From Candidatus Aenigmatarchaeota archaeon (GTDB lineage: Archaea; Aenigmatarchaeota; Aenigmatarchaeia; QMZP01; JAFGSV01): 40,243 bases of DNA. The notes under the pieces are model-generated. The model did no database searches, was not told the origin of the DNA, and was given only the letters and a program-made list of their open reading frames with translations. Shown piece after piece: positions 1 through 40,243 of this stretch (positions are counted from its first letter, which is position 1; every line of letters starts with the position of its first letter). The stretch is taken from the NCBI GenBank assembly GCA_016934325.1, contig JAFGSV010000032.1:1-40243 (forward strand), in the 5' to 3' direction. The position numbers were made by a program, and so were the translations under genes.

Positions 1-1441
1 CAGCGGCGGGTTGGAAGTGCGGGGATGGCACCGCAGCAGGCTGCATCGGCTCGGCCGGCAAGGGGAAATCCATCCCGGGTCCCTCCACCGGAAACGAAGG
101 CTGGATCGCCTGGGGTTCCGGCTCGGGCTCTTGCTCGGCCGCGATAACCTTCCCGTGCTCCGCGAGGATCCTGACGCTGTCGCCTTCGTGCAGTATAGAT
201 GACGCGTTCCGGGTCGCTGTAAGCGCCGGGACCCTGAGCTCCCTCGCGAGTATGCTGAAGTTGCACAGCCTTCCCCCCTCGTTAGACACGTAGCCGGCGA
301 TGTCCGGGAAAGCAAGCAGAACGTGCAGCGACGGGCTTTCGGAAACGACTATGCACGTCTCGTCGAACTGGTTCCCGTCATCGCCGGGATACTTGACTAT
401 GCTGCCGGTGCCGGTCCCCCTGGAGGCGCACCTGCCCGTGACCAGCGCTTCCCCAGGCTGCTCATCGCGCCTTTCGATCTCGAAGTTGCCCTCCTTCACG
501 TCAAGCAGGAACACCCTGTTGCGGGCTATGCACCAGTCGATCTGGAGCTGGCAGGATTTCGACCCCTGCACCTTCTCAGCAAGCTCGCAGAGCTTCCGCA
601 TCTCGGAATCAGTCAGGACCTGAGCGTCCATCTTGTTGCCCGGGACAGGCTCCTTCTCCGTCTTCCCGGACATGGCATTCCTGACGTACATGCCCAGCTT
701 CTTGCTTATGTTCTTCTCCATCAGGGCGCCGTTTCCGTGGAGCAGGTACTCGTCGGGGGTGACGATCCCCGAGCTCACCGCATTGCCGAGACCCCATGCA
801 GCCTCGACGAGGATCTTGTCCTTCACGAAGTTGGTCAGCATGGAACCGCTCTTATCGGAATCGACCATCCTCTGCACGATTATGGACATCCTGGGCAGGC
901 CATCGACACCCTTCCTCTCGCTGTACAGCAGCATGTGGGGATGGAACGCCGATGCCCAGCAAAGCTTAATGCTTTTACACAATTCGTCATCCCCGGTCAC
1001 GTTCAGAAAGGAGCTCGTTACGCCCGCAAAGCTGTTCTCTTGGCCCCTTACTATCGAAGAGCGCACGGCGACCCTCTCGTGGTTCCTGCCGACCTTGATG
1101 AGGTCCAGAGCAGCCGTGTCCGCCCGCCTGACGTCCTCCGAAAGGGACAGGTTGCCGTAAGCAGCAAGCACCTCCTTCTTGACGGCCTCCGGTATCTGGG
1201 AATTGGTGAAGAGATAGTCGATGTTCTTCTTTATGGCATCGAGGCCCGTCATCCCCTTATGCGTCGTTTCGGAGACCGTCCTTATCTTCCCCTCCAGGCC
1301 GTTCTCGGAAATGAACATGTCCAGGGCATCGGGGGAAAGGACGAACCCCTTCGGCACAGGCAGCGCCGACTTCTTCAAATCGGCAACGGCCGCAGATTTC
1401 ATCCCGAACCGCTCCTCGCTGCTCGCCCCGTCCAGCTTCAC
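1..1441 (-). CDS. PEP synthase/PPDK-like protein (ATP-grasp PPDK_N plus swivelling PEP-utilizer domain), probable pseudoenzyme; C-terminus runs off the window
   Basis: Hand translation of the minus strand, open from about 1441 (GTG start assumed) to the window edge: ...VAVRSSIVRGQENSFAGVTSSFLNVTGDDELCKSIKLCWASAFHPHMLLYSERKG...IIVQRMV...AAWGLGNAVSSGIVTPDEYLL...NEGGRLCNFSILARELRVPALTAT. Not in the supplied ORF track because it has no stop within the window. Confidence 0.75.
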   Translation of the reverse strand, partial: MKLDGASSEERFGMKSAAVADLKKSALPVPKGFVLSPDALDMFISENGLEGKIRTVSETTHKGMTGLDAIKKNIDYLFTNSQIPEAVKKEVLAAYGNLSLSEDVRRADTAALDLIKVGRNHERVAVRSSIVRGQENSFAGVTSSFLNVTGDDELCKSIKLCWASAFHPHMLLYSERKGVDGLPRMSIIVQRMVDSDKSGSMLTNFVKDKILVEAAWGLGNAVSSGIVTPDEYLLHGNGALMEKNISKKLGMYVRNAMSGKTEKEPVPGNKMDAQVLTDSEMRKLCELAEKVQGSKSCQLQIDWCIARNRVFLLDVKEGNFEIERRDEQPGEALVTGRCASRGTGTGSIVKYPGDDGNQFDETCIVVSESPSLHVLLAFPDIAGYVSNEGGRLCNFSILARELRVPALTATRNASSILHEGDSVRILAEHGKVIAAEQEPEPEPQAIQPSFPVEGPGMDFPLPAEPMQPAAVPSPHFQPAA

Positions 1442-1561
1442 TACGTACAAACAACCACCCTTATGATTATTGTCACGGCAAAATTTATTACTTAATTAAC
1501 CGGGGCGGTTTATTAAAAGCTGCAGAGAATCCAGAAAAACCGTCAAGGAAGCGGAGCGCCC

Positions 1562-2077
1562 TCATGATAGCACGATCGAGCAGGGGACGGGCAGCTTCGA
1601 GGAGGCTATCTTGAGCGCCTTCCTCGCTATCGCTTCCTTCCCCGCGGGAACCCTGACGTCGATGATGCGCTGCCCCTCCTTCACTCTGGCCGCCGTCGAA
1701 ACCGGCCTGCCGAAGGAGAGCCTCATGCCGGTCTGGTACCTGTCGGCTCCCGCTCCCGTCGCAATAGGGTTCTCCCTCAGTATGTGATGGGGGAACACGA
1801 GTATCTTGAAGAAGTACAGGTCCTTGCCGAGCTCCTTCTCGAGGGTCTTGTTCGTGCTGACCCTGGAAGCCTCGAGGGCATTGTGCCTTATCTGCCCGCC
1901 CCTCTTCGCGACGAGCGCAAGCTTCGTCGTGAATTCCGGATTGGGCGTGCCTGCCTCGAAAGACCTAATCTTCGGATACGGTACGCCCTTCACGTACGAC
2001 TTTCTGGGCTTGTGCTTGGAGACCCTGGTGTTGGGCCTCTCGAGCCTGCTGTAGCATTTCGCTGGTCTTAGAGCCAT
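1562..2077 (-). CDS. rpl10e: 50S ribosomal protein L10e (L16/L10e family)
   Basis: MALRPAKCYSRLERPNTRVSKHKPRKSYVKGVPYPKIRSFEAGTPNPEFTTKLALVAKRGGQIRHNALEASRV is typical archaeal L10e. Confidence 0.95.
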   Translation of the reverse strand: MALRPAKCYSRLERPNTRVSKHKPRKSYVKGVPYPKIRSFEAGTPNPEFTTKLALVAKRGGQIRHNALEASRVSTNKTLEKELGKDLYFFKILVFPHHILRENPIATGAGADRYQTGMRLSFGRPVSTAARVKEGQRIIDVRVPAGKEAIARKALKIASSKLPVPCSIVLS

Positions 2078-2212
2078 TTAACCCACCATTAAATATCATT
2101 GGTATAAGAGTAACTATTTTAAGGCAGGCTTTTAAATACTTAAACCCGCACACGAAAGTTGAAAAACAGAGAAATCAGAGAGATCGCCCATTGATAACGA
2201 GAGTGATGCGTC

Positions 2213-2959
2213 ATGCATGCAGTGGTATTGGCAGGAGGGTTTGCGAGGAGGCTGTGGCCCCTCACCAAGGATTTGCCCAAGCCACTGCTTTCCGTCGGCG
2301 GCAGGCCGATAATAGGGTACATCCTGGACAAGCTCGGCGAGATCGAGGAGATAGACAGGATATTCATATCCGTGAACAAGAAGTTCGAGCCCCATTTCCA
2401 GGAGTGGCTGCAGGGAAGCGATTTCATCAAACCCATAGAAATCGTGGCCGAGCCTTCCACGCGCGAGGATGAGAAGCTCGGGGCGGTCGGCGCCCTGGGA
2501 TTCCTGCTGCAGGAGAAAGGAGTCAGCGACGACCTCATAGTGGTCGCCGGGGACAACCTCTTCGATTTCGACATGAAGCAGTTCCTCAGGACGAACGGCG
2601 AGAACTCCCCTGTTGTGGCGCTCTTCGACATGGAGGAGAAGGAGGCGATCAGGAACAGGTACGGAGTCGTGGTCCTCGACGAGCGGAATGTCATAAAGGA
2701 TTTCCAGGAGAAGCCCGCGGATCCGGCGAGCACCCTCGTAAGCACAGGATGCTACTTCTTCCCTAAGAAGGCCGTGCAGATGATTTACGAGTACCTGAAG
2801 GGGCAGAACAACGCTGACGCCCCCGGGTTCTTCATATCGTGGCTGGCCAAGCAGATGGCAGTCCAGGGATTCGTCTTCGACGGCGACAGCAGATGGTTCG
2901 ACATAGGGAGCCGCGAGAGCCTCGAGGAGGCAAAACGAATATTCAGGCAGAAGGGCTAG
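2213..2959 (+). CDS. sugar-phosphate nucleotidyltransferase (NDP-sugar pyrophosphorylase)
   Basis: MHAVVLAGGFARRLWPLTKDLPKPLLSVGGRPIIGYILDKL; VVAGDNLFDFDM; DFQEKP; WFDIGS. Confidence 0.9.
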   Translation: MHAVVLAGGFARRLWPLTKDLPKPLLSVGGRPIIGYILDKLGEIEEIDRIFISVNKKFEPHFQEWLQGSDFIKPIEIVAEPSTREDEKLGAVGALGFLLQEKGVSDDLIVVAGDNLFDFDMKQFLRTNGENSPVVALFDMEEKEAIRNRYGVVVLDERNVIKDFQEKPADPASTLVSTGCYFFPKKAVQMIYEYLKGQNNADAPGFFISWLAKQMAVQGFVFDGDSRWFDIGSRESLEEAKRIFRQKG

Positions 2960-3300
2960 GACCTCTCTCCGTATTTCTCGAAGACGCTGAGGAAGACCAG
3001 GTCGGCCTTCGACCCGTTGAACACCTTGTGGAAGGCGCCCTTCGGTATGAGCACGATGTCATCCTTCTTGACGTCCATCTTGACTTCGTCCTTCTGCATG
3101 ACGCCATCGCCCTTCACGAAGAAGTAGACCTCGTCCGCCTCGCCGTGAGAATGGCCGCTTGTCTCCTTGCCAGGATGCAGGATGGTCATGGAGACGACGA
3201 GGTTGTCGAGCTCCCTCACGTCAAGCACGGTGTACACGTCGCTCTTCTTGACGATCTTGCCGACCTTTGGGAAGTCCGTTAGGGAAAGCCTTTCATGCAT
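2956..3300 (-). CDS. cupin-domain protein
   Basis: HPGKETSGHSHGEADEVYFFVKGDGVMQKDEVKMDVKKDDIVLIPKGAFHKVFN matches cupin motifs 1 and 2. Confidence 0.85.
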   Translation of the reverse strand: MHERLSLTDFPKVGKIVKKSDVYTVLDVRELDNLVVSMTILHPGKETSGHSHGEADEVYFFVKGDGVMQKDEVKMDVKKDDIVLIPKGAFHKVFNGSKADLVFLSVFEKYGERS

Positions 3301-3358
3301 ATCAAGAATTGAGCGTCAGGAAATATATTAGAATACCATTGCTCACTGCCGGGTGCGT

Positions 3359-4204
3359 TCACTTGGCATCTGCGATCTCCATGCTGATCTCGACAGAAGG
3401 GACGGAATGTGTAAGCCGGCCGACCGATATCCAGTCGACGCCGAGCTTCGCTATGCTTTCTATGTTATCCTCGTCAATGCCGCCCGAGACCTCGATTATG
3501 CTGCGCTTTCCTATGATCCCGACGGCCTTCTCGATGTCGCCGTTGGGCATGTTGTCCAGCATTATGACGTCAGCCCCCGCTTCCAGGGCGCCCCTGACCT
3601 CATCGATGCTGCAGGCCTCGACCTCGACCCTCTTGCCCGTTTCCTTGGCCTTCATCACCGCGGCTTTCATGCCTGCCAGCTTGATATGATTGTCCTTGAT
3701 CAGAATGGCATCGTAGAGGCCCGCTCTGTGGTTGCCGCCGCCGCCCGTCCTGACCGCGTACTTCTCAAGAACGCGCAGTCCCGGGGTGGTCTTCCTGGTG
3801 TCGAGCAGCTTGACATCGTAGCCGCGCAGGATGTCAGCGTACTTCTTCGTTGTCGTTGAGATCCCGCTCATCCTCTGCAGAAAATTCAGGGCAGTCCTCT
3901 CGCCCGCGAGCAGGGCCCTGGCGTCTCCCTGGACCTCAGCGATGACCTGGCCCGCCTCGGCCGTGTCGCCGTCATATACCTTCCCAACGAATTCCGCATC
4001 GGTGTCCAGCGCCTTGAAGACCGCCTCGGCCACACGGAGCCCGCATACGATACAATTTTCCTTGGCGATAAGGCAAGCCTTCGCCCTCTTTCTTGGCGGT
4101 ATGATAGCATCCGTGGTGATATCCCCGGAGCCGATGTCCTCTTCGAGCGCATCGCCGGCTATCCGCTTCAATTCCCTCTCATCCAATCCGGTCATAATGA
4201 TCAC
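3359..4204 (-). CDS. nadC: nicotinate-nucleotide pyrophosphorylase (carboxylating)
   Basis: DIGSGDITTDAIIP...NFLQRMSGISTTTKKYADIL...LLDTRKTTPGLRVLEKYAVRTGGGGNHRAGLYDAILIKDNHI. Confidence 0.95.
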   Translation of the reverse strand: MIIMTGLDERELKRIAGDALEEDIGSGDITTDAIIPPRKRAKACLIAKENCIVCGLRVAEAVFKALDTDAEFVGKVYDGDTAEAGQVIAEVQGDARALLAGERTALNFLQRMSGISTTTKKYADILRGYDVKLLDTRKTTPGLRVLEKYAVRTGGGGNHRAGLYDAILIKDNHIKLAGMKAAVMKAKETGKRVEVEACSIDEVRGALEAGADVIMLDNMPNGDIEKAVGIIGKRSIIEVSGGIDEDNIESIAKLGVDWISVGRLTHSVPSVEISMEIADAK

Positions 4205-4935
4205 GGCTCGAATATCGCGGGCATCTCCCTCTTGTGCCCCGTCTTCTTAAGCATCTTGCTGACCTTCTCAAGCCTGGCGGGATCGATGCCGCCTGTTTCG
4301 TGCCTCTCGATGGCTTTGAGGGTCTCGTCAAGCTCATCATAGCTCATGCCGATCTCTCCCTCATCCGTCTGGCCATGCCATAGCCCCGCAGACGGGGGCT
4401 TTGCTATAATCCCTTCAGGGACACCGATCATTCTTGCCATTTCCCTTACCTCTGATTTGTACAGACCGGCTATCGGCAGCAGGTCGACGCCCCCGTCGCC
4501 GTATTTCGTGTAATACCCTACCATGAGCTCGGACTTGTTGCCGGTCCCGAGCACCAGATAGTTGTTTAGGTTGGCGAAATAGTACAGGGTGACCATCCTG
4601 AGCCTTGGCTTGAGGTTGGCTTCTGCGATCCCCTGGCCTGGAGGAAGGCTCTGCCTGAGCCTGTCGAAAATTGGCTTTATGTCCACGAACTCCGTCCTTA
4701 TCCCGAATCCCTCGGCGAGCTCCATGGCATGGTCGGCATCCTGGTCAGCCGAGCCGCAAGGCATTATCACGCCTATAACGTTCTCCCCGAGGGCCTTCTT
4801 CGCAAGGGCGGCAACGAGGGAGGAATCCACCCCCCCGCTCAGCCCGATCACAGCCCCCTTGGCCCCGGCCTCTTCGACCTTTCCCTTGAGCCATTCGACG
4901 ATCCTGTCCTTGACCTCGTTCATGCCTTTAGCCAT
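4201..4935 (-). CDS. nadE: NAD+ synthetase (NH3-dependent type)
   Basis: VIGLSGGVDSSLVAALAKKALG...LVLGTGNKSELMVGYYTKYGDGGVDLLPIAGLYKSEV; overlaps the nadC start. Confidence 0.95.
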   Translation of the reverse strand: MAKGMNEVKDRIVEWLKGKVEEAGAKGAVIGLSGGVDSSLVAALAKKALGENVIGVIMPCGSADQDADHAMELAEGFGIRTEFVDIKPIFDRLRQSLPPGQGIAEANLKPRLRMVTLYYFANLNNYLVLGTGNKSELMVGYYTKYGDGGVDLLPIAGLYKSEVREMARMIGVPEGIIAKPPSAGLWHGQTDEGEIGMSYDELDETLKAIERHETGGIDPARLEKVSKMLKKTGHKREMPAIFEP

Positions 4936-6254
4936 CCCGCGTCACCTGCGATGTGATATTCTATGCCCCTGCCCTTGAAGTCTATGTCGCGCCATATTTC
5001 CGTGTTGTCGAGCACCAGCTTACAGCTCCGAAGGGCCGAGAGGATGACGTTATGCGGGGTGAACCTGTAATGCTGATGGTCCGCGACGATGAGCACGGCA
5101 TCGAACTCTTGCAGTCCGGCCGGGAAATCGAAGGAATCCGCCCCGGCAATGGTCTTGATCTCCTCCTTGCTGTAGTATGGGTCATTGACCTTGACTTCCA
5201 CACCCAGCTCGGCCAGCCTCTTGGCGAGCTTGATCGTCGGCGAGAGTATCGAGACCTTGATGTCGCCCTTGTAAGCAAGCCCGAGGATCCCGACCCTCTT
5301 GGCTCCCCTCTTGACGAGGTTATCCGCCACGATGTTGGGCTGCTTCTCATCGGATTCGATCGTCTCCTTGAGTACTGTCAGATGCTCGGGCCTGCTCGCC
5401 CCGAGCAGCACGTACTGGCTCGAAAGCGGGATGCAGTAGCCCCCGGTCCCGAAGCTCGGATGGAACGTCCCCACGTTCCATTTGGTCCCTACAAGCCTTA
5501 GGACTTCCTTCATGTCCACATCTGGGTATGCGAGGGAAAGCTGGTTCGCGAGCGTGATGTCCATGTGCCTGTAGGCGTTCTCGATGCTCTTCACCATCTC
5601 CGCATGCTTGTGGTCCGGCGAGGGGACGAGGTTCTCGCACACGATGGAGAGCACACACCTCATCATCTCCGTGGTCTTGCCTGTAGTGCCGCCGAAGACC
5701 CTTGGCAGCTTCTTAAGGCTCTTCTCGGGGGAGACGAACCAGTCCCTCCTCGGGGCGACGCCGAACATGATGTCCCTGCCGACCTCGATGCCCGCGTCCT
5801 TAAGCAAGGGTAGTATTATCTTGTCGCTCCTCCCGGGGGTCAGGGTCGATTCCACAATTATTAGTGGAGGTTCATAGTTCTTTATCTTCTTCAGCCCCGT
5901 CAGCTTCTTCGTCACATCGATCAGAATATCGTCGTAGGGCTTCCCCTCCTTCTCGGTTGGGATGCTCACGAAATGCACCGCGATGTCAGGCTTCATGGCT
6001 TCATGCCAGTCCGTGGTTGATTTCATCAGCCCGGATTTCACCAGCCCCCCGATTTCGAAGCCAAGCCAGTACTCGAGGTTGTCGATCGGTATCTCGCCCC
6101 TGTTTATCGCCCTTACCTTCTCTTTGTCCACATCCAATCCCACGCAACGTACTCCGTTGTGCGCGAAGTTCGCCATCGTGGTGAAGCCTATGAACCCCGT
6201 GCCCCACACGGCGATACGCTTCTCTCCGCTCAGGAGCTTATCCTTTATGCCCAT
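4920..6254 (-). CDS. nucleotide-sugar dehydrogenase (UDP-glucose/GDP-mannose dehydrogenase family; UDP-GlcNAc or UDP-ManNAc dehydrogenase-like)
   Basis: IAVWGTGFIGFTTMANFAHNGVRCVGLDVD; STLTPGRSDKIILPLL; GTGGYCIPLSSQYVL (catalytic Cys); GILGLAYKGDI. Confidence 0.88.
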   Translation of the reverse strand: MGIKDKLLSGEKRIAVWGTGFIGFTTMANFAHNGVRCVGLDVDKEKVRAINRGEIPIDNLEYWLGFEIGGLVKSGLMKSTTDWHEAMKPDIAVHFVSIPTEKEGKPYDDILIDVTKKLTGLKKIKNYEPPLIIVESTLTPGRSDKIILPLLKDAGIEVGRDIMFGVAPRRDWFVSPEKSLKKLPRVFGGTTGKTTEMMRCVLSIVCENLVPSPDHKHAEMVKSIENAYRHMDITLANQLSLAYPDVDMKEVLRLVGTKWNVGTFHPSFGTGGYCIPLSSQYVLLGASRPEHLTVLKETIESDEKQPNIVADNLVKRGAKRVGILGLAYKGDIKVSILSPTIKLAKRLAELGVEVKVNDPYYSKEEIKTIAGADSFDFPAGLQEFDAVLIVADHQHYRFTPHNVILSALRSCKLVLDNTEIWRDIDFKGRGIEYHIAGDAGWLKA

Positions 6255-6296
6255 TACTGCACCTTGGAATAGAATTCGTCCAGCACCTTTAAATAA

Positions 6297-7136
6297 TTAT
6301 TTATTACTAGGTAATACTTTAGTATTACTTATCTTCCTCAAATCGTCGCTCGAGTGTATGTTCACATAGGTCCCCGGTACCATGCACCCGTGAAGCTTCC
6401 CTTCTGATATAAGCCTGGGAAAGAGGTTGGTCTGCAGCACCCAATTGACGTTGCCCTTGGGGATGTACTCGAACACGCTTGTATCATACATTCCTATGAA
6501 GGTGGAGGTGAGATACGTCTTCGGCCTCGACGGCTTCTCCTCGTAACCTATGATCTGCCCACCTGCCATCTCCACAACGCCCTGGTTCGAAACGGATCCC
6601 CTTCCCGCCTGGACAGCGAGGGTGACCGGCCCGGGGTTGGACATGTGGACCTTGGCAAGATAGTTCAGATCGAAATCGAAGAAGTTGTCGACCGGCAGGA
6701 CCAGGAAGGGCGACTTCATGTACTGCTCTGCGAGCTGCAGTGTCTTCGCGTTGCCGAGGCTTTTCTGCTCTTCTATGTATTTTATGTCGACCGCATATCT
6801 TGATCCGTTCCCAAGCAGCTTGAAGCATTCCCCGATCAGCTCGTTCCAGCCTATGATGAATATCTTCTTGAATCCCGATTTCCTCAGCGTCTCTATGTTA
6901 TGCTCGATTAGGCACCTTCCCCTGATTTTCACCAAAGGCCTCAGCCTGTCCCCTATCATCAGCTTGTCCGGGTCCCCGCCGCCGAGTATAACGGCTACCT
7001 TGTTCGCCTCCAGATACTGGTTCAGTATGCCCTCTATGGCCTCGGACCTCGACCTGATGGCCTCGCCGTCGACGATGCTGTCCAGCTTCTTAAGGACATC
7101 AGCCGAGATGGTCATGGAAATTCTGGTCTTATGCAT
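6297..7136 (-). CDS. CopG-type ribbon-helix-helix DNA-binding domain fused to a sugar nucleotidyltransferase-like domain (putative regulator)
   Basis: MHKTRISMTISADVLKKLDSIVDGEAIRSRSEAIEGILNQYLE (RHH) followed by NKVAVILGGGDPDKLMIGDRLRPLVKIRGRCLIEHNIETL...FLVLPVDNFFDFDL...GQIIGYEEKP. The ORF track opens at 7187, but ATG 7136..7134 is preferred because a TATA-like TTTAAAA and a palindrome lie just upstream. Confidence 0.88.
   Translation of the reverse strand: MHKTRISMTISADVLKKLDSIVDGEAIRSRSEAIEGILNQYLEANKVAVILGGGDPDKLMIGDRLRPLVKIRGRCLIEHNIETLRKSGFKKIFIIGWNELIGECFKLLGNGSRYAVDIKYIEEQKSLGNAKTLQLAEQYMKSPFLVLPVDNFFDFDLNYLAKVHMSNPGPVTLAVQAGRGSVSNQGVVEMAGGQIIGYEEKPSRPKTYLTSTFIGMYDTSVFEYIPKGNVNWVLQTNLFPRLISEGKLHGCMVPGTYVNIHSSDDLRKISNTKVLPSNK
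6310..6329. promoter_or_regulatory. 20-bp palindrome GGTAATACTTTAGTATTACT: putative RHH operator upstream of the 4920..6254 promoter
   Basis: GTAATACT-TT-AGTATTAC is a perfect inverted repeat; shares the GTAATA-N6-TATTAC core with 7141..7160; an extra TATTAC half-site sits at 6302..6307. Confidence 0.65.
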
Positions 7137-7140
7137 GAGA

Positions 7141-7160
7141 AGTAATATCCCGGTATTACT
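7141..7160. promoter_or_regulatory. 20-bp palindrome AGTAATATCCCGGTATTACT: putative autoregulatory operator of the RHH-nucleotidyltransferase gene
   Basis: AGTAATA-TCCCGG-TATTACT inverted repeat, between the TATA-like TTTAAAA (minus strand, about 7166..7160) and ATG 7136. Confidence 0.7.
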
Positions 7161-7253
7161 TTTAAAGCTCTCGCCCGTTTGCGCCAAGCGGCGGTTGCGA
7201 GGATGCTGTCTGTGAGCAGTTTATATAAAACCATGCTTCAAAAAGTTAATACT

Positions 7254-8546
7254 ATGAAGATATCGGTCATCGGAACGGGATACGTGGGGCTTATCACAGG
7301 CGTTTGCTTCGCTGAGCTTGGAAACCATGTCGTGCTGGTGGACGTTGTTGAAGACAAGGTCGACAAGATCAACAGGGGCATTGCGCCGATCTACGAGATG
7401 GGCCTTGACAGGATGCTGCGAAAGAACCTCGGCGCAGGCAGGGTCCACGCATCCATGGGCATCGAGAAGGCTGTGCATGACACCTCCATCACATTCATCT
7501 CGGTAGGGACCCCCTCAGGAAAGGACGGCAGCATGGACCTGGCCTACGTCAAGAAGGCCGTGGAGGAGATTGGCAGGGCCTTGAAGACAAAGGGCGCTTA
7601 TCATATCGTCGTCGTAAAATCGACCGTTCTTCCCGGGACGACCGAGGATGTCGTCATCCCCCTTCTCGAGAAGATCTCCGGGAAGAAGGCGGGGCGGGAT
7701 TTCGGGGTGGCGATGAACCCTGAATTCCTAAGAGAAAGCCTCGCGATTGAGGATTTCATGAATCCTGACAGGATAGTGGTCGGGGGGACTGACGATGAGA
7801 CCATCAAGAGGGTGTGCAGGCTCTATGACGGTTTCTCCAGTCCGGTGATCAAGACCAACCCGAGAACCGCCGAGATGATAAAGTACGCTAGCAACGCCTT
7901 CCTGGCAACCAAGATATCGTTCATCAACGAGATCGGAAACCTCTGCAAGAGGCTTGGCATCGACACATACGAAGTCGCGGATGCGATGGGCCATGACAAG
8001 AGGATCGAAAGGAGATTCCTTGACGCCGGGGAAGGTTACGGCGGCAGCTGCTTCCCCAAGGACGTGAAGGCGATCATAGCCAAATCCAGGCATTCAAAGG
8101 AGCCTCTGAAGATTTTGGAATCGGTCGATTCGGTCAACGAGGGCCAGCCCCTCAAGCTCGTCGAGCTTCTTGGAAGGAAGTTGCCGAGCCTGAGGAACAA
8201 GACGATTGCGATACTGGGCTTGGCATTCAAGCCGGGCACCGACGACATCAGGGAGGCGCCGTCCTTGAAGATAGTAGGTGCCTTGATAAAGTCGGGCGCC
8301 AAGATTAAAGCATATGACCCCCAGGCCGCTGACAATTTCATGCGGGAGTTCAAGGGGATAACCTTCAGCAGCAAACCGGGCCACGCTCTCGAGGGAGCGG
8401 ACGCATGCCTGCTGCTCACGGAGTGGCCCGAGCTGAAGGAGCTGACTGACGACGATTTCAAGAAGATGAAGAGCAAAGTAATAATAGAGGGCAGGAGGAT
8501 ACTGGACAGGAGCAAAGTAAGCGGATTCGAAGGGCTGTGCTGGTGA
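7254..8546 (+). CDS. ugd: UDP-glucose 6-dehydrogenase
   Basis: MKISVIGTGYVGLITGVCFAELG; NPEFLRESLAIEDFMNPDRIVVGG; GGSCFPKDVKA; start moved to ATG 7254, downstream of TATA-like TTTATATAAAA. Confidence 0.93.
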   Translation: MKISVIGTGYVGLITGVCFAELGNHVVLVDVVEDKVDKINRGIAPIYEMGLDRMLRKNLGAGRVHASMGIEKAVHDTSITFISVGTPSGKDGSMDLAYVKKAVEEIGRALKTKGAYHIVVVKSTVLPGTTEDVVIPLLEKISGKKAGRDFGVAMNPEFLRESLAIEDFMNPDRIVVGGTDDETIKRVCRLYDGFSSPVIKTNPRTAEMIKYASNAFLATKISFINEIGNLCKRLGIDTYEVADAMGHDKRIERRFLDAGEGYGGSCFPKDVKAIIAKSRHSKEPLKILESVDSVNEGQPLKLVELLGRKLPSLRNKTIAILGLAFKPGTDDIREAPSLKIVGALIKSGAKIKAYDPQAADNFMREFKGITFSSKPGHALEGADACLLLTEWPELKELTDDDFKKMKSKVIIEGRRILDRSKVSGFEGLCW

Positions 8547-8549
8547 TTG

Positions 8550-9395
8550 ATGATGAAGGACGAGATCGTTGGACTGGTGCCGGCCGCTGGAAGCGGCACG
8601 AGGCTGTACCCGTTCGCAAGGGCGGTGCCAAAGGAGATGTACCCCATTCTGGGCAAGGCGGTCATTGAGCACTGCGTCGAGAACCTCAAGGCCGGTGGGA
8701 TAAGCAAGATATTCATGGTCGTCGGATACCAGAAGGGGGCGCTGATGGACTACCTGGGTGACGGATCTTTCTTCGGGGTGAATGTAGCATACGTGTACCA
8801 GATGGAGAGGAAGGGCCTGGGACACGCCATCTATCAGGCGAGGAACTGGATCGACACGACGTTCGTCACCTTGCTTGGGGACTCCTTCATTGAGCCGAAG
8901 AATGAGATAAAGGAGCTGATAAGATATCACAGCGAGCAAAAGCCATTGGCGACATTGCTGCTTTTCAAGGTCGAGAACCCGAAAGGCTACGGTCTTGCGA
9001 AGCTCAGGGACATGGAAGGCGGTATGGGTCCTATCATCAGGGTGAAGGAGAAGCCGACAATGTCTCAGGCGTCCGAATTCAAGAGCGGTGGCGGCTATTA
9101 TGCCATGTGCGGGGGATACATCTTCGAGCCGGGGATATTCAAGTATATAAAACGGACGAAGCCTGGGAAGAAGGGCGAGATTCAGATAACTGACGCGATA
9201 TCTCTCGCGATGAGGAGCGGCGAGCGGGTCTTGGGCCTTGTTCTCAAGGGCAAGTATCTGGACATAGGCAAGTGGAAGACGGTCCTGCACACCGAGAAGG
9301 AGCTGCTGGGATTCCTGGACATGCAGATGCACATAAGCGACAGGGAAAGGCTGATGAAGAGGATGAAGAGGCAAGAAGAGAAGAACGGAAGATGA
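8550..9395 (+). CDS. galU: UTP--glucose-1-phosphate uridylyltransferase (GalU-like)
   Basis: [66 protein letters not shown]...[13 protein letters not shown]. Confidence 0.85.
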
Positions 9396-10339
9396 GTATG
9401 CAAACTGTTCTGGTGACTGGCGGGGCTGGATTCATAGGCTCCCACATGTGCGACAGGCTTATACGCGACAAGTTCAGGGTCATCTGCATGGACAACCTGG
9501 TGACAGGCAAGAAGGAAAATATCAGACACCTTCTCGGCAACAAGAACTTCGTTTACATGGAACATGATGTGACCAAGCCAATATGTGTCGAGGAGAAGCT
9601 GGACCACGTGCTGCATCTCGCCTCCCTGGCCAGCCCGGTCGACTACAGGCGCCATCCCATAAAGACCATAAAGGTGGGCACCCTCGGCACCCACAACGCG
9701 GTCGGGCTTGCGAAATCGAACGGTGCCAAGTTCCTGTTCGCCTCGACCTCAGAGGTATACGGGGACCCTGAGGTCAACCCTCAGCCGGAGTCCTACTGGG
9801 GGAACGTCAATCCCGTGGGGATCCGCTCGTGCTATGACGAATCGAAGCGCTGCAGCGAGGCGCTGACCATGGCATATCAAAGGGTTCACGGCATGGACAC
9901 CAAGATAGTCCGCATATTCAACACTTACGGCCCGAGGATGAGGGTCAATGACGGAAGGGTGGTGCCGGTCTTCATCACGCAGGCTCTTGATGGCAGGCCG
10001 CTCACCGTGTTCGGGGACGGGAAGCAGACCAGGAGCTTCTGCTACATAGACGACCTGATAGAGGGCATGCGCAGGTTCATGGACACGAAATACGACCACC
10101 CCGTCAATCTAGGGAACCCCTCCGAGAGGACGGTCTTGGAGCTTGCGGACCTCGTCCTGGACCTGACGAAATCCGAGTCTAAGAAGGTCTTCAAGCCGCT
10201 GCCGGAGGACGACCCCAAGAGGAGATGCCCCGATATATCCCTTGCGAACAGGCTTCTCAAGTGGAAGCCAAAGACTTCATTGCGTGATGGCCTGGCTGCA
10301 ACGATAGAGTATTTCAGGGACCCGCTCCGCAAGTCTTGA
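9392..10339 (+). CDS. NAD-dependent SDR, UDP-glucuronate decarboxylase (UDP-xylose synthase)-like
   Basis: [96 protein letters not shown]. Confidence 0.85.
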
Positions 10340-10359
10340 TAAGGCCTGGTGCTCGGACT

Positions 10360-11055
10360 ATGCTAAGCATAATAATTCCCGCCTACAACGAGGAGAGGAG
10401 GATAGGCAAGACCCTCAGGGATTTTATAGGATTCTTTGACAGGAAGGGATTGACATACGAACTCATCATCGTCATGGATGGATGCACGGACAGGACGCCT
10501 GACATAGTCAGGGGGTTCGCCGAGAAGAAACGGAACATCCGCTTCGTCATCTCCAATGAAAGGCAGGGCAAGGGTGGGGCCCTGCTTAAAGGCTTTGCGG
10601 TGGCAAGGGGCGATTTTGTGGCCTACACTGACGCCGACGGCTCAACACCGCCCGGGGAGATACTGTCGCTGCTGAAGAGGATCGGCGACTGCGACGGAAT
10701 CATAGGGTCCAGGTGGATGAAAGGGTCTTGCGTAGCCGCGAAGCAGACGCTTATGAGGAGGATAGCCAGCCGGGGATTCAACGTCCTCGTCAGGCTGGTC
10801 TTCGGGCTCGATTACAAGGACACCCAGTGCCCGGCGAAGCTCTTCAAGGGAAAGGTCGTGAGGGACGTCGCCGATAAGCTGGAAGTGACGAACTTCGCGA
10901 TAGACGCATGCATACTCTACGTCATAAAGAGGATGGGCTACCGGGTGAAGGAAGTTCCCATAAGGTGGGTCGACAAGCCCATGTCGACGCTGAAGATCGG
11001 CAGGGCCGTCCCGAACATGTTCTTCACGGTCATCAAGCTGAGGCTGAAAGGTTAG
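10360..11055 (+). CDS. GT2 glycosyltransferase, dolichyl-phosphate sugar synthase (ALG5/DPM1-like)
   Basis: MLSIIIPAYNEERRIGKTLRDF...DGCTDRTPDIV...KGGALLKGFAVARGDFVAYTDADGSTPP. Confidence 0.88.
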   Translation: MLSIIIPAYNEERRIGKTLRDFIGFFDRKGLTYELIIVMDGCTDRTPDIVRGFAEKKRNIRFVISNERQGKGGALLKGFAVARGDFVAYTDADGSTPPGEILSLLKRIGDCDGIIGSRWMKGSCVAAKQTLMRRIASRGFNVLVRLVFGLDYKDTQCPAKLFKGKVVRDVADKLEVTNFAIDACILYVIKRMGYRVKEVPIRWVDKPMSTLKIGRAVPNMFFTVIKLRLKG

Positions 11056-11135
11056 CATCCCCTTATAGATGAGGGAACCTTATGGCCGGGCCCGATATTT
11101 AAGAAAGGGCCAATAATTTAATTCATGGTGCTCTC

Positions 11136-12107
11136 ATGTTCATGGAAAATGCCCTGAGGATACTCCCGATAATAGGCATCGCCATGATGGCGTACATAAT
11201 CCTTAGCATTGGTCCCGCGGAGGTCATCCAGACATTCAACAGGGTGGACGCATCATACCTTGTTCCGGCCGTCCTGCTCTTCATGGTATCCATGGGGATC
11301 CAGAACCTGAAATGGGAATACATGATAAAGAAGCAGGGCATCAACCTCGGGTTCTGGACGCTCTTCAGGATATACTTCATCGGGACGTTCTACGGCATAA
11401 TCACGCCGGGAAGGGTTGGCAACTTCATACGGATAGGGTACATCAAGAAGAGGACCTCGAAGAGCACCGGGGAATGCGCCGTCAGCATCGTGCTCGACAA
11501 GGTTCTGGAGTTCGCGGCGCTCTCCATGCTTGCTGCCGCCGGGATAATCATGATGGCCAACTACATCTCATTCGAGATATTCGTCGCCATAACCTTGTTG
11601 CTCATCGCATTCTTCTCGGCCACCTTCCTGCTGCTGAGGAAGGGCTCGAGCATGAGCGTCCTGAAGATATTCTGGAGGCTTTTCGTTCCCGGCAGCATGA
11701 AGGCGAGGGCCAAGGACGCGTTCAACTCATTCTATGAGAACATCCTGGACTGGAAGGACATGATGATCCCCCTTTCCCTCACCCTGATAGGGTGGGTTAT
11801 CCTGTACACGTCCACCTACATGATAGCATTGTCGCTGGGGATGGTCATACCGCAATACATCTTCATCGCCATCATGCCCATAGCGACGCTGATAGGGATT
11901 CTGCCGGTAACCGTCGGCGGCTGGGGCACGAGGGAGGCCACGCTAATATTGCTATTCTCTGTCTTCGGCATCGGCTCTGAAGCGACGGTCGTAATGAGCA
12001 TAATAGCCGCAGTCATGAGCTATGTGATCACGACCGCTTTCGGGGTTTACTTTGTTTATTCGGAGGGACGGATAGGGCATAATGAAGAAGCTACTTCTCG
12101 CCAATGA
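11136..12107 (+). CDS. UPF0104 / LPG synthase TM-region family protein (AglD C-terminal domain-like, flippase-like)
   Basis: Multi-spanning; FRIYFIGTFYGIITPGRVGNFIRIGYIKKRTSKSTGECAVSIVLDKVLEFAAL; TVGGWGTREATLILLFSVFG. Confidence 0.82.
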   Translation: MFMENALRILPIIGIAMMAYIILSIGPAEVIQTFNRVDASYLVPAVLLFMVSMGIQNLKWEYMIKKQGINLGFWTLFRIYFIGTFYGIITPGRVGNFIRIGYIKKRTSKSTGECAVSIVLDKVLEFAALSMLAAAGIIMMANYISFEIFVAITLLLIAFFSATFLLLRKGSSMSVLKIFWRLFVPGSMKARAKDAFNSFYENILDWKDMMIPLSLTLIGWVILYTSTYMIALSLGMVIPQYIFIAIMPIATLIGILPVTVGGWGTREATLILLFSVFGIGSEATVVMSIIAAVMSYVITTAFGVYFVYSEGRIGHNEEATSRQ

Positions 12108-12858
12108 CGATGACGTTCCTCGTGTTTATCAGGCAGTCCCCGCCGACGATCCTCATGCCGTAGGCGCCCTTCACGTCATCTCCCGCATTCATATGCATAT
12201 CCATTATCTTATGCTGTGCCTCCTTGGGCAGGCCGCTGTTCGCGAGCCAGTTCCTGACGCTGAAGCCGTGCATGATATGCCTGCACACTGCGATGTTCCT
12301 GAATCCCGCCTTCGCAACCCTTTCGTACAGCTCCCTCTCGGTGAAAGTGCGCCTCTCTTCCTTGAGCGCGAACATACCCTCGTACCACTTGACCACGCCC
12401 GGGTCGTCAGACGGTGGCAGTCCCTCGGCGATGATTATCTTCCCGCCGGGCTTGAGCATGTCAAAGCAGCGCTTCAACGCCCCGTCGAGGTCATCCAGTA
12501 TATGATGGAACACCATCCTGGCGACGATCCTGTCGAAAACGTTCTTGTCGAACAGCCTCTGGCATACGTCCCATTTGACCAGGGATATGCCCTCCCAGTT
12601 GCTCCGGCTCAGCATGGAATCCGATATGTCGAGCCCTATGACGTGCTTCACATGCGGCTTGATCTTCTTCGCCACGGTACCCGTTCCGACCCCGACATCG
12701 AGAACCACCTGACCTTTCCTGAAATCGCCCCTCTCGATTATGGCGTCCAGATAGCTCTTGTCCCTGACCCAGTATAGCTTATCGTAATGCTCGGCCCTCT
12801 TGCACCAGAATATCTCCTTGGGGCTTCGCCTCCTACTCGCCTTGGCGCTCATGCGCAA
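12091..12858 (-). CDS. class I SAM-dependent methyltransferase
   Basis: GQVVLDVGVGTGTVAKKIKPHVKHVIGLDISDSMLSRS...MVFHHILDDLDGALKRCFDMLKPGGKIIIAEG. Confidence 0.88.
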   Translation of the reverse strand: MRMSAKASRRRSPKEIFWCKRAEHYDKLYWVRDKSYLDAIIERGDFRKGQVVLDVGVGTGTVAKKIKPHVKHVIGLDISDSMLSRSNWEGISLVKWDVCQRLFDKNVFDRIVARMVFHHILDDLDGALKRCFDMLKPGGKIIIAEGLPPSDDPGVVKWYEGMFALKEERRTFTERELYERVAKAGFRNIAVCRHIMHGFSVRNWLANSGLPKEAQHKIMDMHMNAGDDVKGAYGMRIVGGDCLINTRNVIVIGEK

Positions 12859-14651
12859 CCACTCCTGAACAGGTATGTGGCGGGGGCTCCTCCCGCCTCC
12901 GCCACGTAGACAGGATCGCAGTTGTCTATGTAATATCTCATCTCCCTGATATCGTCGCTCGCATTCGAATCTACGACCGACCGCCTGTTCAGCAGGACGT
13001 AATAGTCGGATTCGTTCTTCTCCGCGAGTTCTATATCCTCCCTGAGAATCCCCTTCTGCTCGAACAGCGCCAGGCCCAGGTCCGAGACGGTCTCGTTGAG
13101 GCCGTGCCTGCCCTCCATGAACCTTTCAGCGATTAGGCCGATATCCCCTGACTTGTACATGTACCAGAGGTTCGTCGCGATAGGTGCATATATCTTGGCG
13201 CCGGGCTCGGCATTCTCGTTCAGCCACCTGACGACGTCCAGGTATGATACCCCAGCATAATCAAGCTCCAAGCCGTTCGCCATCGCCCCTCTTGGACCGC
13301 CCGTAAGCTCGCTGTAATATATGGCGACCGTGTTCATGCCATCCGAAAGCGCGAAAAAGAAAGGCAGTGCCATGAGCAGGGTGATTACGGCCATTATCAG
13401 CAGCTTGCGATCGAAACGCCTGCCGATGAAATCGGCGGTCATGCCGGCCCCGATGCCTGAAAGGATCGCTATGAACGGGAAGACGTTGAGGAATATCCTC
13501 ACGCCGTCATGCGGGGTGGCGAACGGGGAAGAGAAAATGAGCATGGGGACGACAGCCCCGAGGAGTATGAGGACGGTGTCCCTGTTCCTCAGCGTCACGG
13601 CGTCCTTGATGGCCCTGGAACCCCCTATTATTGCGAAAATGAGTATGAAAAGCGGCAGCGTGACCGCGGTCATGACCCAGGTGTAGTGCCAGGGCAGCAT
13701 GCCGGTGTCCCATCCGTATATGCCGCCCATGTAATAGGCGGCGATCTTTATGGTGTCCTTGGTGGCCAGCAGCTCCATGTATCTAGGGATCGTGTCGACC
13801 CACAGCCAAGGCCATGATATGAAGAACACCACCGGCGACAGGAAAAGGAAGGAGTAGACAGCGACAGGGACGTACCTGAACCCGAAGGTCCTTTTCGCGA
13901 TGCCCTTTGCTATAGGCAATATCCTGTCCCTGTAGGACACCAGGAACCATGCCAGCAGGATGAACGGAAGGAAGTATGCGTTGATCTTCGAGGCGAGCGC
14001 GAGGCCGAAGGCGACGCCCGCCAGTATCCCCCATCCCCTGCTTTTCAGGCCCTTCCAGAAGACATACGTGGCCACAAGAACCATGGCGGCGGCGGGGGCA
14101 TCGAGCGTCACGTAGAGCGTTTCCGCGAAGAACCTGGGCATGAATATCAGGGATATCGCCGAAAAGAAGCCGGCCTTCGTCCCGAAGGCCTCGGCGGCGA
14201 AAAGGAAAACGAAGAACACGGCCAGCGCTCCGAAGATGACGGTCGCGAACCGGTGGGCGGCGATCGATGCTATGGGATCGAGATGCTGGCCGTTGATGAG
14301 CCATGCAGCGGCCCACGTGAAGCCCGACACGGTCTGCGACAGCCTGGGCCTTCCGCTCCAGCACCGCCACCTCGTATCCACATCAGAGGGGGGCTGGTCC
14401 AGCAGGCACATATCCAGCTGGGGCTTCCCGGTCACCGCCGCATAGATGGAGTACACCCTTGCCTTGCCCCCCTCAAGATGCCGCGACTCGTCCCAAGCAA
14501 GGCCGGCATCGGGAAGGGCGTAAATGGCCAGAATAATGTAGACGATGGCAAGGGATGCCGCGATGACAAAGAGCTTCCTGCTTATCGCGAACCGCTTCAG
14601 AACTTTCACCGCTTTTGGCAATGATTTCCCGGACATGGCAATCAGTAACAT
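12849..14651 (-). CDS. GT39/ArnT-like polytopic membrane glycosyltransferase
   Basis: Many TM segments; N-terminal loop LPDAGLAWDESRHLEGGKARVYSIYAAVTG (acidic DE motif) typical of polyprenyl-P-sugar-dependent GTs. Confidence 0.75.
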   Translation of the reverse strand: MLLIAMSGKSLPKAVKVLKRFAISRKLFVIAASLAIVYIILAIYALPDAGLAWDESRHLEGGKARVYSIYAAVTGKPQLDMCLLDQPPSDVDTRWRCWSGRPRLSQTVSGFTWAAAWLINGQHLDPIASIAAHRFATVIFGALAVFFVFLFAAEAFGTKAGFFSAISLIFMPRFFAETLYVTLDAPAAAMVLVATYVFWKGLKSRGWGILAGVAFGLALASKINAYFLPFILLAWFLVSYRDRILPIAKGIAKRTFGFRYVPVAVYSFLFLSPVVFFISWPWLWVDTIPRYMELLATKDTIKIAAYYMGGIYGWDTGMLPWHYTWVMTAVTLPLFILIFAIIGGSRAIKDAVTLRNRDTVLILLGAVVPMLIFSSPFATPHDGVRIFLNVFPFIAILSGIGAGMTADFIGRRFDRKLLIMAVITLLMALPFFFALSDGMNTVAIYYSELTGGPRGAMANGLELDYAGVSYLDVVRWLNENAEPGAKIYAPIATNLWYMYKSGDIGLIAERFMEGRHGLNETVSDLGLALFEQKGILREDIELAEKNESDYYVLLNRRSVVDSNASDDIREMRYYIDNCDPVYVAEAGGAPATYLFRSGCA

Positions 14652-14778
14652 TAACCCATAGACGTATAAATTTATTCCACTCCGTGCTTTATTATGTTAT
14701 GTCATCCTATGCATTCTATACGTCGAAATCCGGTAACTCTGGATTACGGTTCATATGCTCGGGAAAGGGGCGGAACGC

Positions 14779-15762
14779 ATGAGGATGAGCAGGCTCCTCC
14801 CATTTCTCGGGATATTGCTCTTCCTTCTTATCGTAATAAACCTCGACATAGTGAAGATGCTGGATCTCATCAGCAGGATCAGGGCTGACTACGTCGTCAT
14901 ATCATTGGCTCTGCTCGTCCCCGTGCTTCTGCTCAGGGGGGAGAAATGGAGGCTCATAATCAAGTCGTACGGGATAGAATACGGCCTCATAAGTTCCACG
15001 AAGGCATGGATTTCGGGATTCTTCGTCGGCATAGTGACGCCGGGCAGAATAGGCGACCTGTCTCGCGCGTACTATCTCAAGAAGGACAAGGGCGTTACGA
15101 TAGGGAAGTCCCTGACGACCGTCGTGGTAGAAAGGATCATAGACGTCGTGACGCTCTTCGTGCTGGCCTGTGCGGGCCTGGTGTTAATAGCTTCGAGCTA
15201 CATCGAAGCGGGAGAGATGCTGCTCTATGTGTCGGTCCTTTTCATGGCATTCATAGCGGTTGTGTTCATGATGGCCAGGAAGGGCTTCGCCAGGTCCGTC
15301 ATGAGGCCGCTCTACGTCAGGTTCATGCCGGTGAAGTACAGGACCCTGATTGGCAGGGTTTTCAACGACTTCTACAGCGGCATGGGCCAGATCAGCCGAT
15401 ACAGGATGGCGACAGCCTTCCTCACCGTGCTCGTGGCGTGGTCCATAATGATACTACAGTATCAGTTCATGGCCATGGCACTCGGCTTGGATCTCACCTA
15501 CCTGTTCTTGCTGGCCATAGTCCCGATATTAGCACTGCTCGATATAATACCAGTCACTTTCTCGGGAATAGGAACGCGGGATGCAGCTCTCATATTCTTC
15601 CTGTCGCTGGTATCGGTCAGCGCGGAGTCGGCAGTCTCTTACTCTTTGCTCATACTTTTCGTGAATTACATATCGGTTGGATTCGCCGGCCTCCTGCTAT
15701 GGATACGGGACCCCATCAAAATCAGGCCGTATCTGGAACAGGACAATGGCAATCATGGCTGA
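14779..15762 (+). CDS. UPF0104 / LPG synthase TM-region family protein (paralog of 11136..12107)
   Basis: TKAWISGFFVGIVTPGRIGDLSRAYYLKKDKGVTIGKSLTTVVVERIIDVVTLF; VTFSGIGTRDAALIFFLS. Confidence 0.82.
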   Translation: MRMSRLLPFLGILLFLLIVINLDIVKMLDLISRIRADYVVISLALLVPVLLLRGEKWRLIIKSYGIEYGLISSTKAWISGFFVGIVTPGRIGDLSRAYYLKKDKGVTIGKSLTTVVVERIIDVVTLFVLACAGLVLIASSYIEAGEMLLYVSVLFMAFIAVVFMMARKGFARSVMRPLYVRFMPVKYRTLIGRVFNDFYSGMGQISRYRMATAFLTVLVAWSIMILQYQFMAMALGLDLTYLFLLAIVPILALLDIIPVTFSGIGTRDAALIFFLSLVSVSAESAVSYSLLILFVNYISVGFAGLLLWIRDPIKIRPYLEQDNGNHG

Positions 15763-15764
15763 TG

Positions 15765-16433
15765 TCAGAAGAAGGACGCCCTGAGTATGGCCCTCAGGAA
15801 CCTCAGCCCGTCCCTGAGCGGGGAGAGCTTGGCCTGGCCGACCCGCTCATTGTATTCTATGGGGATCTCGACAAGCCTGTATCCCTTCCTGAGGACCCTG
15901 GTGGTGAACTCGACCTCCCAGTCCAGCCCCTTCGATTTGACCTCGATGGAATCCCACACCTCCTTTCGCAGCGCACGCAAGCCGGACGAAGCATCGGTAA
16001 CCCTTTTCCCCGTCAGCATGGATATGAGCCCCGAGAAGAAGACGTTACCAAGATAGTTCAGCTTGCTCATGCCGGTCTCCCTGCCCATGAACCTGGACCC
16101 GATAACGACATCGGCCTTGCCGTCGGCAATCAGCCTGGACATGACAGCTATCTCTTTTGCAGGATAAGTGCAATCAGCATCGATCGTGGCCAGCACCTGC
16201 CCCGAAGAATTGTCGAAGCCGGTCTCGAGGGCACCCGCCTTCCCCTTGTTCTTCGCATGCCTTAGCAGCCTGATGCCCTTCATCCTGCTGGCAATTGTAT
16301 AGGTGCCGTCGCTCGAGCCGTCATCAACCACGACTATCTCCTTGTCAGGCAGCCTCACGGCCTTCACCTCGTTCACCACATCCTCGATCGCCTCTTCCTC
16401 GTTGTAGGCCGGGATAACTATGGAGGTCCTCAT
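15765..16433 (-). CDS. GT2 glycosyltransferase, dolichol-phosphate mannosyltransferase-like
   Basis: MRTSIVIPAYNEEEAIEDVVNEVKAVRLPDKEIVVVDDGSSDGTY...KGKAGALETGFDNSSGQVLATIDADCTYP. Confidence 0.88.
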   Translation of the reverse strand: MRTSIVIPAYNEEEAIEDVVNEVKAVRLPDKEIVVVDDGSSDGTYTIASRMKGIRLLRHAKNKGKAGALETGFDNSSGQVLATIDADCTYPAKEIAVMSRLIADGKADVVIGSRFMGRETGMSKLNYLGNVFFSGLISMLTGKRVTDASSGLRALRKEVWDSIEVKSKGLDWEVEFTTRVLRKGYRLVEIPIEYNERVGQAKLSPLRDGLRFLRAILRASFF

Positions 16434-18019
16434 CTGCACACACCCTCAACCCTGAATACGACGACGCGCCTCTCCTCGCCGAACGTTCTCACCGGAGAGA
16501 AGCATGGTCCGTTTTCTACGTAATCGACGAAGTCAGGCCTGGCGGCTATCATATCCCGCAAAGGATAGCGGAGAATGAGATAATAATAGGTGGGATTCTC
16601 TATCCCAAGCGACTCGTGCTTCGGGGAAGCGAATGTGCTGTTCAGCAAAGAATCCAGAGCCTCGAGGCTGCGGCCCTCGCCTACCCTGACGCTGAGATTC
16701 CTGTCGTTCTTGAGGAAATAGAAGAGCTGGGAATAGTCGGTATAAATGTATCCTCCGCCGTAAGGCGTGTTTCCCAGCACCCATATCACGGCATCCTCCA
16801 CCGGATATCTTATCTCGGCTGCCAGGGTATGAAGAACCAGCAGCGGCAACGACGATATGACAAGCGCGATGATGACGAGAACGCCATACCTCTTCACTTG
16901 AGGGAGCCCCATCAATTTGATGATGAATTTCGCATCCAGTATCGCGAACGCCGGGAGGGCGGCCATCACGAACCTGTCGAAATTGCCGAATGACGATGTG
17001 ATGAAGAAACCGAAGAAGATATAATAGAACGACACCAGCGACAACAGGAGGAAATCATCCTTATCCCTCAGATAGAATGAGTAGGCAGCCGCCGCAAGCG
17101 TAAGCAGGCCAAGCACGTAAGAGAACTGCTGCAGGAAGAAACCCGGTATCTGGGGGATGTTCGACAGGGAAAGGCCGAGATACCTGGAATAATGCACAGA
17201 TAGGCTGTATGGGATTTCAATCAGCTGGGGAAAGACCGACGCGAAGGCGAACCATGGCACTGCGATGATGGCAGCTATAAAGAGCGCGAGATACATGTTC
17301 CCGTCCCTGAAAAGCTGATATTTCTTCGAAATCACGGCGTACAGAAGCAGGGGGAAAACGATGACGAAGCCATAGTTCTTTGAAAGCATGCACAGCCCTA
17401 GTGTAATCCCGAATACCACGGCATCACGCCTCTTCTTTCCAAGCACGTATCGGTAGAAGAAGTAGACGACCATGACGCTCATGGCCAGCAGGGGGACCTC
17501 CAGCATCGCCAACCTGCTGTACTCGAAATAGGCCGGGACAAGCGCCAGGATGGCCGCGGAAAGCAGCGATGCCCGCCTGTCGCCCGTGATGAGCATCGCC
17601 AGCTTGTACGTGAAGATTATGCCTATCAAGCCGAAAATCAACGAGACGAGCCTGGCGGAGAACTCGCTTATGCCGAAGGCGATGAAGCTCGCCAGGACGG
17701 GAATACGGATAAGGGGGGGATGGTGGATGACGCTAGTGAAGATGTGATAGTGCGTGTGGTATTGCATCCCATATGCCACTATGTCTTCAAAGCCCATGGC
17801 GGGATGCCCGCCCCAATAGCGCATGAAATCGTACATGAAGATGGGAAGGGCGGTGTGCTGCATCTCGTCTGCTATGACGGACCTGTGACCCAGCCCCCAC
17901 AGGCCCCCAAGGAGAAAAACCAGGAGCAGCAGCACGAGCATCTTCTCATGAAAGCCGATTCCCGTCGTTATGCTTTTCATTAGGAATATTATCCGTGCCC
18001 GGTTATTAATTTCTTGCAT
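16430..18019 (-). CDS. GT39/ArnT-like polytopic membrane glycosyltransferase
   Basis: Multi-spanning 529 aa; HPPLIRIPVLASFIAFGISEFSARLVSLIFGLIGIIFTYKLAMLITGDRRASLLSAAILALVPAYFEYSRLAMLEVPLLAM. Confidence 0.82.
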   Translation of the reverse strand: MQEINNRARIIFLMKSITTGIGFHEKMLVLLLLVFLLGGLWGLGHRSVIADEMQHTALPIFMYDFMRYWGGHPAMGFEDIVAYGMQYHTHYHIFTSVIHHPPLIRIPVLASFIAFGISEFSARLVSLIFGLIGIIFTYKLAMLITGDRRASLLSAAILALVPAYFEYSRLAMLEVPLLAMSVMVVYFFYRYVLGKKRRDAVVFGITLGLCMLSKNYGFVIVFPLLLYAVISKKYQLFRDGNMYLALFIAAIIAVPWFAFASVFPQLIEIPYSLSVHYSRYLGLSLSNIPQIPGFFLQQFSYVLGLLTLAAAAYSFYLRDKDDFLLLSLVSFYYIFFGFFITSSFGNFDRFVMAALPAFAILDAKFIIKLMGLPQVKRYGVLVIIALVISSLPLLVLHTLAAEIRYPVEDAVIWVLGNTPYGGGYIYTDYSQLFYFLKNDRNLSVRVGEGRSLEALDSLLNSTFASPKHESLGIENPTYYYLILRYPLRDMIAARPDFVDYVENGPCFSPVRTFGEERRVVVFRVEGVCR

Positions 18020-18031
18020 GGAAGACGATAA

Positions 18032-18970
18032 TCAGCCGCTTGCCTCCATGTCGAACAGCATGGCGAAGAAGAGCGACTGCAGACCGGTGATCACGAGCAG
18101 CGCAACCAGCACGGCATTGGTCCCCGTGAACACCCCGAAAACGTTCTTGTACCACAGGAGCCAAAGCCCGTAGATTATACCCAGCGGCAGCGTTATGAGA
18201 CCAAGCGTGTAGAAGAACACCAGCGGATGGAAATCCCTTATGATGTACTTCTCCTTGAGCCTCCAGAAGAACCCCCTAGTGATCATGGGCAGGACCTTGA
18301 ATATGTACCTGCCTATGCCGATCTGCGACTGCCTCTCGCCTGGCAGGTATATGGGCCTCCTTGGGACGTCCTTCACCCTGAAGCCGTAGGCGTTCATCCT
18401 TATGAGCCAGTCGGAGACGTAGCCGTAGCCCTTCCAGGCCTTGTCCCAGTCCACGGTGTCGATGACCCTCTTCCTCACCGCGGTGTACCCGTCCTGGGTG
18501 TCGAATATCTTCCAGTATCCTGAAGCGATCTTCGTCAGGAACGAAAGGGTCGAGTTGCCCAGCAGCCTGTGCTTCGGCATGGACTCTAGCGACCTCCACA
18601 TCCACCTGTTGCCCTTGACGTAGTCCGCCTCGTTCTTGACGAAAGGCTCCAGGAAGTTCGGCATGTCGGCGAGGTCCATCTGGTTGTCGCCGCCAACGAC
18701 CACGGCGATGTCATACCCGTCCTTCGATGACTGCCGGTAACCGGTTATTATGGCCTGGCCGACGCCCATGTTCTTCCCATGCCTTATGAGCCTGACCCTC
18801 CTGTCCTTCTTGGCGTAATCCACGACCAGCTTCGGCGTGCTGTCCTTGGAGCGGTCGTCCACGACATACACCCTGTCGACGTATCTCGGGACGCCCTTCA
18901 GCGTGGGTATGATGAGCTTCTGCTCGTTGTATGCGGGTATCACCAGAGAGACCCTGAGCTTCTTGTACAT
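18032..18970 (-). CDS. GT2 glycosyltransferase with C-terminal TM domain (dolichol-phosphate sugar synthase-like)
   Basis: LRVSLVIPAYNEQKLIIPTLKGVPRYVDRVYVVDDRSKDSTPKLV...MGVGQAIITGYRQSSKDGYDIAVVVGGDNQMD, plus hydrophobic C-terminus. Confidence 0.88.
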   Translation of the reverse strand: MYKKLRVSLVIPAYNEQKLIIPTLKGVPRYVDRVYVVDDRSKDSTPKLVVDYAKKDRRVRLIRHGKNMGVGQAIITGYRQSSKDGYDIAVVVGGDNQMDLADMPNFLEPFVKNEADYVKGNRWMWRSLESMPKHRLLGNSTLSFLTKIASGYWKIFDTQDGYTAVRKRVIDTVDWDKAWKGYGYVSDWLIRMNAYGFRVKDVPRRPIYLPGERQSQIGIGRYIFKVLPMITRGFFWRLKEKYIIRDFHPLVFFYTLGLITLPLGIIYGLWLLWYKNVFGVFTGTNAVLVALLVITGLQSLFFAMLFDMEASG

Positions 18971-18985
18971 AGCACCATCTAGACT

Positions 18986-19609
18986 CTATTTTACCGCCCT
19001 CTCTTTTATTGCTATTGCCGGGACACCGCCGACGACCGTGTATCGAGGGACGTCCTTTGTCACCACGGCCCCGGCCGCGATGACAGAGCCCTTGCCTATC
19101 CTTACCCCGGGCAATATGATGGCCCCGGCGCCGATGAAGACGTCGTCCTCGACAGCTATGGGCTTTATGACAAGCCCCTGCTTCTTGATCGGCTTGCCCG
19201 GGGAATCGAACCTGTGCGAGGACGTCAAGAACATGGCCCTCGGCCCCGTCCTCACCCAAGACCCTATGCTTATTCCGCCCCTTGCATCCAAGAAGCAGTA
19301 ATCCTGCAGGCTCGTGTAATCGCCGATGCTCACCCTCCTAGGGAACAGTATCTTCACCCCCTCCCCCACCGTGCTTCCCTTGCCGCATCCCTTGAGCAGC
19401 GAGCTGTAGACGAAGTACCGCAGGAAAATCCCCCAGCCGCCAGGGACGTACCTGACAAGAAAGACCATGGGCTCAGTAATGAGATAGTCCCAGACGAACC
19501 TGCCGAGCGACAGTACGCTCCCGCTCTCCCTGATGTACCTTCTCGACTCGAGCAGGACGACGGCCAGGCCGAGCCCAAACAACACGAGAACAACCAGCAA
19601 CGGGAGCAT
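18986..19609 (-). CDS. hexapeptide-repeat (LbH) acyltransferase
   Basis: [42 protein letters not shown]...[42 protein letters not shown]. Confidence 0.88.
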
Positions 19610-19650
19610 AATAATATTTACCCATATTATTTAAGTAGCCAAGGTTTGGG

Positions 19651-20655
19651 CTATATCTTCTTCGTGGCGTTCATTATGGCCTCGAGACTCATCGAGAACA
19701 TGAGGTTGTTCTCCCCATGGCACTTGGGCCAGCAGTAGCAGCCGTGGGGCGGCTTGCTGACGCGTTTCAAAGACTCCTCGAGGTTTCCCGGCGGAACGGG
19801 ATTTGGGTCCCAGTAGCACATCTTCAGCGTCCCGTCGGGCTCCAGGAGGACCGTGTTCCTTCCGGCGAAGCACCTGAGCTTCTTGAAATCCTCCTTTCCG
19901 TAGTTCTTCAGGTATTTCAAGTGGGCAAGCGAGTTCAGTACAGGGCTTCCCTTCCTCTTCTCCTCTATCAGGAAATCGATATTCCCGAGAAGCCCCCTGA
20001 GCTTGGTCTTGGATTCCAATATCTCCTGCACCTCCCTTCCGCCCCTCATGTAATCGAACAGGGGCTGGAAGCCGCAGAAGGTCCCGTATTCCTTGGCGAG
20101 CGATATTATGTATCTCAGCTGCTTCCGGTTGTCCGGCTTGATGACGGTGTTCAGGTTGGCGTTTATGCCGTGCTTTCGGACTTCCTCCAGGGTCCTTATG
20201 ATCTTCGCGTAGGTCCCCATGCCGCGGTAGCGGTCGGTCTCGCTCCGGTCGCCCTCTATGCTTATCAAGAGCAGGTCCGTGCTGTCCTTGACCTTCGATA
20301 TCCTTTCCGGGAAGGTGCCGTTAGTGACGATGGACGTCATGAATCCCTTGGACCGCGCGTACGCCATGATCTCGGGGAAGTCCGGCCTGATGAACGGCTC
20401 CCCGCCGCTGATGCTCCAGGAAATCGCCCCGTGCCTCTTGAAGATGTCCATCGCTTCCTTGATCTGCCCGGTGTCCATCTCCCTGCTCTTGTTCTTCCAT
20501 GCGTCGCAGAAGCTGCACCTGAGGTTGCATCTGTAAGTTATGTAATGCTGCACCTTCAGCGGGACCATACCCCCGGTGTATATCCTCGGGAGCTTCAGCG
20601 CGGTCTTTAGGACATGTGATAACCTCATGATTGCCACCCCGAAACCTATCTGCAC
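19651..20655 (-). CDS. radical SAM protein with C-terminal Cys cluster (SPASM/twitch-like)
   Basis: YITYRCNLRCSFCDAWKNK (CxxxCxxC); WSISGGEPFIRPDFPEI; C-terminal RCFAG...LKMCYWDPN...GCYCWPKCHGENN. Confidence 0.88.
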   Translation of the reverse strand: MQIGFGVAIMRLSHVLKTALKLPRIYTGGMVPLKVQHYITYRCNLRCSFCDAWKNKSREMDTGQIKEAMDIFKRHGAISWSISGGEPFIRPDFPEIMAYARSKGFMTSIVTNGTFPERISKVKDSTDLLLISIEGDRSETDRYRGMGTYAKIIRTLEEVRKHGINANLNTVIKPDNRKQLRYIISLAKEYGTFCGFQPLFDYMRGGREVQEILESKTKLRGLLGNIDFLIEEKRKGSPVLNSLAHLKYLKNYGKEDFKKLRCFAGRNTVLLEPDGTLKMCYWDPNPVPPGNLEESLKRVSKPPHGCYCWPKCHGENNLMFSMSLEAIMNATKKI

Positions 20656-20754
20656 TAAATTTAATTCGCCAATTATTATAAAACAATTCCGGCCGCATCA
20701 GCCGATTCTCGGCATCGTTAACGTTAAAAACACCTACCTCCTCATATATTACTT

Positions 20755-21702
20755 ATGCCAGTCAGGGTTGGTGTGATCGGCGCGGGTAGATGGGGCGAGA
20801 ACCACGTGCGGATCTACAGCGACATCCCATGCGAGCTGGTCGGGATTGCGGACATAGACCCGAAGGCGAAAAGGCTCGCGGACGATTTCGGCATCAGGTA
20901 CTTCAGGGAATTCAAGCAGCTCCTGCCCCATGTCGATGCCGTATCGGTCGTGGTGCCGACGAACCTCCATTACAGGGTCGTGAAGGAATGCCTGGAATCA
21001 GGGAAGCATGTGCTCATCGAGAAGCCCATTACCCTCGAAAGCGGCCAGGCCAGCGAACTGATCGCCATCGCCAGGAGGAAGGGACTGGTCCTGATGGTCG
21101 GTTACCTCTTCCGTTTCAACGCATGCGTCAGAGAGCTCAAGCGGCAGCTGGAAAACATTGGGGACATCAACTACATAACCGCGAGGTACGTCCATTCCCA
21201 TAAGCCTCCGAGGTCTGACTGCGGCGTCATATTCAACTTCGCGACGCATCTCATAGACATCCTGAACTTCCTGCTTGACAGGAACCCCCAGAGGGTCTTC
21301 TGCAAGAAGATAAACTACCTGAGCAAGGAGAGGGAGGACTGCGCGGTCATAGTTCTGGACTACGGGAGCTTCATGGCGAACCTCGAGGTCACATGGTTCC
21401 ATCCGCTGAAGAAGAGGGACATGTGGATCATAGGCTCCGAGGAGAAGGTCTATGCGGATTTCCTGGAGCAGATACTCGTCCGGTACCCGATCAGGATCGG
21501 GAAGGAGAAGGTCGTGAGCGAAAAGGAGATTAACCTCGAGATTCACAAGAACGAGCCGCTCAGGGAGGAGCTGCTGAGCTTCTGCCAGAGGGCGGAAAGC
21601 GGGCAGGCGGACGGCTCCGAGGGCGAGGAGACGATCACCAGGATTTGCGAGCTGTGCCTCGAGTCGGCCAAGACGGGGCGCGAGGTCAAGGTCAGGCCGT
21701 GA
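20755..21702 (+). CDS. Gfo/Idh/MocA family oxidoreductase (WbpB-like)
   Basis: VRVGVIGAGRWGENHVRIYSDIPCELVGIADIDPKAKRLADDFG...VLIEKPITLESGQASELIAIARRKGLVLMVGYLFRFN. Confidence 0.9.
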   Translation: MPVRVGVIGAGRWGENHVRIYSDIPCELVGIADIDPKAKRLADDFGIRYFREFKQLLPHVDAVSVVVPTNLHYRVVKECLESGKHVLIEKPITLESGQASELIAIARRKGLVLMVGYLFRFNACVRELKRQLENIGDINYITARYVHSHKPPRSDCGVIFNFATHLIDILNFLLDRNPQRVFCKKINYLSKEREDCAVIVLDYGSFMANLEVTWFHPLKKRDMWIIGSEEKVYADFLEQILVRYPIRIGKEKVVSEKEINLEIHKNEPLREELLSFCQRAESGQADGSEGEETITRICELCLESAKTGREVKVRP

Positions 21703-21707
21703 TTCGG

Positions 21708-22331
21708 ATGGAGAAGGCGAAGATTCACGCGAACGTGCAGATCGGCAGCAATCACAGCATCGGCCCTTGCTCGATCATTGGCGAGCCTCCCCGGGGTAAG
21801 AGGCCAGGGGAGCTGAAGACCGTGATAGGGAAGAACGCCACGATCAGGTCCCACTCGGTCATCTACGCCGGCAATGTGATCGGCGACGGCTTCGAGACAG
21901 GCCACGGCATAATGCTCAGGGAGAACAACCGGATAGGTAATGACGTCAGCGTGGGAAGCCACTCCGTCATTGAGAGGGACTGCGTCATAGGCGACGGCGT
22001 TAGGATGCACAGCAACGTCTTCATACCCGAGTACACGAAGATAATGGACGGCGCATGGATCGGCCCGAACGCCGTCCTGACGAACGCCGAGTTCCCCAAG
22101 AGCGCACAAGCGAAGAAGTTCCTGCAAGGCCCTGTGATCGAGAGCGGCGCAAAGATCGGAGCCAACGCAACGGTATTGCCGGGTGTAAGGATAGGCTCTA
22201 GCTCGCTCGTCGGTGCCGGTTCGGTCGTCACGCATGACGTGCCCCCCGGCACCGTCGTTGTCGGGAATCCTGCAAAGATGACCAAGAAGGTTTCGGACTT
22301 GCGGTACGGGAACGGAGAGAAACCATATTAA
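21708..22331 (+). CDS. LbH N-acetyltransferase (WbpD-like)
   Basis: MEKAKIHANVQIGSNHSIGPCSIIGEPPRGKRPGELKTVIGKNATIRSHSVIYAGNVIGDGFETGHGIMLRENNRIG...VLPGVRIGSSSLVGAGSVVTHDVPPGTVVVGNPAK. Confidence 0.88.
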   Translation: MEKAKIHANVQIGSNHSIGPCSIIGEPPRGKRPGELKTVIGKNATIRSHSVIYAGNVIGDGFETGHGIMLRENNRIGNDVSVGSHSVIERDCVIGDGVRMHSNVFIPEYTKIMDGAWIGPNAVLTNAEFPKSAQAKKFLQGPVIESGAKIGANATVLPGVRIGSSSLVGAGSVVTHDVPPGTVVVGNPAKMTKKVSDLRYGNGEKPY

Positions 22332-22365
22332 TCGTTTCTGGTCATATTTTCATGATGCTAGGGGG

Positions 22366-23460
22366 ATGGAGATGATAAGGCTTGCGATGCCCGCCATGGC
22401 GGTTGACCCCGAGATGAAGAAGAAGGTACTCGATGTCCTCAGCTCCGGCAGGTACATCTTGGGGGACGAGACGTCGAAGCTCGAGTCGGAGTTCTCAATA
22501 TTCGCCGGGACGAAGGCCGGCGCGGCTGTTTCTTCGGGCACGGCCGCCCTGCATCTCGCTCTTCTCGCGCTGGGACTCAAGCCCGGGGACGAGGTCATAA
22601 CCACGACCCACTCGTTCATAGCGACGGCAAACGCCATAGTCCATGCCGGCGGGAAGCCTGTGCTCGTCGACATAGAGCCGGACACCCACAACATCGATGC
22701 CTCGAAGATCGAGGGCGCCATAACGCCGAGGACGAAGGGGATAGTCCCCGTCCACATCTATGGGCATCCGGCCGACATGGACCCGATCACCGAGATTGCG
22801 CAGAAGCACGGCCTGTTCGTCCTGGAGGACGCCTGCCAGGCGCACGGGGCGAAATACAAGGGCAGGCCGGTCGGTTCCCTAGGCGACGCTGCGGCGTTCA
22901 GCTTCTTCCCCTCCAAGGTCATGACGGTCTGCGGCGACGGGGGCATTGTGGCGACGGGCCGGGAGGACGTCGCTGAAAGGGTGAGGATGCTCAGGAACCA
23001 GGGCAGGGCCGAGGGAAAGAAGTACGAGCACGACGCCATAGGGTTCAACTGCAGGATAAGCGAGGTCGCATGCGCCATCGGCAGGCTCGAGCTGAAGAAG
23101 GTCGCGGGATGGATAGAGAGGCGAAGGGAGATAGCATCGAAGTACGGGAAGCTTCTTGAGGGGGCGGTGAATTGCCCGGCCGAGAAGGGCTATGCCAAGG
23201 CGGTCTATTACGTGTACACGGTGACGGCCGATGACAGGGACGGCCTCAAGGACAGCCTGAAGAAGAAAGCCATCGAGACCGGAATCTATTACCCAGTGCC
23301 GATCCACATGCAGCCGGCATACCGCGATTTCGGGTACAAGAGGATGCCGGTGGCGGAGGACATCGCAGGCAGGATACTCTCCCTGCCGATGCACCCCTTT
23401 CTTAAGGAAGGGGATATCAGGCGGGTGACCGATGCCGTTTCGGATTTCTACGGCTCTTGA
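22366..23460 (+). CDS. DegT/DnrJ/EryC1/StrS family PLP-dependent sugar aminotransferase (WbpE-like)
   Basis: SGTAALHLALLALGLKPGDEVITTTHSFIATANAIVHAGGKPVLVDIEPDTHNID...LEDACQAHGAKYKGRPVGSLGDAAAFSFFPSKVM. Confidence 0.93.
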   Translation: MEMIRLAMPAMAVDPEMKKKVLDVLSSGRYILGDETSKLESEFSIFAGTKAGAAVSSGTAALHLALLALGLKPGDEVITTTHSFIATANAIVHAGGKPVLVDIEPDTHNIDASKIEGAITPRTKGIVPVHIYGHPADMDPITEIAQKHGLFVLEDACQAHGAKYKGRPVGSLGDAAAFSFFPSKVMTVCGDGGIVATGREDVAERVRMLRNQGRAEGKKYEHDAIGFNCRISEVACAIGRLELKKVAGWIERRREIASKYGKLLEGAVNCPAEKGYAKAVYYVYTVTADDRDGLKDSLKKKAIETGIYYPVPIHMQPAYRDFGYKRMPVAEDIAGRILSLPMHPFLKEGDIRRVTDAVSDFYGS

Positions 23461-23491
23461 CGCCAGGGCAGCAATATTTGATGTTGGGACG

Positions 23492-24607
23492 CTATCCTTC
23501 AAGCAGGCCGAGATAGAGCGATTCGAACCTGCGGATGACATTCTTCCACAGGTATTTCCTGACGTCCAGGACGTTGTTCCTGGACATCCTGGCATACAAG
23601 CCCCCGTCTCCCAGAAGAAGAGATATTTTCCCGGCCATCTTCTCCGTTTCGCCCGGCTCGACCAGGAAGCCGTTCCTGCCGTCTAGCACGATATCCCTGG
23701 GACCGCCCCTGTTAACCGCGACAATCGGCAGGCCCTTGGACATGGCCTCAATCAGGACCCTCCCCCTCGGCTCGTCGATCGACGGGAAGACGAAGACATC
23801 CGACCTTTCCATTTGCCTCAGGACTTCCTCGTTGGGCAGCTCCCCCCTGAATTCAACGGCATCGGCAAGCCCGAGCCCATCGACCATTCCCCTTATACGC
23901 ACCTCTTCCGGCCCCGTGCCTATGAGAACCAGCCTCACCCCCTTCAAGCGCTTGGACAGAAGCCCCATGACCTGCACGAGCATTCCCACGTTCTTGAACC
24001 ACACGAACCTCCCTACGAAAAGCAACCTCCTCTCCCCCGACTTCCTCAGGGTCTTCGGCTTAAGTATATCGCTCTCGTAAATGCCGTGCGGCAGGACGGA
24101 GACCCTGCTTTTCCTGCTCAGCGCCCTTATTCTTTCCACCATGGTGTTGCTGTTTATCGATATCACATGGGACGATCCCCTGAAGATTAACATGAGCAGC
24201 AGCTTCCGGACAGGGCCCAGTGAATCGAGCGGGCCGATCCTGGAGACCCTCGTCACACACGGCTTCCTCAATATCTTCGAGGCAATCACGCCAGCGATGC
24301 CGTTTGAGCCGTCGGATATGTGCGCCTCTATGATGTCCAGCCTCCTCTGGCGAAGTATCTCCCTTATCAGCAGCATCACGTAAACGAGGAACCTGAAGTA
24401 CTTGATGCTTGTGCATCTAATTCGCCTCACGGTCAGGTTACCCGTCCTCGTCACGCCAGGCCTTTCTCCCTTGCTTATCACCACGACTTCGTGCCTGCGG
24501 CTCAGGTTCTCGGCAAGCTCCACGGTGAACCTCTCCTCACCGCCGCTCTTGAATTTCGCGGAGGGAAGGTTCGTCTGCAGTATGCAAACCCTCAATTTCC
24601 TATGCAT
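23492..24607 (-). CDS. GT4 glycosyltransferase
   Basis: ILQTNLPSAKFKSGGEERFTVELAENLSRRHEVVVIS...RRLLFVGRFVWFKNVGMLVQVMGLL...DVFVFPSIDEPRGRVLIEAMSKGLPIVAVNRGGPRDIV. Confidence 0.92.
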   Translation of the reverse strand: MHRKLRVCILQTNLPSAKFKSGGEERFTVELAENLSRRHEVVVISKGERPGVTRTGNLTVRRIRCTSIKYFRFLVYVMLLIREILRQRRLDIIEAHISDGSNGIAGVIASKILRKPCVTRVSRIGPLDSLGPVRKLLLMLIFRGSSHVISINSNTMVERIRALSRKSRVSVLPHGIYESDILKPKTLRKSGERRLLFVGRFVWFKNVGMLVQVMGLLSKRLKGVRLVLIGTGPEEVRIRGMVDGLGLADAVEFRGELPNEEVLRQMERSDVFVFPSIDEPRGRVLIEAMSKGLPIVAVNRGGPRDIVLDGRNGFLVEPGETEKMAGKISLLLGDGGLYARMSRNNVLDVRKYLWKNVIRRFESLYLGLLEG

Positions 24608-24802
24608 CGCAACCCACCGCCAGAATCATACGTATTTTTTAATGATTTAATTTAAGTATCGAATCCGGACGTTCAGCCCGCTCGCATGGCCGACTGGCGA
24701 ACGGGAGATGCGAGGGAGGATATGGGCGGCCGCCGGTCCGGGCGCACCGGATACGGAACGACGCGAGCATGGACTTTTAAAGATTGGGGAGGTAGTTTAT
24801 GC

Positions 24803-26254
24803 ATGAAATTCTTCATAATAAACCCGCCTTATGATATAGAACGGTACATGGGCAAGCTGAGCAAGGTGGGATGGGTCTTCCCCCCGGCGGGGCTGCTCAG
24901 CCTGGCATCGTTCCTCGAGAGCAATGGCGTGCAGGTCCGGCTCTATGACGCGCAGGTTGCCACCACGCCCCTGGTCGAGGAGATCAGGAGGTTCAGGCCG
25001 GACATGGTCGGGATAACGTGCACGACCGCGCTCGTCTACAGCATGAAGCACACGGCCAAGCTAGTCAAGGACAACTTCGACATCCCCGTCGTCGTGGGCG
25101 GGGTGCACCCGACGGTCATGCCGGATGAGACCCTCGGGGATCCCAACGTCGACTTCGTCGTCAGGGGCGAGGGAGAGATAACCACATACGAGCTGCTGCG
25201 TGCGCTCAAGACCAAGAGATACGGAAGAATCCTGGGACTATCCTATACCGCTAACGGAAAGGTGGTGCACAACCCACCGAGGCCCCTGATCAAGAACCTC
25301 GACGACCTTCCGTATCCGGCCTACCACCTCATAGAGTTCGACAAGCTGAGGTCGAGCCCCGACCTCGATTTCGGGTCTAGGATGATGGTCGTTTACGGGT
25401 CCAGGGGATGCCCCTACAACTGCGTGTTCTGCGCCAATCGGATCCTGACAAACAGGAGATGGCGGGTCAGGAGCGTGCATAACCTGATGGGGGAGATAGA
25501 CCTGCTGATCAACAAGTACGGCATCAACTTCATCATGATGGGGGATAACGATTTCACCGTGAACAGGGAATGGGCAATGGAGTTCTGCCGGGAATACATC
25601 AAGAGGGGATACAGCCATATAGGATGGGAGGCGAACGTCCGGGCCGACCAGGTCGACGACGATCTGCTTGCGCTGATGAAGAAGGCTGGCTGCAGGCTGA
25701 TATTGCTGGGTCTCGAGTCCGGCGTCCAGAGGATCCTCGACATGATGAACAAGCAGATCACGCTCGAGCAGGCCGAGACCGCCGTGAAGAAGATCAAGAA
25801 GGCTGGCATGCTTGTGAGGGCCAGCTTCATACTGGGGATGCCAACGGAGACGAGGGAGGAGAGCCTGCAGACCATAAGGTTCGCGAAGAAGCTGCCGTTG
25901 GACCAGGTCAGGTTCGCCGTTGCGACCCCTTTCCCGGGGACGGAGCTTTTCGACATGGCGAAGCAAGACGGAATGGGGGAGATAGACGACTGGACGAAGT
26001 TCAGCCTCATGGTGGGCTACACGGGGCATGACCCCGTGTACGTCCCGCATGGAAGGGCGGCCGAGGAGATCAAGGCCCTGCAGAGGAAGGCGAACCTGGA
26101 ATTCTTCCTGAGGCCGAGGATAATCTGGTCCATGGCCAAGAGGATTAGATCGTTCAGGGACGTCAAGAAGATGGCAAGGGGTCTGTACCATTTCATGAAG
26201 GCGACATTCCTCGTCGAGAGCGGGGATTCCGGGCGCATCGACCTTGCAGATTGA
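24803..26254 (+). CDS. B12-binding-domain radical SAM protein
   Basis: MKFFIINPPYDIERYMGK...FPPAGLLSLASFLESNGVQVRLYDAQ (B12-binding fold); YGSRGCPYNCVFCANR (CxxxCxxC); LLGLESGVQRILDMMNK. Start placed at ATG 24803 downstream of CTTTTAAAG. Confidence 0.9.
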   Translation: MKFFIINPPYDIERYMGKLSKVGWVFPPAGLLSLASFLESNGVQVRLYDAQVATTPLVEEIRRFRPDMVGITCTTALVYSMKHTAKLVKDNFDIPVVVGGVHPTVMPDETLGDPNVDFVVRGEGEITTYELLRALKTKRYGRILGLSYTANGKVVHNPPRPLIKNLDDLPYPAYHLIEFDKLRSSPDLDFGSRMMVVYGSRGCPYNCVFCANRILTNRRWRVRSVHNLMGEIDLLINKYGINFIMMGDNDFTVNREWAMEFCREYIKRGYSHIGWEANVRADQVDDDLLALMKKAGCRLILLGLESGVQRILDMMNKQITLEQAETAVKKIKKAGMLVRASFILGMPTETREESLQTIRFAKKLPLDQVRFAVATPFPGTELFDMAKQDGMGEIDDWTKFSLMVGYTGHDPVYVPHGRAAEEIKALQRKANLEFFLRPRIIWSMAKRIRSFRDVKKMARGLYHFMKATFLVESGDSGRIDLAD

Positions 26255-26332
26255 GATCAGGGCAGGCACCTCCGCCGTGCTCCCCCCCCAAGAATAACCA
26301 ATAAAAGCAAGCGATAGAAGAAGCTTAAATAA

Positions 26333-27916
26333 GTGGTGACGGTGAAGGCGCTCATGCATCGGACACGGAAGAGGGGCGGAATGACGCTGACGATGAGGGA
26401 AGCGGCCGGTCAGCTGCTGCTTGGGAACCGCTTCTTGGTACCCGTAATCCTGGTAGCCGTGGCCGTGTACAGCTTCGGCTTCGCCCCCGAGGCGATCACG
26501 CCTGACGGCAGCACTTACATGCTGCTGGGCAAGAACATGATGCTCGGAAGATACCCAGACACCTTCTTCCACAGGATGCCGATGCTGCCGCTGGTTTTCG
26601 CATTGCTCAGCTCGGCCGGCCTGCAGATATTGTTCATCAGGTTTCTGGTGCCGCTCGCATTCATCATACTGGCACTGGCATCGACATATCTCCTCGTCAG
26701 GGAGCTGGCGGGGGTATGGCATGCCAGGCTGGCGACGGTCCTGCTGCTCTGCTTTCCCCAGTTCTGGAGGTGGGGCGCCAAGTTCCTCGTCGACATCCCG
26801 CTCCTCTCCTTCTCCGCATTGTCCCTCTACTTCATGCTCAGGGGGCTTCGTGACGAGAAGTACTTCCTGCACATGGGGGCCGTCTTCAGCATCGGGGTCC
26901 TGACGAAGCTCACCTTCTTCCTGGTGCCGCTGGCAATAATGATTTACCTGCTCGTGACGAGAAGGAAGGTGTTCCTCAACAAGCGTTTCCTGGCGGGCCT
27001 GCTCCTGCCCTGCATAGTCTTTTCAGCGGCTTTCCTTGCCGTGTCGTTATCCCGCAGCGCGGACGATTTCATGCAGATCAGCTTCCTCGTAGAAAGGTCC
27101 GTGGACGATGAGGCGCTGACGCCTTTCACGCAGCTGCTCACCGGGCAATACTCAGACATACTCAATCTGGCGAAGCTCGCGATGTTCCCGGTTCTGATCT
27201 TCCTGCCTTTCGGCGTATATGCGTTCATCAAGAGGAGGAAAGGATTGTCTTTGTTCTATGTCACCTTCTTGTCGCTGTTCTTCTTCTTCCTGTCTCCGGT
27301 GCGCCTCAGGCTTTACTCACCCCTGTACCCGTTCATCATGCTCTTCACGGCGGAGGGGCTGTCCTTCCTGCTGGATGGGATCGACAGCAGGCATGCGAGG
27401 GCGGCTGCGGTCGCATCCTTCTCGGTGCTTCTCCTCGTATCATTCGCGGATGCCCTGTTCCTGCTCTCCCTGGATTTCGGCATGAACTGGGGAATAAACA
27501 CGCTTTCAAGCTATACCGGAGGCCTCAACGGCATGATAGCCAGCGAGTACATCCCCCACTACCTGAACATAACGAGCGACGTCGTCATCGACAAGGAATG
27601 GAGCGCGGGATTCTTCCGCGGGAACGGCTCGCGCAGCCTCCTTCAGAAGAAGTGCGTAGACTACGTCATCCTTTCCGTTTACGGGGAATTCGCCAGGAAC
27701 CCATCTGAAGAAACGTATCATCCGATGCTCGGGCCCTTCGAGATAACGTTCATCGAGAGGCCCTATACCGGTGAAAGGGTCCCCCCAGACTTCACCTTCG
27801 GGTCGGAGCTCTACCGGCGGCTTGAATCCGACCCCGGTTACACGAAGATCAACGAGATCCGCAATCCGGACGGCCAGCTGGTATTCGTAATCTACGAGAC
27901 CGGCCTGATGGCATGA
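26333..27916 (+). CDS. GT39/ArnT-like polytopic membrane glycosyltransferase
   Basis: EAITPDGSTYMLLGKNMMLGRYPDTFFHRMPMLPLVFALLSSAGLQ...; repeated hydrophobic segments; soluble C-terminal tail. Confidence 0.75.
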   Translation: MVTVKALMHRTRKRGGMTLTMREAAGQLLLGNRFLVPVILVAVAVYSFGFAPEAITPDGSTYMLLGKNMMLGRYPDTFFHRMPMLPLVFALLSSAGLQILFIRFLVPLAFIILALASTYLLVRELAGVWHARLATVLLLCFPQFWRWGAKFLVDIPLLSFSALSLYFMLRGLRDEKYFLHMGAVFSIGVLTKLTFFLVPLAIMIYLLVTRRKVFLNKRFLAGLLLPCIVFSAAFLAVSLSRSADDFMQISFLVERSVDDEALTPFTQLLTGQYSDILNLAKLAMFPVLIFLPFGVYAFIKRRKGLSLFYVTFLSLFFFFLSPVRLRLYSPLYPFIMLFTAEGLSFLLDGIDSRHARAAAVASFSVLLLVSFADALFLLSLDFGMNWGINTLSSYTGGLNGMIASEYIPHYLNITSDVVIDKEWSAGFFRGNGSRSLLQKKCVDYVILSVYGEFARNPSEETYHPMLGPFEITFIERPYTGERVPPDFTFGSELYRRLESDPGYTKINEIRNPDGQLVFVIYETGLMA

Positions 27917-28009
27917 AGTTCCATAGCAATGGAAGCTGATACCAATAAATAACCGCGGGGCAACTAATAGAATTGTACGTCGCTCAGGGTGATCCGGATC
28001 GTTAGGGTA

Positions 28010-28924
28010 ATGGTTACTGGATGCGCAGGCTTCATAGGCTCGAACCTCGCAGAGGAATTGCTCAGGCTAGGCCACGATGTCGTGGGCATCGACGACATGT
28101 CCTCGGGCAGGCCCGAGAACATCCGGGGCATGGGCATGGAATTCCACAGGGGCAGCATAAACGACGCCAAGCTGCTCGCGAAAGCCATGCGGGACGTGGA
28201 ATTCGTCTTCCATCAGGCCGCCATCGCGTCTGTGCAGTTCTCGATTGAAAATCCGCCGGCATCGAACCACGCCAACGTGGACGGCACCCTCAGCGTGCTC
28301 ATGAGCGCGAGGGACGCGGGCGTCAGGAGGGTCATGTTCGCCAGCAGCTCGTCCGTCTACGGCAACTGCAAGGAGATGCCGGTCAAGGAGAGCGCGGCCC
28401 TGTCGCCTCTGTCCCCGTATGCGCTGACGAAGATGACTGGGGAGAAGTACTGCATCATGTTCAATGATGTCTTCGGCCTGGAGACCATAAGCCTCAGGTA
28501 CTTCAACATATTCGGCAAGCGGCAGGACCCGGGCTCCGATTACGCAGCGGCCGTCCCGAGATTCATATCGCTCATGCTGAAGGGAAAGAGACCGACGATC
28601 TTCGGGGACGGCAGACAGACCAGGGACTTCGCCCACGTGCAGGACGTCGTCCAGGCCAACCTGCTGGCGATGCGCGCGCGCAAGAGCGCATGCGGAATGG
28701 CGTTCAACATCGCCTGCCAGCAAGGCACGACGGTAAACGGGCTCGTGGACGAGATAAACGGCATTCTGGGAACCAGCATAAAGCCGAAGCACGCCGGGCC
28801 GAGGCAGGGAGACGTCAGGGATTCGGTCGCCGACATCGCTCTGGCCAGGAAAGAGCTGGGATACGAACCGAAGGTCGGGTTGAGGGAAGGACTGGAGATG
28901 ACCATCGAGAGCTTCAAGGAATAG
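28010..28924 (+). CDS. NAD-dependent epimerase/dehydratase (UDP-glucose 4-epimerase-like)
   Basis: MVTGCAGFIGSNLAEELLRLGHDVVGIDDMSSG...SSSSVYGNCKEMPVKESAALSPLSPYALTKMTGEKY...LRYFNIFGKRQDP; upstream in-frame start at 27989 possible. Confidence 0.92.
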   Translation: MVTGCAGFIGSNLAEELLRLGHDVVGIDDMSSGRPENIRGMGMEFHRGSINDAKLLAKAMRDVEFVFHQAAIASVQFSIENPPASNHANVDGTLSVLMSARDAGVRRVMFASSSSVYGNCKEMPVKESAALSPLSPYALTKMTGEKYCIMFNDVFGLETISLRYFNIFGKRQDPGSDYAAAVPRFISLMLKGKRPTIFGDGRQTRDFAHVQDVVQANLLAMRARKSACGMAFNIACQQGTTVNGLVDEINGILGTSIKPKHAGPRQGDVRDSVADIALARKELGYEPKVGLREGLEMTIESFKE

Positions 28925-29010
28925 GCTTCCCGCCATTTCCTGACGTGAACAATCGATATGTTATTTATTCCTCGAATCCAGTTCAGTTTATTGGGAGGGA
29001 GGTGTTTCCG

Positions 29011-30069
29011 ATGAAGCCAGGCGTACTGGACATCCTGATATGCCCCGACTGCTCAGGCGGGCTGCTTGCCGAGGCCTTCTCCAAGGACGAAAACGAGATG
29101 GAGAACGGGATCCTGTCATGCAGGAAATGCGGCATGCATTTCCCGGTCATAAGCGGGATCCCGAGGATGCTTCCCCCCGGCATGATCAACGACTCTCTCA
29201 TGGCGCGTTTCCTGGACGAATACGGCGACAGGGTCCCGAAGGGAATGCTCGGGACCGGCGGGAAGGCGCCCGGGGAGCTCAAGAGGAAGACGAGCGAGTC
29301 CTTCGGCTTCCAGTGGAACGCGTTCCCGGTCATCCGCAAGGAGCATGAGCAGACCTTCCTGAATTACATAGCGCCGCTTAAGCCCTCCTTCTTCAGGCAC
29401 AAGCTGGTGCTCGATGCGGGGTGCGGCTTCGGACGTCATACCTACTTCTCCGCAAAGTGGGGGGCAGAGGTCGTGGGGTTCGACCTCAGCGACGCGGTGG
29501 AGGCCGCGTACAGGAACTGCGGCAGGATGCCAGGGGTCCACATAGTCCAGGGAGACATCTACAACCTCCCCTTCAGGCGCAAGTTCGACTTCATCATGTC
29601 CATAGGCGTGATTCACCACCTGCCCAAGCCCAAGCAGGGCTTCATGCGCCTTGTCGGTCTCGCGCGCAAGGATAGTGACCTGTTCGTATGGCTGTACGGC
29701 AGGGAGGGGAGGTGGTTCAAGATCCATGTGGTCGAGGGGATCATAAGGAGGGCGACCACGAGGATGCCCCACAGGCTGCTGTATTATCTTTGCTACGTCC
29801 CGGCTTCCATATACCATTTCACCAACATGGTATATAATTTCCTGAACGGGCATGGCGCTTCAGGGATTGCCAGATACCTGCCATTCAAGGATTGGGCCAA
29901 GTTCGCTTTCAAATCCAAGCACCAGGACGCCTTCGACCTGCTGGCAACACCAGTCAACAACTATTACACAAGGGAAGAGGTGCTCAGATGGGGGCGCGAT
30001 GCGAGGCTGAGGGATATCAAGGTGACGAGCCTGGACGGGAAGAGCTGGAGGCTCTTCGGCAAGAAGTGA
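29011..30069 (+). CDS. SAM-dependent methyltransferase with N-terminal Trm112-like zinc-ribbon segment
   Basis: MKPGVLDILICPDCSGGLL...GILSCRKCGMHFPVISGIPRMLPP followed by LVLDAGCGFGRHTYFSAKWGAEVVGFDLSDAVEAA...SIGVIHHLPKPKQG. Confidence 0.9.
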   Translation: MKPGVLDILICPDCSGGLLAEAFSKDENEMENGILSCRKCGMHFPVISGIPRMLPPGMINDSLMARFLDEYGDRVPKGMLGTGGKAPGELKRKTSESFGFQWNAFPVIRKEHEQTFLNYIAPLKPSFFRHKLVLDAGCGFGRHTYFSAKWGAEVVGFDLSDAVEAAYRNCGRMPGVHIVQGDIYNLPFRRKFDFIMSIGVIHHLPKPKQGFMRLVGLARKDSDLFVWLYGREGRWFKIHVVEGIIRRATTRMPHRLLYYLCYVPASIYHFTNMVYNFLNGHGASGIARYLPFKDWAKFAFKSKHQDAFDLLATPVNNYYTREEVLRWGRDARLRDIKVTSLDGKSWRLFGKK

Positions 30070-30089
30070 GCGCTCTCCTCACTCCGTGA

Positions 30090-30926
30090 TCATTTGCCTG
30101 CCTTGACATGGCCGGATACGGAGACGCTCATCCTGCCCTTCATGATCCTAAGCATAGAGTTCAGCATCCCGCTGGACTTCACCCTGAAGACGGTGAAGCT
30201 GTTCTCATGCGACATGCCTATCCTTCTCAGTTCGAACATGTCGCTGTCTGGCCCGTTGTCGCCGTTCATCGTGGTGACCGCACAGTCGAACCCGGCTTCG
30301 CGCACGAGCCTCTTGACCACGTCGTTGTAGTCGCGGCTCCCCCCGCTGGGGTAGCTGAACAGCTTCACCTCCTTCTTCAGCAGCTTCTCAAGGTCATGCT
30401 TGGACCCCTCGATCTCACGCTTCGCCTCGGACAGCGACACGTCCGCGAGTATGGCATGTGATGCCGTGTGCGCCCCGAAGTCCACGAGGCCGCTCATCTC
30501 CCTGATGTCCTTGGATGACAGGAAACCCTCGGAGCCTATCCGTCCCGAGATGAGGAATATGGTCGCGGGAACGTCGTGCCTCTTCAGCACGGGATACGCG
30601 TTCGTGCGGTTGTCCTTGTACCCGTCATCGAACGTAAGCACGACCGATTTCCTGGGCGGCCTCTTCCCGGACCCGGCCAGGCGCACGAAATCAGCAAGCG
30701 ATATGATGTCGTAGTGCTTCGAAAGGTAGCTGATGTGCCTCTCGAAGTTTCCCTTCGACAGGATGGCGGCCTCGCCCCCACCAGTTGCCTCATCGGGCCT
30801 TATCCTGTGGTATGTCAGTATTACGGTGCGGCTGCGCTTCAGCGACATGTACAATGAAAGGAGGCCTGTGTGGCAGAGGAAGATGCTGAGCAGCCGCTCA
30901 AGAACGAGGGCATTCCTTATCTCCAT
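30090..30926 (-). CDS. polysaccharide deacetylase (NodB/CE4)
   Basis: VILTYHRIRPDE; SVVLTFDDGYKDNRTNAYPVLKRHDVPATIFLISGRIG; DFGAHTASHAIL; FSYPSGG. Confidence 0.92.
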   Translation of the reverse strand: MEIRNALVLERLLSIFLCHTGLLSLYMSLKRSRTVILTYHRIRPDEATGGGEAAILSKGNFERHISYLSKHYDIISLADFVRLAGSGKRPPRKSVVLTFDDGYKDNRTNAYPVLKRHDVPATIFLISGRIGSEGFLSSKDIREMSGLVDFGAHTASHAILADVSLSEAKREIEGSKHDLEKLLKKEVKLFSYPSGGSRDYNDVVKRLVREAGFDCAVTTMNGDNGPDSDMFELRRIGMSHENSFTVFRVKSSGMLNSMLRIMKGRMSVSVSGHVKAGK

Positions 30927-32008
30927 CCGAATAACCCCCTGATCCTGCCCTTGACCTTCCCGATTGCCATGCCGAGGGGATCCTCGAAGTTCAGGTCGGG
31001 GTCCGAATCGGCCATGGTCGCGAATATGGCGTCCCTTCTATCCAGGGCGCCGTCAAGACCGGCCTTCGTCGTGTTCGTCATGATTACGCTTCCGCTCCTC
31101 AGGTCCCGGAAGGACCTTTCCTGCAGCCCGGCGTCAAAGAAGGAATGCGAGCTGCCTGCAATCACGCCGCCGCACCCGAGCCGCCTCGCCAGGGCCTTCG
31201 ACGCTTCCAGTACGGACTTCCAGGATCCGGCGTCCCTGAACGGGACCCTGTAATCGACCAGCAGCAGCATGTCAACCCCCTTCGAGGAGAACCGCCTGAC
31301 CACGAAATAGGCCGGCGATTTTCCAGTCGTGGAATACAGCCCGTATTCGAAAGGGGAATCGAAGAAGCGCCACCTGAGGAAGCCTGTGGAACGTGAGAAC
31401 TGAAGGGTGTCCTTCCACGGCACGTCGTGCCAGTGGCCGATCCTGGTCAGCAGCCTGAATTCGCGTCCCTCAGCCCTGACGCTCTCCGGGAATGGCGGCC
31501 CGCCCTTGACGGCGGCCTTCCCCTTCCCTCGGCCCGCTAACGCGCTGAAGAGCAGGATCATGGGAACCCATTTGGAGCTGAACCATATATAGAGGCGCAC
31601 CTTGCCGACGATCCTCACGCCCAGGCGCTTCCATATCTTCTGCGCAACCTCGGAAACGCCTATGGCGAAGTAATCCCGCCTGTCCCTGATGGTCTTCATC
31701 GCGAGGGCGGCGCCCCCCGCGCCCCTGTGCTCTGGCAGGACGAAGTAGTCGCATCCGAAGTAATCCCGGTAGGCCTTCCCGTTATAGCGCCAGTCGCATG
31801 GGTTCAGCAGGGACTGCCCGACCAGGGTACCCTTCTCGTGGAAAAGCAGCACGTATGGATGCTTCTTGTCGCGCAGGGCCGGGTTGTCCACGTACTGCCA
31901 GAAGAAGCGCTCCTTTACATCGCGCCTCGAAGGGAAGATCATGCTGTTGAAGCGGATGAAGCCCTCGACATCCTTCCTGCTGGACAGGTTCAGCATGGAG
32001 AGCCCCAT
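30917..32008 (-). CDS. GNAT/FemAB-like acyltransferase
   Basis: HPYVLLFHEKGTLVGQSLLNPCDWRYNGKAYRDYFGCDYFVLPEHRGAGGAALAMKTIRDRRDYFAIGVSEVAQKIWKRLG. Confidence 0.65.
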   Translation of the reverse strand: MGLSMLNLSSRKDVEGFIRFNSMIFPSRRDVKERFFWQYVDNPALRDKKHPYVLLFHEKGTLVGQSLLNPCDWRYNGKAYRDYFGCDYFVLPEHRGAGGAALAMKTIRDRRDYFAIGVSEVAQKIWKRLGVRIVGKVRLYIWFSSKWVPMILLFSALAGRGKGKAAVKGGPPFPESVRAEGREFRLLTRIGHWHDVPWKDTLQFSRSTGFLRWRFFDSPFEYGLYSTTGKSPAYFVVRRFSSKGVDMLLLVDYRVPFRDAGSWKSVLEASKALARRLGCGGVIAGSSHSFFDAGLQERSFRDLRSGSVIMTNTTKAGLDGALDRRDAIFATMADSDPDLNFEDPLGMAIGKVKGRIRGLFGWR

Positions 32009-32962
32009 TCAGGAACCACCCCCGCGCTTCTTCATCCCCATCAGTGTCCCCGTGAGTTGCGCCAGCTGCTTCAGGGTATGGATGGCCGAGAACGGTATGA
32101 TCATCAGGCCCGCCCGGATCTCGATGCCCTTCTTCACATAGAGCATGAAGAGCAGCAGGACCTGCGCGAGCGCAAGCAGCGCGAAGGCGGCGTTGACGAA
32201 AGAGAGGAGGATGAAGGCGATCAGCAGCGGCATGTACGAAACCCTCGCGTAGTATCCCGGTCCCCTCAGGTCCTTGTGCTTCGAGTAGAGCTGGTTGTAA
32301 TGCTTCCCGTAGTTGTACCATTTCCTCAGCACGCCTGCCAGCGTCATCGGGTGCCTGTGATGCACCCACAGCCTGGGAGAATACACGAGCTTGTACCCCT
32401 TCTTCATCAGCCTGAAATTGAAGTCCGGGTCCTCCCCGCTCGCGCTCCTGAACGACTCGTCGAAGCTCATGCCCTTGATCGCGCCCTTCTTGTACATGAT
32501 GTCCATGGTGGCCACCGACCCGATCAGCCTGTCCTCGCTCGGGCATGTTTCCCCCATGAGCAGGCCATCCAGCGCCCTGGACACCATGCTGCGGTCGGGG
32601 CTCCTTCCGGGCCCCCCCGCCCCGGCGATCCCCTTGGGCCCCAGCAGCCGCAGGGCCTCCCTCGCCCAACCGGGCGGCAGGACGACGTCGGAATCCACGA
32701 ACGCCACATAGCTTCCCTTGGACATCCTGAGTCCCCTGTTCCTGGCCGAGGCCGGGCCGCTGTTCTCCTGCCTCACGTAGCGGACGCGCTTCCCGTATTT
32801 CTTCATGATGCCGGCGGTCCCGTCGGTGCTCCCGTCATCCACGACTATGACCTCCTTCCTGATCCGCTGGGCAAGAACGGAATCTATGCACATGCCTATG
32901 TTCCCGGCCGCATTGTAAGCGGGTATTATGAATGATACGGTGCCGTCAGACATAAGGATCAA
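32009..32962 (-). CDS. GT2 glycosyltransferase
   Basis: VSFIIPAYNAAGNIGMCIDSVLAQRIRKEVIVVDDGSTDGTAGIM...PASARNRGLRMSKGSYVAFVDSDVVLPPGW. Confidence 0.93.
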   Translation of the reverse strand: MILMSDGTVSFIIPAYNAAGNIGMCIDSVLAQRIRKEVIVVDDGSTDGTAGIMKKYGKRVRYVRQENSGPASARNRGLRMSKGSYVAFVDSDVVLPPGWAREALRLLGPKGIAGAGGPGRSPDRSMVSRALDGLLMGETCPSEDRLIGSVATMDIMYKKGAIKGMSFDESFRSASGEDPDFNFRLMKKGYKLVYSPRLWVHHRHPMTLAGVLRKWYNYGKHYNQLYSKHKDLRGPGYYARVSYMPLLIAFILLSFVNAAFALLALAQVLLLFMLYVKKGIEIRAGLMIIPFSAIHTLKQLAQLTGTLMGMKKRGGGS

Positions 32963-34077
32963 GCGCCTCCCAGGATAATGTCAAGCTCCTTATCCAGGTT
33001 CTTCGCGAGGTCGTAGCGTTCCAGGACCCTTTGCCTGGCCTTCCTGCCCATCCTCTGGCGCAGGTCCACGTCCTTTGCCAGCTTCACAATCTTCTCCGCC
33101 AGCACCTCGGCATCGCGCGGCGGGACGAGGAAGCCCGCGTCATGGGTCAGGTACTCCGGCACCCCGCCGACCTTGGTGGCGACCGTGGGCAGGCCCATGC
33201 ACATGGCCTCCATGAGGCTCCTCGGCGAGGCGTCGTAGAGCGAAGTGATCACGAAGATGTCGGCCCCTTTCAGCATGCTTGGGATGTTGCCCACGAATCC
33301 GAGGAAATGGACGTCCTTGTCGGCCATCTTCTCAAGAGCCGGCCTCAGGGGGCCGTCCCCGCATATCACGAGCCTGAGGTGCCTGATATCCTCCTTCGCC
33401 AACGCATAAGCCTCGAGCAGCGTGACAGGATCCTTTATGTCCACGAGCCTGCCGACGAATATGAGCTTGACACCTCCGATCCTAGACATAAGGTCGTCCA
33501 CCGCGATATTCTCGGGATTGAACGCCTCGGTTATTATCCCCTCGTTCACGCCCATTGTCTTGTCGGGATTACCAACGAAGCGCATGACGTCGCTGTTTGC
33601 GGCGATGACGTAGTCCAGCGGGCGTATGAGGATTCGCTCTGCCCTCTTGATCAGCCACCTCTTAAGAAAGTTGCCGGCCGTGTTGTACCACAGGTAGTAG
33701 TACTTCAGGATTATCCTGGCCCTGGTCACCCAGCCCGTGATGAAGAGGACCGGCAGGGAAGCGGCCCCCACCAGCCTTATGACCCCGAGCTTCTGCCTCC
33801 AGGCGAAGTACAGCAGGACGATCCAGCCGAATGCGATGTAGAGGAACCTGTTCCTCATCTTTATGTGGCTGCAGTTGCTCGGCATCTGGTGCTCGAAGGA
33901 CTTGGAGTCGTGGCTGAAGACCAGGACCTTGTCGAACCTCCCCGCGTACTTCCTGATCAGCAGCAGCTCCGAGACCTGCGCGGCGTTGCCTCCGGCCTTC
34001 CCGATGATGCCCTGAATGGACCCGTGGAAGCTCAAGACGATCCCTGCGTTCATGTCAATCATGCATCCTAATATCAC
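32959..34077 (-). CDS. GT4 glycosyltransferase
   Basis: GGVKLIFVGRLVDIKDPVTLLEAYALAKEDIRHLRLVICGDGPLRPALEK...ADIFVITSLYDASPRSLMEAMCMGLPTVATKVGGVPEYL. Confidence 0.93.
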   Translation of the reverse strand: MILGCMIDMNAGIVLSFHGSIQGIIGKAGGNAAQVSELLLIRKYAGRFDKVLVFSHDSKSFEHQMPSNCSHIKMRNRFLYIAFGWIVLLYFAWRQKLGVIRLVGAASLPVLFITGWVTRARIILKYYYLWYNTAGNFLKRWLIKRAERILIRPLDYVIAANSDVMRFVGNPDKTMGVNEGIITEAFNPENIAVDDLMSRIGGVKLIFVGRLVDIKDPVTLLEAYALAKEDIRHLRLVICGDGPLRPALEKMADKDVHFLGFVGNIPSMLKGADIFVITSLYDASPRSLMEAMCMGLPTVATKVGGVPEYLTHDAGFLVPPRDAEVLAEKIVKLAKDVDLRQRMGRKARQRVLERYDLAKNLDKELDIILGGA

Positions 34078-34101
34078 TAATATATTGGCTTTCCTGCCTC
34101 T

Positions 34102-35256
34102 TCAATCCCTGCCCTCCAGCATATCCCTGAAAAGCGAGTAGTGCTTCCCGGCCGCCTTCTCCTGCGTGCATTCAGACTCGACGAAGCGCCTCGCGTCATC
34201 GCCCAGCCTCTTCCTGAGGCCGGCGTCGTTCATGAGGGCAAGTATGCCGTTTCGCAGGGCGAAGGAATCCCTGGGCCTGACGACGATCCCCGTCCTCATG
34301 TGCTCGATGGGGAGCCCAATGTCGGTGACAATGCAGGGCTTGCCGGCGGCCATGGCCTCCAGCAGCGACGTGGGAAGGCCCTCCGAAAGTGAGGAGATGA
34401 CGAAGATGTCGGACACGGACAATATTTCAGGTATGTCGTGCCTGAACCCGGCGAATATCACCCTGTCCATGATTCCGAGCGCTTTTGCCTTATTCCTCAG
34501 CTTCTCGAGCTCCGGGCCCGAGCCCACAAGCAGCAGCCTTGCGCATTCCCCCAGGCCCGCGAACGCCTCCAAAAGGTACGCAAGGCCCTTCACTGGAACG
34601 AACCTCGCCACCGAGGTTATCACGGTCGAATCGCCTAACCCCAGTTCGCTCCTCTTGCTGCGGGCGCTCACCCTGACCTGACGGAACCTGTGCACGGGGA
34701 AGCCCGTCAGGATTACGTGCCCGTTGTCAAGCCCGAGATTGAACAGCGCCTGGGCGTTCCTCTTCTCTCCACCGGAATGGAACACGACGGCATCCGACCT
34801 GCCGAAGACGAGCCTCTCGAGGGCGAATAGCAGCTGCCTGAGCGGGAAGCCGAACTGGACGAAGCCTATGCCCGCCGGCCTGTAGACGGACCTCTTCCCC
34901 AGGATCCGGCCGAGCAGCAGCCCGGCGAACCCGGAGACAATGCCATTGGAGTAGAAGATGTCGGCGCCCCTCCCGATCTTGAGCGCCTTCAGAAAAGAAA
35001 ACTTGTTGAAGCTCGGGTTCCTCAGCCATTTCCCCCTGAGCCATGGCACCCTGTGAACCGTTATGTTCTTGCCGACCCACTCCAGCTTGCGCGTGTTGCT
35101 GAACCTCCTCGTGACGATGTCCAGCTTGCACAGCTTGGAGAGCTCGGGTGCGAGGTCGTTGACGTAGGTCTCCATCCCCCCGCTCGGGATTGGGTCGTCC
35201 CCCCGGTTGCTCCCGAAAGGGTATTCCTTGGACCCGAGAATCACCACCCTTATCAT
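34102..35256 (-). CDS. GT4 glycosyltransferase
   Basis: PSGGMETYVNDLAPELSKLCKLDIVTRRF...VARFVPVKGLAYLLEAFAGLGECARLLLVGSGPELEKLRNKAKALG...SLSEGLPTSLLEAMAAGKPCIVTDIG. Confidence 0.93.
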   Translation of the reverse strand: MIRVVILGSKEYPFGSNRGDDPIPSGGMETYVNDLAPELSKLCKLDIVTRRFSNTRKLEWVGKNITVHRVPWLRGKWLRNPSFNKFSFLKALKIGRGADIFYSNGIVSGFAGLLLGRILGKRSVYRPAGIGFVQFGFPLRQLLFALERLVFGRSDAVVFHSGGEKRNAQALFNLGLDNGHVILTGFPVHRFRQVRVSARSKRSELGLGDSTVITSVARFVPVKGLAYLLEAFAGLGECARLLLVGSGPELEKLRNKAKALGIMDRVIFAGFRHDIPEILSVSDIFVISSLSEGLPTSLLEAMAAGKPCIVTDIGLPIEHMRTGIVVRPRDSFALRNGILALMNDAGLRKRLGDDARRFVESECTQEKAAGKHYSLFRDMLEGRD

Positions 35257-35299
35257 AATAAGAGTTTGCCGGCAGGAATAAATAAAAGGCTAGCGATGC

Positions 35300-35626
35300 T
35301 CAGCCGTATTCCCGCCAGCTGTGCTTGCAGCTGGTGCACCTGTAGAAGAGCGTCGGCGCCTCGTCAGCGCTCCTCGTCTGCTGCACCCACCATACCGCCT
35401 CGTTGTGGCCGCACTTCGGGCACGGCGCCTTCGTCTTGGGCAATGCTTCCTCGTTCTTCTCTATCACGACGACGCTGTCCAGGGGATTCTTCTCCACCCT
35501 CTCCGATATCTGCAGCGGCTTGTACTTGTCTGTCTTGTATCCGCATTTCCTGCACGTGAGCACCTTCTTCCCATCGTCGTTCTTCACGACCAAAGCCAAT
35601 TCGCATCTTGGGCAAAACTCCATCAT
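35300..35626 (-). CDS. tfs: transcription factor S / RNA polymerase subunit M-like protein
   Basis: MMEFCPRCELALVVKNDDGKKVLTCRKCGYKT... and APCPKCGHNEAVWWVQQTRSADEAPTLFYRCTSCKHSWREY (C-terminal zinc ribbon with acidic tip). Confidence 0.95.
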   Translation of the reverse strand: MMEFCPRCELALVVKNDDGKKVLTCRKCGYKTDKYKPLQISERVEKNPLDSVVVIEKNEEALPKTKAPCPKCGHNEAVWWVQQTRSADEAPTLFYRCTSCKHSWREYG

Positions 35627-36111
35627 ATCAACCTCCTGCCATAGTATATGGCAGCGACGACGGCGACCGCTGCCAGCACGAAAATGACGTTCGGCAAGAC
35701 GTACTGCATCATGCCGATCTTGACCCATCCCAGGTAAGGGATTATCACGATTACCTTCCCGTGGACGTTCTCGGGCGGTATGTAGAACTCGAAGTCGAGC
35801 TGCCCGCTGTTCGCGTCGCCCTTCGTCTGGAAGGAGCCGTCCGGATTGATCTTGACGATCCTGTGGACGACCGGGACATCCCTGGTCTTGACGGAATACA
35901 CTATGACGTCGCCCACCCCCAGATCGCCGGGAGCGACGCCCTTGAGCACCAGTATGTCCCCCTTGTAGAACACCGGGACCATGCTGTTCGACTCGACGGC
36001 AACGACCGGCATGTCCGTCGTCAGGGCAACAGCCATTCCCTGATTTATCCCCCAGGCCATCAGCACCCCGATGACCATGTACAGCACCGTTTCCTTTGTA
36101 TCGCCTTTCAT
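35623..36111 (-). CDS. archaeal signal peptidase I (S26B/Sec11 type)
   Basis: AVESNSMVPVFYKGDILVLKGVAPGDLGVGDVIVYSVKTRDVPVVHRIVKINPDGSFQTKGDAN. Confidence 0.92.
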   Translation of the reverse strand: MKGDTKETVLYMVIGVLMAWGINQGMAVALTTDMPVVAVESNSMVPVFYKGDILVLKGVAPGDLGVGDVIVYSVKTRDVPVVHRIVKINPDGSFQTKGDANSGQLDFEFYIPPENVHGKVIVIIPYLGWVKIGMMQYVLPNVIFVLAAVAVVAAIYYGRRLI

Positions 36112-36707
36112 TCGTGACTCCCAATGCCGTGCGCGATCAGGTGCGCCATCCTGAGAGGCTCAGGGATGAACGACCTGGTGGATGACATCCTGATTATCTC
36201 CCTCGCAACGTCGGATTTGATACCCCTATTTTGGAACCATATCTTTTTAATCTTACCCGTCTTCGGGTTCTTGACCCCCAGCGGCCTGACGGGCCCTGCC
36301 TTCTTCGTGAGCTCCCATCTCAGGTCCGAATCCTTGAACCGGCTAAGCGCCAGCCTGATCGAATCGAAGTCGGGCCTGTCCCGGACGACGGCTATCACGG
36401 GGAGCGAAGTCCTCCCGTGGATCTCGTCCATGTCCACTATGTTGAACCCCCCGAAGGTCGTCCCGTCGAGCATTATCACCCGCAGCTGCTTCTTGTGCGG
36501 GGACCCGTTCACGGCCCCGATTATCTTCTCGGTCGCGTCGTTCCCGTCTATCTCGATGACCCGGCTTATCACCCCGTCGAGCCATGAGCCGCCCCTGCAT
36601 ACGGTCCCTATGATGTAGGTCTTCCTGTCGCCGAATCTGAACGGGGCATCGTCCCATCCGATTATCCTTATCTCGCGCTTCACCGAACTAATTCCCACTG
36701 CGCCCAC
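36108..36707 (-). CDS. DUF99 family protein
   Basis: IRIIGWDDAPFRFGDRKTYIIGTVCRGGSWLDGVISRVIEIDGNDATEKIIGAV...RVIMLDGTTFGGFNIVDMDEIHGRTSLPVIAVVRDRPD. Confidence 0.92.
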   Translation of the reverse strand: MGAVGISSVKREIRIIGWDDAPFRFGDRKTYIIGTVCRGGSWLDGVISRVIEIDGNDATEKIIGAVNGSPHKKQLRVIMLDGTTFGGFNIVDMDEIHGRTSLPVIAVVRDRPDFDSIRLALSRFKDSDLRWELTKKAGPVRPLGVKNPKTGKIKKIWFQNRGIKSDVAREIIRMSSTRSFIPEPLRMAHLIAHGIGSHE

Positions 36708-36764
36708 TTTAACGTATTAACATAAGATTTGAGGCTTTTTCTTTAAAAGCTTAACCTTGATACT

Positions 36765-37034
36765 CTATTTCCTCAAGGCCCTCTTGAAGCCGCGCTGGAA
36801 CTCCTGCGCTCTGTCCATGATGATCTGGTTCGCGTCATGGAGGGTCTTCTTGGGGTTTGCAGACCTGACGATGAGCTCGGGCTCAGAAAGGTAAGGGTGC
36901 TTTATCATGTATGACGCCTGCTTCGCTTTCGCTAGCCATGCGTACTCCGACAGTAGGTTCAGGAAGGTGTGCGACTCGCCAGTCACTTGCAGCTTCAGCT
37001 TGTCACCTTTTTTCTCCAGTACTTTGAGTTCCAT
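36765..37034 (-). CDS. rpoL: DNA-directed RNA polymerase subunit L (Rpo11)
   Basis: MELKVLEKKGDKLKLQVTGESHTFLNLLSEYAWLAKAKQASYMIKHPYLSEPELIVRSANPKKTLHDANQII. Confidence 0.9.
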   Translation of the reverse strand: MELKVLEKKGDKLKLQVTGESHTFLNLLSEYAWLAKAKQASYMIKHPYLSEPELIVRSANPKKTLHDANQIIMDRAQEFQRGFKRALRK

Positions 37035-37164
37035 AGACTAAATATAGACGGTCGTGGTTTTATATATGTTTTCACGGCTTCGTTACAGTCAAGACAGCTA
37101 ACGAATCATTTATTATATATAGTTAATTGATTATCAATATAAGCCAGTTTTTCAAATTCTTAAC

Positions 37165-40100
37165 ATGTTCCTGAATTCACGGCTTAGAACATCATCTTTT
37201 CGGGACGTTTTCATCAAGGTATCCCTGCCAGTACTGGCGATACTGCTGCTGACGCGGATACTAAGCGTTCTCGGGGCAGGCATCGACGTCGTCTACCTTA
37301 TCTCCCCCGCCGATGTCGCCTGGATAAACGGGACAAACGACACCATAGCGTTCCAGTTCAACTTCACGGGAGACAACGCCACCGCCGACTGCCAGCTTTT
37401 CATCAACGAAACTGCCTATTACTCCGGCAATGTCAATGCCTCAACCAACACGACGTGGTACGCCAACGACACCATCACGGAGGGGTTGAAGATATGGCAG
37501 GTGAATTGCACAAACGGTACGGCGGCCAATTCGAGCATCCGGACAATCTATGTCGACCTGACCGACCCTTCGGTTTACCTCGTATCTCCAGCAAACTACA
37601 TCAACACCAGCATGTCTTCCCTTGATTTCTGGTTCAATGTAACTGACACGCTATCGCCGACTATGAACTGCTCCTTGCTCATTAACGACACTTTCACCAA
37701 CAATTATAATGAGACGACGTATAATGCGACGGAAACTCACTTCACCAATGACGTCTCCGAGGGAATGGGTCAGAACTGGACTGTGAACTGCTCTGACAAA
37801 GCGGGCAACTATCACCAGCCGGGTGCATGGAACTTCAGTGTTGACCTCACTAATCCGAGCATGGGCGACAAACTGATCAACCGGACAGGCTCTGTAATTA
37901 CCAATACGGTCGTCTGCATCAACGTCACGGGGGTCTCTGACTCCGGCTCTGGTGTGGACAAGGTCTGGGCGGAGGTCACCTCCCCTAACGGCACCACATA
38001 CAACATCACCATGTCTGTTAGTGGCCCTTGCAGCGGGGGAGCAAATACCTACTCTACCAATATTGATGTCGGGTATGCTTCAGGGACGTTCTACTACAAC
38101 GCAAGCTGGGTAAACGATACCTCAGGCAGAGTGAATCCCAATACGACTGTTCAGAGCTTGGGTGTTTCTCCCGACACCAATGTTACATCGTGCAAAGTCC
38201 TTGATTTAGACAATACCCACTATACGCAAACCGCGAACATAGAGCCGGACGCCGATCCATGCATTAACATTACGGGGGAGAACGTGACCTTCGACGGCAA
38301 TGGGTTCTGGATAAGGAACACCACCCTTAAGGGAACCGGCATCTACTCCAACCGGAACAACACTACGATCATGAACTGCAACGTGACGATGTCCGGTTCT
38401 TCGGGAGGATACGGCATCGAGCTGAGCAACGCGAACCGCTCTTTCATCCTGAACAACACCCTGAACGGCCAGTATTACGGATTGTACCTTAGCTCAAACG
38501 ACGACACGAGGATAGAGAACAACACGGCCGATTCGAACATATACGGAATCTATCTCTTCCAAGGCTCGGACAGCAACGTGCTTGAGAACAACACGGCAGA
38601 CTCGAACAAGTATCACGGAACCTACCTGAACTTGAACTCCGACAATAACACCATCAACAACAACACTTTAAACTCGAATGCCTACTGCGGAATACGCATC
38701 GAGTCAAGCTCCAGCAACATTATTGAAAACAACGACATCTGGAACTGCTCCTCTGCGGGGGCCTATTCCTGCATCTACATTTACAACTCCGATTACAACG
38801 TCTTCGACAGCAACAGGATCAACAAGAGCCACAAGTACGGGATAATATTATACTCTTTCAACATGGGCGGGCATTCCTCCAACAACGTCTTTAAGAACAC
38901 GAACATGACGAACATAGACGGAACGGCCGTGTTCCTGGACGATGATGACTTAGACAGCGTGAACAAGAACAACACATTCCTCAACTTCACCTACAGCAAC
39001 GAAACGGTGGATGCCTACTCGGTACTGATTAGGAAATGGCACTACAGGGCCTACGTCAAAGACGGTGGCGGTGCAGCCGTGCCCAACGCTTCCGTTGAAG
39101 TATACAACTCCTCCAGCGACCTTGTTGGAAACCTAACAACGGGTCCTGATGGTTTGACAGCGAAAGTGGAACTTGTTGATTATATAAACAACGGGGGGAC
39201 GCAATATTTCCACTCGAACTTCACTGCCTATGCGAACAAGTCCGGCTATGTGAACGTAACGAATGAACATAACATCACGATCGAACACAACATCGTTGAT
39301 GACGTATTTACATTGTACGTGCCGGACGATCCGCCAGACGTGGCGTCGCTCGACTACCCCGCTAACAACGCGAACCTGACATCCGTCCCCGTCGATTTCA
39401 ACTTCACGGCATCCGACGACAGAAACGTGAGCAACTGCACCTTGTGGGCGAACTTCTCGGGCAGCTGGGAGGCCAACGCGACGGTCTACAACGTAGCCAA
39501 TGACACCGAGACCAACATCTCCGTGGCTCCCACGGATGGATATTACGTGTGGAACGTCTTATGCTGGGACAACGCGACGTCCCCGCAATCGGACTGGTAC
39601 ACCAGCAACTTCAGTGTTACCATAGACGCCAACCTCCCAACCATCACCATAACCTACCCTTCCAACAAGACCTACTACAACGTCACCTACTTCAACTTCA
39701 CCGCCGACGAACCCACCGACGCGTGCTGGTACAGCCTCAACTCAGGCGGCAACACAAGCTTCGCATGCGGCAACGACACCGCAATCAACACCCTGCCCGA
39801 CCAGCCCAACTCCCTCGAGGTCTACGCCAACGACTCCGCCGACAACATCGGCGGCGGCACCGTCCACTACACCACCGACCAGACGGCTCCCGAGTACTCC
39901 GGCCTCATCCCGAACATAGCCAACCAGTCCGCATACGACCCCGCCTACGCATACCAGCTCAACTCCACCTGGTCCGATCCGTCCGTCATGCACACGGTCC
40001 TGCTCGAATGGGAGAGCAACAACTACACCGCAGCCAACGCCACCTCTGAATACTACTACGACATAGGCCCGCTGGCCGCCGGCTCATACGACTACCGCTG

Positions 40101-40243
40101 GTGCGGCAACGACACCATGGGCAACCTCAACTGCACCCCCATGTACACCTACACCGTCAGCCAGGCAGACGTCCTCATAACCAACCAGTTCGACGTGGCC
40201 TCGCCAATAACCTACGGCCAGCCCCACACCCCCTCATGCCACG
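37165..40243 (+). CDS. large secreted surface protein with NosD/parallel beta-helix repeats and Ig-like modules, very rich in N-X-S/T sequons; C-terminus runs off the window
   Basis: Hand translation from ATG 37165, open to the window end: MFLNSRLRTSSFRDVFIKVSLPVLAILLLTRILSVLGAG...ENNTADSNIYGIYLFQGSDSNVLENNTADSNKYHGTYLNLNSDNNTINNNTLNSNAYCGI... Not in the ORF track because no stop falls in the window. Confidence 0.9.
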   Translation, partial: MFLNSRLRTSSFRDVFIKVSLPVLAILLLTRILSVLGAGIDVVYLISPADVAWINGTNDTIAFQFNFTGDNATADCQLFINETAYYSGNVNASTNTTWYANDTITEGLKIWQVNCTNGTAANSSIRTIYVDLTDPSVYLVSPANYINTSMSSLDFWFNVTDTLSPTMNCSLLINDTFTNNYNETTYNATETHFTNDVSEGMGQNWTVNCSDKAGNYHQPGAWNFSVDLTNPSMGDKLINRTGSVITNTVVCINVTGVSDSGSGVDKVWAEVTSPNGTTYNITMSVSGPCSGGANTYSTNIDVGYASGTFYYNASWVNDTSGRVNPNTTVQSLGVSPDTNVTSCKVLDLDNTHYTQTANIEPDADPCINITGENVTFDGNGFWIRNTTLKGTGIYSNRNNTTIMNCNVTMSGSSGGYGIELSNANRSFILNNTLNGQYYGLYLSSNDDTRIENNTADSNIYGIYLFQGSDSNVLENNTADSNKYHGTYLNLNSDNNTINNNTLNSNAYCGIRIESSSSNIIENNDIWNCSSAGAYSCIYIYNSDYNVFDSNRINKSHKYGIILYSFNMGGHSSNNVFKNTNMTNIDGTAVFLDDDDLDSVNKNNTFLNFTYSNETVDAYSVLIRKWHYRAYVKDGGGAAVPNASVEVYNSSSDLVGNLTTGPDGLTAKVELVDYINNGGTQYFHSNFTAYANKSGYVNVTNEHNITIEHNIVDDVFTLYVPDDPPDVASLDYPANNANLTSVPVDFNFTASDDRNVSNCTLWANFSGSWEANATVYNVANDTETNISVAPTDGYYVWNVLCWDNATSPQSDWYTSNFSVTIDANLPTITITYPSNKTYYNVTYFNFTADEPTDACWYSLNSGGNTSFACGNDTAINTLPDQPNSLEVYANDSADNIGGGTVHYTTDQTAPEYSGLIPNIANQSAYDPAYAYQLNSTWSDPSVMHTVLLEWESNNYTAANATSEYYYDIGPLAAGSYDYRWCGNDTMGNLNCTPMYTYTVSQADVLITNQFDVASPITYGQPHTPSCH

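Follow-up and report, generated by a model that had tools for sequence, protein, structure and literature searches.

NadR joins an HTH domain to an NMN adenylyltransferase, controls its own pathway and is enzymatically active. It resembles the protein described here in being a DNA-binding domain fused to a nucleotidyltransferase, but its DNA-binding part is HTH and not ribbon-helix-helix (RHH), its nucleotidyltransferase has another fold and another substrate, and it has kept its activity. An earlier note on this DNA had called NadR only a loose analogy. We agree, and two other systems are closer. BzdR is a transcription factor composed of an HTH domain and a sensor derived from shikimate kinase (PMC3602430). 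The sensor came from an enzyme that lost its activity, which is the same kind of evolutionary path as proposed here, but the DNA-binding fold and the enzyme are different, the setting is bacterial aromatic catabolism, and the case is experimentally proven. GMPPA is an inactive paralogue of GDP-mannose pyrophosphorylase that acts as a feedback inhibitor (PMC9856158; structure 7d74). It belongs to the same nucleotidyltransferase superfamily, and here too an inactive copy regulates sugar-nucleotide supply by feedback; however, GMPPA is eukaryotic and binds the active enzyme, not DNA. On the DNA-binding side, the closest relative is NikR, whose operator is GTATGA-N16-TCATAC (PMC7055735). NikR has the same RHH subtype, and many members of the fusion family share its RVTIT strand and its GTATGA/TCATAC half-site. 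The differences lie in the effector, which in NikR is a metal-binding domain whereas residues 46–279 of our protein adopt the NTP_transferase fold and not a nickel domain, and in the operator, where the NikR half-sites are far apart and those of the fusion family are 10–11 bp apart. The clade of our protein also differs from NikR in having a GTATTA half-site and a serine in the strand.

The gene lies in a window of 40,243 nucleotides (the whole stretch of DNA analysed), which comes from a draft metagenome-assembled genome of 1.24 Mb in 35 contigs that is 79% complete; its nearest named relative places the host in the Aenigmatarchaeota. It encodes an RHH–sugar nucleotidyltransferase fusion (Table 1). 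The fusion is probably an autoregulated RHH transcription factor whose dead nucleotidyltransferase domain would sense an NDP-sugar. One-component regulators with a repurposed enzyme are a known kind, and the combination of RHH with a sugar nucleotidyltransferase appears to be new; literature searches, which covered few subscription journals so that absence from them is weak evidence, found no published description of such a regulator. To our knowledge, little is known about how archaea sense the supply of glycan precursors. The family provides a concrete candidate for such a sensor, with predicted operators and predicted targets, and because members with intact and with dead sites occur in living lineages, the step from enzyme to sensor is directly testable. 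In the small-genome DPANN archaea, the fusion would be one of the few metabolic regulators that can be assigned.

Table 1. Features of the window around the fusion gene (positions in the window; L numbers are our handles for related loci).
Feature	Position	Strand	Basis
RHH–sugar nucleotidyltransferase fusion, 279 aa	6297..7136	-	translation, Pfam, AlphaFold2, 110 homologous fusions
RHH DNA-binding domain, residues 1–45	7002..7136	-	Pfam RHH_1; family N-terminal profile retrieves NikR and CopG in PDB
Nucleotidyltransferase-fold domain, residues 46–279, catalytic residues degenerate	6300..7001	-	PF00483, Foldseek, residue table
Degenerate signature loop, residues 52–71, GGGDPDKLMIGDRLRPLVKI vs GGxGTRLRPxTYEIPKPLxP	6924..6983	-	family alignments
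Predicted operator 1, GTAATATCCCGGTATTAC, after the TATA box and before the start codon of the fusion gene	7142..7159	.	motif scans; equivalent site in L005
TATA-like box TTTAAA, fusion gene	7161..7166	-	assigned by inspection
Predicted operator 2, GTAATACTTTAGTATTAC, sharing bases with the fusion gene's 3' end and preceding the promoter of the NDP-sugar dehydrogenase	6311..6328	.	conserved in L005, L006, L086, L087
Predicted third half-site, GTAATAAAT, adjoining the TATA box and spaced about 10 bp from the second	6299..6307	-	kept in four relatives
TATA-like box TTTAAA, NDP-sugar dehydrogenase operon	6288..6293	-	sequence
NDP-sugar dehydrogenase (UDP-ManNAc-dehydrogenase-like), predicted target	4920..6254	-	Pfam, NCBIfam; +1 gene in L005, L006, L086, L087
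nadE, NAD+ synthase, gene overlapping that of the dehydrogenase	4201..4935	-	NCBIfam NF010587 and TIGR00552 above cut-off
nadC-like (quinolinate phosphoribosyltransferase), gene overlapping nadE	3359..4204	-	sequence reading
Second canonical sugar nucleotidyltransferase, intact site	2213..2959	+	Pfam, NCBIfam
ugd/aglM, UDP-glucose 6-dehydrogenase, AglM/TuaD type, divergent	7254..8546	+	Pfam, NCBIfam
GalU/RmlA-type nucleotidyltransferase, intact site	8547..9395	+	Pfam, NCBIfam
NAD-dependent epimerase/dehydratase	9392..10339	+	Pfam, NCBIfam

The translation of the reading frame matches exactly the peptides quoted in the earlier note, which had given no strand; the gene is on the minus strand. 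That note had read an RHH domain at the N-terminus running directly into an NTP_transferase-like fold, and both parts of the reading are borne out. Pfam finds RHH_1 at residues 5–43 (22.4 bits; gathering score 20.5) and NTP_transferase (PF00483) at residues 48–252 (73 bits against 21.2), so that the C-terminal part belongs to this family by sequence as well as by fold. The N-terminus has the N-terminal strand, the two helices and the conserved NRS/SRS-E motif that mark the RHH superfamily, and residues D19, R30, S31 and E35 are near-invariant across the family. A search of solved structures with a profile built from 24 family N-termini retrieves NikR of E. coli (E 2.8e-7), NikR of P. horikoshii and CopG; the assignment thus does not depend on one weak Pfam match. 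The AlphaFold2 model, computed from a 60-row family alignment, has a pLDDT of 93.2 and a pTM of 0.86. It places helices at residues 12–21 and 30–44 in the RHH topology, followed after a single residue by a strand of the nucleotidyltransferase core (46–52). The RHH strand is absent from the model, as expected of a monomer prediction. Foldseek matches to RmlA, MurU, tlr0611 and GMPPA/B, with E-values of about 1e-18 to 1e-16, are confined to the nucleotidyltransferase part. Homologues with the two parts as separate genes, which the earlier note had named as a finding that would count against it, were not seen: the closest homologues (82, 64, 55 and 54% identity) and all 110 members extracted are single-ORF fusions, and this excludes a frameshift or an assembly artefact.

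The earlier note had proposed searching archaea for RHH and NTP_transferase pairs, and the architecture proved to be widespread, often with an intact active site. Among Aenigmatarchaeota, 82 of 160 genomes have matches, and most of the best ones span residues 3–270, in reading frames some 280 aa long. Full-length fusions outside this phylum also came from a profile of 23 intact-site members run against 396 archaeal genomes. We extracted 110 fusions, of which 69 are from Aenigmatarchaeota and the other 41 come from 38 genomes of archaea outside the phylum. In every one of them the RHH Glu35 and the nucleotidyltransferase Gly53 are separated by 17, 18 or 19 residues, and a spacer this constant points to a rigid junction. 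The RHH_1 model is silent on the RHH part of most fusions scanned, and many members therefore probably carry an annotation as nucleotidyltransferases and nothing more; in the host genome the model has only two matches. Two fusions occur together in some genomes (L070 and L100; L091 and L149, the latter pair from one genome). In these paralogue pairs (L070 5922-6728 and 17689-18537; L091 and L149), a TCATAC-type operator is seen at one gene and a GTATTAC-type operator at the other, as expected if the paralogues are insulated from each other. A side group (L071, L072 and L074) has an HRTSxExP N-terminus that lacks the helix-2 motif usual for the RHH and is joined to a nucleotidyltransferase of more canonical type; this N-terminus is possibly another DNA-binding variant. 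A mobile or phage origin of the fusion was rejected on the best records of a tblastn search of plasmid and phage records with an intact-site fusion: these held nucleotidyltransferases, none showed the RHH part, and the best plasmid matches start only at about residue 40–50.

The catalytic site of the window protein is degenerate. The GxGTRxxPxTxxxPK loop is lost throughout its clade, in which the PK lysine is also changed, and the first of the two metal-binding aspartates is kept (D150) while the second is replaced by N259. The protein retains E199/K201 and G128 besides D150, and D150, G128, H164 and T172 are almost invariant in the degenerate clade, though retained pocket residues do not prove that a ligand is bound. 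Across the family, the GxG, the Arg/Lys, the PK lysine and both aspartates are complete in 38 fusions and incomplete in 72, a count that is sensitive to the alignment and approximate for 'partial' members. The window protein falls inside a 28-row clade that is entirely degenerate (SH-aLRT 91), with an inner 23-row clade at 96. Changes between intact and degenerate states number at least five on well-supported branches and nine on the best tree. These counts do not give a direction, and the fact that loss is easier than gain suggests one. Between the window protein and that of L005, dN is 0.10 and dS is 1.5 (near saturation), both domains are constrained, and dN/dS of the nucleotidyltransferase domain is about 0.07. 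Low dN relative to dS together with lost catalytic residues indicates a maintained pseudoenzyme, and a decaying pseudogene is rejected on the same values.

The earlier note had proposed a role as a transcription factor, and operator-like repeats at the fusion gene and its relatives make this prediction well supported. RHH proteins characteristically recognise operators, repeated or palindromic, close to their own promoters. The pattern GTAATA-N4-10-TATTAC occurs twice in the window and in none of 100 shuffles. GTAATAC-N4-GTATTAC with up to two mismatches has only two sites in the 1.24-Mb draft genome, both at the fusion locus. A reversed control pattern has as many matches in this genome or slightly more; the weight of the predicted operators therefore comes from their position and conservation and not from rarity alone. 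Given archaeal TATA-to-start spacing, operator 1 lies about at the transcription start (the start codon is at 7136), which is where a repressor would sit. At operator 2, the half-site triplet and the TATA-like box are kept in L005, L006, L086 and L087, and in the last three they lie outside the fusion coding sequence. Other clades have TCATAC-N4-TCATAC or GTATGAT repeats at the same promoter position. Exact half-site pairs are found upstream of 37 of 106 fusions against 3 of 460 nearby genes at least two genes away (Fisher 2e-26, a descriptive value, as the motif was learnt from the same upstream regions and related sequences are not independent); about two thirds of the fusions have no exact pair upstream. 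The exact TCATAC-N4-TCATAC pattern has nine sites in eight genomes, and seven of these are at a fusion promoter, one each in seven genomes. A longer TCATAC-type pattern gave 24 sites over 158 genomes, 11 of them at fusion promoters; the others include sites upstream of fructose-1,6-bisphosphate (FBP) aldolase/phosphatase, ribose-5-phosphate isomerase B (RpiB) and GHMP kinases akin to heptose-7-phosphate kinase, and another coincides with the start of a gene for an HldE-type kinase. The reversed-pattern control is useless for TTCATAC repeats, which are nearly mirror palindromes, and a scan for sigma-70-type promoters tells nothing in an archaeon. In L150, L153, L156 and L157, operator-like TCATAC repeats precede unlinked genes for FBP aldolase/phosphatase, RpiB and heptose-kinase-like proteins. 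The off-locus sites suggest that the predicted regulon extends beyond the fusion locus.

Position 7 of the RHH strand varies with the operator type. It is threonine in all 18 GTATGA-type fusions that have threonine or serine there (two more have alanine), and serine in 10 of 11 fusions with GTATTA-type pairs. E. coli NikR has an RVTIT strand and uses GTATGA. The correlation amounts to about three changes on the tree and two independent pairs on supported branches, and a test of covariation on independent pairs, which were too few, gave no significance. The pattern is suggestive of a simple code in which the Thr/Ser strand residue would pair with one operator base.

The gene neighbourhood is one of sugar-nucleotide metabolism. 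As the earlier note had it, the reading frame is divergent from ugd and has another nucleotide-sugar dehydrogenase downstream; Pfam and NCBIfam confirm both. A ugd-like gene is divergent at –1 in 17 fusion loci, within and outside the phylum. In 72 of 100 loci scored, a gene of five common sugar-nucleotide or sugar-phosphate classes lies at most four genes away (nucleotidyltransferase, epimerase, UDP-glucose-dehydrogenase type, heptose-kinase type and phosphomannomutase-like, the last named from sequence reading). The epimerase/dehydratase of the window is possibly a UDP-glucuronate decarboxylase. Each of the dehydrogenase, nadE and nadC-like genes (3359-6254, minus strand) overlaps the next at its end, in an order that recurs in L005 and L006. 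This predicted operon would join NAD synthesis to an NAD-dependent sugar dehydrogenase, and since the dehydrogenase uses NAD+, joint control with nadE and nadC is plausible.

From these observations a mechanism can be proposed. The fusion would act as a dimer, held by the intermolecular beta ribbon that is typical of RHH proteins. Its N-terminal strand-helix-helix would bind pairs or triplets of GTAATAC/GTATTAC half-sites about 10–11 bp apart. At operator 1, within its own promoter, self-repression is the most likely effect; at operator 2, immediately before the TATA box that serves the dehydrogenase-nadE-nadC operon, binding may repress or activate. The C-terminal domain would descend from a sugar-1-phosphate nucleotidyltransferase that lost the NTP-triphosphate loop and the second metal ligand, and it may bind UDP-Glc, UDP-GlcA or a neighbouring nucleotide-sugar without turnover. 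Helix 2 of the RHH leads through one residue into the first NTP strand and from there into the former catalytic loop, and with so direct a connection a ligand could alter RHH spacing and operator affinity. Sugar-nucleotide supply would thereby feed back on transcription, presumably coupling the pools of sugar nucleotides to expression. Use of the enzyme fold as a sensor is supported indirectly, by the loss of the catalytic loop and the second metal aspartate while purifying selection on the protein persists. Both the ligand and the sign of regulation are inferences.

The protein could instead be a bifunctional trigger enzyme, whose rearranged site still makes a nucleotide-sugar while it also binds DNA. 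Such a form very probably exists in the family, to judge from the 38 members with the complete signature and aspartate pair, and the window protein keeps D150, E199/K201 and G128; but its clade has changed the GxG-T-R loop, the PK lysine and the second metal aspartate, and the same window encodes two canonical nucleotidyltransferases with intact sites. By these sequence features, a bifunctional enzyme-regulator is likely for the intact-site relatives and unlikely for the window protein.

The degraded site would also suit a constitutive RHH autorepressor in which the enzyme domain serves as a ligand-free oligomerisation scaffold, and the operator and RHH evidence needs no ligand. We hold this reading to be about as improbable as the previous one, because the nucleotidyltransferase domain is under purifying selection, with four residues almost invariant in the degenerate clade, and because loci and sites are tied to sugar-nucleotide genes. 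RHH domains are common in antitoxins, so the domain might also be a dimerisation module or a toxin–antitoxin-like part with no control of sugar genes. This is very improbable: no conserved toxin-like partner is adjacent, the commonest neighbours are sugar enzymes, the fold is PF00483 and not of the MNT/Pol-beta type, and sites also precede unlinked metabolic genes. An MNT/HEPN toxin–antitoxin pair was likewise rejected, as the fold is PF00483 and sugar enzymes stand in place of a HEPN partner. Beyond the preferred reading of the window protein as a sensor-regulator, we give roughly even chances to a wider scenario, in which archaeal sugar regulators of this kind would have begun as bifunctional RHH–nucleotidyltransferase 'trigger enzymes' and repeatedly turned into nucleotide-sugar sensors as their catalytic sites eroded, with a Thr/Ser operator code.

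Some neighbours of the fusions are themselves multi-domain proteins. In L066 (2197-4287), a neighbour of 697 aa combines a HAD phosphatase, a nucleotidyltransferase and a transketolase N domain. In L053 (8346-9890), the neighbour of a fusion from the same clade combines HAD and nucleotidyltransferase domains in 515 aa, and GmhA-HddA fusions are found nearby in L079. Together these resemble a pathway for manno-heptose nucleotides in DPANN archaea. Elsewhere in the window, a B12-binding radical SAM protein is encoded inside a glycosyltransferase-rich region (24686-26254, plus strand).
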